DNA of 64,000 bases. It comes from Myxococcales bacterium (lineage in GTDB: Bacteria > Myxococcota_A > UBA9160 > SZUA-336). Shown piece after piece: positions 1-64,000 of the stretch (the first letter of the stretch is position 1; the number at the start of each line of letters is the position of its first letter). The notes below the pieces were generated by a model, which saw only the letters and a program-made list of their open reading frames with translations, had not been told where the DNA came from and searched no databases. Position numbers and translations under genes: made by a program. Location of the stretch: the NCBI GenBank assembly GCA_013215565.1, contig JABSQV010000005.1:37667-101666 (forward strand), read 5' to 3'.

Positions 1-939
1 GACGTTCGCGACCGAACTCGAAACGTCACACAATATGATGAGTTTCGGGCGTTCCTTCTTCCGTTGCTTGAAGATGAGTTCAAACGGAATCCCGCCGTGG
101 GCCATGTTTCGGCGCATCGTTCCCTTGAGGTCGAATTTCCCCTTCCGCTGGCGCTTGCGGCGGATCGTGATCACGTTCTTGAGCTTCTGAGCGAGCCGGG
201 CGACGAGCTCCCGCATGCGACGGATGTCTTCCTCGGTCAGGTTGTAGAAGCTCTTCTCCTGCAGGCTCTCGCGCCGAAACCGCTCTAGGTAGTCGTGGTT
301 CTGTTTGTCGAGTTCCTGCTCGACGAACTGCCGCACGGAGCGCCGCACGGCGTCCTGGACCGCCTGCATGAGCCGGCCCAGCTGTTCGAGTTCCTCTTCT
401 CCCATCCCGGCCTCGCGCAGCTGGTCGATCAACTCCCGCAGATCGCCCCCTGCCCCCTCCAGTCCCATCTGCTCGATCATCCGGCGGCTGAAGAAACCGA
501 TCTGGAGCAGGTTCTGGATCCGCTCGATCCCGGTCTCGTCGGCCGCGTCGCGGATCATCTGCTCCAGCTGATTCGGGTCCATCGAGAGCATCGCCTTGGC
601 CAGATCCGACAGGTCCACGTCCATGTTCTCGAGCATCTGCCGCAGCGCCTCGAGCAACTGATCGAGGTCGACGTGATCCGGGAGGCCTCCGGTCGCCTGG
701 CCCAACTGCTCCCGGAGCGCGTCGTGAAAGCCGGACCAGTACAGGTCGAACAGCCGATCGTAGGTCGGGATGTCGTCGGAGCGCTTGACCATGGTCGCGC
801 GCAGCGCGTCCTTGAACAGCTCCCGGTCGTCGAGGCTGAGTTCGTCGAGCGCCGCGAAGGCGTCGAGCGACTCGGCGACCGAGACCCGGACACCGGACTT
901 CCGGAGCAGGTTCGTGAAATCGACGATTTTCTTCTGCAC
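1..939 (-). CDS. VWA domain-containing CoxE-like protein (3' end runs off the window)
   Basis: Own reverse translation gives VQKKIVDFTNLLRKSGVRVSVAESLDAFAALDELSLDDRELFKDALRATMVKRSDD...RPKLIILCDVSSSVANV, open to position 1. Ends in the VWA MIDAS-type D-x-S-x-S motif. Sits directly downstream of a MoxR ATPase. GTG start inferred. Confidence 0.85.
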   Translation of the reverse strand, partial: MQKKIVDFTNLLRKSGVRVSVAESLDAFAALDELSLDDRELFKDALRATMVKRSDDIPTYDRLFDLYWSGFHDALREQLGQATGGLPDHVDLDQLLEALRQMLENMDVDLSDLAKAMLSMDPNQLEQMIRDAADETGIERIQNLLQIGFFSRRMIEQMGLEGAGGDLRELIDQLREAGMGEEELEQLGRLMQAVQDAVRRSVRQFVEQELDKQNHDYLERFRRESLQEKSFYNLTEEDIRRMRELVARLAQKLKNVITIRRKRQRKGKFDLKGTMRRNMAHGGIPFELIFKQRKKERPKLIILCDVSSSVANV

Positions 940-950
940 GGGCTTCGGCC

Positions 951-1946
951 CTAGTGAAGGACGCTCTTCCTGGGCGGGGTCCCCGTGGCGGCGGGCTTCT
1001 CGCCGGCCTCTGCCTCCGGCCCCGGGCTCTCAGCGCCCTTCTCCTGGAGCAGCTTCGAGAGTTCCATCTGCGCTTTGTGAATGTCGCCCTCGTACTTGAG
1101 GATGATGTTGAGCGTCTCCTCCACGAGCGGCGCTTCCAGCGTGTCGGCGTTGAGCACCATCAGCGCCCGTGCCCAGTCCAGGGTCTCCGAGATCGAGGGC
1201 GCCTTCTTCAGATCGAGCTTCCGGATCGACTGGATCAGCTTCACGATGTCTTCCGCCAGCCGCTGCTGGATCCCGTCGACCTTGAGGTTCACGATCGCGA
1301 GTTCCTGCTCCTCACCCGGGAAATCGATATAGAGGTGCAGACAGCGCCGCTTGAGCGCGTCGGTCATCTCGCGGGAGTCGTTCGAGGTCAGGAATACGAG
1401 GGGGATGTGCTTGGCCTCCATGGTACCGATCTCGGGGATGCTCACGGTGTAGTCCGAGAGCACCTCGAGCAGGAAGGCCTCGAACTCCGGGTCGGACTTG
1501 TCGACCTCGTCGATCAGGAGTGCAACCCGCTCCTCCGAGAGGATCCCGCGGAGCAACGGCCGTGGGACGATGAAGCGTTCGCTGAAGAAGACGTCATCCT
1601 GCTCTCCGATCCGGGCGGCCGCGTCCTTCAGCGTGGCGGCATCCCCGATCACCTGCTCGATCTTGTCGCGCAGCATCTGGGTGTAGAGCAACTGCTTCGA
1701 GTACTCCCACTCGTAGAGCGCCTTGGACTCGTCGAGACCCTCGTAACACTGCAGCCGAATCAGCGGGAGCCCCAGCGCGCGCGAAACGGCCCGGCCGAGT
1801 TCCGTCTTTCCGACGCCGGCGGGCCCCTCGATCAGAATGGGCTTCTGCAGCTTGGTCGCCAGGTACACGACCGTCGCGATGTTCTTGCCGCAGATGTAGT
1901 CCTGGTCGTGCAGCTTCTTCTCGACGTCTTCCACCGAATCGAACAT
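951..1946 (-). CDS. MoxR-family AAA+ ATPase
   Basis: Walker A EGPAGVGKTELGRA, Walker B VALLIDEVDK, FLTSNDSREM; paired with the VWA gene. Confidence 0.9.
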   Translation of the reverse strand: MFDSVEDVEKKLHDQDYICGKNIATVVYLATKLQKPILIEGPAGVGKTELGRAVSRALGLPLIRLQCYEGLDESKALYEWEYSKQLLYTQMLRDKIEQVIGDAATLKDAAARIGEQDDVFFSERFIVPRPLLRGILSEERVALLIDEVDKSDPEFEAFLLEVLSDYTVSIPEIGTMEAKHIPLVFLTSNDSREMTDALKRRCLHLYIDFPGEEQELAIVNLKVDGIQQRLAEDIVKLIQSIRKLDLKKAPSISETLDWARALMVLNADTLEAPLVEETLNIILKYEGDIHKAQMELSKLLQEKGAESPGPEAEAGEKPAATGTPPRKSVLH

Positions 1947-1989
1947 GGTCTCTCCTCTTCAAGCTCGCGGATCGCGAGATCCCTCCGAG

Positions 1990-2574
1990 CTACGAACTCC
2001 GGCCCGCCACCCGCGGACTCCGGGCGGCCGAGCCGGCTGAAATCTCGAGCAATTCCGCCAGCCAGTCGCGCCGCATCTTCTGATACCGCACTCCGTACTC
2101 GACGATCATGCGCCGGTACGGGTCGGCTGCGTCCTGATCCATCCGCTCCTGGACCCCTTCGAGATCCGCGATCTGCTGGGAGACGCGCCCGAGTTCGACC
2201 GCACCCTGCTGCGCCACCTGTTCAGGCCCGAGATGGCGAAAGAAGCCACAGCGTTGCAAAAAGGCGTGGCGCCAGTAGAAGTCGTAGCGAACCGGCTCGG
2301 CCTCGCCCGAATCCCCGCTGCCGGAGAGCCACTCGAAGAACGCCGCGTTGCCTGCGGGCGTCACCCGGTACAGGTGCTTGGCCGGGCTCCGGCGTTGGTG
2401 CACCACGCGCTTGCGAATCCAGCCTCGTGCCTCGAGCCGGCCCAGCGACGGGTAGAGCTGGCCGTCGTTCACACCGAAGTGGCGCGAGAAGTTCTCGAGC
2501 AGGTACTTCTTGATCGAGTAGCCGTGCGCGGGTGACTCGATCAGCACCCCGAGGATGGTGTAATCGATGCTCAT
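1990..2574 (-). CDS. PadR-family transcriptional regulator
   Basis: N-terminal winged helix ILGVLIESPAHGYSIKKYL...LYPSLGRLEARGWI, typical of PadR. Confidence 0.85.
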   Translation of the reverse strand: MSIDYTILGVLIESPAHGYSIKKYLLENFSRHFGVNDGQLYPSLGRLEARGWIRKRVVHQRRSPAKHLYRVTPAGNAAFFEWLSGSGDSGEAEPVRYDFYWRHAFLQRCGFFRHLGPEQVAQQGAVELGRVSQQIADLEGVQERMDQDAADPYRRMIVEYGVRYQKMRRDWLAELLEISAGSAARSPRVAGRSS

Positions 2575-3851
2575 CAGCGCTTCATCAACGAGAGCAGGTG
2601 ACCCAGCTTCTCGCGTTTGGTCGTGAGGTACCCGAGATTCTTGTCGTTGGGCATCATCTCGAGCGGAACGCGCTCGACGAACTCCAGCCCGTAGCCCTCG
2701 AGGCCGGCCCGCTTCGCGGGGTTGTTCGTGATGTGGCGCATCTTGCCCACGCCGAGGCTGGACAGAATCTGGGCGCCGACCCCGTAGTCGCGAAGATCAG
2801 CCGGGAAGCCCAGTCGCTCGTTGGCCTGCACGGTGTCGAGACCTTCGTGATCCTGGAGCGCGTAGGCCTTGATCTTGTTCTCGAGCCCGATCCCACGCCC
2901 CTCCTGGCGCATGTAGAGGATCACGCCCTTCCCCTCCGCCGCGATCATCTGCATCGCGGCCGTGAGTTGCTCTCCGCAATCGCAGCGGAGCGAGCCGAAG
3001 GCATCGCCGGTCAGGCATTCGCTGTGAACCCGCACGAGGGTCGGCTCGTCCGGGTGGATCTCACCCTTGACCAGCGCCACGTGGTCGACGTGATCGATCT
3101 CGTTCTTGAAGACGATCGTGCGGAAGCTCCCGTACACCGTCGGCAACTCCGCCTCTGCGCCCTTCCAGACCAGCCGCTCGGTGCGAAGCCGATACCTGAT
3201 CAGGTCCGCGATGGTGAGGACTGCGAGATCGTGTGTGCGCGAGAACCTCAGGAGATCCGGCATCCGCGCCATCGTGCCGTCATCGTTCATGATCTCGCAG
3301 ACGATCCCGGCCGGCTCCAGGCCGGCGAGCCGCGCGAGGTCGACGCTGCCCTCCGTCTGTCCGGTCCGGCGCAGCACCCCGCCCTCCTTGGCCACCAGAG
3401 GGAAGACATGCCCCGGCCGCACGAGATCCTTGGGCCCGCAGTTCCGATCCATTGCGACCGCGATCGTGTGCGCGCGGTCCGCCGCCGAGATCCCGGTCGT
3501 GACCCCCTGTCGCGCCTCGATCGAAACCGTGAACGCAGTCCCGAACGGGGTCTGATTCTGCGTGTCGGGCACCATCATCGGAAGTTCGAGTTCGCGGGCG
3601 CGGGCCTCGGTCAGCCCCAGGCAAATCAGCCCCCGCCCGTACCTGGCCATGAAGTTCACGGCCTCGGGCGTCACCTTCTCGGCCGCCATGCACAGGTCGC
3701 CCTCGTTCTCGCGATCCTCGTCATCGACCAGGATCACCAGCCTGCCCGCAGCAATGTCCGCGAGCACGGACTCCACGTGCGCGATCAGATCCTCGCGGCA
3801 GACCGGGTCTCGAGCGCTTGCATCACCGGAGTGAGCGGAGGGGCGTGTCAT
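2574..3851 (-). CDS. ribBA: Bifunctional 3,4-dihydroxy-2-butanone-4-phosphate synthase / GTP cyclohydrolase II
   Basis: RibB motif [12 protein letters not shown]; RibA zinc site [14 protein letters not shown] and EGRGIGL. Confidence 0.95.
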
Positions 3852-3925
3852 CTGGGTCGGGTCGCTCCCGGCCCCGGGGAACCAGCGGGCGCGCCAGCGC
3901 GGCCTCGACGCCTCGATCCGGGGCC

Positions 3926-3988
3926 CCCCTACCTACCTACTAGGTAGGGGTCGAGCGCGACCGTACCAGCGGCGCCGGGGGCTGTCAA
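3926..3988 (-). promoter_or_regulatory. Putative ribBA promoter (TTGACA-17-TACGGT) with a 10-bp-arm inverted repeat at the predicted transcript start
   Basis: Minus strand TTGACA (3988-3983), 17-nt spacer, TACGGT (3965-3960), followed by CCCCTACCTA-N5-TAGGTAGGGG (3926-3950). Confidence 0.5.
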
Positions 3989-4093
3989 ATCCGCCCACCG
4001 CGGCCAACCTTCCGGAAATCGGGGCCTTCGCACACCGGGAAATCGGGGCCTTCCGCACCCCGGCCGCTCGCGCGCGACGCGTCGCAGGCGGCG

Positions 4094-4768
4094 TCAGACG
4101 GACGAGTTCGGCGGCTTGGAGTCGAAGTGCCGCATTACGCCCAGGATCAGGTCCTCGCGCGTAATCCCAAAGTTGCGGCCGAAGTCGTGAAGCTGCTCGA
4201 GATTCCGGTAGAGCGCCGAGAGCAGTTCGGTCAGGGTCTGTTGGACCCCCTCGCCCGTGATCGCGATGGCCGGAATCGTCGGAATCCCCGTCGCCGCCCA
4301 GGACTCGCGGATATCGGCCAGCGGCTTCACGTCGTCGAGGTCTCGCTTGTTGAACTGCAGCACTTTCGGAAGCCGGTCGAAATCGACTCCGTTGGCCCGC
4401 AGATTCGACTCCAGGTCCCGATACGAGAAGGCGTTCCCGGCCGCCGCGCGGCGCTGCGAATCCGCAATGAAGGCGACCGCGTCGGCCCCTGCCAGCACCA
4501 CCTTCCGGGTGGCCCGATGCACCACCTGCCCGGGCACCGTGAAGAGCTTTAGCTTGATCCGGAAGTCCCCCTCCCCGAACTCGACCGGCAGGAAGTCGAA
4601 GTAGAGGGTCCGGTCGTTCTGGGTGTCGAGCGAGACCATCTCGCCCCGCGTGTGATGCGGCAACTGGGCGTGGATCTGCTGCAGGTTGGTCGTCTTTCCG
4701 GACAGAGCCGGGCCGTAGTAGACGATTTTGAGCGTGATCTCACGCTGTTCGAGATTGAGCTGTGGCAC
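4094..4768 (-). CDS. MglA-like small GTPase (gliding/polarity GTPase family)
   Basis: P-loop YYGPALSGKTTNL, FTVPGQV, FNKRDL; close to the Myxococcus MglA pattern. Confidence 0.85.
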   Translation of the reverse strand: MPQLNLEQREITLKIVYYGPALSGKTTNLQQIHAQLPHHTRGEMVSLDTQNDRTLYFDFLPVEFGEGDFRIKLKLFTVPGQVVHRATRKVVLAGADAVAFIADSQRRAAAGNAFSYRDLESNLRANGVDFDRLPKVLQFNKRDLDDVKPLADIRESWAATGIPTIPAIAITGEGVQQTLTELLSALYRNLEQLHDFGRNFGITREDLILGVMRHFDSKPPNSSV

Positions 4769-4831
4769 GGGCGCCTCGTTCGCTTCCCTGATATCGGCGC
4801 GGGCGCAGCCGCCCCTTAGGGCGCCCGCCGG

Positions 4832-5836
4832 CTAGTCGCCCCGGGCATCGAGAAAACTGCGCAGCAGTTCGCGGGCCGCACGCGGCGGCGCCTGGGTCCG
4901 GGACTCGACCCGCTCCAGCACCCCGGGGAGCTTCGCGGACACGCGGGGATCCTGACGGAAGGCCTCGCCAAGGCCCTGCTCGAGCAGCGCCCAGAGCCAG
5001 GCCCGTGCCTGCTTCAGCCGGCGCGCCTCGAACTCGCCCGAACTCTGGAGCGCCTCGCGGTGCTTCAGCACCGCGCCCCAGAACTCCCGAATCCCGGTCC
5101 CTTCAAGCGCGCTGGTACAGATCACAGGAGGCGACCACGATGCACTGCGCGGGCGCAGCAGGTGCAGGGCCGAGGTGTAGTCCGCACGCGCCCGCTCGGC
5201 TGCCCGGGCCTGGTCGCCGTCCGCCTTGTTCACGAGCAGCGCGTCGGCGAGTTCGACGACCCCCTTCTTGATGCCCTGGAGTTCGTCTCCGGCGCCCGGC
5301 TGCAGCAGCAGCGCAAAGAAGTCGACCATCGACGCGACCTCGGTCTCCGACTGCCCGACCCCGACCGTCTCGATCAGGACCACGTCGTAGCCGGCGGCCT
5401 CGCAGACCAGCGTGGCCTCGCGGGTGCGGTGCGCGACACCGCCGAGCGTACCCCCCGAGGGCGTGGGTCGAATGAAGGCGCGCTCGTCCTGGGAGAGCCG
5501 GCCCATCCGGGTCTTGTCACCCAGGATGCTCCCGCCCGTGACTGGGCTCGACGGGTCGACAGCCAGTACCGCAACGCGGTGGTCCTGCTCGATCAGATGC
5601 AGCCCGAGCGCCTCGATCCACGAGCTCTTGCCTACGCCGGGCGGCCCACTCACGCCCACGCGCAGCCCGCCCCCGCTGTGCGACACCAGCAACTCGAGCA
5701 GGTCGAGCCCCTGCTCGAAGTCGGCCGCGCGGCGGCTCTCGAGCAGCGTGATCGCCTTCGCGACCGCGCGGCGGTCGCCCGACTGGACCCCGCGGGCCAG
5801 TTCGGCTGCCGGCGGAGCGACCGCGCGCGAACTCAC
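4832..5836 (-). CDS. meaB: Methylmalonyl-CoA mutase-associated GTPase MeaB
   Basis: [40 protein letters not shown]; overlaps the mutase gene. Confidence 0.95.
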
Positions 5837-7977
5837 CGGCCGCGAATCGCCTCGAGCACTCCGGCCGCCGCATCCGGCACGGCCGTCCCGGGACCGAAGA
5901 CGCGCGAAACCCCGCTCTGTTCGAGGAATTCGTAGTCCTTCGGGGGCACCACCCCGCCGACGATCACCACCACGTCACCGGCACCGGCGGCAGCGAGTTC
6001 GGCGATGAGCGCCGGGACCAGGGTCTTGTGACCGCCCGCCTGGGTCGAGACCCCAACCGCGTGCGCGTCGTTCTCGATCGCCTGCCGGGCCGCTTCGGCC
6101 GGAGTCTGGAACAGCGGACCGATATCCACGTCGAAGCCGATATCCGCAAACGCCGTTGCAATGACCTTCATACCGCGGTCGTGGCCGTCCTGGCCGAGCT
6201 TGACCACCAGCATCCGCGGCCGTCGGCCCTCCTCCTGCTCGAAGGCCTCGACCTCCGCGCGAACCTCATCGAGTCCTCCGTCATCTCCGAAGGCGCCCCC
6301 ATAGACGCCCGACACGACGCGGGTGTCGGCGCGATGCCGTCCGACGACCTGCTCGATCGCGCTCGAGATCTCGCCCACGCTGGCGCGCACCCGCACGGCC
6401 TCGATGGCAGTCTCGAGGAGGTTTCCGGCGCCACTGCGCATGACCTCGGTCAGGGCGTCGAGGCGCGCCTGCACTTCTGCCTCGTCCCGGCCGGCCCGCA
6501 CCTTGCGCAGCCGCTCGACCTGGCTGCGGCGAACCTCGGTATTGTCGATGTCGAGGACATCGATCGGCGCCTCCTCGGCGAGCCGGTACTTGTTGACCCC
6601 CACGATCACGTCGGCTCCCCGGTCGATGCGCGCCTGGCGCCGGGCCGCGGCTTCCTCGATGCGAAGCTTGGGCATGCCCTCGCTGATCGCGCGCGTCATC
6701 CCCCCGAGGGCCTCGACCTCGTCGATCAGCTTCTGCGCTTCTGCGGCCAGGCTGTGCGTCAGCGACTCCATGAAGTAGGAGCCCCCGAAGGGATCGACCA
6801 CGTTCGGAATCCCGGTCTCCTCCTGCAGAATCAGCTGGGTGTTGCGCGCGATCCGGGCGGTGTCGTCGGTGGGCAGGCTCACGGCCTCGTCCATGGCGTT
6901 GGTGTGGAGCGACTGCGTGCCCCCGAACACGGCCGCCATGGCCTCGATCGTGGTGCGGACCACGTTGTTCATCGGGTCCTGCATGGTCAGGCTCCACCCG
7001 GAGGTCTGACAGTGGGTGCGCAGCAGAGAGGAACGCGGATCCTCGGGGCTGAACTGCTGCATGAGCTTCGCCCAGAGCAGGCGTGCGGCCCGGAGCTTCG
7101 CGACCTCCACGTAGAAGTTCATGCCGATCGCGAAGAAGAACGAGAGCCGGGGGGCGAAGGCGTCTACGTCGAGCCCCTTCGAGAGCGCGGCGCGCACGTA
7201 GTCGAGCCCGTCCGCGAGCGTGAACCCGAGTTCAAGCGTCGCGTTCGCTCCGGCTTCCTGCATGTGGTAGCCCGAGATCGAAATCGAGTTGAACCGCGGC
7301 ATGTGCTTCGCCGTGTACTCGATGATGTCCGCGACGATCCGCATGCTCGGCTCGGGCGGATAGATGTAGGTGTTGCGAACCATGAACTCCTTGAGGATGT
7401 CGTTCTGGATCGTCCCCGAGAGCTTCTCGGGCGCGACGCCCTGCTCCTCGGCGGCCACGATGTAGCTGGCCAGCACGGGAAGCACGGCCCCGTTCATGGT
7501 CATCGAAACGGACATCCGGTCGAGCGGAATGCCCCCGAACAGGATCTTCATGTCTTCGACGGAGTCGATCGCGACCCCGGCCTTGCCGACGTCCCCTTCG
7601 ACGCGCTCGTGGTCCGAGTCGTAGCCGCGGTGAGTCGCCAGATCGAACGCGACCGAGAGCCCGGTCTGTCCGGCCTCGAGATTGCGCCGGTAGAACGCGT
7701 TCGACTCTTCCGCGGTCGAGTAGCCCGCGTACTGCCGAATCGTCCAGGGGCGTTTCGTGTACATGCTGGCGCGCGGGCCCCGCAGATACGGGAACAGACC
7801 CGGCACGCTGTCGGTGAACTCAAGCCGGTCGAGGTCGCGGGCGGTGTAGAGCGGCTTGAGCTTCATGCCCTCCGGGGTCTCATGCGAGAGCTCCGCGGGA
7901 TCAGCCCCTCGCAGTTCCTTCTGGACCAGCGCCTCCCACGCCTCCAGGTCCGCCGCACCCCTGCCGTCGTCTGCCAC
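5833..7977 (-). CDS. Methylmalonyl-CoA mutase (single-polypeptide, with B12-binding domain)
   Basis: [40 protein letters not shown]-terminal cobalamin motif [12 protein letters not shown]. Confidence 0.95.
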
Positions 7978-8042
7978 TCCGACCTCCTTCGTCGCGCCTC
8001 ACACAGACCCCGCGGCGCAGTTTAGCCCGGACCCGACCGCCC

Positions 8043-11000
8043 TCACATCGCCCGGCGGTAGCGCCCGCCGACCTCGAAGAGCGCCTCGGTGATCTGCCCC
8101 AGACTGGCCCGCCGCGTGGTTTCGAGCAACTCGGCCAGCAGGTTCCCGCCCGCGGTCGCGACCTCCTGGAGCCGCTGCAGAGCCGGGCCCACGGCATCGG
8201 CGTTCCGGGCCTGGAAGCACTCCAGATTCTCGAGCTGGCTGCGCCTCTCCGCATCCGTAGCCCGGATCAGTTCCGGGGCCATGGGCGCCTCACTGGGCTC
8301 GGGATTCTGGAAGGTATTGACGCCGATCACGGGAACCTCGCCCGAGTGTTTGCCCCGCTCGTAGAGCAGGCTCTCGTCCTGGATCCGGCCGCGCTGATAC
8401 ATCGTCTCCATCGCCCCGAGAACGCCCCCCCGTTCGGAAAGCCGCTCGAACTCCTCGAGCACGGCCTCCTCGACCTGATCCGTGAGCGCCTCGATCGCGT
8501 AGGAGCCCTGCAACGGGTTCTCGCTGCGCGACTGACCGAACTCCCGGCCCAGGATCAACTGGATCGCGAGCGCCCGCCGAACCGACGCCTCGGTCGGGGT
8601 CGTCACCGCCTCGTCATAGGCGTTCGTGTGCAGGCTGTTGCATTGGTCGTCCAGCGCCGCGAGCGCCTGGATCGTGGTCCGGATGTCGTTGAACGCCATC
8701 TCCTGTGTGTGAAGGGAGCGCCCCGACGTCTGAACGTGATACTTGAGCTTCTGGGAGCGCTCGCCGGCCCCGTAGCGGTCACGCATCGCGATCGCCCAGA
8801 TGCGGCGGGCCACGCGGCCGATCACGGAGTATTCCGGGTCGAGACCGCTCGAGAAGAAGAACGAAAAGTTGGGCGCGAACTCGTCCACGGCCATGCCCTC
8901 GGCCAGGTAGTACTCGCAGTAGGTCAGGCCGTTCGCCAGGGTGAAGGCGAGCTGGGAGATCGGGTTCGCACCCGCCTCGGCGATGTGATAGCCCGAGACC
9001 GAGACCGAATAGAAGTTCCGGACGTCGTGATCGACGAAGAAGCGCTGCACGTCCCGCATCATCCGGAGCGCGAACTCGGTCGAGAAGATGCATGTGTTCT
9101 GGGCCTGATCCTCCTTCAGGATGTCTGCCTGAACGGTTCCGCGGACGCTGCGTAGCACCTCGGTGCGAATCCGCTCGTAGACCTCGGGCGCGACCAGTTC
9201 GTCCCCCGCAATCCCGAGCAGGCCCAGGCCCGTCCCGTCGTGTCCCTCTGGGAGTGGACCGGCGAATTCCGGGCAGCGGCGCGCCCGGATCGCGGCCCGC
9301 GCACGCTCGAGTTCTCCGGTCTCGCGCAGATGGCGCTCGACGCGCTGGTCGATCGCGGCGTTCAGAAAGAAGGCCAGTACGACGGGCGCGGGCCCATTGA
9401 TCGTCATCGAGACCGAGGTCGCGGGGTCGCAGAGGTCGAAGCCGGAGTAGAGTTTCTTGGCGTCGTCGACGGTGCAGACCGAGACGCCCGAGGTACCGAC
9501 CTTGCCCCAGATGTCGGGGCGGGGGTGCGGATCGCGCCCGTACAGCGTCACGCTGTCGAAGGCCGTCGAGAGTCGCACCGCCGGCTGCCCCCGCGAGAGC
9601 AAATGAAAGCGCCGGTTGGTCCGCTCCGGCGTTCCCTCGCCGGCGAACATCCGGGCCGGGTCCTCCTCGCGGCGCGCGAAGGGGAAGACCCCGCCGGTGA
9701 ACGGGAACGACCCCGGGGGCCCCTCGCGCCCTAGGTAGCGGACGAGTTCCCCCCACTCGTCGGCTGCGGGCAACGCGACCCGCGGGAGCGCCAGTCCCGA
9801 TTGAGTCCGGGTCCGGTTCTCGACCTCGATCTCGCGGTCTCGAACCCGGTAGGACTGCGATGTAGCCGCATAGCGATCGCGCAACTCCGCCCAGCCGGCG
9901 ACTGCCTCACGAGTTCCGGACTCGAGCCGGGCCAGCGCCAGGTCGTAGCGGCGCCGCAACTCGCTCACCGCCTCGTTCGGAGCAGCGGCCCGGCCCGCAC
10001 CCGAGTCGTAGGAGGTCAGGCGCTCGGGGGGCTCGTCACCGAGCGCACGGAGCGCACGGCCCAGCGCGTAGCCCTCGCGCGCGATTTCCGCCTGCTCGGC
10101 GCTGCGGCGGTGATAGGCGCGAACCTGCTCCGCGATCTCGCCCAGGTAGCGCGCTCGGGCCTCGGGGATCAAAGGTGCCGGCCGCAGCGCCTCGGTGGGA
10201 GGAAGGACGCGTCGCGGGTACTCAGGAAAGCCCGCCTCTGCAATCCGGGCGAGCAGGGCCTGAAACAGTCGATCGGTCCCGGGATCTGCAAAGCGGCTCG
10301 CGATGGTGGCAAAGACCGGAACATCGTCGGGGGCCCGCGCGTCCGTGGGGTGGTCGCGCCGCCACTGGCGCGAGACCGCGCGCAGCGCATCCGGGCCGCC
10401 GCGCCGGTCGTACTTGTTGAGCACGACCAGTTCAGCGAGGTCGAGCATGTCGATCTTCTCGAGCTGCGAGGCGGCCCCGAACTCGGGCGTCATGACGTAG
10501 ACGGAAAGGTCCCCGAGGTCGACGATCTCGGAGTCGCTCTGACCGATGCCGGCCGTCTCGACGATCACGAGGTCGTAGCCGGCACCCTGCAGCACCGCGA
10601 TCGCGTCCGACACTGCGCGCGAAAGCGCCAGATGCGCCTGCCGCGTCGCCAGCGAACGCATGAACACGCCCGGACCGTAGATCGAGTTCATGCGCAGCCG
10701 ATCTCCGAGCAGCGCACCGCCGCTCCGCCGCCGCGAGGGATCGATGCTCAGGATCCCGACCGAGCGGCCCGGGAACTCGCGCCGGTAGCGGCGGACGATC
10801 TCGTCGACCAGGCTGGACTTCCCGGCCCCGCCGGTCCCCGTGAAACCGACCACCGGCGCACGCGGGCTGCGCCGGCGCGCCTCCAGCCGTGACCGGATCC
10901 TGCCCCGCAGCGCAGCCGCAGGATCGACGCGGGCCTCGAACCAGCTGATCAACCGGCCGACAGCCGCCGGATTCTCGACGGACAGTCGTTCGATCTCGGA

Positions 11001-11468
11001 CTCGGGCGCCGCGTGTGTGCGGCCCGTACACTCCCCCAGGATCTGGCGGACCATCCCATCCAGGCCCAGGGCCTGACCGTCCTCGGGACGAAAGATGCGC
11101 GCCACCCCGTAGCGCTCCAGTTCCCGGACCTCTGCGGGCGCGATCACGCCGCCACCGCCCGCGTACACGCGAACCTGTTCGCCGCCGCACGCACGCAGCT
11201 GGTCGACCAGGAAGCGGAAGAAATCGAGGTGACCGCCCTGATACGAGGACACGCAGACCGCATCCGCGTCTTCCTGGACCGCCGTACTCGCGATCTCTTC
11301 GACGGAGCGATCGTGTCCGAGATGAATCACCTCCGCTCCGGCGGTCTGCAGCAGGCGCCGGATCAGGTTAATGGCGGCGTCGTGCCCGTCGAAAAGGGCC
11401 GCCGCGGTCACGACGCGAACCGGCGTCCGGCGGGCCGGGGAGGATTCGCTGACGGGTGCGCTCTTCAT
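8043..11468 (-). CDS. icmF: Fused isobutyryl-CoA mutase (IcmF)
   Basis: N-terminal B12 domain ([15 protein letters not shown]), central G-domain [16 protein letters not shown], C-terminal mutase [31 protein letters not shown]...[13 protein letters not shown]. ATG at 11468 preferred over the ORF-track start at 11573. Confidence 0.93.
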   Translation of the reverse strand: [1141 protein letters not shown]

Positions 11469-11689
11469 CTCTCGCAGAACCCCTCTGCTGTTCTCTTCGG
11501 TCCCCTTCCAGCTCTTCGGCCGCAGCGGGCCCGAGCCTTCCGGCGGGGACCCGCTGCCAGGAGGGCACCACACGGCAGCACGCGAAACTTACATGAAACC
11601 GACTAAATCACTGCAAAACATAGTGATTCTATGCCGCGGTCGCCGGCGCCGCAGTCGCCGGGCACTGACGCGGCCGGTCGCGGACCCGG

Positions 11690-12532
11690 CTAGTAGGAGT
11701 AGAAGCCGCGTCCGGTCTTGGTCCCGAGCCAGCCGGCCTCCACTCGCTTGCGGATCAGCGGGCAGAGCTTGTAGTGCGGGTGCCCGAGTTCGCGGTAAAG
11801 CGTGTCCAGGATCGCAGCCACCACGTCGAGCCCGACGAGGTCGGCCAGCGCCAGCGGCCCCATCGGGTGGTTGCAGCCGAGCTTCATGCACTCATCGATC
11901 GCCTCGGGCTCCGCGACGCCCTGCATCAGTGCGTAGGCGGCCTCGTTGATCATGGGCATGATCACGCGGTTCACGACGAAGCCGGGCATGTCCCGGACCG
12001 GGACCGCGACCTTGTGGAGTTGCTCGGCGAGGTCCGTGACCGCCTGCGCAGTCGCGTCGCTGGTCTCGAGTCCGCGCACGATCTCGACGAGCTTCATGGC
12101 ACCCACGGGGTTGAAGAAGTGCATGCCGATGAACTTCTCCGCGCGGCCGGTATCCCGCCCCAGGTCGGTAATCGACAGCGAGGAGGTGTTCGTCGCGAAG
12201 ATCACGTCCTCGGTGCAGATCTCGTGGAGCCGGGAGTAGAGCTCGAGCTTGGTCTCGCGATCCTCGGAAACCGCCTCGATCACAATGTCGCTGCGCTTGA
12301 GATCGTCGAGGGCCGAACTCCCCTGAATCCGCCCGAGCGCGGCGTCGCGGTCCGCCTGCGAGATCTTCTCGCGGCTCAGCATGCGGTCGAGCCCCTTGGT
12401 GACCGCGCCGAGCCCTTTCTCGACACTCGTCTCCCGGCGATTCCAGAACAGCACCTCGTAGCCGTTCTGGGCCGCGAGCTGAGCGATGCCGGCCCCCATC
12501 GTTCCGGTTCCGAGAACCGCCAGGGTCTTCAT
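11690..12532 (-). CDS. 3-hydroxybutyryl-CoA / 3-hydroxyacyl-CoA dehydrogenase
   Basis: [27 protein letters not shown] Rossmann fold; [18 protein letters not shown]. The longer ORF-track start overlaps the thiolase gene. Confidence 0.93.
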
Positions 12533-13710
12533 CAGACCAGCTCCACGCCGAGCGCGACCGCCTCGCCACCGCCGATGCAGAGCGTCGCGACGCCGCGGCG
12601 CTTGCCCCGGTCGCGCAGCGCGTGGAGCAGGGTCACGAGCACCCGCGCTCCCGAACAGCCGATCGGATGGCCCAGCGACACGGCTCCGCCGTGCACGTTC
12701 ACGCTCTCTGGATCGAGCCCGTGCTCCTTTACGGCGGCCAGCGTCACGCCCGAGAACGCCTCGTTGATCTCGTAGAGATCCCAGTCTCGGGCTCGCGTCC
12801 CGCTCTTGTCGTAGAGCTTCTGAAGCGCTTGCACGGGCGCGATCGTGAACCACTTGGGCTCGACGGCGGCCGAGGCATCACACACGATCCGCGCCAGCTT
12901 GCGAAGCCCGAGTTCCTGCGCCTGCTCCTCGCCGGCCAGCAGCAGTGCAGCCGCACCGTCGTTTAGCGTCGAGGCATTCGCGGCCGTCACCGTACCCTGC
13001 TTGCTGAAGGCCGCGCGCAGCTTCGAGAACTTCGCCGGGTCCCCGCGGGACGGCTCTTCGTCAGCATCGATCAGGACGGGGTCACCGCGCCGCTGGGGTA
13101 CGGGCACCGGAACGATCTCGTCCTTGAACTTGCCGGCCTCCCAGGCCCCGAGTGCTCGACGATAGGACTCCGCCGCAAACGCGTCCTGGTCCTCGCGACT
13201 GAACGCGTACTTCTCGGCAACCAGGTCGCCACAGTTCCCCATGTGCATGTCGTCGTAGGGATCCCAGAGACCGTCGTGGATCATCGTATCGATGATCTGG
13301 CCGTTCCCCATCCGATAGCCACCACGCGCATTCGGCAGGCAGTAAGGAGCGTTGGTCATGCTCTCCATACCCCCGGCGACCATCACGCCGACGTCCCCGA
13401 TCATGATCTCGCGGCGCGCGAACATCACAGCCTGAAGGCCGGATCCACAGACCTTGTTGATCGTGACCGCCTCGGTCGAATCGGGAAGCCCCGCCTTGAT
13501 CACGGCCTGGCGCGCTGGCGCCTGGCCCATGCCGGCGGAGAGCACGTTGCCGAGGTAGACCCGCTCGACCTGATCCGGGGTCGCACCCGCGCGCGCAACG
13601 GCCTCCTTGACGGCCACCGCTCCGAGATCGGCCGCCGAAAGCGACGCGAACGCCCCCTGGAACGACCCGATCGGGGTCCGGGCGGCGCTACAGATCAGTA
13701 CCTCGTTCAT
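12532..13710 (-). CDS. Acetyl-CoA acetyltransferase (thiolase)
   Basis: [10 protein letters not shown] active-site Cys, [31 protein letters not shown]. Confidence 0.94.
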
Positions 13711-13848
13711 GGCTCTTCCTCCGGTTCGGGCAGCGGCTCAGGCGTCGCGACCCGCTCCCCGCGGGGCGCTGCCGCACGACCCCAAAAAGCTCTGCAATCT
13801 CGCAGGAGTCTACACTGCACCGTACCCGACCCCGGCTCGGAGCGTCAA

Positions 13849-14712
13849 TCAGAGATAGCCGAGTTCTCGGGCCCGCTTGAGCCGGCGCGTCCAGTTGCGG
13901 TCGGTCTTGACCCAGAGCTTCAGGTGAACGGGCTTTCCCACCAGTTCTGCAATCCGGCGACGAGCCTCGGTCCCCAGTTCTCGCAGCATCCGGCCCCCGT
14001 CCCCCACGACGATCCCCTTCTGCGAATCGCGCTCGACCAGTAGATTGGCCCGGATCCGCAGATCCGCGTCGGCTTCGTTCCACTCCAGAACCTCGGCCCC
14101 CAGCGAATACGGAATTTCGTCTCGGAGCAGTTCGAAGGAAACCTCACGCAGCAGTTCACAGGCCAGAAAGCGCAGTGAGCGATCGGTCAGCGCGTCCTCG
14201 GGATACAGGGCCGGTGACTCGGGGAGATGCTCGATCAGGACTTCGATCAGCGCCTCGATGCCGGCTCCGGTCCGGGCCGAGATCTCGAGCACCGAGTCGA
14301 AACGCTCGCGGCTCGGCAGGGGGCCCGGCGCGCGCAGGTCACACTTGGTCCGTACAGCGATCAGGGGTGCGCTGAGCGACGCCAGCCGCTCTTCGGGTGT
14401 GTCCCAGGCCGCACCGGCGTCGAACAGCAGGACGCGCACGTCGGCGTCTTCGGCGGAGCGAATCGCGGCCTCGGTCAGCGCGAGATTGAAACGCGCCTGG
14501 CTGCGGTTGACGCCGGGTGTGTCGTGGAACAGAAGCTGGGCCCCGGGCCGGTGGACGACCCCGAGAATCCGGCTGCGCGTGGTCTGCGCGCGAGGAGACG
14601 TGATCGCGATCTTCTCACCCAGAAGCGCGTTCAGCAGCGTCGACTTTCCCGCATTCGGGCGGCCCAACAGCGCGACCACGCCGCAGCGGTGGCGGGCGGG
14701 GTCCTGGCTCAT
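13849..14712 (-). CDS. era: GTPase Era
   Basis: ALLGRPNAGKSTLLNALLG, FHDTPG, C-terminal KH region; adjacent to rnc. Confidence 0.95.
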   Translation of the reverse strand: MSQDPARHRCGVVALLGRPNAGKSTLLNALLGEKIAITSPRAQTTRSRILGVVHRPGAQLLFHDTPGVNRSQARFNLALTEAAIRSAEDADVRVLLFDAGAAWDTPEERLASLSAPLIAVRTKCDLRAPGPLPSRERFDSVLEISARTGAGIEALIEVLIEHLPESPALYPEDALTDRSLRFLACELLREVSFELLRDEIPYSLGAEVLEWNEADADLRIRANLLVERDSQKGIVVGDGGRMLRELGTEARRRIAELVGKPVHLKLWVKTDRNWTRRLKRARELGYL

Positions 14713-15407
14713 TCGACGCCGAGGGTTCGGAGCGCGACCTCGGCCGCGAGCTGCTCCGCCTCCTTCTTTGAACGCGCGACGCCGGCGCCCACCGTTCGCC
14801 CCTCGACAACGACATCCACATGGAACTCGGTGAATTCTCCCGCGCCCAACTCCGCGACGGTTCGATACTCGGCGCAGGTGACGCCGTCGCGCTGGAGTGC
14901 CTCGTTGAGACGCGTCTTCGCGTCGGCGACCGCATGCGCGGCCTCGGCCAGACGATCTCCCAGTTGGTCGTCCAGGAACGCGCGAGCCGCATCGAATCCC
15001 CCATCGGTATGGATCGCGCCCAGCACCGCCTCGAACACGTCGGCCAGCACCGCGTCGCTCGCGCGTGCGCCCTGCTTCTCGGCCCCCCGGCCGAGCCGGA
15101 CGAAGGCGTCCAGCCCGATCTGTCGCGCGCAGCGGGCAAGCGCATCTCGGTTCACGAGGCTGGCCCGGCTCCGCGTGAGCCGGCCCTCCCGGGCCTCCGG
15201 ATTCCGTTCCATCAGTCGCTCGGCCACGACCAGGCTCAGGACTGCATCGCCCAGAAACTCGAGACGTTCGTAGCTCTGGCCCAGGTCTCCCTCTTCCTCG
15301 GCGCGGGAGGGGTGCGTGATGGCCCGCAACAGCAGCTCCGGATCCTTGAAGCGGTGACCCAGGCGGCGCTGGAGCGGCTCGGTAGAATGGGTTTCACGCG
15401 GAGTCAG
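14709..15407 (-). CDS. rnc: Ribonuclease III
   Basis: LGHRFKDPELLLRAITHPS, ERLEFLGDAVLSLVVAE, C-terminal dsRBD. No ATG/GTG/TTG start was recognised before the domain; a CTG at 15407 is the best candidate I see. Confidence 0.9.
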   Translation of the reverse strand: MTPRETHSTEPLQRRLGHRFKDPELLLRAITHPSRAEEEGDLGQSYERLEFLGDAVLSLVVAERLMERNPEAREGRLTRSRASLVNRDALARCARQIGLDAFVRLGRGAEKQGARASDAVLADVFEAVLGAIHTDGGFDAARAFLDDQLGDRLAEAAHAVADAKTRLNEALQRDGVTCAEYRTVAELGAGEFTEFHVDVVVEGRTVGAGVARSKKEAEQLAAEVALRTLGVE

Positions 15408-16479
15408 CGATCCATCCTCCGCCGAGCACGCGCGTGTCCGACTCGTCGTAGACCACGGCGGCCTGGCCCGGCGCCGGCGCCCAGACCCGATCCGCGAACT
15501 CGATCCACGCACGCGACGGACCGTCCGCCTTGATCCCGGCCAGAACGCTCGGGTGCCGGTGCCGCACCTGGACGCGGACCGGTCCCTTCGGGGGCTCGCC
15601 ATCCATCCAAGACGCCCCCTCGACCTCCACCCTGGACCGGAACAACCCCTCGCGTCGGTCCACGACCAGCAGATTGTCGCGCGGCCGCACCTCCGTGACG
15701 TACCAGGGGCCGTCGGTGAGACCCAGGCCATTGCGCTGGCCCATGGTGAAACCCGCCGCGCCGGAGTGAGTCCCGCAGACGCTTCCGTCGCGTTTCTGGA
15801 TCTCTCCCGCCCCGGGTGCCTCGGCGTCCGGCCGCAGGCGACGCAGCGCGCCACGGACATCCCCGTCGGGAATGAAGCAGATCCCCTGGCTGTCGGGCTT
15901 GTCGGCCGTCGCCAGACCGAGCGAACGCGCGAGTTCACGGACCTCGGACTTCTGGAGATCCCCGAGCGGGAACGCGACCTCGGGCAGGACTTCGCGCGGC
16001 AGGTCGAACAAGAAGTAGGTCTGATCCTTGGCGCGGTCCGCAGCCCGGAACAGCGCCGGGGTTCCCCCCGGACCGGGGGCGGTGCGCGCGTAGTGGCCGG
16101 TCGCAACGCCGCGGGCTCCGAGCGCACGTGCACGCCCGAGTAGAAGTTCGAACTTGAGCACGCGGTTGCAGGCCACACACGGAAGCGGCGTCGCTCCGGC
16201 CGAGTACGCGGCGACGAAGGGGTCGATCACGGCCTCGCGGAAAGGCTTCCGATAGTTGGCAACGTAGTGCCGGATGCCGAGCGTCGCCGCTACGGAACGG
16301 GCATCCTCCGCGTCGGGGAGACCGCAGCAGCGCTTGCCGGAGGAGGCCCCGGCAGTCTCGGGAGGCGTGCCGAGATCCATCGTCACACCGATGACCTCGT
16401 GGCCCTCCCGCGCCAGCAATGCGGCCGCAACCGACGAATCGACGCCCCCGCTCATCGCGACCAGCCAGCGGTCGGTCAT
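15394..16479 (-). CDS. mnmA: tRNA-specific 2-thiouridylase MnmA
   Basis: MTDRWLVAMSGGVDSSVAAALL, CVACNRVLKF, SQGICFI. Confidence 0.94.
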   Translation of the reverse strand: MTDRWLVAMSGGVDSSVAAALLAREGHEVIGVTMDLGTPPETAGASSGKRCCGLPDAEDARSVAATLGIRHYVANYRKPFREAVIDPFVAAYSAGATPLPCVACNRVLKFELLLGRARALGARGVATGHYARTAPGPGGTPALFRAADRAKDQTYFLFDLPREVLPEVAFPLGDLQKSEVRELARSLGLATADKPDSQGICFIPDGDVRGALRRLRPDAEAPGAGEIQKRDGSVCGTHSGAAGFTMGQRNGLGLTDGPWYVTEVRPRDNLLVVDRREGLFRSRVEVEGASWMDGEPPKGPVRVQVRHRHPSVLAGIKADGPSRAWIEFADRVWAPAPGQAAVVYDESDTRVLGGGWIADSA

Positions 16480-17630
16480 TGGGCCTTCTCGCCGCGAACG
16501 CGTTCGACGATTTCCGGCAATACCTCGAGCACACGAGTGATGTGTGCGTCGCGTGTATCGGTTCCGAGGCTGAAACGAATCGACCCGAGCCCGACCTCGG
16601 GCGGGATCCCCATCCCGAGAAGCACGTGGGAGGTCTCGGTCGAACCGGACGCGCAGGCGGCGCCGGACGCCACCGCGATCCCGGCGAGGTCGAGCGCCTC
16701 GACCAGCGTCTCGCCGTCCGCCCCGAGAAACGCGGCGTTCAACGTGTGAGGGAGCCGCGCCGTCGTCGAGCCGTTCACGCGAACCTCGGGAATCGCAGCC
16801 GCGATCCCGTTCCAGAGGCGGTCCCGAAGCCGGCCAAGCCGCTCGCTCCGCTCGCAGAGATCCCGACCGGCCGCCTCGCACGCGGCCCCGAATCCCACGA
16901 TGCCGGGCACGTTTTCGGTTCCGGCCCGCCGGCGGCGCTCCTGCGGCCCGCCGCGAAGCAGCGCCGAGAAGCGACTGCCCTCGCGCACGTAAAGGGCCCC
17001 GACCCCCTTGGGCCCACCGAGCTTGTGCGCCGAGAACGAGGCGAACTCGATCGGATGTTCCCGCAGCGAGAGCTCGACCTTGCCAAGGGCCTGAACCGCA
17101 TCGGTGTGAAACGGCACACCGTGCGCCGCCGCGACTCGGGCGATCTCCGGAATCGGCTGCACCACCCCGGTCTCGTTGTTCGCCCACATCACCGTCACGA
17201 GCAGCGTCCGAGCGTCGAGGCACGCCGCCAAGCGTTCCGGATCCAGGATCCCGTCCGAGTCGACCCCGAGTTCGGTGACTCGAAGTCCTTCGCGGCGAAG
17301 GTCCTGGCAGAGCTCGCGCACCGAGGGATGCTCCGTGACGCAGGTCACGATGTGGTCACCGTGCCGGGGTGATCGCAGCGCGGTGCTCCGGAGCACGGTG
17401 TTGTTCGCCTCCGTCGCCGAACTCGTGAAAACGACTGTCTCGGGCTCCGCGCCCAGGAGTCGCGCCACCTGCGCGCGCGCCGCCTCGACTGCCGAGCGCG
17501 CACGGCTTCCGGCCCAGTGAACGCTCGAGGGATTCCCAAACACCTCCTCCAGCACCTCGCGCATCGCCTGCAGGGCCTCAGGCCGGAGGGGCGTGGTGGC
17601 GTTATGGTCGAGGTAGACGGGCTCCATCAT
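16476..17630 (-). CDS. Cysteine desulfurase (NifS/IscS family)
   Basis: VYLDHNATTPLRPEALQAM, SFSAHKLGGPKGVGALYVR, SGAACASGSTETSHVL. Confidence 0.93.
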   Translation of the reverse strand: MMEPVYLDHNATTPLRPEALQAMREVLEEVFGNPSSVHWAGSRARSAVEAARAQVARLLGAEPETVVFTSSATEANNTVLRSTALRSPRHGDHIVTCVTEHPSVRELCQDLRREGLRVTELGVDSDGILDPERLAACLDARTLLVTVMWANNETGVVQPIPEIARVAAAHGVPFHTDAVQALGKVELSLREHPIEFASFSAHKLGGPKGVGALYVREGSRFSALLRGGPQERRRRAGTENVPGIVGFGAACEAAGRDLCERSERLGRLRDRLWNGIAAAIPEVRVNGSTTARLPHTLNAAFLGADGETLVEALDLAGIAVASGAACASGSTETSHVLLGMGIPPEVGLGSIRFSLGTDTRDAHITRVLEVLPEIVERVRGEKAQ

Positions 17631-17639
17631 GCTGGGAAT

Positions 17640-18809
17640 TTAGCTACCTGGGCGCTTCGCGCCGCCCCCGCCGAGTGCCGACAGGACCTGCTCGAGCGAG
17701 ATCGCCTCGGGCGACACGGCGGGCAGCAGCCCGTGATCTCCCTCGGGGTCGACCAGAATACCCGACCTGAGCAGCGGATCGATCGCGGCCTGCACCCGGC
17801 CAGCCTCGACCCCGAGCCAGACCGCGAGTTGGTCGGGGCGCGGGGTCGCGCGCCCTCCCCGGAAGGCCTCGATCACCAACCGCAGGATTTCCAGCCCCAG
17901 CGGCCGGGTCCCTTCCGGGTCGGGCCCGTCCGGGTCCGCTCCGCCGGCGAAGCGCACGCGCACGCGCACGATCAGCTCCGCGCCGAGGAGAACCAGGACC
18001 CACGACAGGTAGATCCAGACGAGCAGGATCGGAAGCTGAGCCAGCGCGCCGTAGATCGCGTTGTAGCGCGCGAACCCGAACTGCAGCTCGAGGTAGAGGA
18101 GCTGGACGGATTGAAACAGGGTCCCGCTCACGACCCCGCCCAGCACCGCGAAGCGCAGCGGGAGGTGGGTGTTCGGCATCCAGGAGTACAGAAAGCTGAA
18201 GCCGATCCAGACGCTGACCCAGGGGAGCACGGCCAGAATTCCGTATGCCAGGCCGCTACCGATGCGATCGCCGAAGACCCGGGCCAGCAGCTCCGGGTTC
18301 CCGAGTAACGTCTGCAACACGACGGAAGCGACGACCAGAATCGAGCTCACCATCAGCATCGACAGGTACTCGCCGATCCGCCGCAGGTAACCGCGCGCGG
18401 AGCGCACGCCGAAGATGTGGTTCAGCGACTGCTCGACGTTCCCGAACAGCGTCCAAACCGACACGAACAGCAGTGCGAGGCCTACGCCCCCGACCGCCTG
18501 CGCGTTGGCGCGACCGATGTATTCCAGAAGATCGTCGATCGATTGTTGCTCGATCACCGGAAAGCGGTCGAGCAGAAACGGGCGGAGCAGCTCCGCAAAG
18601 CCCGCACCCTTGAGGACCGCCAGAACTACCGCAAGCAGCGGAACCACGGCCAGCAGCGTCGAATAGGTGAGTGCCGACGCGCGCAGCAGACAGCGGTCGC
18701 GCTGGAAGCCCTCGATGGTTCGGAGCCCAAAGCGCAACCCCGGCATCGCGACCAGGGCGTCGCGGAGCGATACTGCGCGCGCGCGCCAGCGCTCCAGCAG
18801 GGCCGACAC
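17640..18809 (-). CDS. YihY/BrkB-family inner membrane protein with C-terminal winged-helix-like extension
   Basis: RASALTYSTLLAVVPLLAVVLAVLKG, multiple hydrophobic helices; GTG start at 18809. Confidence 0.85.
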   Translation of the reverse strand: MSALLERWRARAVSLRDALVAMPGLRFGLRTIEGFQRDRCLLRASALTYSTLLAVVPLLAVVLAVLKGAGFAELLRPFLLDRFPVIEQQSIDDLLEYIGRANAQAVGGVGLALLFVSVWTLFGNVEQSLNHIFGVRSARGYLRRIGEYLSMLMVSSILVVASVVLQTLLGNPELLARVFGDRIGSGLAYGILAVLPWVSVWIGFSFLYSWMPNTHLPLRFAVLGGVVSGTLFQSVQLLYLELQFGFARYNAIYGALAQLPILLVWIYLSWVLVLLGAELIVRVRVRFAGGADPDGPDPEGTRPLGLEILRLVIEAFRGGRATPRPDQLAVWLGVEAGRVQAAIDPLLRSGILVDPEGDHGLLPAVSPEAISLEQVLSALGGGGAKRPGS

Positions 18810-18810
18810 G

Positions 18811-19314
18811 CTAGCGGCCTCTTTGCGCCGGCGCGCGCGCGCCCAGACCCGCGGAGCAGGCCGGGTCGGGCCCGGCCAGGAACACGGCAGACCGGAGCGC
18901 TTCGACGCTGCGCGGGCCGATGCCGCGAACCCGCAGCAGATCTTCGATCCGCTCGAAACGGCCGCGCCGCTCGCGGTCGGCGACGAGTTCCGCGGCGCGC
19001 ACCGGACCGATGCCGGGCAGGGCCGAGAGATCCTCCGGGGCGGCTTCGTTGAGTGGGATCGGCCAGCCGAACAAGCGACGCTGAGATCCCGTGAGCTCCG
19101 CACAACTGCACGGAGCCGCCGCCCCGGGGCGGTCGAGCCGGCAGCCCGACGCGTCGGCGACCAGTACCGCGGGTGTCGGGTCGGCGGGGTCGACGCCCGC
19201 GACCGCGACCGCTCCCGCGAGCGCGAGCCAGACCGCGAGGCGGGCGCCATCGAGCCCGGGTACACGCGCGGCCCTTGCCCGAGGCTGCCTCCGACCCTGC
19301 TCCAGGCGGCTCAT
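18811..19314 (-). CDS. ComEA-like helix-hairpin-helix protein
   Basis: N-terminal hydrophobic segment, then [53 protein letters not shown]. Confidence 0.8.
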
Positions 19315-20564
19315 TTCGCCGGGAGGCCCTGCTCCTCGGAGGCGGTCCGCTCCTCGCCCAGTTCGAACGCGTCGTGGAGTGCGCGGCAGGCGAGTTCCGT
19401 GTACCGCTCCTCGATCACGACCGAAACCTTGATCTCGGAGGTGCTGATCATCTGAATGTTGACCCCTTCCTCCGCCAGCGCCGAGAACATGCGACTCGCA
19501 ACACCGGCATGCTCCCGCATGCCCAGTCCGACCACGGAGACCTTGGCAATACTCTCGTCCGAACTGACGCGGGGTGCGCCGAGTTCCGCGGCAACCGCTT
19601 CCGCGATCTCCAACGCGCGCCCGAGATCCGGACGCGGCACCGTGAAGGTGACATCGGTCCGCCCGTCCTCCGACACGTTCTGAACGATCACGTCGACCAC
19701 GACCCCCCCCTCCGACAGGGGCCGGAAGATCCGGGCCGCGGCGCCTGGTGTATCGCGTACCCCCGAGATCGTCACCTTGGCTTCGTTGCGGTTGTAGGTC
19801 ACGCCGGAGACGACCGGCCGCTCCATCACCTCTTCTTCCGGAATCACCCAGGTACCCTCCTCGCGTTCGAAGGTGCTGCGGACGTGGATCCGCACGCCGT
19901 ACTGCTTGCCAAGACTGACCGAGCGCAACTGCAGGACCTTGGCCCCGAGGCTCGCCATTTCGAGCATCTCGTCATAGGCGATGTGGTCGAGTTTTCTCGC
20001 GTTCGCGACGACGTTCGGATCGGCCGTGAAGATCCCGGGTACATCGGTGTAGATTTCGCAGACATCGGCGCCGAGCGCCGCGGCCAGCGCGACCGCACTG
20101 GTATCCGATCCCCCACGTCCGAGCGTCGTGATGTTGCCGTCAGAGTCCGTACCCTGGAAACCCGCCGCCACCACGACCGCCCCCCGGTCGAGGTCGCGGC
20201 GAATCCGGCTCGCATCGATGCTGAGAACTCGCGCGCGCCCGTGGGAGCAGTCGGTACGCATGCCGAGTTGTACCCCCGTGAACGAGCGCGCCGGAACTCC
20301 GAGCGCCCGAATCGCGATCGCCAGCAACGCGATGGTCTGCTGCTCGCCGGTCGAGAGCAGGACGTCGAACTCGCGCGGGTCCGGGTCGGGAGAGGTCGCA
20401 TTCGCGAGAGCGACCAGGCGATCGGTCTCGCCCGCCATCGCGGAAACCACCACCACCAGATCGTCGCCGCGCTTGCGCGCCTCGACGACGCGATTCGCAA
20501 CCGCGCGAATCCGGTCGGTGTCCCCGACCGAGGTCCCTCCGAACTTCTGAACGATCAGGGCCAT
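19311..20564 (-). CDS. lysC: Aspartate kinase
   Basis: [32 protein letters not shown], two ACT-like domains. Confidence 0.94.
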
Positions 20565-21028
20565 TGCTTCGTCGCGTGCTCCAGAAGCTGCATCGCTCGC
20601 CCGCCGGGGGCCGAAAGCCGGATCCGGCGGGACGATTCTCCAACAAACTCCAGTTCGATCAAGAGCAGCCCGCTCGGGAGGGCCCGGGGGAACCGCTCGG
20701 GCCACTCGACCACGAGCACGCCGCGACCATCCAGCAGGTCGTCGAAGCCGGCATCTTCGAGGCGGCGGTAGCTCTCGACCCGGTAGAAGTCCGCATGCCG
20801 CAACGGGATGCGACCGGCGTATTCACCGACCAGAGTAAAGCTGGGACTCGTCACCGGCGTGCGGGGGTCCACACCGAGGCCGCGCGCGATCCCCTGGACG
20901 AGACAGGTCTTGCCGACCCCGAGCGGGCCTTCGAGCCCGATCACGTCCCCGGCTTCCGCCGACTTCCCGATCGCGGCCCCGAGGCTCCGGGTCTGCTCCG
21001 GACTAGGGGAATCGCCGCAGAAGGTCAC
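20555..21028 (-). CDS. tsaE: tRNA threonylcarbamoyladenosine biosynthesis ATPase TsaE
   Basis: [40 protein letters not shown] start inferred. Confidence 0.92.
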
Positions 21029-22610
21029 CGTGCGGCTCCTCCGCCCGGGACTCCGAGCCCGCAAGGGCTTGCCAGGCCGCCGGAATGCGGTCCGCGATCT
21101 CGCCGGCCATGCTCCCGACGCCCGCGGCCGAAGCGAACGGCTGAGAGCCGCACATCCCGTGCAGATACACACCCACGGCCGCCGCCTCGAACGGCGCCGT
21201 GCCCGAAGCCAGAAGCGCCCCGATCACGCCCGCCAGCACGTCGCCCGTGCCGCCGGTCGCAAGCGCCGGGCCTCCGGTCGGATTCACGCTCAGCTCTCCA
21301 TCCGGACCCACCACCAGTGAGCGCGCGCCCTTGAGCACCACCACCGCGCCGGTCCGGGACGCGAGTTCGCGCGCCGCGGCCACGCGGTCCCGCCCGACCT
21401 CCCGCGTCTGGCAGCCGAGCAGGCGCGCCATCTCCCCGGGGTGCGGCGTCAGCACCCGCGGCCCGGCACCGCGGAGCCCCTCGGGCGTGCGGGCAAAGGC
21501 GTTGAGCGCGTCGGCATCGACCACGCACGGAAGCCGGAGTCCGTCGAGCAGTTCCTGTACGGCGCTCACCGTCTCCGGGTGAATACCGAGCCCGGGTCCC
21601 ACGACCAGGGCTTCCCGTGACTCGGCTTCGCGGAGCAGGGTCTTGGCCGCGATCGACGCGAACGCACCCGTGCCCGTGTCTTCGACCGGAAGCGTCATCG
21701 CCTCGGTCAGCTTCTCCTCGTAGACCGCGTGCAGTTCGCGCGGCGCGGCCACGGTCACCAGACCCGCGCCTGCCCGGAGCGCTCCAGCGGCGGCCAGACA
21801 GGCCGCCCCGGTCTTGCCCGTGGAGCCGGCCACGACCAGCACGTGTCCGAAACTTCCCTTGTGCCCGGCGAGCGGTCGCGCCGGCAGGAGCCGCCCGGCT
21901 GCGGCCTCATCGAGCAGGAACTGCCGTACGCCGGACGCTTCGAGCGAAGCGCGCGGGAACCCCAGGTCGGCCACGAGGACTTCAGCCTCCAGCGGGGCCA
22001 GGGCGAGGCCGAGCTTGGGAAATCCGAGCGTGACCACGAGATCCGGCGGAAGCCAGGCGCCGAGCGGCTCTCCGGTATCGCTCGACAGACCCGAGGGAAG
22101 ATCGACGGCCACGATCGGGGGCCCGCCGCGCAGCGCTTCCAACGCCTGCGCCAGCTCGCCCTCGACCCGGCGCGTGAGCCCGACGCCCAGGATCGCGTCG
22201 ATCACCAGGTCCGATGCCGAGCGAAGCTCGCGGAGCCGGTCCGGCGTGGGGCGCGACACGACCTCGATCCCTGCTCGTTCGAGCAGCGCCAAATTGGCCC
22301 GGGCCTCCTCGGAGTGGCGCCCGGGTTCGGCAAGGGTCACGACGATGGGTGCAACCCGCGCATCCCAATCTCGAAGCGTCCTGGCCACGACATAGCCATC
22401 GCCTCCGTTGTTTCCGCCGCCGCAGACCACGAGCGGCCGGCGCACTTCGGGAAAGCGGAGCCGCACCGCGACCGCCACGGCCCGACCCGCACTCTCCATC
22501 AGCAGCCGACCCGGAAGTCCGCATTCCCGGATCGCGTGGGCGTCGATGCGCCGCATCTGGTCTGCGGTCGGGCAGGGCCAGCCACGCTCGGCGAGCAGAG
22601 CGCGATCCAT
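21003..22610 (-). CDS. Bifunctional NAD(P)H-hydrate epimerase/dehydratase
   Basis: VVCGGGNNGGDGYVVAR epimerase; GHKGSFGHVLVVAGS and GGTGDVLAGVIGALLASG dehydratase. Confidence 0.93.
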   Translation of the reverse strand: MDRALLAERGWPCPTADQMRRIDAHAIRECGLPGRLLMESAGRAVAVAVRLRFPEVRRPLVVCGGGNNGGDGYVVARTLRDWDARVAPIVVTLAEPGRHSEEARANLALLERAGIEVVSRPTPDRLRELRSASDLVIDAILGVGLTRRVEGELAQALEALRGGPPIVAVDLPSGLSSDTGEPLGAWLPPDLVVTLGFPKLGLALAPLEAEVLVADLGFPRASLEASGVRQFLLDEAAAGRLLPARPLAGHKGSFGHVLVVAGSTGKTGAACLAAAGALRAGAGLVTVAAPRELHAVYEEKLTEAMTLPVEDTGTGAFASIAAKTLLREAESREALVVGPGLGIHPETVSAVQELLDGLRLPCVVDADALNAFARTPEGLRGAGPRVLTPHPGEMARLLGCQTREVGRDRVAAARELASRTGAVVVLKGARSLVVGPDGELSVNPTGGPALATGGTGDVLAGVIGALLASGTAPFEAAAVGVYLHGMCGSQPFASAAGVGSMAGEIADRIPAAWQALAGSESRAEEPHGDLLRRFP

Positions 22611-22612
22611 GC

Positions 22613-23011
22613 TCAGTCTCGCTCCGGGGCGACCGGCGCCCGCTCCAGCCAGACGCTGGCCACCGCAAAATCGGGATCGTGTGTGAGCGAGAGACCGAAT
22701 TGGAACCCCCGGGTCCGCGCCGTCTCGCGCGTGAGCCGCAGCGTCGGCTCGCCACTCGGAAGCCGCGCGACCTCGATCTCGCGCAGCGGAACGGGCCCGG
22801 TCAACACACCCGCGAGCGCCCGACGTCCCGCACACTTGGCCGCCAGGCGCGCCGCCAGGCTGTGTGCGCGATTTCGCTTGCGCGCCGCGTAGCGGAGTTC
22901 GTCCGGCAAGAAAATCCGCTCCTCGAATCGCCGCCCGAAGCGGTCGAGTACCCGCTGCAGGTGCGGAACCGAGACCAGGCCAACGCCGAGGCCCGAGATC
23001 TCAGCCGACAC
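22613..23011 (-). CDS. acpS: Holo-[acyl-carrier-protein] synthase
   Basis: GLGVGLVSVPHLQRVLDRFG, LAARLAAKCAGRRAL; between nnr and pdxJ. Confidence 0.88.
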   Translation of the reverse strand: MSAEISGLGVGLVSVPHLQRVLDRFGRRFEERIFLPDELRYAARKRNRAHSLAARLAAKCAGRRALAGVLTGPVPLREIEVARLPSGEPTLRLTRETARTRGFQFGLSLTHDPDFAVASVWLERAPVAPERD

Positions 23012-23720
23012 GGGCCTTCATCTCGCGAACCGCGCGTTCGATCCCGACCAGAATCGCGCGGCCCACGATCGCATGCCCGATCGAGAACTCCTCGATCTCG
23101 GCCCGGGCCACAAGCGGAGCGACGTTGCGATAGTCGAGCCCGTGCCCCACTCCGACATCGAGTCCCAGGCGCGCCGCGAGTTGCGTCGCATCAAAGACGC
23201 GTTCGAGTTCCTGTCCGGCGGAGCCCGAGTCCGCAACGGCGTCGGCGTAACAGCCGGTATGGATCTCCACGGCATCGGCTCCGAGACGGTGAGCGGCCTT
23301 CACCTGCTCCAGCGCCGGATCCACGAAGAGGCAAATGCGCAAACCGGCCTCGGAAAGCGCACCAAGAATCTCCTGCAGCTTGCCGCGCTGCGTGACCACG
23401 TCGAGTCCCCCCTCGGTCGTCAACTCCTCGCGCCGCTCGGGAACCAGGGTGACCGACGAGGGCCGAACTTCCAGCGCGTGCTTCAACATCTCCGGGACCG
23501 GCGCCATCTCGAGGCAGAGATAGCCGGGCACGGTTTCGCGGAGCAGGCGCAGATCGCGCTCCTGGATGTGGCGCCGGTCCTCGCGCAGATGTACGACGAT
23601 GCCGTCGGCGCCTCCGACTCCGGCGAGCACGGCAGCCGCCACGGGATCCGGTTCGGCGATCCCGCGCGCCTGCCGCACCGTTGCCACGTGATCGACATTC
23701 ACGACTAGACGTCGCGTCAT
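23001..23720 (-). CDS. pdxJ: Pyridoxine 5'-phosphate synthase
   Basis: RLVVNVDHVATVRQARG, HLREDRRHIQERDL, GHGLDYRNV. Confidence 0.95.
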   Translation of the reverse strand: MTRRLVVNVDHVATVRQARGIAEPDPVAAAVLAGVGGADGIVVHLREDRRHIQERDLRLLRETVPGYLCLEMAPVPEMLKHALEVRPSSVTLVPERREELTTEGGLDVVTQRGKLQEILGALSEAGLRICLFVDPALEQVKAAHRLGADAVEIHTGCYADAVADSGSAGQELERVFDATQLAARLGLDVGVGHGLDYRNVAPLVARAEIEEFSIGHAIVGRAILVGIERAVREMKARVG

Positions 23721-25135
23721 GACCGCCCGACCTCCCCGATCGCCTTCTCGATCTCGGCACTGATCTCGGCGGCTACCTTCGTAATCTGCGCTTGGTTCTC
23801 GCCCTCGACCATCACGCGTGCGAGCAGTTCCGTCCCCGAGTAGCGAACCATCACCCGGCCCCCGCCCTCCAGTGAGGGCTCGAGGCGTCTGATCGCGCTC
23901 GAGACACTGGCAAGGGTCTCGAGCGGCGGCTTCTCGCGCACGCGCACATCCTCGAGAACCTGGGGCAGCGACTCCATCGCCGCCGCCAGTTCCTCGAGCG
24001 GACGCCCCGTCCGCCGCATCAGGGCCAGCACCTGGAGTCCGGTCAGCATCCCGTCGCCGGTCGAGATCCAATCGCGCATGATGATGTGACCGGACTGCTC
24101 GCCGCCGAGGTTTGCCCCCTCCCGCTGCATCGCCTCGAGCACGTAACGATCCCCGACCGGCGCACGCACGAAGCGGATCCCCTCGCGCTCGAGCGCGATC
24201 TCGAGCCCGGCATTGCTGTACTGGGTCCCGACGACGGTCGATCCTTCCAGCCGGCCGTTCTTGTGGAGATCGATCCCGAGCATCGCCAGCACATGGTCCC
24301 CGTCCACGATCGCACCCTTGGCATCGCACATGATCGCGCGGTCGGCGTCACCATCGAGCGCGATGCCGAGGTCGGCCCGATAGGTGCGGACGGCTTCCGT
24401 CATCTTCTCCGGATGCAATGCCCCGCATTCGAGATTGATGTTGGTCCCGTCCGGCGAGGTCCCGATCGGAATCACGTCGGCTCCGAGTTCTTCGAGCACC
24501 ATCGGTCCAACTTGGTAGGCCGCACCGTTCGCACAGTCGATCGCGATCCGCAGGCCCTCGAGATCGAACTCCTTAGGGAAGGTCTTCTTCAAGAAGACGA
24601 TGTAGCGCCCCGAGGCGTCGTCGATCCGCTGGGCCCGGCCGATGTCGGCTCCCACCGGGCGCGCCCTCTGGAGCTCCTCCGAGAACATGAGAGACTCGAT
24701 CCGCGCCTCGACCTTGTCGGGAAGCTTGAGTCCGTCGCCGGAAAAGAACTTGACTCCGTTGTCTTCGAAGGAATTGTGGGAAGCCGAGATCATTGCGCCC
24801 GCATCGCAGCGCATGTCGGCCGTCAGGAAGGCGAGTCCGGGCGTCGGCATCGGTCCGACCTGCAGTACGTTGACGCCCATCGAACAGATCCCGGCAGCAA
24901 GCGCATCCTCGAGCATGTAGCCTGAGCGCCGCGTATCCTTGGCGATCAGGACTCGGTGTTCGCGCACCTGTGCCGGACCGAGTTGGAAGACCATGGCGAG
25001 CGCACGGCCGAGTTCGAGCATCACCTCCCCGCGCATCGGGTATTCGTTGGCTCGTCCACGGATCCCGTCGGTTCCGAACAGCTTGCGCCCGGACCCCGAG
25101 CCGGTCTCTGTGCCGCCTGCGGCTGGCTTCCTCAT
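23717..25135 (-). CDS. glmM: Phosphoglucosamine mutase
   Basis: KLFGTDGIRGRANEYPM, MISASHNSFEDNGVKFF, DGDADRAIMCD. Confidence 0.96.
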   Translation of the reverse strand: MRKPAAGGTETGSGSGRKLFGTDGIRGRANEYPMRGEVMLELGRALAMVFQLGPAQVREHRVLIAKDTRRSGYMLEDALAAGICSMGVNVLQVGPMPTPGLAFLTADMRCDAGAMISASHNSFEDNGVKFFSGDGLKLPDKVEARIESLMFSEELQRARPVGADIGRAQRIDDASGRYIVFLKKTFPKEFDLEGLRIAIDCANGAAYQVGPMVLEELGADVIPIGTSPDGTNINLECGALHPEKMTEAVRTYRADLGIALDGDADRAIMCDAKGAIVDGDHVLAMLGIDLHKNGRLEGSTVVGTQYSNAGLEIALEREGIRFVRAPVGDRYVLEAMQREGANLGGEQSGHIIMRDWISTGDGMLTGLQVLALMRRTGRPLEELAAAMESLPQVLEDVRVREKPPLETLASVSSAIRRLEPSLEGGGRVMVRYSGTELLARVMVEGENQAQITKVAAEISAEIEKAIGEVGRS

Positions 25136-25824
25136 TCGTCCTCCACGCCCCCCGTCTGCGATCCTTCCGCTTCCGCATCGGCCGGTGGGCCCTCGATCAG
25201 AACCTCTACGCGAATCGGGTCCAGCGGCTCAACCCGCCAGATGTCTGAACTCTCGAGAGAGAGGCGGGTCTCGATGACTGCGTTCTCCTCCATCCCGCTC
25301 ACGTCGATCCGGTCTGTCAAGACGTCGCGAATTCGCCGCATCGCGAAGCGCGCGCCCTCGAGGTTGACGGCCTCTGGCTCGACCGAAACTCCGAGCACCC
25401 GGTAACCCTCCCGCGGTTCGCCGGACCAATCCACGCGAACCGGAACACGCTTACTCGTACGCGAGTCGAGCGTCAGCGTGACGGTCGAGGGCGAGCGCGC
25501 CGAGACGGTGGCTCCCCGTGGGATCTGAAGCCGCTCGACCTCGATCGCGAAGCGAGCCTCCCCGGGTCGGACTCCGGACAGGTCGATCGGGTAGCGGACC
25601 AACTGCTTGGCCGCACGACGAAGCGCCGCACGGCTGCCGTTCAGACGCAGGTTGACCTCGCGTGCCGACTGCGCGATTACGACGACGTCCGCCGGTGTGT
25701 TCTCGGGCGCGATCGGAATGTCGAGACTCTGCTCGATCGAACGAAACCCCTGCGCGCCCATCCAGAGCAAGACTGCGAGGAAAAGGGCCACGATCTTGTA
25801 GAGCGCGTTGTTGAAAATCCGCAT
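25132..25824 (-). CDS. cdaR: YbbR-domain protein (CdaR-like regulator of diadenylate cyclase)
   Basis: N-terminal TM helix, YbbR-like repeats, located between cdaA and glmM. Confidence 0.8.
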   Translation of the reverse strand: MRIFNNALYKIVALFLAVLLWMGAQGFRSIEQSLDIPIAPENTPADVVVIAQSAREVNLRLNGSRAALRRAAKQLVRYPIDLSGVRPGEARFAIEVERLQIPRGATVSARSPSTVTLTLDSRTSKRVPVRVDWSGEPREGYRVLGVSVEPEAVNLEGARFAMRRIRDVLTDRIDVSGMEENAVIETRLSLESSDIWRVEPLDPIRVEVLIEGPPADAEAEGSQTGGVEDE

Positions 25825-25827
25825 GGC

Positions 25828-26742
25828 TCAGGAGGACGGCTCCGGGACTCGAACCGGATCGGATACCGGGTCCGGCGATTTCTGTCCGCCCGCCGGATCT
25901 TTGGGACTCTGCGCTGCCGATTCTTCGACCGGAAGAGCGGGCGCTTCGGGCTCTCGGATGTGGCCTGTGAGGCGCAGCAATCGCTGACGAAGCTGCGGAC
26001 CGTCGAGGGCTTCTTCGATTGTACCGGCGGCCACCAGCGAAATCCTTCCGGTCTCCTCTGAAACCACGATCGCGATCGCGTCCGTTTCCTCGGTAATCCC
26101 CACGGCTGCGCGGTGACGAGTCCCGAGGATTGCGGGGAGATTCGAACTGAGACCCAGCGGCAGGATGCAGCGAGCCGAGACCACGCGACCTTCGCGGATC
26201 ACGACCGCGCCGTCGTGCAGCGGCGAGTAGGGCAGGAACAGAGCGATCAGCAGGTCCCGGGTCATTGCCGCATCGATGTGCGTTCCGAGTTCGAGGTGAT
26301 CCTCCAGACTCACCTCCCTCTCCATGACCAGCAGGGCGCCGACCCGTCGCTGACCCAGGGACTGAACCGCCTGCACGATTTCCTCGATCGACTGGAGCTG
26401 CTGGCGAGGCGCCGTCCGGAGGAACCCTCGCCCCATCCGCGCCAGCGCGCGGCGGATGTCGTGCTGGAAGATGACGATGACGATCAACACGCCCCACCGA
26501 AGAAAGTTGTCGAGGATGAACCCCAGGGTGGCGAGTTCGAGTTGTTCGGCCAGGAGCCAGACCAAGACGACCGTGAGCACACCCAGCGACATCTGAGCCG
26601 CGCGCGTACCCTTGATCAGTAGCAGCAGCCAGTAGACGGCCAGGGAGACCAGCACGATGTCGAGCGTGTCCCAGACCGGATCGTAGTTGTCCGACAGGTT
26701 GTTCCAGGCATCGGCCAGCCATTGATAGATCCAGGTGATCAT
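25828..26742 (-). CDS. cdaA: Diadenylate cyclase CdaA
   Basis: Three N-terminal TM helices, FQHDIRRALARMGR, catalytic LHDGAVVI and GTRHRAAVG motifs. Confidence 0.92.
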   Translation of the reverse strand: MITWIYQWLADAWNNLSDNYDPVWDTLDIVLVSLAVYWLLLLIKGTRAAQMSLGVLTVVLVWLLAEQLELATLGFILDNFLRWGVLIVIVIFQHDIRRALARMGRGFLRTAPRQQLQSIEEIVQAVQSLGQRRVGALLVMEREVSLEDHLELGTHIDAAMTRDLLIALFLPYSPLHDGAVVIREGRVVSARCILPLGLSSNLPAILGTRHRAAVGITEETDAIAIVVSEETGRISLVAAGTIEEALDGPQLRQRLLRLTGHIREPEAPALPVEESAAQSPKDPAGGQKSPDPVSDPVRVPEPSS

Positions 26743-26863
26743 GTCCTAGGCACACGCCCTTCGGCCCCGGCGTGCGGACGGGACCCTCGACCGCCGGCCG
26801 AACCCCGGCGTGGGTCCGCACTTCTTTGGGAGGGGAGTCTGGCAGCCGACCCGCGCACGCGCC

Positions 26864-28783
26864 CTAGCCCGGCATCGGCTCGGGGTCGGGGATTCCCTTG
26901 TCCCCTAGAGAGAACTGAGGCTCCTTCCCTTCGGCCTCGCCTTCGGGCCTCGCGGGCCGCCCGGGTTCCACGGGGGCGAGTGGCGGGAGTTCGCGGTTCT
27001 CGAGCAGGAGTTCGAGTTGCTCCCGGTTCAGGGTCTCTCGCTCGAGCAGCGCGGTAGCGATCCGGTCGAGCGCGCCGCGGTGCTCGAGCAGGTGGTTCTT
27101 TGCGCGGTCGTAGCTCTCGGTCAGCAAGTACCGGACCTCCTCGTCGATCTGGCGCGCCTTCTCCTCACTGTGCTCACGGTGATTGGAGAAGTCACGGCCG
27201 AGAAAGACCGGATCGCCGCCACCGCCCACGTACTTTACGGGCCCCAGGGCCTCGCTCATGCCGTAGTCGCAGACCATTTCGCGCGCGAGCGAGGTCGCCT
27301 GCTCCAGGTCGTTCCCGGCCCCCGTCGACAAGTGATCGAACGCCACCTCCTCCGCTGCCCTGCCCCCCATCATGTGCGTGAGCCGCGCGATCAGCTCTTT
27401 CTTGGTCATGGTATAGCGGTCTTCGGTCGGTAACGTCTGCGTGATACCGAGCGCGCGGCCGCGCGGAATGATCGTCACCTTGTGAATCGGGTCGCCATGT
27501 TCCTCGAGCATCGCGACCAGCGCGTGCCCGCCCTCATGATAGGCCGTGAACCGACGCTCCTCATCGGTCATCACAAGCGTCCGGCGCTCCGCCCCCATCA
27601 GAACCTTGTCCTTGGCCAACTCGAAGTCGTTCATCTCGACCGACTCCGCATCTCGCCGTGCGGCCTGGAGCGCCGACTCGTTGACCAGGTTTTCGAGGTC
27701 GGCCCCCGAGAAGCCGGGTGTCGAGCGCGCGATCACGCTCAGATCGACGCTATCATCCATCACGACCTGACGGGCATGGACCTTGAGGATCGCCTCCCGG
27801 CCGTTCACGTCCGGACGATTCACGACGACGTGACGGTCGAAACGGCCCGGGCGCAGCATCGCGGGATCGAGCACGTCCGGCCGATTGGTGGCGGCGATGA
27901 TGATCACGCCCTCGTTCGACTCGAAGCCATCCATCTCGACGAGCAGCTGATTCAGGGTCTGCTCGCGCTCGTCGTGACCGCCGCCGAGCCCGGCGCCCCG
28001 ATGACGTCCGACCGCATCGATCTCATCGATGAAGACGATGCAGGGCGCGTTCTTCTTGCCCTGGGTAAACAGGTCGCGGACGCGGCTCGCGCCTACGCCC
28101 ACAAACATTTCGACGAAGTCAGAGCCTGAAATCGAGAAAAAGGGGACCCCGGCCTCCCCCGCAACGGCGCGCGCGAGCAGGGTCTTGCCCGTGCCGGGCG
28201 CCCCGACCAGGAGCACCCCCTTGGGGATCCTGCCACCGAGTCGCGTGAAGCGCTTCGGGTCCCGCAGGAAAGAGACGATTTCCTCGAGTTCCTCCTTGGC
28301 CTCTTCGACGCCGGCCACCTCCTGGAAGGTCACGCGCTTCTGATTCTCGTTGAGGAGCCTGGCCTTGGCCTTGCCGAAGCTCATCGCCTTGCCACCCCCG
28401 GACTGGAGCTGCCGGAAGAGCAAGAACCAGAGGCCGATGAAGAGCAGCATCGGGAGCCAGGACACCAGGATCCCCTGCCAGAGGCCCGTATCCTCGGCCG
28501 GCTGATAGGCCCACTTGACGTCCCGTTCCTGCAGCTTCGACAGCAGCAACTCGTGCCCTGCCGGACCTTGTGTGCTGAACGTCTGCCCGCTGTGGAAGGT
28601 GCCCTCGATCAGATCGCCCCGGATCTCGACCTCGGCCACGTCGCCCTGGTCGACATGCGTCAGGAACTGCGAGTATGGGACCTCGTTGGTCTCAGGAGGC
28701 TCGCTGGAATAGAACGTGACGATGGCCAGAAGCACCATCAGCCCCATCGCCCAGGCCATCATGTTCCGGTAGAACTGGTTCAA
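26864..28783 (-). CDS. ftsH: ATP-dependent zinc metalloprotease FtsH
   Basis: [55 protein letters not shown] zinc site. Confidence 0.97.
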
Positions 28784-28874
28784 CGCGACTCCGCCAAGCA
28801 GGGCCGAAAACCCCAGGGATCACCACAATTTAGCAGCTTGCTGCGCAGCGTGAAAGAGACACTTCCGCCGCTTC

Positions 28875-29909
28875 TCAGCGGGCGCTGCCGCGTGTGCGCA
28901 CAGCTGACGGCTGGCGGTCACGCCGAATCACCAGGCAACCGGAATCTCGGACAGCCAGCGAGTCGGCAGGCAGCGAGAGCGACCGGCCCCCACCGGCCCC
29001 GCGGATGAATCGGTCGAGCCGGTCGAGGTGGCTGCCCGAGAGACGCTCCACCAGCCCGGCGCGGCAGAGCACCTGCGCGAGCGCCCGCAGTCGGAGCGGC
29101 CGATCGAGGCCGGCGAGCGGAGCGATCCGCACGCGGAAGCCGGCGGCGTCGGAACCCGGCTCGTCCAAGCCCGCTGACAGCACCGCCCGGTCGAGCACCT
29201 CTTTGGCCTGGCGCGACAGCCAGGCCTCGTCGCTCTGCGCTCGACCCGCGAGCGCGGCGAGGCGCTCCGTCGCCCCGGGATGGATCTGCTCCAGGACCGG
29301 CAACACGTCGCGTCGAACGCGGCTACGCGGAACGCCAGGGTCACAGTTTCCGGGATCCTCGCGCCAGGTCAGGCCACGCGTGCGAAGGTAGTTGCGCAGT
29401 GCTTCCCGCCTCAGGCTCAGGAGCGGCCGCAGAACAGGCGCGCCCGCCTCTGTCTCCGCCCGCGCGGCGATCCCGCTCAGCCCACCCGGGGAGGTTCCCC
29501 GAATCGCGCGCAACAGCAGCGTCTCGGCCTGGTCGTCGAGCGTGTGCCCGGTCGCGATGAACGCAAACCCGTGATCGGCCCGCAGTCGCTCGAGGGCAGC
29601 GTAACGGAGCACACGTGCGCGCGCCTCCGGCGAGCGTCCGTCGGGGATTCGGACATCGACACGCGCCTCCAGGAACCGGACGCCGAGCTTCGCCGAACGC
29701 TCGCGCACCAACTCGAGATCGAGTTCGGCGCTTGCGCCACGGAGCCCGTGGTGCACATGTGCCGCCGCGATGCACTGCCCTAGGGCCGAGAGGGCGTGCA
29801 GCATGGCGACGGAGTCGCCGCCGCCAGACACCGCGAGAAGCAGCGGGTGCGATCTCGAGACCGCGTGGCGGCGGAGGAATTCGGAAATGGTCAAATGGAC
29901 CCGGTCCAC
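28875..29909 (-). CDS. tilS: tRNA(Ile)-lysidine synthase
   Basis: LLLAVSGGGDSVAMLHAL PP-loop, HVHHGLRG, ATGHTLDDQAETLLLR. Confidence 0.92.
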   Translation of the reverse strand: MDRVHLTISEFLRRHAVSRSHPLLLAVSGGGDSVAMLHALSALGQCIAAAHVHHGLRGASAELDLELVRERSAKLGVRFLEARVDVRIPDGRSPEARARVLRYAALERLRADHGFAFIATGHTLDDQAETLLLRAIRGTSPGGLSGIAARAETEAGAPVLRPLLSLRREALRNYLRTRGLTWREDPGNCDPGVPRSRVRRDVLPVLEQIHPGATERLAALAGRAQSDEAWLSRQAKEVLDRAVLSAGLDEPGSDAAGFRVRIAPLAGLDRPLRLRALAQVLCRAGLVERLSGSHLDRLDRFIRGAGGGRSLSLPADSLAVRDSGCLVIRRDRQPSAVRTRGSAR

Positions 29910-30050
29910 GCCACAAGGGTAAGGCCCCGTGCCGCCACCTCCCACCCCCGGGGCAACTCAATCCCGCAGCCATCGGCGCCGAAAACGTTGAAAGTCGCCC
30001 GAGACTCCACCCCCCCGCCGGACACCGACCGCGCGGAAACGAGAGGACGC

Positions 30051-32180
30051 GTGTCCGGAAACCGCCCAGAAGAGGAACTTCCCCAACTCGCGGCCGGTCT
30101 CCTGCCCGGGCCGGTCGAGGGCCTCGGAGAACTCCTTGTGATCCTGGCCGCGCTGCTGCTCGGGGGCAGCGCGCTCTGGCTGGTCCTGCGCGCACGGTCC
30201 GCGCAGCCCTCGGCTCCCGGAAGCCGGGAACCGTCGATCCAGGACCTGATCGACCACAATCAATATGCGGAAGCTGCCGAACGCCGCGTGCGCGAGGGAG
30301 ACTTCGAAAAGGCGCTCGCGCTGTTTCAGCACAGCGGGAACCGGCAGAAGGCCGCAGAGTGCTACCTGCGCTTGGGCCAACCCCGGCGCGCCGCGGACCT
30401 GTATCGCGAGGACGGCAGAACCGCGGAGGCCGCCCATCACTACCAGGAAGCCGGGGCCTGGCGCGACGCAGCTGAGTGTCACGAAGGCCTCGGACAACCG
30501 CGCGAGGCAGCGGAACTCTTCGAGCGCGCGGGCGATCTGAGCAAGGCCGCGCTGCTTCTGCGCGGCATCGCGGATACCGAGAACGCGGCGCGCCTGTTCG
30601 AACGAGCGGGGGATACGGCGGAAGCCGCCGCGACGCTGCTCGAGGCCTCTGGCCAGGAACCCGAAACGCTGCGGCGCGCCGGCGAGCTCTTCTGCACCGG
30701 AGACAAGCCCCGACGCGCCGGAGAGTGCTTCGCGGCCGCCGGCGACTGGCAGCGCGCCGCCGAACTGTTCGAGGCGGCCGGGGCCGTCACGCTGGCTGCG
30801 CAGGCCTACGAGCACGCGAGCGACTGGGACCGCGCAGCCGCACTCTACGAGGAAGCGGAGGCCTTCCCGGAGGCTCGCACGAACTACGAGCGCGCCGGCG
30901 ACCTGCTGCGTTCCGCCAACATCGCGCGCCAGATCGGCTGGCTCCTGGATGCCGGACGCGGCTACTACAAGCTCGGCTCCTACGAACGCGCGATCGAAAC
31001 CCTGCAGAGCATCGCACCCGGGTCACCGGAGGCGCGCGAGGCGACCCTGCTGCTCGGCCGAATCTTCGTCGAGAAGGGTCTATACCAGCGAGGGAAGGAG
31101 AAGCTCGAAGCCCTCCAGGATCCGGCAGCCGAACCCAAGGACCAGCTCGCCTGCCTCTCGCTGCTCGCCGAGGCGTACGAACGCTCGGGCGAAATCCCGC
31201 TGGCCCTCGGTGCCCTCGAGCAGGTCGTCCAGATCGACGAGTCCTTCGAGAACGCCGCAGGTCGGCTCGAACGGCTCCAGGACCAGGCGCTGGCCGATAC
31301 CTGCCCCCCGACCGGCATCTACGACAGCCGCTACGAACTGCAGGAGGAGATCGGCCGCGGCGGGATGGGAGTCGTGTACGTGGCGCAGGACAAGGAGCTC
31401 GGGCGCCTGGTTGCCGTCAAGTTCCTGCCGCCGGAACTGGGCGCAGACAGCGCGGCGTTGCGCATGTTCCGCCAGGAAGCGCGCTCCGCGGCGGCGATGA
31501 ATCATCCCAACATCGTGCAGGTGTACGACGTCGGCATTCTGAGCGGCCGACACTGCATCCTGATGGAGTACGTTTCCGGCCGGACCGCGCGCGACCTGAT
31601 GCGCAAGCGACACCCGGGAGGAAAGCGCAAGCGCCCACTCGAGCCCCGGAAGGTGGCCGAGATCGCACACGAGACCTGCACGGCCCTCGCCTACGCGCAC
31701 GCCCAGCGGATCATCCACCGCGACGTGAAGCCAGCCAACATCATCATTTCCGACGGCGGGCAGGTCAAACTGACCGACTTCGGAATCAGCAAGCTGCTCG
31801 AGGCTGGGGGAGAGGAACAGACCCAGGCCAAGGGAACTCCGCAATACATGGCGCCCGAACAGCTCCTGGGCCGTCCGCTCGACGGCCGCGCCGACCTGTA
31901 CGCACTCGGAATCTCGATGTTCGAGATGGCCGCGGGACGCCGGCCCTTCATCGGCGAAGACCTGGTGGACCAGCAACTTCATCACGAGCTGCCAGATCCC
32001 CGCTCGCTGAATCCCGAGTGTCCCCAGGAACTGGTCGAGATCATCCGGCGCGCCTGCGCGAAGCAAGCGGAGGAGCGCTATCCGACTGCGGAAGCGATGA
32101 GGGAGGCGCTGGCGGCGTTTCTGGGGAAACGCGAGAGCTCCGAGGGGTGCGCGTCCGAGCCCGAACCGCCCAGCCCGTAG
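30051..32180 (+). CDS. Ser/Thr protein kinase with N-terminal TM helix, TPR-like helical repeat array and C-terminal kinase domain
   Basis: TM LVILAALLLGGSALWLVL; repeats of type xAAELFERAGDxxxAA; kinase YELQEEIGRGGMGVVYVAQDKELGRLVAVKFL, IIHRDVKPANIIISDGGQVKLTDFGISKL, GTPQYMAPEQ. GTG start at 30051. Confidence 0.92.
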   Translation: MSGNRPEEELPQLAAGLLPGPVEGLGELLVILAALLLGGSALWLVLRARSAQPSAPGSREPSIQDLIDHNQYAEAAERRVREGDFEKALALFQHSGNRQKAAECYLRLGQPRRAADLYREDGRTAEAAHHYQEAGAWRDAAECHEGLGQPREAAELFERAGDLSKAALLLRGIADTENAARLFERAGDTAEAAATLLEASGQEPETLRRAGELFCTGDKPRRAGECFAAAGDWQRAAELFEAAGAVTLAAQAYEHASDWDRAAALYEEAEAFPEARTNYERAGDLLRSANIARQIGWLLDAGRGYYKLGSYERAIETLQSIAPGSPEAREATLLLGRIFVEKGLYQRGKEKLEALQDPAAEPKDQLACLSLLAEAYERSGEIPLALGALEQVVQIDESFENAAGRLERLQDQALADTCPPTGIYDSRYELQEEIGRGGMGVVYVAQDKELGRLVAVKFLPPELGADSAALRMFRQEARSAAAMNHPNIVQVYDVGILSGRHCILMEYVSGRTARDLMRKRHPGGKRKRPLEPRKVAEIAHETCTALAYAHAQRIIHRDVKPANIIISDGGQVKLTDFGISKLLEAGGEEQTQAKGTPQYMAPEQLLGRPLDGRADLYALGISMFEMAAGRRPFIGEDLVDQQLHHELPDPRSLNPECPQELVEIIRRACAKQAEERYPTAEAMREALAAFLGKRESSEGCASEPEPPSP

Positions 32181-32208
32181 CCTCGCGCAGCTGCGGTAGA
32201 ATCCGGCC

Positions 32209-33705
32209 GTGCCGGGACCCGACAGGCGTGCCGATGCGAACATCGGAGGCTGGCTCGACGCGCGCGCAGCCCTGCGTCCGGAGAAGACCGCGATTCGGGT
32301 CGCCGACACCGGGCGGGAGTTGTCCTACCGCGCACTCGCGCAGCTCTGTCATCGCTGTGCCCATACACTCCAGCAGCTCGGCGTGGTCGCAGGAGATCGG
32401 GTCGCCCTGGCGCTCCGGAGCGAGCCCCTCTACCTCGCGCTCTATTTCGCGGCCGCCCGGCTCGGCGCGATCCTGATCCCGCTCAACACGCGGCTCACCG
32501 GGCTCGAACTCGACGAGCAACTCGCCGATGCCGAGCCGCGCATCGTGATCCGGACCCCCGAAGTCCCGATCCGGGATCCCGGGCCGACGGCAACCCGGCT
32601 GATTCAGCGCGACGCTTTCGTGGCCGCCCTTCCGGAGCACGCCGAGCCGGTGGAACTGGCCCCGGGCGGCGAAGCTCCGCAGGTGCTCATGTACACCAGC
32701 GGATCCACCGGCCGCCCAAAGGGGGCCCTGCTTCCGCATCGAAAGACGGTCTACAACACGCTGAACGCCGAACTCTACTTCGGGCTTCGTGAAGACGACG
32801 TCAGCATCGTGCCGGTGCCGCTCTTCCACTCCTTCGGCCTCAAGATCCTGTCGGTACCGACGCTGTTCTGCGGTGCCACGCTGGTTCTGGTCGACCGCTT
32901 CGACGCGAGCGAACTGCAGCACACGGCTGCGCAGCACCGAGGCACACTGCTCGGGGCCGTGCCCGTGATGTACCGCCGGATGCTCCGAGCCGGGCTCGAG
33001 GGCGATGGACTCGCGGCTCTCCGCGTCGCGTTCTGCGCCGGCGCTCCGCTCGACCGCGAGACGATCCGGGCGTTTGCGGAGCACGGAGTCGTGATCCGTC
33101 AGGGCTACGGACAGACCGAGACCTCGATCCTGTGCTGTCTCGACGCGGAGAATGCGCTGCGCAAAGCCGGCTCGGTCGGCCGCCCGGTCCGCTACGGCGA
33201 GGTCCAAATCGCGGACGAGGCCGGGAACCTCGTGCCCGCGGGCCGCATCGGCGAAGTCGTGGTGCGAGGCCCGATCGTAATGAGCGGCTACTGGCGCCGC
33301 CCCGAAGAGACCGCACAGTCCCGGATCGCCGGCTGGCATCGAACCGGGGATCTGGGCACGATGGACCGCGAGGGCTTCGTCACGCTGGTGGGGCGACGCG
33401 CGGAGTTCTACATCAGTGGCGGAGAGAACGTCTACCCGGCCGAAGTCGAGCGCGTCCTGGAAACGCATCCCCGGGTCGCAGCCGCGGCCGTGGTGGGCCG
33501 GCCCGACCGGGAGTGGGGAGAGGCGGGACATGCGTACGTGGTACCGCTCGATGAGGACCTGGATCCCGAGGAACTTCTGCAGTTCGCGGCGGAGCGGCTC
33601 GCGCGCTACAAGCTCCCGCGCAGCGTCCAGTTCCTGGCCGAACTCCCGCGAACTGCCACCGGCAAGGTCCGCAAGCACGCGCTCCCGGCAACGCCCTCGA
33701 ACTAG
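32209..33705 (+). CDS. AMP-binding acyl-CoA synthetase
   Basis: MYTSGSTGRPKGALLPHR, GYGQTETSILCC, YISGGENVYPAEVE, TATGKVRKHAL. Confidence 0.92.
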   Translation: MPGPDRRADANIGGWLDARAALRPEKTAIRVADTGRELSYRALAQLCHRCAHTLQQLGVVAGDRVALALRSEPLYLALYFAAARLGAILIPLNTRLTGLELDEQLADAEPRIVIRTPEVPIRDPGPTATRLIQRDAFVAALPEHAEPVELAPGGEAPQVLMYTSGSTGRPKGALLPHRKTVYNTLNAELYFGLREDDVSIVPVPLFHSFGLKILSVPTLFCGATLVLVDRFDASELQHTAAQHRGTLLGAVPVMYRRMLRAGLEGDGLAALRVAFCAGAPLDRETIRAFAEHGVVIRQGYGQTETSILCCLDAENALRKAGSVGRPVRYGEVQIADEAGNLVPAGRIGEVVVRGPIVMSGYWRRPEETAQSRIAGWHRTGDLGTMDREGFVTLVGRRAEFYISGGENVYPAEVERVLETHPRVAAAAVVGRPDREWGEAGHAYVVPLDEDLDPEELLQFAAERLARYKLPRSVQFLAELPRTATGKVRKHALPATPSN

Positions 33706-33709
33706 CCAC

Positions 33710-34447
33710 GTGCTCCTGGTCGCTGCCGCGCTCGTCGCCTGCCGCGCGCTCGCACCCGCGCCGGCACCGGTCCCCGCAGCACCGGCCCCGAACCCGGATC
33801 TGGTGCAGCGCGGGGCGTTCCTGTTTCTCGATCCCGGCCTCTCGGGCGACGGCACCCGGAGCTGCGCCGGCTGCCATCCGGGGGGGGGCAGCGACTATCG
33901 GATCTACCGGGAGGGGGTAGAGGTCGCGATCGGCGCGGAGGGCGGGCGCCGCAGCCTGCCGCTACGCGGCCTCTGGCAGACGGCGCCCTATCTCTGGGAT
34001 GGATCCCTGGAAACGCTCCGCGCCACGATCGATCGGATGCTGCGAGTCGAGATGCGAGGCGGGACGATCCGGCCCGAGGACGCAGTCGCACTGGAAGCCT
34101 ACCTGCAGTCGATCCGGCCCTTCGACCGGGGCCGCATCGCACCGGACGGAGCCCCGCGAGAGCCGGCAACCCTCACCAGCAGGCGAGGCTTCGAGCTGTT
34201 TCGAGAGGCCGGCTGCCCCGAGTGCCACCCGCCCCCCGCGTACACGCGTCCAGGACTCTTCGACGTGGCGAGCGACGGCCAGTGGAGCGCTCCGACCTTG
34301 CGGGGCGTCTCGGTCTCCGGCCCGTACGGCCACGACGGCCGCTGGAGTTCTCTCGAGCGAGCCCTGAGCGCAGCCGGGCACGCGCCCGAGCCCCGGCTGT
34401 CTTCCGAGGAACTTCACCGCCTGCTGGCGTACCTCAGGCTGCTCTAG
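33710..34447 (+). CDS. Lipoprotein-like diheme c-type cytochrome (cytochrome c peroxidase-like)
   Basis: Lipobox-like VLLVAAALVAC; two CxxCH sites (CAGCH, CPECH); APTLRGVSVSGPYGHDGRWSSLE. GTG start. Confidence 0.75.
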   Translation: MLLVAAALVACRALAPAPAPVPAAPAPNPDLVQRGAFLFLDPGLSGDGTRSCAGCHPGGGSDYRIYREGVEVAIGAEGGRRSLPLRGLWQTAPYLWDGSLETLRATIDRMLRVEMRGGTIRPEDAVALEAYLQSIRPFDRGRIAPDGAPREPATLTSRRGFELFREAGCPECHPPPAYTRPGLFDVASDGQWSAPTLRGVSVSGPYGHDGRWSSLERALSAAGHAPEPRLSSEELHRLLAYLRLL

Positions 34448-34452
34448 ACCGC

Positions 34453-35154
34453 TCAGGCCGTTCTAGACGGCTCAGGCCGTCCTTCGCCGCCCGGGCGGTC
34501 CTCGGCGGGAGTCGAATCCTCGGCATCGATCAGACCCCGCACGAAGCGCCCGACCAACTCGCGGCGCCCACTTACCCCCACCTGGGTATAGATCGCGTGA
34601 AGATGATTGCGAACCGTGAACTCGCTGATGAAGAGTCGGCGCGCGATCGCGCTGGTGCCCTCACCCAGAAGCGCCCGCGCCAGGACTTCCAGTTGCCGTT
34701 CGGACATGCCGAAGGGGCCGAACATCCGCCGGACCGCGTCTTCGAGCCGAACGCCGGTCGTCTCATTGGCTCGATCCGGAAGCCTCTGGCCGCCCAGCGG
34801 ACCTGGGTCCCGGAGCCGGCGATCCACCCGACGCGCGAGCGGAAACGCGACCAAGAGGTGCGCCGCATCGGCCACAAGCGCCGACGGCACCAGCAGGACC
34901 AGCGGCTCGGGCGGTTGGCCGAGCGCCACGAAGTCCTCGGCATCGGTCCGTGAGCGAAATCCGACCAGGTAGAGCTCGAATTCAAGACTCCGGCGCACCT
35001 CCGAGAACAGGGCCGGCGAGTCGACGGTACAGGTCTCGAACCCCTCGAGCGCCAGCAGCTGGGAGGCCCGCTCTCGCACCAGGGGCTCCCGATCGAACAC
35101 CAGGGCCCTTCCGGCTCGCTCCCCTCGTTCTGACTGATGAATCATTTGAATCAT
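34453..35154 (-). CDS. LuxR-family regulator with receiver-like N-terminal domain
   Basis: C-terminal HTH: MSERQLEVLARALLGEGTSAIARRLFISEFTVRNHLHAIYTQVGVSGRRELV. Confidence 0.85.
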   Translation of the reverse strand: MIQMIHQSERGERAGRALVFDREPLVRERASQLLALEGFETCTVDSPALFSEVRRSLEFELYLVGFRSRTDAEDFVALGQPPEPLVLLVPSALVADAAHLLVAFPLARRVDRRLRDPGPLGGQRLPDRANETTGVRLEDAVRRMFGPFGMSERQLEVLARALLGEGTSAIARRLFISEFTVRNHLHAIYTQVGVSGRRELVGRFVRGLIDAEDSTPAEDRPGGEGRPEPSRTA

Positions 35155-35308
35155 CGGAAAATATACCTATTGACCTATCAAGTGCACGTCTGCGATGTCG
35201 AAACAGTGCCTAAGAGGCGCGGCTGATCGAGGGACGCCGCGCAGGGGGCAGAACCTCCCAGACAGACACCTGGGGGGTACCAATTCAATCAACTGGGGGA
35301 CAAAGACC

Positions 35309-35515
35309 ATGTCGGAGAATCTGATCACCGTTCGAGAAGCAGCAAATTATCTGCGCATTTCAGCGCGCACCGTGTACCGGCTGATCGAATCGGGCCAGAT
35401 TGGGGCCGTCCGGATCGGGAAGCAGTGGCGCATCCCGGCCAGTGACCTTCCCGGTCAGGAGCAGGCGGTGGCGAGGCTCGGAGCCGCGCTGCCCGCTCCG
35501 ATGGTGACCGCCTAG
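35309..35515 (+). CDS. Excisionase/MerR-like helix-turn-helix small protein
   Basis: MSENLITVREAANYLRISARTVYRLIESGQIGAVRIGKQWRIPASDL, the classic HTH_17/excisionase pattern. Confidence 0.88.
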   Translation: MSENLITVREAANYLRISARTVYRLIESGQIGAVRIGKQWRIPASDLPGQEQAVARLGAALPAPMVTA

Positions 35516-35554
35516 CGATCCACGGCGCCATTTCAGGTGGGCCCGGCCCACCTC

Positions 35555-35595
35555 GCGGAGCACCGGTTGCGAAGCGACCGCAACGGGTGCTCCGC
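35555..35595. repeat. 17-bp-arm inverted repeat downstream of the HTH gene (one mismatch)
   Basis: GCGGAGCACCGGTTGCG-aagcgac-CGCAACGGGTGCTCCGC. Confidence 0.8.
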
Positions 35596-36019
35596 AGGTC
35601 CGCTCGCTCGCCGCGGCCGGGCTCGCACGCCCTTTGCGATCCACCCCGGTGCCCTGGCTGCGCAGCCTGCGGGATGCAATGGGCTTCTGGGCCGGGACGT
35701 TTTCGCTCCCGGTCTTCGGCCTCGCGGGGCCCGTGACCTGCGCCTGGCTGCTGCGAATCGACCGGGGCTGGTCCGAGATCACGCGCGGCGCCCGGACCCG
35801 GATGCCCAGCCAGCCGGCGCCGGCAGCGCGCCGCCCGGGGCGCGTCTATAGAGTGGAGCCGGCCGGGTGGCTGCTGCTGATTCCGGCGTGATCGGGGATC
35901 GCGGTCGCGTCCTGCCGCCGGCCCCTCCTCGGGTCCGCGGCCGAAGACGACGAAACGCCATAGCGAGCAAGGTTTGAAGCCACTAGGATCTGCCTCGCTC
36001 CCGCGCCGCGGGCGCAGCC

Positions 36020-36096
36020 GGCGGTGTAGCTCAGTCGGTCAGAGCAGGCGGCTCATATCCGCCGTGTCGGGGGTTCGAGTCCCTCCACCGCCACCA
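36020..36096 (+). tRNA. tRNA with CAU anticodon (tRNA-Met most likely; tRNA-Ile2 not excluded)
   Basis: Cloverleaf by eye: GGCGGTG/CACCGCC acceptor, D-arm GCTC..GAGC, anticodon stem GGCGG-CTCATAT-CCGCC, T-arm GGGGG-TTCGAGT-CCCTC, encoded CCA. Confidence 0.93.
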
Positions 36097-36135
36097 GGCC
36101 TGCCTTTTTCGTCCACTGCCACTCGTGTACCTTAG

Positions 36136-37959
<1,824 letters not shown>

Positions 37960-38004
37960 GCTGCCGGGCGCCCGCCCCGGCGCGGGCTAGGTGCGGGACC
38001 CGAT

Positions 38005-38649
38005 TCAGACGCCGGTCGCGTCGTCGCCCCAGACGTACTTGTGCAGCTGCAGGTTCAGACGAACACGAAGCCGGTCCTCCAGAATCCAGGCCGCCAGATC
38101 GGAGGGTTCGAGTTCCCCGTGAACGGGCGAGAGGTGGATCGCAAATCGCCCCTCCAAGCGGCGTTCGCGCACCAGATCGCGTGACCACTCATAGTCCGCT
38201 CGATCCCAGACGACGAACTTGAGTTCGTCCGACTCGCGCAGGCGGTCGAGATTCTTGAAGTCGTTCCGCGATTGCATGCAGCTCCCCGGGGTCTTGAGGT
38301 CGAGGATGATGTGACAGCCGGGATCGAGTGTCGAGATGTCCTGGTGTCCACCGGTCTCGACCAGCACCTCGAATCCCGCCTCGAGGAGTGCTCGCACGAG
38401 TTCGGGCGCAGCCGCGTGAAGCAGAGGCTCCCCGCCGGTCAACTCGACCAACGGGATTCCAAAGGACTTCACGCGCTCGAGGATCTCATCCACGGACAGG
38501 GTGACGCCGCCGTGAAAAGCATGCGGCTCGTCGCAGTAGTTGCACCGAATGTCACAACCGGAACTGCGAACGAAGACGCAGGGCCAGCCCGCATAGGTCG
38601 ACTCCCCCTGGATCGAGCGGTAGATCTCCCGAATCAGCAGGCTCGCCAT
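38005..38649 (-). CDS. queE: 7-carboxy-7-deazaguanine synthase (radical SAM)
   Basis: IYRSIQGESTYAGWPCVFVRSSGCDIRCNYCDE, LTGGEPLL. Confidence 0.93.
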   Translation of the reverse strand: MASLLIREIYRSIQGESTYAGWPCVFVRSSGCDIRCNYCDEPHAFHGGVTLSVDEILERVKSFGIPLVELTGGEPLLHAAAPELVRALLEAGFEVLVETGGHQDISTLDPGCHIILDLKTPGSCMQSRNDFKNLDRLRESDELKFVVWDRADYEWSRDLVRERRLEGRFAIHLSPVHGELEPSDLAAWILEDRLRVRLNLQLHKYVWGDDATGV

Positions 38650-38658
38650 GGAACGGGT

Positions 38659-41286
38659 TCAGCCGCGGAGGAGCGACTTGTTGCGAACGATCTCTCCGAT
38701 CAAGATCTCGAAGCGTTCGGGGTGCAGCGGAAGTTCGTCGAGCGCGATCCGGCCCGAACGATCAGCTCCGTCTTTCGCGTGCGCCCACGAGATCCGAGAT
38801 GCCACGCGCTCGAGCACGCTCATCACGTTGAAGTGCCGCTTCTCCTCGGCACAGCCGAGCATCGCAACCGACCCTCCGTCCGACACCGAGAGAGAGAGCC
38901 GCGAGTCCGTCCGGAGCCGAAGACGGCGGGCGACCTCGCCCGCATCGAGCTTGTCCGGAACCACCGCGACGACCATCTGATACTCGCCGAAGTGCACCAC
39001 GCGAGGGTCGTTCTCTTCGAGCCAGCGCGCCTCGGCCTCATAGACCGAAGGAGCCTCGGGCAACTCGGTGGGCTTGCCCGAGAGCACGGGTCCGATGTCG
39101 GGACGACCGTCGGCAGAGGTTTCCGCAAGCCGCTTGATCAGGCCCGCGACACGGAATCCCCAGCGCTCCATGTCCTTCTCGGGCAGACGGCGCGCCGACA
39201 GGTCGAGCAGCTTCGTCGTGAAGCGGTTGCGGCGCTCCGTCACCTGCGAAACCGCTGCCAGCGGGCCGGCACCGTTGTCGACGATGAAGATCGAGTCGCG
39301 GCCCACTGCATCGCGCAACCGCTCCAGGTCCTCGATGGGCCACACGTGGTGATCGAACCACTGCAGGCGATTGCGAAACACCTCGGCTGCCTCGATCGTC
39401 TCCCGCGCGACCGGTTCGGCCGTAAATCCGACGACCAGAAGATCCGCGTTCTCGCCGACGTCAGTCGCCCGGCCCTTGAGGAAGTCCAGCAGGGCTTCCT
39501 GCGCGCAGACCCAGAAGGCCTCGATGCTGCGCCGCTCGCGGGCGAGGACCAGCGCCGCGAGCACGGCATCCGGGTCGTTCCGCACCACGATCGCGGCGCG
39601 AGCGCGCCGCACCGGGCGCTCGGGCGCGGCCTCGAGCGGCTCCTCGAGGGCCTCCGGCTCCTCGGCCGGAACCTCGGCCAGCGTCGCTTCCACCTCCGCA
39701 TCGAGCGGATCCGGCGAGACCGCGGCCGGATCGAGTCGAGCCTGCTCTGCCGGCTCGAGGTCCGGGGCAGGCGTGGTCTCCGCGCCGGCTTCGGGCTCCG
39801 CGCCGAGTTCGGCCTGCGCCCCGGCCTCCGCAACCGGGGCCTCTTCGGGAACCTCGAGCTCCCGGGACTCCGGCTGCACGTCCTCCTCTACCGGCCGGGT
39901 TTCCGGGCCCGCCGCGCCGCGCCCACGGCCGCGACCACGCCGCCGACGCGGGCGCTCGGACGGTTCCGCAGGGGATTCCGGGGCCGCTTCTGCCTCCGCG
40001 ACTTCGGGGGCCGGCTGGTCGTCCGAGCGGCTGCGTCTCGATCCACGCCGCGGCCGCTCCCGATCCGGGCTCTCGGACTCTCGATCTCGAGCTTCGATCG
40101 GCCGCTCCCGATCCGGGCTCTCGGGCTCTCGGTCTCGAGCTTCGAGCGGCCGCTCTGCGGCGGCCGATCGTCCGCGGCGTCGACGTGAGCGGCCTCCCTC
40201 GCGGCCCGACTTCTCGGGCTCCGCACCCGCCGCCGGACCCGAACGCGTCAAGTGTTCGACGCTCACGCCGAGCGAGTCGAGCACGCTGGCCGCTCGTGCC
40301 TCCACCTGCTCCGCCGCAATACACACACGCGGCGCACCCCGGGCCTCGGGCGCCCAGAGTTCACGCTGCTCCTCGAACAGCGACAGGGCGGCGACCACCG
40401 ACGGCACGTCGGAAAGGGCAAACCCGTCTCGAAGCAGTCCCAGTACGGGCTGCGCGGCGGCATCGATCCCGACCCAGTCGATCGGATCGGAACCTTCCGA
40501 ATTCCAGGGCAGCCAGCGACCGACTACGCGGACCCCGGCCGCGGTCGCGACCGCATCGATGGCGGCTGCGCGCTGCGCTTCGACACGATCGAGCAGCCGC
40601 GGGTCCTGCGAGAGTTCGATAACGGTATCGTGCATCTCTGGCCCGGTACTCGGAAAATTCGCGGCCGTCACCTCGAAGCGGCGCTTGCGCGCCACCGTGA
40701 CCTCGATCGACGCACCCTCGCCGGCGGGGAGCGCACGCAGCGCCGGGATTCCGCGCAGAAAGACCACCGCGCCCCCGGGCGCATGCCGCACGGCCGCGTC
40801 ACCCGCGACCGCGGCCGCACCTTCGAGGACCCGCAGAGCCCGATCGAAAACCGAACGCGCGGGCGCACCGGCAGGCCGCGGACCGGAGCCGGCCGGGACC
40901 GTCTCCTGCACAAATAGGTCCGGAGCACCGTCCGCCAGTGCAGGGAACGCGACCAGCCGTACGGGCGGACCGACCCCGCCGGGAGCCTCGGCCGCGCGTC
41001 GAGTGGCCGGCCCGATCAAGGGCGCCGCGACGATCACCTCAGCCAGCGCGGTCCCGGGAGGCGCGAGCGCTGCCGCAACTGGCGCCCAGCCCACCAGGTC
41101 CGGCCCATCCCGATTCGCGACCACGAGCGCCACCGGGCGCCCACCCCAGGCCGTGGCGGTCCCGAGTTCCAGGCCATTCGGGAGCCCGGGAATGCGCTCC
41201 AGACTCCGCACATCCTGAAGCCCGAGTGCCCGGAGCCCCCCCAGGCGGCCCAGCAGACGCCCGGAGCCCCTCCGGAACCCCCGCAT
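38659..41286 (-). CDS. Large multidomain protein: uncharacterised N-terminal domain, Arg/Glu/Pro-rich linker, C-terminal DHH-phosphoesterase-like domain
   Basis: C-terminal VVRNDPDAVLAALVLARERR...LQWFDHHVWPIEDLE; linker RSRRRRGRSAAAERPLEARDREPESPDRERP...RPRRRRGRGRGRGAAG. ATG at 41286 preferred. Confidence 0.7.
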   Translation of the reverse strand: MRGFRRGSGRLLGRLGGLRALGLQDVRSLERIPGLPNGLELGTATAWGGRPVALVVANRDGPDLVGWAPVAAALAPPGTALAEVIVAAPLIGPATRRAAEAPGGVGPPVRLVAFPALADGAPDLFVQETVPAGSGPRPAGAPARSVFDRALRVLEGAAAVAGDAAVRHAPGGAVVFLRGIPALRALPAGEGASIEVTVARKRRFEVTAANFPSTGPEMHDTVIELSQDPRLLDRVEAQRAAAIDAVATAAGVRVVGRWLPWNSEGSDPIDWVGIDAAAQPVLGLLRDGFALSDVPSVVAALSLFEEQRELWAPEARGAPRVCIAAEQVEARAASVLDSLGVSVEHLTRSGPAAGAEPEKSGREGGRSRRRRGRSAAAERPLEARDREPESPDRERPIEARDRESESPDRERPRRGSRRSRSDDQPAPEVAEAEAAPESPAEPSERPRRRRGRGRGRGAAGPETRPVEEDVQPESRELEVPEEAPVAEAGAQAELGAEPEAGAETTPAPDLEPAEQARLDPAAVSPDPLDAEVEATLAEVPAEEPEALEEPLEAAPERPVRRARAAIVVRNDPDAVLAALVLARERRSIEAFWVCAQEALLDFLKGRATDVGENADLLVVGFTAEPVARETIEAAEVFRNRLQWFDHHVWPIEDLERLRDAVGRDSIFIVDNGAGPLAAVSQVTERRNRFTTKLLDLSARRLPEKDMERWGFRVAGLIKRLAETSADGRPDIGPVLSGKPTELPEAPSVYEAEARWLEENDPRVVHFGEYQMVVAVVPDKLDAGEVARRLRLRTDSRLSLSVSDGGSVAMLGCAEEKRHFNVMSVLERVASRISWAHAKDGADRSGRIALDELPLHPERFEILIGEIVRNKSLLRG
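40051..40146. repeat. Two tandem 48-bp units inside the linker coding region (16-aa repeat LEARDREPESPDRERP / IEARDRESESPDRERP)
   Basis: cggccgctcccgatccgggctctcgg(a/g)ctctcg(a/g)tctcgagcttcga(t/g) repeated at 40051 and 40099, followed by a partial third copy. Confidence 0.9.
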
Positions 41287-41427
41287 GAATCGTCTTCCCA
41301 CTTGGAACCCCCAGCCAAGGCACAACGCGCGAAAGCCTGCGCAGAAAGGACGCCGCGCGACTCCGCGTGCGCCCCGCTGCGTTTCTGACCCCGCTAGCTT
41401 CGCCTTTTCGGCGCCAAACTCCAGAGG

Positions 41428-42546
41428 TCAGAGACCCGGGAGGATCAGACCGCCCTCGCTGCGCTCGGGCTCGGGGGCCCGCGCGAGCCCGAGCGCGGAC
41501 TCGAACAGAAAGCGGAGCAGCGGCACCTCGAGGGGAGTTTCGCTCCCCTGCACGCGATCCGTCAGGCAGAGCGCGGCCAGGGCTCCCTCTTCATCGTCGC
41601 CCTCCAGCAGGCCCCAGGCAGACTCCTCCAGACGTCGAGCGATTCGCGCTCGCGTCTCGGGGTCGAAGGCCCGCTCCGCGTGGCGGGCCAGCAGCGTCCT
41701 CTCCCGCTCTCGCTGCTGCGGCTCGGAGAGAACCAGGACACCGTCTCGGACCGAAGCGAGTTCGTGCTGCGCGGCCTCGACGACGGACGTCGCGGGCAGC
41801 CAGGCTGCGAGCCGTCCGCGCTCGAAGCGCACGCGCAGCGCACGCTCGGCGCTGGATCCCGAAAGTTCGCGCCCCGACAGGCGCTCTCGGGCGAGTTCGC
41901 CGGGTACGGGCCCGCCCGCCCGCGCACCCGCGAGCAACTCGGTCAGCAGCACGGGATCCACGCCGGGCGCTACACCCCCCGCCCCGGGCCCTGCCTCTAC
42001 CCGCGCAAACCCCGCGATCAGGGCCCGCGCTCCGCCCGCCGGAATCTCGAACACCCCGTCCCGGCTTCGCAACTCCCGCTCGAAACCGCGCGCTTCCCGG
42101 CGGCGTGCCTCGAAGCGACCGACCTGGAGTACGCCGCGGACGTCGGACACCAACACCTCGTACACGCGCGTCTCGCCGCGGACGGGGACCAGCAGAAACA
42201 GGAGTCGCTGCCCACCGGGATCGATGAACGTCGCGAAGGCACGCTCCGCCTCTCTCGCGATCGGGCGCAAACCCGGCACGGAGCCGGCCCGAAGCGCGCT
42301 CCCGACGTCCACGCCGTGACTGCGCAGGCGGTGGAGCATCCGGCGCACCCGCTTGCGGCGCACGCGATCCGCTGCCTGTTCTGCGGCCCGGAGCGCCGGA
42401 ACTGCCTCGACCCCGCAGGCGCCGAGTTCTTCGAGCGCTGCAGCGAAGCGCTCGTCATCGAGTTCGAGGAGCAACCCGCCAAGCGACCCACCGACGGCCG
42501 AGAGCCAGGACTCGATGCTGTCTTCGGCGGGCAACCGCGCGCGCAC
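41428..42546 (-). CDS. Uncharacterised protein
   Basis: Long ORF with coherent low-shadow composition between the DHH-like gene and dgt; no family recognised. Confidence 0.65.
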   Translation of the reverse strand: MRARLPAEDSIESWLSAVGGSLGGLLLELDDERFAAALEELGACGVEAVPALRAAEQAADRVRRKRVRRMLHRLRSHGVDVGSALRAGSVPGLRPIAREAERAFATFIDPGGQRLLFLLVPVRGETRVYEVLVSDVRGVLQVGRFEARRREARGFERELRSRDGVFEIPAGGARALIAGFARVEAGPGAGGVAPGVDPVLLTELLAGARAGGPVPGELARERLSGRELSGSSAERALRVRFERGRLAAWLPATSVVEAAQHELASVRDGVLVLSEPQQRERERTLLARHAERAFDPETRARIARRLEESAWGLLEGDDEEGALAALCLTDRVQGSETPLEVPLLRFLFESALGLARAPEPERSEGGLILPGL

Positions 42547-42595
42547 GGAATCCGGAACCCTCGCCCGAAGCGGCCCGAGGTCGACGCCCAGCGTG

Positions 42596-43750
42596 CTAGA
42601 CCCGCGCGTGCGGATCGAAGAGCTTGCGGTGCTCGTCCATCGCGAAGCGGTCGGTCATGCCGGCCAGGTAGTCGGCAATCGCGCGCGGCTCCAGTTCTCG
42701 GGAACGACCGGCTCGCACACTCGGCGGAAGTTGCGCCGGTTGTTCACGATACGCCTCCCACAGATCGCGCAGGATCCGCTCGGCCTTGGCACCCATGCGT
42801 ACGGCCAGGTAGTGATGGTACAGCTCCCGTCGCAGGAACGACGCGAGTTCACGTACCTGCTCCGCGACCTCGTCCGAGAAGCCGACGCAGGGCTCGGGCG
42901 CGTCTCGCACCTCCGCGGCGGACTTCGCTCCGAGCTCGCGCAGGCGCTCTTCGGTCGCCACGATCAGGTCGCTCGCAAGCTGATCGATCAGGCTCACGAT
43001 CGCGCGCGCGCGCAGCACCCTCGGTTCTCGCGCTCCGCTCGCGCGTGCCTGATCGCACGCGTGGCTCCAGAGTTCCACCTGGCCGAGCGCTTCCTGCTCG
43101 AGCAGCCCCGAGCGTAGCCCATCATCGATGTCGTGGTTGTGGTACGCGATCTCGTCGGCGGCATCCGCAATCTGCGCTTCGAGACCGGGCGAGGCTCCGA
43201 GCTCTGGAAGAGGGACGGGATGCAAGTCGCGCGGGAACCCAGCTCCGTGTTTCAGGATGCCCGCCCGGGCCTCGTGCGTGAGATTCAGACCCGGGTAAGC
43301 AGGATGGCGGGCCTCGAGCACATCGACGATCCGAAGGCTCTGGCGGTTGTGCTCGAAGCCTCCGTGGTCGCGCATCAGCCGGTGGAGTGCAGTCTGACCG
43401 GCGTGTCCGAAGGGCGTGTGCCCCAGGTCGTGCGCGAGTACGATCGCCTCGCAGAGATCCTCGTTTGCCCCCAGTGCACGGGAAATGGTGCGCGCGATCT
43501 GGGCCACCTCGAGCGTATGCGTCAGGCGATTGCGGAAGTGATCGCCCTCGTGGTGAACGAAGACCTGCGTCTTGTACTGAAGGCGCCGAAACGAGGTGGA
43601 ATGGATCACGCGGTCCCGGTCGCGCTGGAAGGCCGTGCGGTAGGGGTGAGGCTCCTCCGCGTACAGACGGCCGGAGGAGTCGCCGGCTCGCATTCCCCAC
43701 GGGCCGAGGCGACCCGACTCTTCTCGCTCGAGCACCTCGCGCAGACGCAT
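42596..43750 (-). CDS. dgt: dGTPase-like HD-domain deoxynucleoside triphosphate triphosphohydrolase
   Basis: STSFRRLQYKTQVFVHHEGDHFRNRLTHTLEVAQIAR, AHDLGHTPFGHAGQTAL. Confidence 0.92.
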   Translation of the reverse strand: MRLREVLEREESGRLGPWGMRAGDSSGRLYAEEPHPYRTAFQRDRDRVIHSTSFRRLQYKTQVFVHHEGDHFRNRLTHTLEVAQIARTISRALGANEDLCEAIVLAHDLGHTPFGHAGQTALHRLMRDHGGFEHNRQSLRIVDVLEARHPAYPGLNLTHEARAGILKHGAGFPRDLHPVPLPELGASPGLEAQIADAADEIAYHNHDIDDGLRSGLLEQEALGQVELWSHACDQARASGAREPRVLRARAIVSLIDQLASDLIVATEERLRELGAKSAAEVRDAPEPCVGFSDEVAEQVRELASFLRRELYHHYLAVRMGAKAERILRDLWEAYREQPAQLPPSVRAGRSRELEPRAIADYLAGMTDRFAMDEHRKLFDPHARV

Positions 43751-43754
43751 CCGA

Positions 43755-44096
43755 CTACTCGCGCGTCTTCTGATCAATCAGCGAGTCCAGCGCTCCCTGC
43801 TCGTCCGCCGAGATCCGCTCCCTGAGGCCTGCCTGTTTCGGTGGACCGGCTCCGACGGGAGGAGGAAGCCCGTCCGCGGGGAACTCGGCCCTCGGAAGTT
43901 CCTCGCGGAGTTCCTCGCGGAGTTCCTCGGCCAGGCGGTCGGCAATCCGAACGCCTCGACTGCGAACCACGGCCGCGATCTCCTCACCCGACCGGATCCG
44001 CAAAGCCAGCGTCCGAGTCTGCTTGTCCCACGCGAGATCCACCATGATGAACGCGGCCGCGCCGACGAGCACGATGAGGAGTAGCCGAACAAACAT
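43755..44096 (-). CDS. Small membrane-anchored hypothetical protein
   Basis: N-terminal TM MFVRLLLIVLVGAAAFIMVDLAW; charged EELREELREELP repeat; abuts dgt. Confidence 0.55.
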   Translation of the reverse strand: MFVRLLLIVLVGAAAFIMVDLAWDKQTRTLALRIRSGEEIAAVVRSRGVRIADRLAEELREELREELPRAEFPADGLPPPVGAGPPKQAGLRERISADEQGALDSLIDQKTRE

Positions 44097-44124
44097 GTTT
44101 CCCGGCCAGCGATGATAGCGGCGG

Positions 44125-44466
44125 CTAGCCCGGCGGCCACCCGAAGCTGCGGCCCCCGAGGAGGTGTAGGTGCAGGTGATACACGGTCTGCCCGGCTGCG
44201 GGGTTCGTGTTCACGACCAGCCGAAAGCCGTCCTCGGCAAATCCTCGATCCCGCGCGATCCCGGCCGCGACTTCGAAGATCTCTCCAACCATGGAACGGT
44301 CCTCGGCTGTCAGATCGAGGGTGGTCGCAACATGCTTGCGCGGAATGATCTGGACGTGTGTCGGCGCCTGTGGATGGATGTCCTCGAATGCGACCAGGCG
44401 CTCGTTTTCGAATACAACCGTCGCCGGGATCTCCTTCGCGGAAATCTTACAGAACAGGCAGTCCAT
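44125..44466 (-). CDS. HIT (histidine triad) family protein
   Basis: MDCLFCKISAKEIPATVVFENE, HVQIIPRKHV, QTVYHLHLHLLGG. Confidence 0.94.
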   Translation of the reverse strand: MDCLFCKISAKEIPATVVFENERLVAFEDIHPQAPTHVQIIPRKHVATTLDLTAEDRSMVGEIFEVAAGIARDRGFAEDGFRLVVNTNPAAGQTVYHLHLHLLGGRSFGWPPG

Positions 44467-44563
44467 GCTCTTCTCCTCCTGGAGCGGATCGCTGGATCGG
44501 TTCGGCGGCGCGCATCGGGCAAAGCCCGACGCTGGAAGGTCCACTATAGTGGGAGCCTCGACA

Positions 44564-45658
44564 ATGGAACTCCCCGGAATTCCAGAACGGCTGCTGCTCG
44601 GTCCCGGGCCCAGCAACGTCTCCGAGGCCGTCCGTCAGGCGATGGCCCGACCCACGCTCGGACACCTCGATCCGGCATTTCTCGAAATCCTGGACGACGT
44701 GCAGGAAATGCTGCGGCGGGTGTTCAGAGCGAATCATCCGCTGACTCTGCCGATTTCGGGCACTGGCAGCGCAGGCATGGAAGCCTGCCTCGTCAACCTG
44801 CTGGAGCCAGGCGACCGCGCGCTGGTCGGGGTCCAGGGAGTCTTCGGAGAGCGCATGGCCTCGATTGTCGAACGGATCGGCGCGCAACCGATCCGGATCG
44901 AAGCCGAGATGGGCCGGATCATCCCCGACTCGCAGTGGCTCGACGCGATCCAGCAGCACCGCCCCGACCTGGTCGCCCTCGTCCACGCGGAAACCTCGAC
45001 CGGTGTCGCCCAACCTGTCCGGGCCGCTGCCCGCGCGGCGCGCGAAATCGGCGCCCTGACCGTCCTCGACTGTGTCACCTCGCTCTCCGGGATGCCGGTC
45101 GAGATCGAGGCCTGGGACGTCGACGCCGCGTATTCGGGCACCCAGAAGTGCCTGTCCTGTCCGCCGGGCCTCTCGCCGATCACCCTCGGCGAGCGGGCCC
45201 AGGCCAGGATCGAGCGCCGCCGGACCCCGGTCCAGAGCTGGTACCTCGACCTAGGCCTGATCGGCCGGTACTTCGGGTCGGAGCGTGTCTACCACCATAC
45301 TGCGCCCGTCCACGCCGTCTACGGTCTCCACGAGGCACTGCGACGCGTGCTCGAGGAGGGGTTGGAAGCCCGCTTCGAGCGCCACCGCGAAGCGCAGCGC
45401 GCGCTCTTCGCGGGGCTCGTGGAACTCGGGTTCGAGATGTGGGTCGCGGAACCGCACCGCCTGCCGATGCTGAACGCCGTGGTACCCCCCTTCAAAGACG
45501 AGGCCGCAGTCCGCGGGCGCCTGCTTGCCGAACACGGAATCGAGGTCGGAGCCGGACTCGGCAAGCTCGCGGGGAAAATCTGGAGGATCGGACTGATGGG
45601 CGAGAACGCGCGACTCGAAGTCGTGGACCGGCTGCTGTCCGCCCTGCGAGGGTTCTGA
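44564..45658 (+). CDS. Serine-pyruvate / alanine-glyoxylate aminotransferase family protein
   Basis: LLLGPGPSNVSEAV, GTGSAGMEACLVNLLEPGD, AETSTGVAQPV, YSGTQKCLSCPPGLSPIT. Confidence 0.93.
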   Translation: MELPGIPERLLLGPGPSNVSEAVRQAMARPTLGHLDPAFLEILDDVQEMLRRVFRANHPLTLPISGTGSAGMEACLVNLLEPGDRALVGVQGVFGERMASIVERIGAQPIRIEAEMGRIIPDSQWLDAIQQHRPDLVALVHAETSTGVAQPVRAAARAAREIGALTVLDCVTSLSGMPVEIEAWDVDAAYSGTQKCLSCPPGLSPITLGERAQARIERRRTPVQSWYLDLGLIGRYFGSERVYHHTAPVHAVYGLHEALRRVLEEGLEARFERHREAQRALFAGLVELGFEMWVAEPHRLPMLNAVVPPFKDEAAVRGRLLAEHGIEVGAGLGKLAGKIWRIGLMGENARLEVVDRLLSALRGF

Positions 45659-45662
45659 GCGT

Positions 45663-47696
45663 CTAGTAACCGGGCGCCCGCACGTCGCCGGGACCCGCGA
45701 TGAAGCTCGGCACGGCCGAGACACCCGTCGGGCTCGCATCCAGCCGAGCCTCGACCGCGATCCAGCGATCCACGCGAAGCCAGCGCGAGATCGGAAGCAC
45801 CAGCGAAACCCGGGGCCAGAAGTTGACCAACTCGACCGAGAGCGAGGCATCCTGGAACTCGGTGCGGGCCCCGAGCCGGAAACCCGACCCCGAATGCGCA
45901 TACACCGACGCCAGAAACGGGCTCCGGTGATCGAGACAGAGTGCATCTCCGGGGCATGCGCCGATCCCCGAGAACAGGCTCTGCCCCGCTTCCATCTCCC
46001 CTTCCAGAAAATCGAGGGTCCCGGCAGCGTAGGCCGGCAACTCTCCCGCCGCTCGGGGCCAGGCTTCGAGAACCAGGCCGGAGCCTCGGGCGAGGACGCC
46101 ATCCAGCCGCTGCAGTTCGCTGAGGGCGACGCTTCGCCAGAGGGCCCGCGCCGTGACGCTGCTGCCGGAACGCATCCCATCCCATTCACTGGGACCGATG
46201 CGGACTCGCCTCTGCTCGACGGATCGCGCAAGCGTCACAACCAGACCCCGGGCCGCATCGGGCGCAAGGCTGACGAGTCCGACGCCGGGCCCGCCCGGCG
46301 CCGCTCGCAGCAAGAGTGCCGGGCCGTCCGCCAGGGCCTCGCGGAGTTCCAACTCGGCCAGCAGGCCCAGTTCCTCGAGCAACGCGCGCGAGACCAGCAC
46401 GGGGGGCGCGAGCAGCGACCGGTAGTTCGTGCGAGCTCGCGGCAGTATGAAGCGGCCGTCGTACCAGCTCGACGCGCGGAAGCGCTCCAATGCCGCGGGC
46501 TCGGTTTCGAACAACCATTCCGCTGCAGCCGCGGCATGCTCGCCCTCAGGCGACTGCGCGAGATACTCGCGCGAGGCGTTGCGGATGGCCAGAGAATCGG
46601 AACCGCTTCCGCGAAGCAGGCGAACGGGAATCGAGAGCGCCAGACGCAGGGGGTTGGCGGCCTTCTTCCAGACTCGATACCCGGTCCCCGAAACTTCCGC
46701 GCCGTCGACCTCGAGCCGTCGCCCCCCGACCCAGAAAAGTGCACCGCGGAGCCGATGAGACCGCTCCGCGCTTTCGAAACGTTCGCCGGGATCCAGAAGC
46801 CGACCGTCGAGCCAGCGCCGGGCAAGCTCGCCGGTCGCATCCGGACTGTCCCGGAGGGGACCGAGCAGCTCCACGGCCCGGGCCTCTTCGCCGGCCAAGT
46901 AGCAGGCTGCCGCTCGCGCGAGACGCGCCTCGGGCCCTGAGGCCGCGACCCGGCGGGCACGTTGATATTCACCGGCCAGCAGATATGCGGCGAGCAGGAC
47001 TTCGGCCGTCTCCGGCTCTCGCGCAATGCCCGGCACGGCCGGGGGAGACAGCGACCAACGCTCGCGGGGATCAACGCCGGAACGGCTGCGCAGCGCGCTG
47101 GTGGAACCGGAGCCCTCGATCAGTACGCGCAGATTCTCGAACCCGGTTTGCTCCAGAAGTCGCTCGTAGCTGCGCGTCTCTCCGGAGCTTCGATCCTCTT
47201 CCCAGCGTTCGGACAGATCCTCGTAGAGCGCGCGGAGTTCGGGGTCCTTCGAGCCGGCCCGGATCTCGCGCTCAACTAACAGCAGAGCCCGCCGGTCCTC
47301 GTCCCTCCGCTCGTTCCAGTCGTCCACGCTCTGCCCGAGGCTGCGCAGACCGGAGAGGATCTGCCGCGGCGACACGCCCCAGGCAACCGACCAGGCGGTC
47401 TTCATGACGGAGGTTCCGAGGCGAGAAAGTCGCTGCTGATTCGCGCTCGAGATCAGTGCGCGAACCCGCGCGATGCGCTCGGAAGAGTCCGGCTGCGCGC
47501 GCGGCGCAAGCAGTTCCAGCGCTTCGAGCGCCCTGAGGTCCGCGGCCGTCCGCGCGGCCCTGGCCGAAGACGTCGCCCGGTCATCCGGGTACGCGCTTCC
47601 ACAGCTCAGAAGAACGTAGAGCGCCGCCAGCGCAGCGGCCGCGATCAGACGCACGCTCACACGCTCGATACGCGCGCGCCTATGGAGCATCCGCAT
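45663..47696 (-). CDS. Uncharacterised envelope/lipoprotein-like protein (677 aa)
   Basis: N-terminal signal with LYVLLSCGS lipobox-like sequence; helical repeat-like middle; no family recognised. Confidence 0.65.
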   Translation of the reverse strand: MRMLHRRARIERVSVRLIAAAALAALYVLLSCGSAYPDDRATSSARAARTAADLRALEALELLAPRAQPDSSERIARVRALISSANQQRLSRLGTSVMKTAWSVAWGVSPRQILSGLRSLGQSVDDWNERRDEDRRALLLVEREIRAGSKDPELRALYEDLSERWEEDRSSGETRSYERLLEQTGFENLRVLIEGSGSTSALRSRSGVDPRERWSLSPPAVPGIAREPETAEVLLAAYLLAGEYQRARRVAASGPEARLARAAACYLAGEEARAVELLGPLRDSPDATGELARRWLDGRLLDPGERFESAERSHRLRGALFWVGGRRLEVDGAEVSGTGYRVWKKAANPLRLALSIPVRLLRGSGSDSLAIRNASREYLAQSPEGEHAAAAAEWLFETEPAALERFRASSWYDGRFILPRARTNYRSLLAPPVLVSRALLEELGLLAELELREALADGPALLLRAAPGGPGVGLVSLAPDAARGLVVTLARSVEQRRVRIGPSEWDGMRSGSSVTARALWRSVALSELQRLDGVLARGSGLVLEAWPRAAGELPAYAAGTLDFLEGEMEAGQSLFSGIGACPGDALCLDHRSPFLASVYAHSGSGFRLGARTEFQDASLSVELVNFWPRVSLVLPISRWLRVDRWIAVEARLDASPTGVSAVPSFIAGPGDVRAPGY

Positions 47697-48606
47697 AGAC
47701 CGCCTCGTGGGCGGTCAACAACTCGTCGATCTTCTGCTTGGCGAGCTTCGCGAAGGAGGGGCGCGACTCCGCGCTGGCCAGCTCATAGGCCGAGAGCGCC
47801 TGATCGAGGGATCGCTGATAGTGCTCGACGTCGAAGCCGCCGCGATGCACCCGGTAGCGCATGAACTCGCTGCTGGCCTCGCGCGCGTACAGGTCTCCGA
47901 GCCGAATCAGGTGTTTCGCGTAGAGCTTGGAGTCGCGGTGACGCTCGATCAAACGCTCGCAGGCGGCAACCGCGATCGGCCCGGGTTCGTTCCGGGCCAG
48001 CCACTCGAGGCGAAGCATCTCCCAGGCCTCGAGTTCCTCGAACGCCAGACCCTCGTAGCTCGTATTCCGGAACTCCCAGGCCAGCTCCCGCCACTGAGAA
48101 ACTCGCTGATCGAGGAAATCCCTCTCCTCTGGCTTGCCGACAAGCTGCAGCGTCACCTCCCCGGGGTGCAGGGCGAACGGGGCCAGCGCCTCGCGGGCCT
48201 CAGTCGCAACCTCGCCGAGCATGGTGCCGGCCGAGGCCGCCCGCTCGTAGGCGGCCAGCGCCTCCGAATAGCGCCGCAGACGTTCGAGTGCGCGCGCGCG
48301 CGCAAACTCGATCACGACGTCCACGTTCTCCCAGCGATCCAGGGGCCGCGCGCGGTGGCGCTGTAGACGGTCCAATCGCCAGAGGGCGCTCGCGAACACG
48401 TTGCGTCCGTCCGCACCGACGGCCCGGCCATACCGGTAGGTGTCATCCCGCAGGTGCATCTCGAGTTCGGCCGCGATCAGCGCTAGATGTTCCGCCGCAT
48501 GCAGGCTCCCCTGCTCCGGACCCGGGCGGCCCGGGAGCTGGCAGGCAACCAGCAGCAGCGAGAGCAGCCCGACTGAGATCCACGAGCGCGAGCAGAGTTG
48601 GTACAT
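47680..48606 (-). CDS. Uncharacterised lipoprotein with TPR-like helices
   Basis: Lipobox LLSLLLVACQ; helical repeats YSEALAAYERAASAGTMLGEVATEAREAL. Overlaps the 677-aa gene by 17 bp. Confidence 0.7.
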   Translation of the reverse strand: MYQLCSRSWISVGLLSLLLVACQLPGRPGPEQGSLHAAEHLALIAAELEMHLRDDTYRYGRAVGADGRNVFASALWRLDRLQRHRARPLDRWENVDVVIEFARARALERLRRYSEALAAYERAASAGTMLGEVATEAREALAPFALHPGEVTLQLVGKPEERDFLDQRVSQWRELAWEFRNTSYEGLAFEELEAWEMLRLEWLARNEPGPIAVAACERLIERHRDSKLYAKHLIRLGDLYAREASSEFMRYRVHRGGFDVEHYQRSLDQALSAYELASAESRPSFAKLAKQKIDELLTAHEAVYADAP

Positions 48607-48925
48607 CTGACCTGAATCGTTGCATCTGTCGTGCCGACGCCGAATGAAGCCCGGAGGCCCGCGAACGGAGGGCCCTGGGCGTTCCGGGTCGCTACGGGTG
48701 CGAAGCCAGGTTCGCAGAGATGGCTTCCGCCAGGCTCGTTACCTCCTTCACCGCCTCACCCGGACCGGCACACAAATCCCGTCCGGGGCCCAATCCGCTG
48801 GTCGTACGGACCCCAGACCCGCTCGCCTGCCCGCGACTCGCCGATCCGGAGAGGCGCGCAGCCGGATTTCCGGCAACCGGTTCAGACTGCCTAGCAGGCG
48901 GATGCGTTCCCGGAGGCCCCGGGGC

Positions 48926-49414
48926 CTATTCAGCCGCCGGACGGGACACCGGCTCCCTCCACGCGTCCGGAACCCCGGCGAGCGAGGCCTCGACATCGAG
49001 ATCTCGCAGTCGCTCGCGCGAGGACTCGAGCGACTGCCGATCCCGCCGCAGCATCGCTCGCAGACGCAGCACCTCAGGATCGGACTGCTGCCCGGCCCCG
49101 GGCGCCGTGAAGCCCCAGTTGCCGGGCGCGACCTCGCGGAGCTGCGTCTGCGTCGATTCGATCCGCTGCTCCAGCTGAGATACCTCGGCGCGGCCCTCTC
49201 GGAAGGCCTCGCGCCAGCCCTCCTGGTCGCGCTGGCCCCGCCGAACGGGCGCAAGTTCGATGCTCGGCGGGATCCGCAACAGACGTTCGAGGCCCACAGC
49301 TGGGGCGGCTGGAGCGAGCGTCGGCGCGGGTTCCGGGCTCGATTCTTCCTGGCCTCGGACGGGACCCCCACCCACCAGAAGTAGCAGCAGAACCAGGGAA
49401 CTCGGGCGCCTCAT
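48926..49414 (-). CDS. Secreted coiled-coil hypothetical protein
   Basis: Signal peptide MRRPSSLVLLLLLVGGGPVRGQ; coiled-coil-like AEVSQLEQRIESTQTQLREV...RRDRQSLESSRERLRDLD. Confidence 0.6.
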   Translation of the reverse strand: MRRPSSLVLLLLLVGGGPVRGQEESSPEPAPTLAPAAPAVGLERLLRIPPSIELAPVRRGQRDQEGWREAFREGRAEVSQLEQRIESTQTQLREVAPGNWGFTAPGAGQQSDPEVLRLRAMLRRDRQSLESSRERLRDLDVEASLAGVPDAWREPVSRPAAE

Positions 49415-49561
49415 GAATTCCCAATATACGCCACCCGCGGCCCTCCGACGGATCAAGCGTCCGGCGCCCGGGGCCGAAGGAAGAGTGGGAGCGCCGCCTC
49501 GAGCCCGCAGCCTCAGGCACGGCGACGCCGGGTCGAAGCTCAGCGCGGCCGTGGGGACCGA

Positions 49562-50713
49562 ATGGACAAGGAAAAGCTGAATCGCCTGCTGCTCCTCGGG
49601 TCAGAGAAGGGCGCTTCCGACATCCACTTCCAGGTCGGTCACCTTCCGCTCTATCGCTTCAACGGCGAGCTGGTCCAGCTCAAATACAAGGTGCTGACAG
49701 CGGACGATACCGCCGCCATCGCCCGACAGCTCGCCGCTGAAAGCTCGATCGGAGAGCTCGGCGAGTTCAAAGAAATCGACTTCGCATACGAGCTTCCCGA
49801 TGAGTCTCGCTTTCGCGTCAACATCTGTCGCGAGCGCCGCTTCTACAACATCGTGCTGCGCGTCATCCCGCTCAGCATCGAGAGCTTCGAGGCCCTGAAC
49901 CTTCCGAGCGTCCTCGCGGACGTGTGTCAGATCCGGCGCGGGCTCGTCCTGGTCACCGGACCCACCGGGATGGGAAAGTCGACAACGCTGGCGACGATGC
50001 TCCAGCAGGTCAACCAGACCCGAAAGTGCAAGCTGGTCACGATCGAGGATCCGCTCGAATTCATCTTCAAGCCGGACCAGTCCATCATCACGCAGCGCGA
50101 GATCGGCACCGATACGGACAGCTTCTCCGACGCACTGCGCGCCGCCCTGCGACAGGATCCGGACGTGATCATGGTCGGCGAGATCCGCGACGCCATGACG
50201 GTCGACACGGCTCTCAAGGCCGCCGAGACCGGGCACGCCGTCTTCTCCTCCATCCATACGTCAGATGTCGTCACCACCCTGCGGCGCATCGTCAGCCTGT
50301 TTCCGACAGACGAGCAGTCCCTCGTCATGGAGCGCCTCGCGGACAACGTCAAAGCAATCGTCTCTCTCCGCCTGCTTCCCAACAAGAAGCGGGATGGTCG
50401 AGTCCCCGCGGTCGAGATCATGCGCACGACGCGCTCGATCCGAGAGTGCATCCGAGACCAAAATCGGACGCACGAGATCGTCGACCACATCTGCCGTGGC
50501 CGGGAACACATGCAGATGCAGAGCTTCGATCAGCACCTGCTCGATCTGTACCGGGCGAACAAGATCGCACGCGACACCGCCATAGACGGGGCCTCCAATC
50601 CTCAGGACCTGATCACCGAACTGGCGCTCTCGGGGGAATCGGAGGACCCGGGGATGGCCGAATCAGATTCGCTCGATGTCGACTACGACGCGAGCACGCG
50701 CTTCGAGGCATAG
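49562..50713 (+). CDS. PilT/PilU-type twitching motility ATPase
   Basis: TGPTGMGKSTTLATML, IEDPLEFIF, LRAALRQDPDVIMVGEIRD, FSSIHTSD. Confidence 0.93.
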   Translation: MDKEKLNRLLLLGSEKGASDIHFQVGHLPLYRFNGELVQLKYKVLTADDTAAIARQLAAESSIGELGEFKEIDFAYELPDESRFRVNICRERRFYNIVLRVIPLSIESFEALNLPSVLADVCQIRRGLVLVTGPTGMGKSTTLATMLQQVNQTRKCKLVTIEDPLEFIFKPDQSIITQREIGTDTDSFSDALRAALRQDPDVIMVGEIRDAMTVDTALKAAETGHAVFSSIHTSDVVTTLRRIVSLFPTDEQSLVMERLADNVKAIVSLRLLPNKKRDGRVPAVEIMRTTRSIRECIRDQNRTHEIVDHICRGREHMQMQSFDQHLLDLYRANKIARDTAIDGASNPQDLITELALSGESEDPGMAESDSLDVDYDASTRFEA

Positions 50714-50719
50714 ACGAAC

Positions 50720-51955
50720 GTGGAGATCCTGGCGCTCTACAAGTCGAACGAATCCCTGGTCGACGCGCTGACGGCGGGTGCACGACACCTGGCAGCCGCA
50801 GTCGAGGGATTCGCCCTGGTTTACGCCGGCGATTCGCCCGGGACGGAGCCGGACGGCTGGTCGGGCTTCACCTGCGCGCAGGATGCTCAAGTCGCCGGCG
50901 CCGGGCTGGACGCCTTTCGACGCGAGGTCACGCTGGAGGCGCGGTCGCTCTCGAGCGATCCGCCGGACGGGCCGCCCAGGATCTGGCAGCGCGCCGCGGG
51001 CGGCGTCTTCGGATTCCCTCTGCGACTGGGCGAGAAGCTTCGAGGCATCACACTGGTGGGTTGTCCAGGCGCCTGGCCGCGCGTCCAGAACGCCGAGATC
51101 GAATCGACGCTCCGCCAACTCGCGCTCGTCCTGGATCACCATGCCCTCAACTCGGAAGACGGTTCGCCGGACGAGCCCTCTGAGGATCTGCTCGCGCTCT
51201 CGGAGCAACTGCTCGAGCAGGACATCGATATCCTGCGCAAGCAGGAACAGGTCGCCCGCGAGAGCCGGCAGAACGACGATCTGCTCCAGCAGACCGCTCA
51301 CGAGCTTCGAACGCCGCTCGATGGGATCGCAGGTCAACTCGTCTCGCTGCTCTCGGATCAACACGACCGGCTGTCCGAGACCGGCCGTGAAACGCTCCGG
51401 GGTGCGCTCGCCAGCACCCAGGCGCTGTTGCATACGCTCCAGAACATCCTCGACCTCTACGCGCTCAAACGAGGCGAACTCGAACTGGACCTCCAGGACG
51501 TGAACCTCCACGAACTGGCTGAGGAGGCCCTGTTCAACGTGCGCGACCGAGCCCACGCCGGGGTCGAACTCAAGAAGATCATTCCCCCGACCCTCCCGAA
51601 GGTCCGGACGGACCTCGGCAAGCTCAACCAGATTCTGTTCCTGCTTCTCGAAAACTCCGTGAAGTTCACGACCCAGGGGTGTGTCGAGCTCGAGACCCGA
51701 CTCACCGATGACCAACTGCTCTTCCGGATCACGGACACCGGAATCGGGATCGCGCACGAAGATCAGTCCCGGATCTTCGAAGAATTCTTCCGAGTCGACA
51801 CCGCAGGCGGCAGCGGCTACCAGGGCGCGGGGCTGGGCCTCGCGATCGCGCGCGCCCTCGCGAAGCAGCTCGGCGGCGCGATCTCAGTTCAGAGCGAGAT
51901 CGGGCGAGGGTCGCGATTCGCACTCGCCCTGCCGGTCAAGGAACTCGTCGGCTAG
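50720..51955 (+). CDS. Sensor histidine kinase with GAF-like N-terminal region
   Basis: [16 protein letters not shown]-box, [11 protein letters not shown]-box, [20 protein letters not shown]. Confidence 0.9.
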
Positions 51956-52152
51956 GAGTCCTCGTCGCTGTCCGGCTGCACCTTGCCCGAGGCGATCTCC
52001 CGAAGCGAGATGACCGCCTCCCTGTTCTCTTCTGCCTGAACCAGCGGACGGGCGCCGCGCATCAGCTGCCTGGAGCGGATGGCTGCCATCAGGACCAGCC
52101 GGAAACGATTCCCCACCTGTCGCGTACAGTCTTCTACCGTGATTCGAGCCAT
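51952..52152 (-). CDS. rpoZ: RNA polymerase omega subunit
   Basis: [30 protein letters not shown]. Confidence 0.93.
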
Positions 52153-52248
52153 GAGCCGACCTCCAGGAAGCGCCGGGAGCTTAGGCCAAGTCCCTGCCGC
52201 GGGTCAACGGCGCCGAGTCGGGCGTCAGGGGCCTCTCCCGGCACAAGA

Positions 52249-52281
52249 AAGCCCCCGTCACCCGGGAGGCAACGGGGGCTT
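52249..52281 (-). terminator. Rho-independent terminator-like hairpin
   Basis: Perfect 10-bp arms AAGCCCCCGT...ACGGGGGCTT; T-rich tract TTTCTT on the minus strand, just downstream of the small basic ORF. Confidence 0.8.
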
Positions 52282-52302
52282 CTAGCCTACCAGCCGCAAG
52301 AA

Positions 52303-52398
52303 TCAGCGCTTCCGGCGGGCCTTCTTGCGTGTGGCCTTCTTGCGTGTGGCCTTCTTGCGCGTGGCCTTCTTGCGCGTGGCCTTCTTTCGAGCTGCCAT
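52303..52398 (-). CDS. 31-aa (RKKAT)n basic peptide, histone H1-tail-like; absent from the ORF track
   Basis: Own translation: MAARKKATRKKATRKKATRKKATRKKARRKR*. Preceded by GGGGGG Shine-Dalgarno and followed by a terminator hairpin. Confidence 0.8.
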   Translation of the reverse strand: MAARKKATRKKATRKKATRKKATRKKARRKR

Positions 52399-52640
52399 TC
52401 TCTTTCACCCCCCTATTACGTTCTCATTCACCGTAGAACACCCACCAACCGAGCTGCCTCGCGCGGGAAGCGGGAGTCCCACACCTGAGCGGAAGAACAT
52501 CCGGCTCGCCCGTTGTATCGGCCTCACTCCCTCCGACTTGAGGGACGGAGCCGATTTTTCAAGCCGGTCCGGATGGTTCGGTACCCGGGTTGCGGGAAAC
52601 AGTAGGCACTTGATCAGCGTGCTGTCAACGGACCGGCCGC

Positions 52641-52689
52641 AAAAAGCCCCGCCTCGCGTGGGCCGAGTCGCGCCGGGAAGGCTCGGCCT
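52641..52689 (-). terminator. Terminator-like structure after the COX24/AURKAIP1-like gene
   Basis: Inverted repeat GGCCGAG...CTCGGCC (52661-52667 / 52682-52688), then GCCCACGCGAGGCGGGGCTTTTT on the minus strand. Confidence 0.5.
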
Positions 52690-52786
52690 ATCGACCCGCC
52701 TTGCGCTTGTGACGGTTCTTGGAGCGCTGCTTGCGGTATTTGTGCTTCCGCATCTTCTTGCGGCGCTTCTTGATCACGCTTCCCAT
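52688..52786 (-). CDS. 32-aa COX24/AURKAIP1-like (bS22/mS38-type) ribosomal small protein
   Basis: MGSVIKKRRKKMRKHKYRKQRSKNRHKRKAGR*, matching the remembered MGSVIKKRRKRM(A/S)KKKHRKLL pattern of short actinobacterial/mitochondrial proteins. Hidden as the tail of a spurious 199-aa ORF. Confidence 0.85.
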   Translation of the reverse strand: MGSVIKKRRKKMRKHKYRKQRSKNRHKRKAGR

Positions 52787-52944
52787 ACTTGCCCCACTCC
52801 TTGTCCCGCTGCTTGTCCCAATCTTGTCTTGCCCAGTTCGCTGGATCGGACCCGAGTCTTCAGTCGCGCCCCGGGCGCGCGGGCGAGCGGGCGCGGGAGG
52901 CCGCAGATTATCCCGCGGTCCGCCGCTGTCAACAAGTCCCTGGG

Positions 52945-53511
52945 TCAGGGCGCGTCGGAGATCCGCAAGCGCAAGCGCGCACTCAGAAGTCCGAGACCGC
53001 GGTTGAGCCAGTGGCCTCGCGGCAGGAAACGCAGCCAGATGCGATGCCTGAACCCCAGCTCCGCCCTCGCTTCGAGCAGCCCGGCATGCTCGGGGACAGC
53101 TCGGAGTCCGCGAGTCAAGCACTGGACTGCGTCTGCGCGCGAGCCCGCGATCAGGTGAATCCGGGCGAGGTTCAGGTAGAGCCCGGGATTCCGGTGATCG
53201 GACCGAGCCGCCTGCTGTGCGAGCACGACGGCTTCGGGGAAGCGGCCGTGGGCCAGCGCCAGCCCGAGTGCGTAGGCGGACTGACACTCGGGATCCAGCC
53301 CGTCGACCTCGAACGCCTGCTCGAGTTCGGCCAGACCTTCCTCGTGGGCGCCGGACTCGATCAGGGAGAGGGCATGGCGCCAGCTTCTCTTCGCATCCGG
53401 AGGCCCCTCCTGCGAGACGCTCCCGAAGGGCTCGGCCGCTCCGGCGGACCCGGACGCTCCGCCCGTCTGCTGAACCGTTCCAGTCCGGGCCTCTTCGTTC
53501 TCGGGGCGCAC
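52945..53511 (-). CDS. TPR-like repeat hypothetical protein
   Basis: SWRHALSLIESGAHEEGLAELEQAFEVDGLDPECQSAYALGLALAHGRFPEAVVLAQQAARSDHRNPGLYLNLARIHLIAG. Confidence 0.75.
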   Translation of the reverse strand: MRPENEEARTGTVQQTGGASGSAGAAEPFGSVSQEGPPDAKRSWRHALSLIESGAHEEGLAELEQAFEVDGLDPECQSAYALGLALAHGRFPEAVVLAQQAARSDHRNPGLYLNLARIHLIAGSRADAVQCLTRGLRAVPEHAGLLEARAELGFRHRIWLRFLPRGHWLNRGLGLLSARLRLRISDAP

Positions 53512-53584
53512 CGGGAACCTCCTCGAGAACTTCTTCGGCCGATCGCGCGTGGGACTTGCGCCCTGCGCGGCGCCCGGGCCAGGG

Positions 53585-55399
53585 TCAGGCGGGGACCTCG
53601 CACACGAACTCCACCACGCCCGGCTCGGCCATCTCCAGCCGAATGCTGCCCCCGTGCATATCGAGAATCGCGCGTACCAGATTCAGACCGAGCCCAACAC
53701 CCCCGTACTGGCGCGAGTACGAGCCGTCGCGCTGGACGAAGCGGTCGAAGATTCGGGATCGATCGACATCGTCGAGTTCAGACGAGCGATTTCGAACGGC
53801 CAGCCTGACGCTCCCACCCGAAGCCGCGGTGCGAACCTCGACCCGGGATTTCGATGGAGAGAACTTGATCGCGTTGTCCAGCAGGTTCAAGACGACCTGC
53901 TTGATCCGGCCGGGATCGAGCGAGACCAGAGGTAGCGCCTCGTCTAGGCGGCAATCCATATCGAGTTCACGCTCGTCGAGTCGCGGCTTCAGGACCAGCA
54001 CCGACTCCCGCACGATCGCGTTGAGGGAAACCCGCGCCCGTTCGAGCACGACGGATCCCGACTCGATCTTGCTGAGTTCGAGCAGACCCCGAAGCAGGTG
54101 GCTCATACGCTCGGCTTCATGCTGGATGGTGGACAGGAACTCGTCCTTCTGCGCGGCGTCGAGCGCAGCTTTGCCGGCACCGCGCCCCGATCGCTCCCGA
54201 TCCTGCGAGAGCAGCCTGGCGAAGCCCTTGATGCAGGCCAGCGGAGTGGTGAGTTCGTGGCTTACGTTCGCCAGGAACTCCGACTTGAGACGATCCGCTT
54301 CGCTGATCCGCTCGTTCTGGTCCTTGAGCTGACGGTTGCGATCTTCGAGTTCGCGTTCCAGACGGAGGCGCTCACTCACATCCCGCGCGATACACACGAT
54401 CGTCTCTCCGTTCTCGGAAACCTGCATCGAGAGCTCCACCGGAAAGATCCCTCGGCGCGTGCGGGCTTCGAGTTGGAGCGGCGGCGGCATCCCCAGTTTG
54501 AGCTGAACCTGCCGCAATGAGCCCTCCTCGAAGAGATGCGGCATGAACTGGCTCAGAAGCTCGAAGGAGCTCGGGGTGAGGAGGTCGCGCGCCGAAAGCC
54601 CCCGCATCTCGTGCAGGCTGAGACCGGAGAGCTGCGTGGCCGCCGAGTTCGCGTCCACGACCGATGCGTCTCGCGCCAGGATCAGGATCGGATCCTCGAC
54701 CTCCTCCATGAAGCGGCGCACCGCGCGCAGCCCCCGGACGTCCGGGAAGGCCCCCCGGCGAGAAGAGAACCCCTGGAGCCTACGGAAGATCCCTTCGCGC
54801 CCCTCGAGAGCCGCGGCCTGGATGGAAAACTCGCGCAGCATGCTCGCATGACGCCAGTCCTCCTCGGGCGCGACCCCCCTCACCACAAAGGCACAGTCCG
54901 GATCGCCGCGAGCCTCGCAGCTTCGGTGCTCGATCCCCACCGAGGGATCGTCGCCGGTCGAGAGCAGACCCGCGATCGTTCCGGTGCGAAACGCGCACTC
55001 GGCCGGGTCCGCTGCGTGGCCGGCTCCGTTCTTCCACCGGATGACGCCGTCGGGTCCCTCGCTCTCAACCGAAATCCAGGAGTATCGATCGAGCAAGGCG
55101 GCCCAGTCGGAGAACTCGAAGAGCAGGTTCGCGCGCTCTTGCACCGCCTGCTGAAGCGCGCTGATCCAGGGCTCACTCAGCGACCAGAGGCGCCGGCCTG
55201 CCCCGAAGGGCGAGGCGTGACTGCGGACCCGCTCGAGAAAGTCGGCTCGCGGAACCCAGAGGGGAATCTCCTCGGACTCGATGAACGAACCCGCGGCGTC
55301 CGACCCGCTGCCGGGAACTCCAGAAGAGGCTGCCTCGGAAGCCTCCTCGGCCGACCCCCCCCGTGCGAGAGGCGTCTCGGGTGCGAGCGCGCGCAGCAC
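53585..55399 (-). CDS. V4R-PAS sensor histidine kinase
   Basis: V4R-type ending CEARGDPDCAFVV; PAS DPILILARDASVVDANSAATQLSG; H-box FLANVSHELTTPLACIKGF; DNAIKFSP; GGVGLGLNLVRAI. Confidence 0.88.
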   Translation of the reverse strand: MLRALAPETPLARGGSAEEASEAASSGVPGSGSDAAGSFIESEEIPLWVPRADFLERVRSHASPFGAGRRLWSLSEPWISALQQAVQERANLLFEFSDWAALLDRYSWISVESEGPDGVIRWKNGAGHAADPAECAFRTGTIAGLLSTGDDPSVGIEHRSCEARGDPDCAFVVRGVAPEEDWRHASMLREFSIQAAALEGREGIFRRLQGFSSRRGAFPDVRGLRAVRRFMEEVEDPILILARDASVVDANSAATQLSGLSLHEMRGLSARDLLTPSSFELLSQFMPHLFEEGSLRQVQLKLGMPPPLQLEARTRRGIFPVELSMQVSENGETIVCIARDVSERLRLERELEDRNRQLKDQNERISEADRLKSEFLANVSHELTTPLACIKGFARLLSQDRERSGRGAGKAALDAAQKDEFLSTIQHEAERMSHLLRGLLELSKIESGSVVLERARVSLNAIVRESVLVLKPRLDERELDMDCRLDEALPLVSLDPGRIKQVVLNLLDNAIKFSPSKSRVEVRTAASGGSVRLAVRNRSSELDDVDRSRIFDRFVQRDGSYSRQYGGVGLGLNLVRAILDMHGGSIRLEMAEPGVVEFVCEVPA

Positions 55400-55431
55400 C
55401 CGCTCGCTGACCGTTCCCGACGCCTCGGGGC

Positions 55432-55665
55432 TCAGCTCTCGATGATCTCCAGGATGTACCGCTTGTTCTCCTTACCGCTCGCTCCAGCCAGAATGGTACG
55501 AATTGCGGAAGCGTGCGCGCCGCCCTTGCCGATGACCTTGCCAAGGTCCTCCTTGGCGACCTGCAGTTCGATCACATGGGCGTGGGTGCCCTTGATCTCC
55601 GAAATCTCAACAGCTTCGGGTCTGTCGACAAGCGCACAAACAATCATCTCAACCAGTTCCTTCAT
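55432..55665 (-). CDS. khpA: KhpA-type KH-domain RNA-binding protein
   Basis: MKELVEMIVCALVDRPEAVEISE...VAKEDLGKVIGKGGAHASAIRTIL. Confidence 0.9.
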   Translation of the reverse strand: MKELVEMIVCALVDRPEAVEISEIKGTHAHVIELQVAKEDLGKVIGKGGAHASAIRTILAGASGKENKRYILEIIES

Positions 55666-55906
55666 GCTTTGGTCCAACCTCCAAAACGCACCCCCGGCTT
55701 GAAGCCGCAGACGGACCGGGATAGGCCGCCTCTTCCCCGGTTCAGTCGAAGTGGCCAACGGAGTCTGTCATCACCCCGACCTCGGGTCAACGGTGGAGCC
55801 GAAAACCGCCGCGGGGGCGGGCTGCCGGCACACTGCGGGGCTAACCCATCGCGGCTGGCCGGGCCTTCTAGGTCCCCAAGGCCCCGGGGCGGCTCGGGCG
55901 CACGGA

Positions 55907-56863
55907 CTATGCCGGCTTGTATCGAAAGTTGTGCTCGGCGTCGATGTAGCGCAGCGTCATCGAGCGGCTGCGCATGACGACCGACTGCGTCAAGGCTCCC
56001 TGCGGCCTGAATCGCACTCCCTTCAGGAAGTCCCCGGCCGTCACGCCGGTCGCCGCGAAGATGACGTCTCCCGAGGCCAGGTTATCCATTTCGAGCCGGG
56101 CATCGACGTCGTCGATTCCCATCGCACGAGCCCGGTCGATTTCCTCCTGGTTGCGCGGCTTGAGGCGTCCCTGGAACTCGCCGCCCAGGCAGCGAAGCGC
56201 AGCCGCCGCGATCACGCCCTCCGGGGCGCCACCGATCCCGAGCAGAAGATCTACCTCGGTCTCGCGGCTACAGGTTGCAATCGCGGCCGAGACGTCCCCG
56301 TCTTTGATCAGCTTCACACGCGCGCCCGCGGCCCGTACCTCCGCGAGCAGTTTCTCGTGCCGCGGCCGATCCAGGATCACGACCGTCAGATCCTCCACCG
56401 GAACCCCCTTGGCAAGGGCCACCGCCTGCAGATTCTCCGTCGGCGAACGGTCAAGGTCGATCGCACCGAGTGCCTCCCGCCCGACCGCAATCTTGTCCAT
56501 GTAGGTGTCGGGCGCGTGTAGCAGACTGCTCGGCTCCCCAGCCGCAATCACCGAGAGCGCGTTCGGCCCGCCGCTGGCGCAGATCGTCGTGCCCTCGAGT
56601 GGATCGAGTGCGATTTCGAGTTGCGGGCCGGAGCCCGTCCCGACCTTCTCCCCGATGAAGAGCATCGGAGCCTCATCCCGCTCGCCTTCCCCGATCACGA
56701 CCGTCCCATCCATCTCGATCCGATTCAGGGAGGACCGCATCGCGTCCACCGCAACCTGATCCGCCAGCGTCTCGTCGCCACGCCCCATCACCCGCGCACT
56801 CGCGAGCGCCGCAGCCTCCGTCGCGCGAACGAGTTCCAGTGCCATGTTTCTATCGATCGACAT
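55907..56863 (-). CDS. glpX: Class II fructose-1,6-bisphosphatase
   Basis: MSIDRNMALELVRATEAAALASARVMGRGDE, GEGERDEAPMLFIGEKVGTG, DPLEGTTICA. Confidence 0.95.
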   Translation of the reverse strand: MSIDRNMALELVRATEAAALASARVMGRGDETLADQVAVDAMRSSLNRIEMDGTVVIGEGERDEAPMLFIGEKVGTGSGPQLEIALDPLEGTTICASGGPNALSVIAAGEPSSLLHAPDTYMDKIAVGREALGAIDLDRSPTENLQAVALAKGVPVEDLTVVILDRPRHEKLLAEVRAAGARVKLIKDGDVSAAIATCSRETEVDLLLGIGGAPEGVIAAAALRCLGGEFQGRLKPRNQEEIDRARAMGIDDVDARLEMDNLASGDVIFAATGVTAGDFLKGVRFRPQGALTQSVVMRSRSMTLRYIDAEHNFRYKPA

Positions 56864-56868
56864 CAGTG

Positions 56869-58236
56869 TTACTCCCCGGACCCGAAGCGCTTATCGATTT
56901 GACGTTGGATCTCGTCACGCACGGAATCGTAATTGGCGCGAAGCTCGATCGGCTGGTTCTGCAATTGCGCATCGATCCCCTCTAGCTGGTTCCTGTGATA
57001 GGCAACCTTGAAATCGGTGAACTTGAGCCCGTGCGCGGTCGAGAGCACCACGATCTTATCGTCCGCGCGGAACTCCTTGCGAGCAGCCAACTTCTTGAGC
57101 GCCCCGAGTGCGACCCCCGTGTGCGGACAGTTGAAGAGGCCGGTCCGGTCGGCCTCGGCGACCGCCTCGACGATTTCCGGCTCGCTCACCTGCTCCACGA
57201 TCCCGTCGAACCGGCGCAGGACCGCGATCGCCCTTTCGATCGAGACCGGGTTCCCGATCTGGATCGCGCTCGCCACGGTCGGAAGCGCCTGAACCGGCTC
57301 CACCTTCTCGAAGTCTGTCAGGTAGGAGAGATACAGCGGGTTCGCGCGCTGCGCCTGGGCGCACACGATCCGCGGCAGCCGTTCGATGATCCCGAGTTCC
57401 AACAACTCGAGCAGCCCCTTGCCCAGTGCGGACACGTTGCCGAGGTTGCCCCCGGGGACGATGATCCAATCTGGCACCTTCCAATCGAATTGCTGCACGA
57501 TCTCGATCCCGACCGTCTTCTGGCCCTCGATCCGTAGGCTGTTCATCGAGTTGGCCAGATAGATCCCATCCTTCTCGGCGATCTGCCTGACGATGGCCAT
57601 GCAGCCGTCGAAATCCGTCTCGAGCGACAGGGTGATCGCACCGTGGGCCAGCGGTTGAACGAGTTGCGCAACCGAGATCTTGTCCTTGGGAAGCAGAACC
57701 ACCGCTGGGATCCCGGCGTATGCCGCGTAGGCCGCCAGGGAGGCCGAGGTATCCCCGGTCGAGGCGCAGGCCACGGCCCGGATCTGCGAGTGATCCGCGC
57801 GCATCTGGTTCACAACCGAAACGAGCACGGTCATCCCCAGATCCTTGAAGCTTCCGGTATGCGAATTCCCGCAGAGTTTGAGCCACAGATCGTCGAGTCC
57901 GAGCATCTCCCCGAAGCGCTTGGCCCAGAACAGGTTGGTGTTCCCCTCGTACATCGAGACGATGTTTTCGTCTTCCACGACGGGACAGACGAGTTCCTTC
58001 TTGCCCCAGACCCCACTTCCGAAGGGCCAGTCCGTAGTCCGACTGCGACCGGCGAAGAGCCGCCGCCACTCCGCAGCCGAGGTTTGCAGCAGGGGCCCGA
58101 AATCGTGACGGACCTCGAGCAGGCCCTGACAGTTCGGGCAGCGGTAGATGACCTCGGTGAGCGACCAGCGGCCCGCACAGCCGCGAAAGCACTCGAACCA
58201 GGCGCGGTAGCCGGTCCCAGGTGACGCGAACGACAC
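56869..58236 (-). CDS. thrC: Threonine synthase
   Basis: [63 protein letters not shown]. Confidence 0.94.
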
Positions 58237-58238
58237 CG

Positions 58239-59564
58239 TCAGAGCTCTCGCTCGATGCGCAGCAACCGTGGAGTCGAGCAGATGTCCCCGAGCCGCGCGA
58301 CCTCAGCCAGGGCCGCGCGCAGCGCCGCCTCCTTGACCCGGTGAGTTAGGAGCACCACCGGGACCGCCTCCGATCGGCGTTCCTCCAGCTGGAGCAGCGA
58401 AGCGATCCCGATGTCGCGGTCGCCGAGCGCCCCGGCGAGATGCGCCAGCACCCCCGGGCGATCGAGGGCATCGAAGCGCAGGTAGAACTCCCCTTCCAGA
58501 TCCTCGAGGCGTCGCACGGGCAGGGCCCGCAGGGTCGGCGTCCCGAGAGGCGGGACCCGAACCCCCCCCGCAGCCGGCCCCAGCTTGCGGGAACGCGCGA
58601 GTTCCATCAAATCCGCCACGACCGCGCTCGCCGTCGGATCGGCGCCCGCGCCCGCGCCGTAATAGACGGTCGGTCCCGACTTCTGGCCACGCACCTCGAC
58701 CGCGTTCATCGCGCCTCCGGTCCTCGCCAGCATACTCTCGCAGGGCAGCAGCGTGGGGTGGACGCGGGCTTCGAGTCCCGCTTCGCTGCGCTTGGCGATC
58801 GCGAGCAGCTTGATCCGGAAACCGAAGCGGCGCGCGTAGTCGATGTCGACAGCCGAGATCTTCTCGATCCCCTCGGTCGCGATCTCCTCCGGGCCGATCT
58901 GGACCCCAAAAGCCAGGCCGCACAGAATCGCGAGCTTGTGCGCCGAGTCCGTTCCGTCGACGTCGAAGCTCGGATCCGCCTCGGCGTAGCCCAGATCCTG
59001 CGCCCGCTTGAGGCAGCTCTCGTACGGCTCCCCGTGCTCGTCCATTTCCGAGAGAATGTAGTTGCAGGTGCCGTTCACGATCCCGAAGACCTGCTCGAGC
59101 CGATCGGCGCAGAGTCCCTCGCGCAGCGCGCGAAGTACCGGGATCGTGCCCGCTACACTGGCCTCGAAGCCGATTTCGATGCCGCAACGCGCCGCGGTCT
59201 CGTAAATCTCGAAACCGTGGTGGGCCAGCAGCGCCTTGTTGGCCGTCACCACGCCCTTTCCCGCCTCGAGTGCCGCAATCACGATCTCGCGGGCTACGCC
59301 GGTGCCACCGACGAGTTCGACGACCAGCCCGACCCGGGGATCCCCGATCACGTCCCGCCAGTCGGAGGAGCAGTCGAAGCCCGAGAGGTCGATCCCCCGG
59401 TCGGACCCGAGATCCAGGTCGGCAATCCGCACGAGTTCGAGCGGATGGCCGAGACGCTCCCGGATCAACTCCGCGTGCTCGAGCAGGATGCGCGCGGTCC
59501 CGGTACCGATGGTCCCGAGGCCGACCAGGCCTACGCCGACAGCGTCGCCCGGCAGTTCAGACAT
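58239..59564 (-). CDS. hom: Homoserine dehydrogenase
   Basis: [44 protein letters not shown]-terminal ACT domain. Confidence 0.95.
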
Positions 59565-60741
59565 CGCCCAGGACCCGGCGAATGCCGCGCACGGCCTGGC
59601 GGATGCGCTGCCGGTTCTCGACCAGCGCAAAGCGGATGTAGCCCTCGCCAGAGGGGCCAAAGCCCACCCCGGGCGCGACCGCGACGGAGGCACGCTCCAG
59701 CAAGAGCTTCGAAAACTCCAAGGAACCGGCCTCCCGGAAGGGCTCGGGCACCTGGGCCCAGACAAACATCGTCGCAAGCGGCTTCTCGACCTTCCAGGCC
59801 GGGCGCGGGCCGGGCTGTGCCAGGCCGTCGATCAGGACGTCGCGCCGCATACGGTACTCGTCCACGATTTCTTCAACGCAATCCTGGGGACCGTCGAGCG
59901 CCGCGATCGCCGCGATCTGGATCGGCTGGAAGGTTCCGTAGTCGACGTAGCTCTTCACACGTGCGAGCGCCTGGATCATATCGGGATTCCCGGCCCCGAA
60001 TCCCACGCGCCAGCCCGCCATCGAGTGCGACTTGGAGAGCGAAGTGAACTCGATCGCGACCTCTTTCGCACCGGGCACCTGCAGCACGCTGGGCGGCTCG
60101 TAGCCGTCGTAGGAAATCTCCGCGTAGGCCAGGTCGTGCACCAGGATCAGTTCGTTCTCGCGGCAGAATTCGACGAGCCCGCTCAGGAACGGAAGATCCA
60201 CCACCACGGTGGTCGGGTTGTGCGGAAACGACGCGATCACGAGTTTCGGATGGGGCCAGGTCAGCCGAACCGTATCTCTCAGCCGATCCAGAAATTCTGC
60301 CAGCGGCAGCAGCGGAACCCGAACCAGTTCACCCCCGGCAATCACGACCGAAAAGCTGTGGATCCCGAAGCAGGGGTCGGGGACCATCGCGGTCTCGCCG
60401 CGGCTGAGCGCCGCGAGTACAAAGTGGCTGAGCCCCTCCTTCGCCCCGATGGTGGTGATCGTCTCGGTCGCAGGATCGAGTTCCACCTGGTACCGCCTCG
60501 CGTACCAACGGCCGATGGCCCTCCGCAGGTTCGGGAGTCCCCGCGATGCAGAGTAGCGGTGGTTGCGAGGATCGCGCACCGCTTCGATCAGTTTTTCGAC
60601 GATGTGGGGCGGCGTCGGAATGTCGGGATTCCCGAATCCGAGGTCGATCACGTCTTCGCCCCGACGCCGGGCTTCGAGCTTGAGTTCGTTCACGGCGCCC
60701 AGAACGTACGGGGGCAGGCGCTCTACCTTCTCGAACTTCAT
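59557..60741 (-). CDS. PLP-dependent class I/II aminotransferase (AlaC/DapL-like)
   Basis: VIDLGFGNPDIPTPPHIVEKL, SASRGLPNLRRAI, EFTSLSKSHSMAGWRVGF. Confidence 0.92.
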   Translation of the reverse strand: MKFEKVERLPPYVLGAVNELKLEARRRGEDVIDLGFGNPDIPTPPHIVEKLIEAVRDPRNHRYSASRGLPNLRRAIGRWYARRYQVELDPATETITTIGAKEGLSHFVLAALSRGETAMVPDPCFGIHSFSVVIAGGELVRVPLLPLAEFLDRLRDTVRLTWPHPKLVIASFPHNPTTVVVDLPFLSGLVEFCRENELILVHDLAYAEISYDGYEPPSVLQVPGAKEVAIEFTSLSKSHSMAGWRVGFGAGNPDMIQALARVKSYVDYGTFQPIQIAAIAALDGPQDCVEEIVDEYRMRRDVLIDGLAQPGPRPAWKVEKPLATMFVWAQVPEPFREAGSLEFSKLLLERASVAVAPGVGFGPSGEGYIRFALVENRQRIRQAVRGIRRVLGDV

Positions 60742-61643
60742 GGCCGCACTTCGGAGTCGATCAACCCCGATACCTGATCGGCGCGGAAGGAACTGCGCAC
60801 GAGCGGTCCACTCTGCACGTGCCGAAAGCCGAGCCCGAGCGCGCTTTCGCGATACGCTTCGAACTCGTCGGGCTCCAGGTAGCGCGTCACCGGCAGGTGC
60901 CGGAGCGACGGCCGCAGGTACTGGCCCAGTGTCAGCGCATGCACTCCGCTGCGCCTGAGGTCGGACATCACCGTCAGGACCTCCTCGCCGCGCTCGCCGA
61001 GACCGAGCATGAGGCCCGACTTGACGATCATCCGCGGGTAGCACGAGGCGACACGTTCCAACAGGGCCAGGGAACGCGCGTACAAGGCTCCAGGGCGTAC
61101 CCGTCGATAGAGTCTGGGGACGGTTTCGAGATTGTGGTTGTAGACGTGCGGGCCCGCGTCGGCGATCCGGTCGATCGCGGCCGTGTCCCCGCGAAAGTCG
61201 GGCGTTAGCACCTCGCGGGTCGCCCCTGGAAGGGCGTTGCGCAGGGCCGCCAGCGTTGCCACGAACTGAAGCGAGCCTCCATCCGCAAGGTCGTCCCGGT
61301 TCACGCTCGTCAGTACCACGTGGGCCAGGCCCAGTTCGGCCGCCGCACGGGCGACCCGGCCGGGCTCGGCGAGATCGACCGGCCCCGGTCGGCCGGTCGC
61401 CACATCGCAGAATCGGCAGGCGCGGGTACAGATGGCGCCCAGCAACATGAAGGTCACGGTCCCGCGCGAGAAACACTCCAGAAGGTTCGGGCAGCGCGCC
61501 TCTTCGCAGACCGAATGAAGCCCATGGCGCCGCAAGCCGCGGCGAAGTTCATCGGCGGCGGCCCTCGGGACCGGCTGGGGGCGGCACCAGACAGGCAGCC
61601 GCGGAGGCCGCCCGGCATCTGGAACGAGTTCGGGACTACGCAT
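60738..61643 (-). CDS. lipA: Lipoyl synthase
   Basis: CEEARCPNLLECF and CTRACRFCDV cluster motifs; VRSSFRADQV C-terminus. Start placed at 61643. Confidence 0.94.
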   Translation of the reverse strand: MRSPELVPDAGRPPRLPVWCRPQPVPRAAADELRRGLRRHGLHSVCEEARCPNLLECFSRGTVTFMLLGAICTRACRFCDVATGRPGPVDLAEPGRVARAAAELGLAHVVLTSVNRDDLADGGSLQFVATLAALRNALPGATREVLTPDFRGDTAAIDRIADAGPHVYNHNLETVPRLYRRVRPGALYARSLALLERVASCYPRMIVKSGLMLGLGERGEEVLTVMSDLRRSGVHALTLGQYLRPSLRHLPVTRYLEPDEFEAYRESALGLGFRHVQSGPLVRSSFRADQVSGLIDSEVRP

Positions 61644-61729
61644 ACAAAAACGTGAATTTATTGAAGAAACATCTCGCGTGCCAGCCCGGATCGGAGCCCG
61701 GTCCGGGCTGGGCACGGCCCGGAAGGGCC

Positions 61730-64000
61730 TCACACAACGCCCGAAAACTCGAGCCGGCGCCCCCACCGGCGCAGCACCGCAGCCCGCAGGCTCGCACTCG
61801 CCGCAAGTCCCGGATCACGCGCGACGAGTTGCCGCGCGGCCTGACGGATCGGCTCGATCAACTCAGCATGACGCACGAGATCGGCGAGGCGCAGGTCCGG
61901 GAGATGGCCCGCCTGCCGGGTTCCCAGCCACTCGCCCGCTCCGCGGATCTCGAGATCCGCCCGGGCGATCTCGAAGCCGCTCGCGCTGCGCTCCAGAATT
62001 GCGAGACGCCGGGCGGCCTCCTCGCTTCGGGGATCTGCGACCAGAATCGCGCTTCCGGGCCGCTCGCCCCGGCCGACCCGGCCACGAAGCTGGTGGAGCT
62101 GAGCAAGACCGAAGCGCTCTGCATTCTGAACCACCAGAAGCGTCGCGTTGGCGACATCGATGCCTACCTCGATCACGGTCGTCGCCACCAGGACCCGGGT
62201 CTCGCCGCGGACGAAGCGCTGCATCGCGGCAATTCGCTCGGCCGGGTCGAGACGTCCGTGGACGAGCCCGACGCTCACGCCAGGGAGCGCCTTCTTCAGA
62301 CGCTGGGACCCGCGCGTGGCGTCGAGCAGGTCCTGCTTCTCGGACTCCTCGATGAGCGGATAGACCACGTAGACCTGTTCCCCGCGCCCGACCGTGCGAC
62401 GCAACGCTTCGAGCGCCTCCCGCGCCGCCGCGGGCGGAACCACACGGGTCCGGACCGGCGCCCGGCCCGCCGGGCGCTCGCGCAGCAGCGACTGATCGAG
62501 GTCGCCGTACACAATACGCGCCAGCGTCCGCGGGATCGGCGTCGCCGTCATCACCAGCAGATGCGGAGGCCTGCCGGGCGCCCCTTTCTCGGTGATCGCG
62601 CGCCGCTGTTCGACCCCGAAGCGATGCTGCTCGTCGATCACGACCAGGCGCAGACCGGGAAGCGGCGTGCCTTTCTCCAGCAGCGCGTGGGTCCCGACCA
62701 CGATCGCCAGCTCGCGCCGCTCGAGGGCCTGCCCGAGGACGCGCCGTTCGCGGGCCAGAACGCTCCCAGTGATCAGGGCCGTCCGCAGACCGACTTTGCC
62801 CGCGAGTTCGCGGAAGACCGCGTGGTGTTGCTCGGCCAGGATCTCGGTCGGGGCCAGAACGGCCGTGAGGCCGCCGGCCGCACGCGCCGCCACTGCTGCC
62901 AGAATCGCCAGGACCGTCTTTCCGGTGCCGACGTCGCCGAGCAGCAAGCGGTTCATGGGCTGCGGGCGGGCGAGATCGGCCGCAATCTCCTGCCAGGCGC
63001 CTACCTGGTCCTGCGTGAGCCGGAAGCCGAACGCCCCGATTGCGCGCGCCACGCTCGGATGCTCGGGCGCAAGCGGCAGGGTCGTACGCTCGGCGAGCCG
63101 CGCGCGACGGATCTCGAGTCCCACCAGCAGAACGAACAACTCTTCCGCAACCAGCCGCAGGTGATAGGGAGTCCGCCGGTCCCGGAGTTCGGCCGGGTCG
63201 AGTTCCGGATCGGGCTCGTGCACCTGCCGAAGCGACTCTCCGAGTTCCGCGAGCCCGAGTGAACGGACGACGGCCGGAGGAAGAAAACCCTCGACGAGGT
63301 CCGCCGCGTGCAGCGCCGCGGCTGCGACGATGCGCCGCAGCGTCCGTGCGGGAATCCCCTCGACCGCCGAGTAGACGGGAACGATCCGGGCGAGGTTCTC
63401 GTGTGGAGTCTCGTCGCCCAGGATCTCGATCTCGGGATGATGTAGCTCCTTCGAGTAGCGGTAACGCCGGACGTCTCCGGCGACCAGAAGCCGCACGCCG
63501 GGGCGAATCCGTTCCTCGAAGTGCGCGAGCCCCCTAAACCACTTCAGACTTACGGAGGCGCCGCCATCGCTCACCACGGCCTCGAAGAACCGGCGGCCCC
63601 CCCGGATCGGAACGCTGCCGACACGCGTGACGGTCCCCTCGAAGACCGCGGGGTGTCCGACGCGAAGTTCTGCAATCGAGCTCAGATCGCGGCGATCCTC
63701 GTAGCCCCGAGGAAGAAAGAACAGCAGGTCCTCGACCGTCTCGATCTCCTTGCGCGCCAGTGACACCGCCGTCTTCGGGCCGACTCCCTTCACGCGCTCC
63801 GTGCTTCGGGCAAGCACGAGGACGGGATAATCCTCGGCTGCGAGCGGCGCGAGTGCACGTTCGAGACGAACCAGAGCCCGCTGATCGATCGCGGCTCCGC
63901 TCAGCTCGGCACGAACTCGCTCGAGTCGCCGGCCCGCGTCCGACGGAATAGAGAGCGACGCCGCGTGCTCCAGCGCTCGTCGCAGCGTCTGAGGGAAATC
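61730..64000 (-). CDS. recG: ATP-dependent DNA helicase RecG (5' end runs off the window)
   Basis: VKGVGPKTAVSL, LLLGDVGTGKTVLAILAA, VIDEQHRFGV, MTATPIPRTLA. Frame stays open to position 64000 (DFPQTLRRALEHAASLSIPSDAGRRLERVRAEL...). Confidence 0.93.
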   Translation of the reverse strand, partial: DFPQTLRRALEHAASLSIPSDAGRRLERVRAELSGAAIDQRALVRLERALAPLAAEDYPVLVLARSTERVKGVGPKTAVSLARKEIETVEDLLFFLPRGYEDRRDLSSIAELRVGHPAVFEGTVTRVGSVPIRGGRRFFEAVVSDGGASVSLKWFRGLAHFEERIRPGVRLLVAGDVRRYRYSKELHHPEIEILGDETPHENLARIVPVYSAVEGIPARTLRRIVAAAALHAADLVEGFLPPAVVRSLGLAELGESLRQVHEPDPELDPAELRDRRTPYHLRLVAEELFVLLVGLEIRRARLAERTTLPLAPEHPSVARAIGAFGFRLTQDQVGAWQEIAADLARPQPMNRLLLGDVGTGKTVLAILAAVAARAAGGLTAVLAPTEILAEQHHAVFRELAGKVGLRTALITGSVLARERRVLGQALERRELAIVVGTHALLEKGTPLPGLRLVVIDEQHRFGVEQRRAITEKGAPGRPPHLLVMTATPIPRTLARIVYGDLDQSLLRERPAGRAPVRTRVVPPAAAREALEALRRTVGRGEQVYVVYPLIEESEKQDLLDATRGSQRLKKALPGVSVGLVHGRLDPAERIAAMQRFVRGETRVLVATTVIEVGIDVANATLLVVQNAERFGLAQLHQLRGRVGRGERPGSAILVADPRSEEAARRLAILERSASGFEIARADLEIRGAGEWLGTRQAGHLPDLRLADLVRHAELIEPIRQAARQLVARDPGLAASASLRAAVLRRWGRRLEFSGVV

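Follow-up and report, generated by a model that had tools for sequence, protein, structure and literature searches.

Cdc45, archaeal RecJ and other comparable proteins

Among the described systems, the functionally nearest to the protein analysed here appear to be Cdc45 and the inactivated archaeal RecJ proteins (RecJdbd; arCOG00428/00432), which share with it the DHH-DHHA1 fold, the loss of metal ligands including the motif II aspartate, and retention throughout a lineage. In drRecJ, this aspartate (Asp135) bridges both metals, and Cdc45 is without Asp79, Asp135 and His159 (PMC4846377); inactivated RecJ homologues have been proposed as structural replication components in archaea (PMC3307487). 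However, neither a fused EndoMS domain nor an RG linker has been reported for Cdc45 or RecJdbd, which are eukaryotic or archaeal, and their MCM/GINS context is absent from the present locus, where dgt and queE are found instead.

Alternatively, the protein can be compared with enzymes that resemble one or another of its parts. EndoMS/NucS has a beta domain and a RecB-like nuclease fold that correspond, at low TM-scores, to residues ~146–348, and the PD-(D/E)XK aspartate is conserved; moreover, a short E-x-S-L-F peptide of the sister families resembles the NucS clamp motif, although the order to which the source genome belongs is without it. The differences are that the catalytic Glu and Lys are lost, that a DHH unit is fused, and that Pfam NucS_C gives no score. 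Bacterial RecJ, NrnA and GdpP have the same order of DHH and then DHHA1 domains, as well as the DHH triad that most members of the family keep, whereas the motif II Asp, the GGGH motif and (in the window's order) the motif I His are missing from the family, and Pfam DHH is weak or absent in every member scanned; an intact DHH metal site, as in the c-di-AMP phosphodiesterase GdpP, was not found. The scaffold region of RNase E is similar in its long, R/E/P-rich and presumed disordered stretch, which includes RG patches and a short conserved peptide, but the present protein has no catalytic RNase E/G domain, and its linker is central between two folded units. The reading favoured here, at a probability of roughly 0.5, is that of a non-enzymatic nucleic-acid scaffold, made of two dead nuclease-like domains on an RG-rich tether, in a replication or repair setting.

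A core gene of an uncultured class

The window, i.e., the whole stretch of 64,000 nucleotides that was analysed, carries the gene at 38659..41286 on the minus strand, and all of the parts of it located below lie on that strand. It runs from an ATG start through 875 aa to a stop, begins with the short basic N-terminus MRGFRRGSGR, for which homologues have a comparable basic tail (e.g., MMRRRFGRRRR), and contains RNDPDAVLAALVLA, LQWFDHH and RPRRRRGRGRGRGAAG. A profile of the C-terminal domain matches in 87 of the 91 genomes of the class, nearly always in single copy, and in 42 of the 43 that are of high quality; of the 288 genomes sampled from the phylum's other classes, none gives a match. The class homologues are nearly always free of internal stops and form open frames of ~900–1000 aa where the contigs allow. 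This almost class-wide presence of one stop-free copy identifies 38659..41286 as a real gene rather than a chance open reading frame. The three named relatives are Deltaproteobacteria MAGs. Searches of the window protein against Pfam, NCBIfam and PDB sequences returned no match, a scan of viral contigs found no relatives of it, and no published account of an architecture with EndoMS-like region, linker and DHH domain was found in a limited literature search.

Two nuclease-like folds

The initial annotation had described the C-terminus as DHH-phosphoesterase-like, and the predicted structure agrees. Residues 559–875 (38662..39612) are assigned to DHH and DHHA1 domains from the AF2 model and Foldseek, together with weak Pfam DHH matches in homologues; the model, which like that of the N-terminal half was built from a 4-sequence alignment, has the DHH-DHHA1 fold at modest confidence (pLDDT 57). 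In a Foldseek search of the PDB, all 21 matches at E ≤ 0.001 belong to the DHH superfamily (E 2.9e-7 to 9.6e-4), for instance NrnA-like 6mtz, PAP phosphatase 8a8k, RecJ-Cdc45 7bjq and PF0399, with RecJ, type II pyrophosphatase and Cdc45 also represented. The matches that follow these 21 are AlaRS C-Ala domains, known relatives of DHHA1 (PMC3307487); on these matches residues 762–875 (38662..39003), which have GADR at the GGGH position, are assigned to a DHHA1 (C-Ala-like) domain. Along the strands of the model, motif I follows strand 1, G620 follows strand 3 and the DHH triad follows strand 4, a placement that has also been described for drRecJ (PMC4846377). The TM-scores of the C- and N-terminal models to their matches are low (0.2–0.46). 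Of the 41 homologues, 7 have a weak Pfam DHH match, the best at E 9.5e-4, and the PF01368 cut-off is not reached, with no match for the window protein and 21.9 bits versus 28.1 for the copy in genome G011. Profile searches of the PDB with either domain gave chance-level matches only, such as uS4 ribosomal proteins and myoglobin.

The N-terminus, left unplaced in the initial annotation, now looks EndoMS/NucS-like by AF2 and Foldseek. The model of residues 1–348 reached a pLDDT of 76, which is better than that of the C-terminal domain, and its top five PDB matches are all EndoMS/NucS chains (5gke, 2vld and 5gkj; E 5.6e-5 to 2.2e-3, probability 0.91–1.0), so that in the model this half most resembles the mismatch endonuclease EndoMS/NucS. 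The EndoMS/NucS-like region, with a dead PD-(D/E)XK site as judged from Foldseek, column counts and profile alignment, spans residues 146–348 (40243..40851), a range assigned from the secondary structure of the model, in which a beta domain (residues 146–206) precedes a PD-(D/E)XK-type core (residues 235–346). The PD-(D/E)XK aspartate, D270, is kept in 18 of 19 homologues; the catalytic Glu position holds A, L or V in all 19 (L284 in the window copy), the catalytic Lys position holds Arg in all 19 (R286), and the domain thus appears catalytically dead.

Pfam NucS_C does not match the N-terminal half even at E = 10, and what it does match in other genomes of the class are distinct proteins. One of them, found in a single genome (locus L074, 763–1833, minus strand; 357 aa), has an intact NucS_C signature (DLLGVDSDGRLVVYELKKG) and passes the NucS_C cut-off at 29.7 bits; a profile alignment pairs this DLLGVDSDGRLVVYELKKG with DWVGIDAAAQPVLGLLRDG of the N-terminal half in the expected register (P = 0.0025). 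Open reading frames of ~250 aa near the centre of loci L073 and L075–L080 combine a zinc-ribbon N-terminus with a NucS_C-like domain in which E-x-K looks lost (GKIDLLARDQSAGWVVVMVAEP), and are possibly another pseudonuclease family; they were considered as relatives of the N-terminal half, a relationship that the comparison left unsupported (P = 0.08). Ahead of the EndoMS-like region, the AF2 model and profile comparison delimit a beta-beta-alpha-beta-alpha-beta unit at residues 23–113 (40948..41220). Its profile comparison with residues 250–350 gave P = 0.0023, whereas eight control comparisons against segments of the C-terminal domain gave 0.066–0.45, and as a weak lead the unit is possibly a duplicated PD-(D/E)XK half-core.

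The linker and its conserved peptide

The two halves are joined by an R/E/A/P low-complexity linker at residues 349–558 (about 346–560; 39613..40242), presumed disordered from its composition and running charge. Both properties sustain the earlier description of about 200 R/E/P-rich, RNase E-like residues with RG stretches: the 215 aa at about residues 346–560 include 43 E, 36 A, 35 R and 31 P, with 54 acidic and 36 basic residues, and basic RG stretches are followed by acidic ones. The RG-rich patch RPRRRRGRGRGRGAAG, defined by sequence and composition, occupies residues 445–460 (39907..39954). The linker DNA holds short tandem repeats of 18–48 bp, of which a 48 bp repeat at 40050–40155 (2.2 copies, 93% match) suggests a recent, repeat-driven change of linker length.

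In all 29 readable linkers from outside the window's order, F(E/D)EVSLFDL occurs at an invariant place, between two R-rich blocks and with the consensus R-F-[E/D]-E-V-S-L-F-D-L-D-D and an unvarying Ser. Of these 29 linkers, 17 fit a strict clamp-type pattern, versus 0.23% of shuffled linkers. The peptide resembles the sliding-clamp motif of actinobacterial NucS, whose DnaN-binding motif is given in a review as [E/K]-[L/Y]-[T/R]-L-F (PMC8228993). Canonical clamp motifs contain a Gln at a position that is Glu in the peptide. In the window's own order the peptide is present in none of 10 linkers and has been lost; the clamp idea therefore applies to the family and not directly to the window copy.

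The composition of the linker and its RG patches would equally suit an RNA-side scaffold, i.e., an RNase E-like organiser in which the linker and DHHA1 bind RNA while the dead domains dock RNA or protein, and the position of the peptide between two basic patches is like that of RNase E microdomains. That the linker fits an RNA role just as well counts against a DNA reading. On the other hand, Pfam and NCBIfam detect no RNase E/G-type domain in the 875-aa protein, the EndoMS resemblance and the NucS-type peptide favour DNA, and the closest known inactivated DHH proteins work in DNA replication; the RNA-side scaffold is accordingly rated a credible but unlikely explanation.

Gene neighbourhood

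Across the loci compared, a conserved same-strand cluster comprises dgt, a gene for a protein of 370–400 aa, the 875-aa gene and queE, and the dgt-X-queE order is kept in most of them. The queE-like radical SAM gene (38005..38649, minus strand) lies directly downstream after a gap of 9 bp, and in locus L002 queE overlaps the homologue by 8 bp. Between dgt and the 875-aa gene, the window has an uncharacterised gene of 372 aa (41428..42546, minus strand) that gives no Pfam match; 11 of the compared loci have a related-looking family (~380–400 aa, motif LPKAGRKALRRALHRLRSQG) at the corresponding place, and the 372-aa window protein did not cluster with it by BLAST. The dgt-like HD dNTPase gene (42596..43777, minus strand; Pfam HD and HD_assoc) is a neighbour in nearly all loci compared, and replication genes are absent from this context. 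Elsewhere in the window, a tRNA-Met gene (36020–36096, plus strand) stands directly upstream of thiC (36187–37959), and a small GTPase at 4094–4768 (minus strand) looks by eye like MglA of gliding and polarity systems.

A scaffold that works together with Dgt and QueE in dNTP or 7-deazaguanine metabolism would account for the retained gene order and for a queE that closely follows or overlaps the gene; nevertheless, dgt and queE are ordinary housekeeping genes and the folds of the protein resemble nucleic-acid enzymes, which leaves such a metabolic scaffold distinctly unlikely.

Loss of the DHH metal site

The absence of the motif I His and the motif II Asp, both noticed in the initial annotation, extends through the whole order, and that of the motif II Asp through the whole class. 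G620 (39427..39429), which follows model strand 56–61 at the end of the third DHH strand, occupies the motif II Asp position and is Gly in all 41 homologues. In motif I, the His is absent from 10 of 10 sequences of the window's order (R569 in the window copy); the window copy keeps D-x-D (D571, D573), and outside the order 17 of 31 sequences have another residue for the second Asp, which is Glu in 3 of the 17. The DHH triad at the end of the fourth strand (residues 645–647; 39346..39354) is intact in the window copy, with D in 41/41, the first H in 37/41 and the second H in 38/41 homologues, and is altered in 5 of the 41 (DRG, DRQ, DRH, DHQ or DNH). The GGGH motif of DHHA1, lost in the window copy, reads mostly x-D-H in other orders. 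Invariant instead are W643, D645, W649, E652, D653, R686, R688, D705, W709, G710, D842 and R846. Judged from these residues, the DHH metal site is dead, and because metal ligands have been lost while other residues are invariant, the C-terminal domain is probably maintained for a task that does not involve two-metal hydrolysis. That both domains have lost catalysis is the best-supported outcome of the analysis and is considered very probable; since the catalytic features of both enzyme families were checked and found missing, the protein is by membership neither a DHH phosphoesterase nor an EndoMS.

An active enzyme with a rearranged metal site, hydrolysing a nucleotide or nanoRNA via D645, H646/H647, D705 and others, would draw on the invariance of D645 and D705, on the mostly kept His residues and on the D-x-D of the window copy. 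Such an enzyme is very unlikely in view of the class-wide Gly in motif II, the loss of GGGH, the frequent replacement of the second Asp of motif I outside the order (14 of 31 even if Glu is accepted) and the altered DHH of some homologues; alanine mutants of such metal ligands are almost completely inactive in drRecJ (PMC4846377).

DHH proteins and c-di-AMP enzymes of the class

Outside the class, 271 of 288 genomes have a canonical Pfam DHH match (E ≤ 0.001), whereas within it such a match occurs in 19 of 91, of which 16 exceed the Pfam cut-off; this contrast of presence and absence among MAGs is to be read as a correlation. Of the three weaker matches in the class, at least one (in G011) is the homologue of the 875-aa protein itself, and the other class matches reach only ~35–54 bits, whereas RecJ-sized matches in outside genomes score 80–100 bits at best. 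Largely without RecJ-like proteins, the class almost universally carries a dead DHH relative. Some genomes of the class encode another DHH protein (loci L063, 988–2397, and L067, 766–2451), which is extended at its N-terminus by a segment starting RIIICDGAESARLWSRIG; it looks unlike RecJ and may be a Rossmann-DHH protein.

The window does encode CdaA (25828–26742; Pfam DAC, 8.7e-40), as stated at the outset, and the accompanying remark that no GdpP-like phosphodiesterase was seen holds for the window but not as a gap in the genome, since another contig (C13) carries a 7TMR-HD protein that we take to be of the PgpH kind, a candidate c-di-AMP phosphodiesterase; there is therefore no missing phosphodiesterase to supply, and the chief ground for a c-di-AMP role falls away. 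Although CdaA shares the window and the DHH proteins include GdpP and NrnA-type c-di-AMP enzymes, a phosphodiesterase or sensor for c-di-AMP or (di)nucleotides that works with CdaA is highly improbable, given the degenerate active site, the PgpH-type candidate, on the finding of which the phosphodiesterase role was set aside, and a cdaA gene ~12 kb away and outside the cluster; binding or sensing is more conceivable than hydrolysis. The earlier suggestion of a part in nucleotide or c-di-AMP turnover is not supported.

A proposed scaffold in replication or repair

In the favoured non-enzymatic scaffold, two noncatalytic domains, one EndoMS/NucS-like and the other a DHH-DHHA1 domain of the RecJ/Cdc45 type, would be joined by a disordered RG-rich and acidic tether. 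Both folded units would be expected to bind DNA, with the DHHA1/C-Ala part binding ssDNA or RNA, and the tether would bind nucleic acid and dock a partner via a short peptide, which is clamp-motif-like in most of the class. Like Cdc45, the scaffold would probably work in replication or repair, here within a class mostly without canonical DHH nucleases. Nucleic-acid binding, clamp docking, the replication or repair role and the existence of a partner are what we infer for the protein from computed features, namely the gene and its single class-wide copy, the domain resemblances, the catalytic loss, the conserved peptide and the synteny. Taken by itself, a DNA replication or repair setting has about even odds, and an RNA setting is unlikely. 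Several points weigh against a replication or repair scaffold: the dgt/queE context, the peptide missing from the window's own order, its Glu in place of the canonical Gln, the models built from 4 sequences with a pLDDT of 57 for the C-terminal one, the low TM-scores and the lack of a Pfam NucS_C match for the N-terminal half. A bolder version, in which the protein is a class-defining bacterial counterpart of Cdc45, a clamp-tethered scaffold of dead EndoMS and dead DHH domains that assumed a structural part in replication or repair upon the loss of RecJ from the class, is speculative and rather unlikely.

The 875-aa protein is a single-copy core gene product of a whole class of uncultured bacteria, without a Pfam or NCBIfam name, and the analysis provides first annotations for a long open frame that at least 87 genomes carry. 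It unites two nuclease folds that are without active sites and yet strongly conserved. If the scaffold reading is true, the protein would be a bacterial parallel to Cdc45 and would offer a direct way into resection, mismatch repair or replication in a lineage largely without canonical DHH nucleases.
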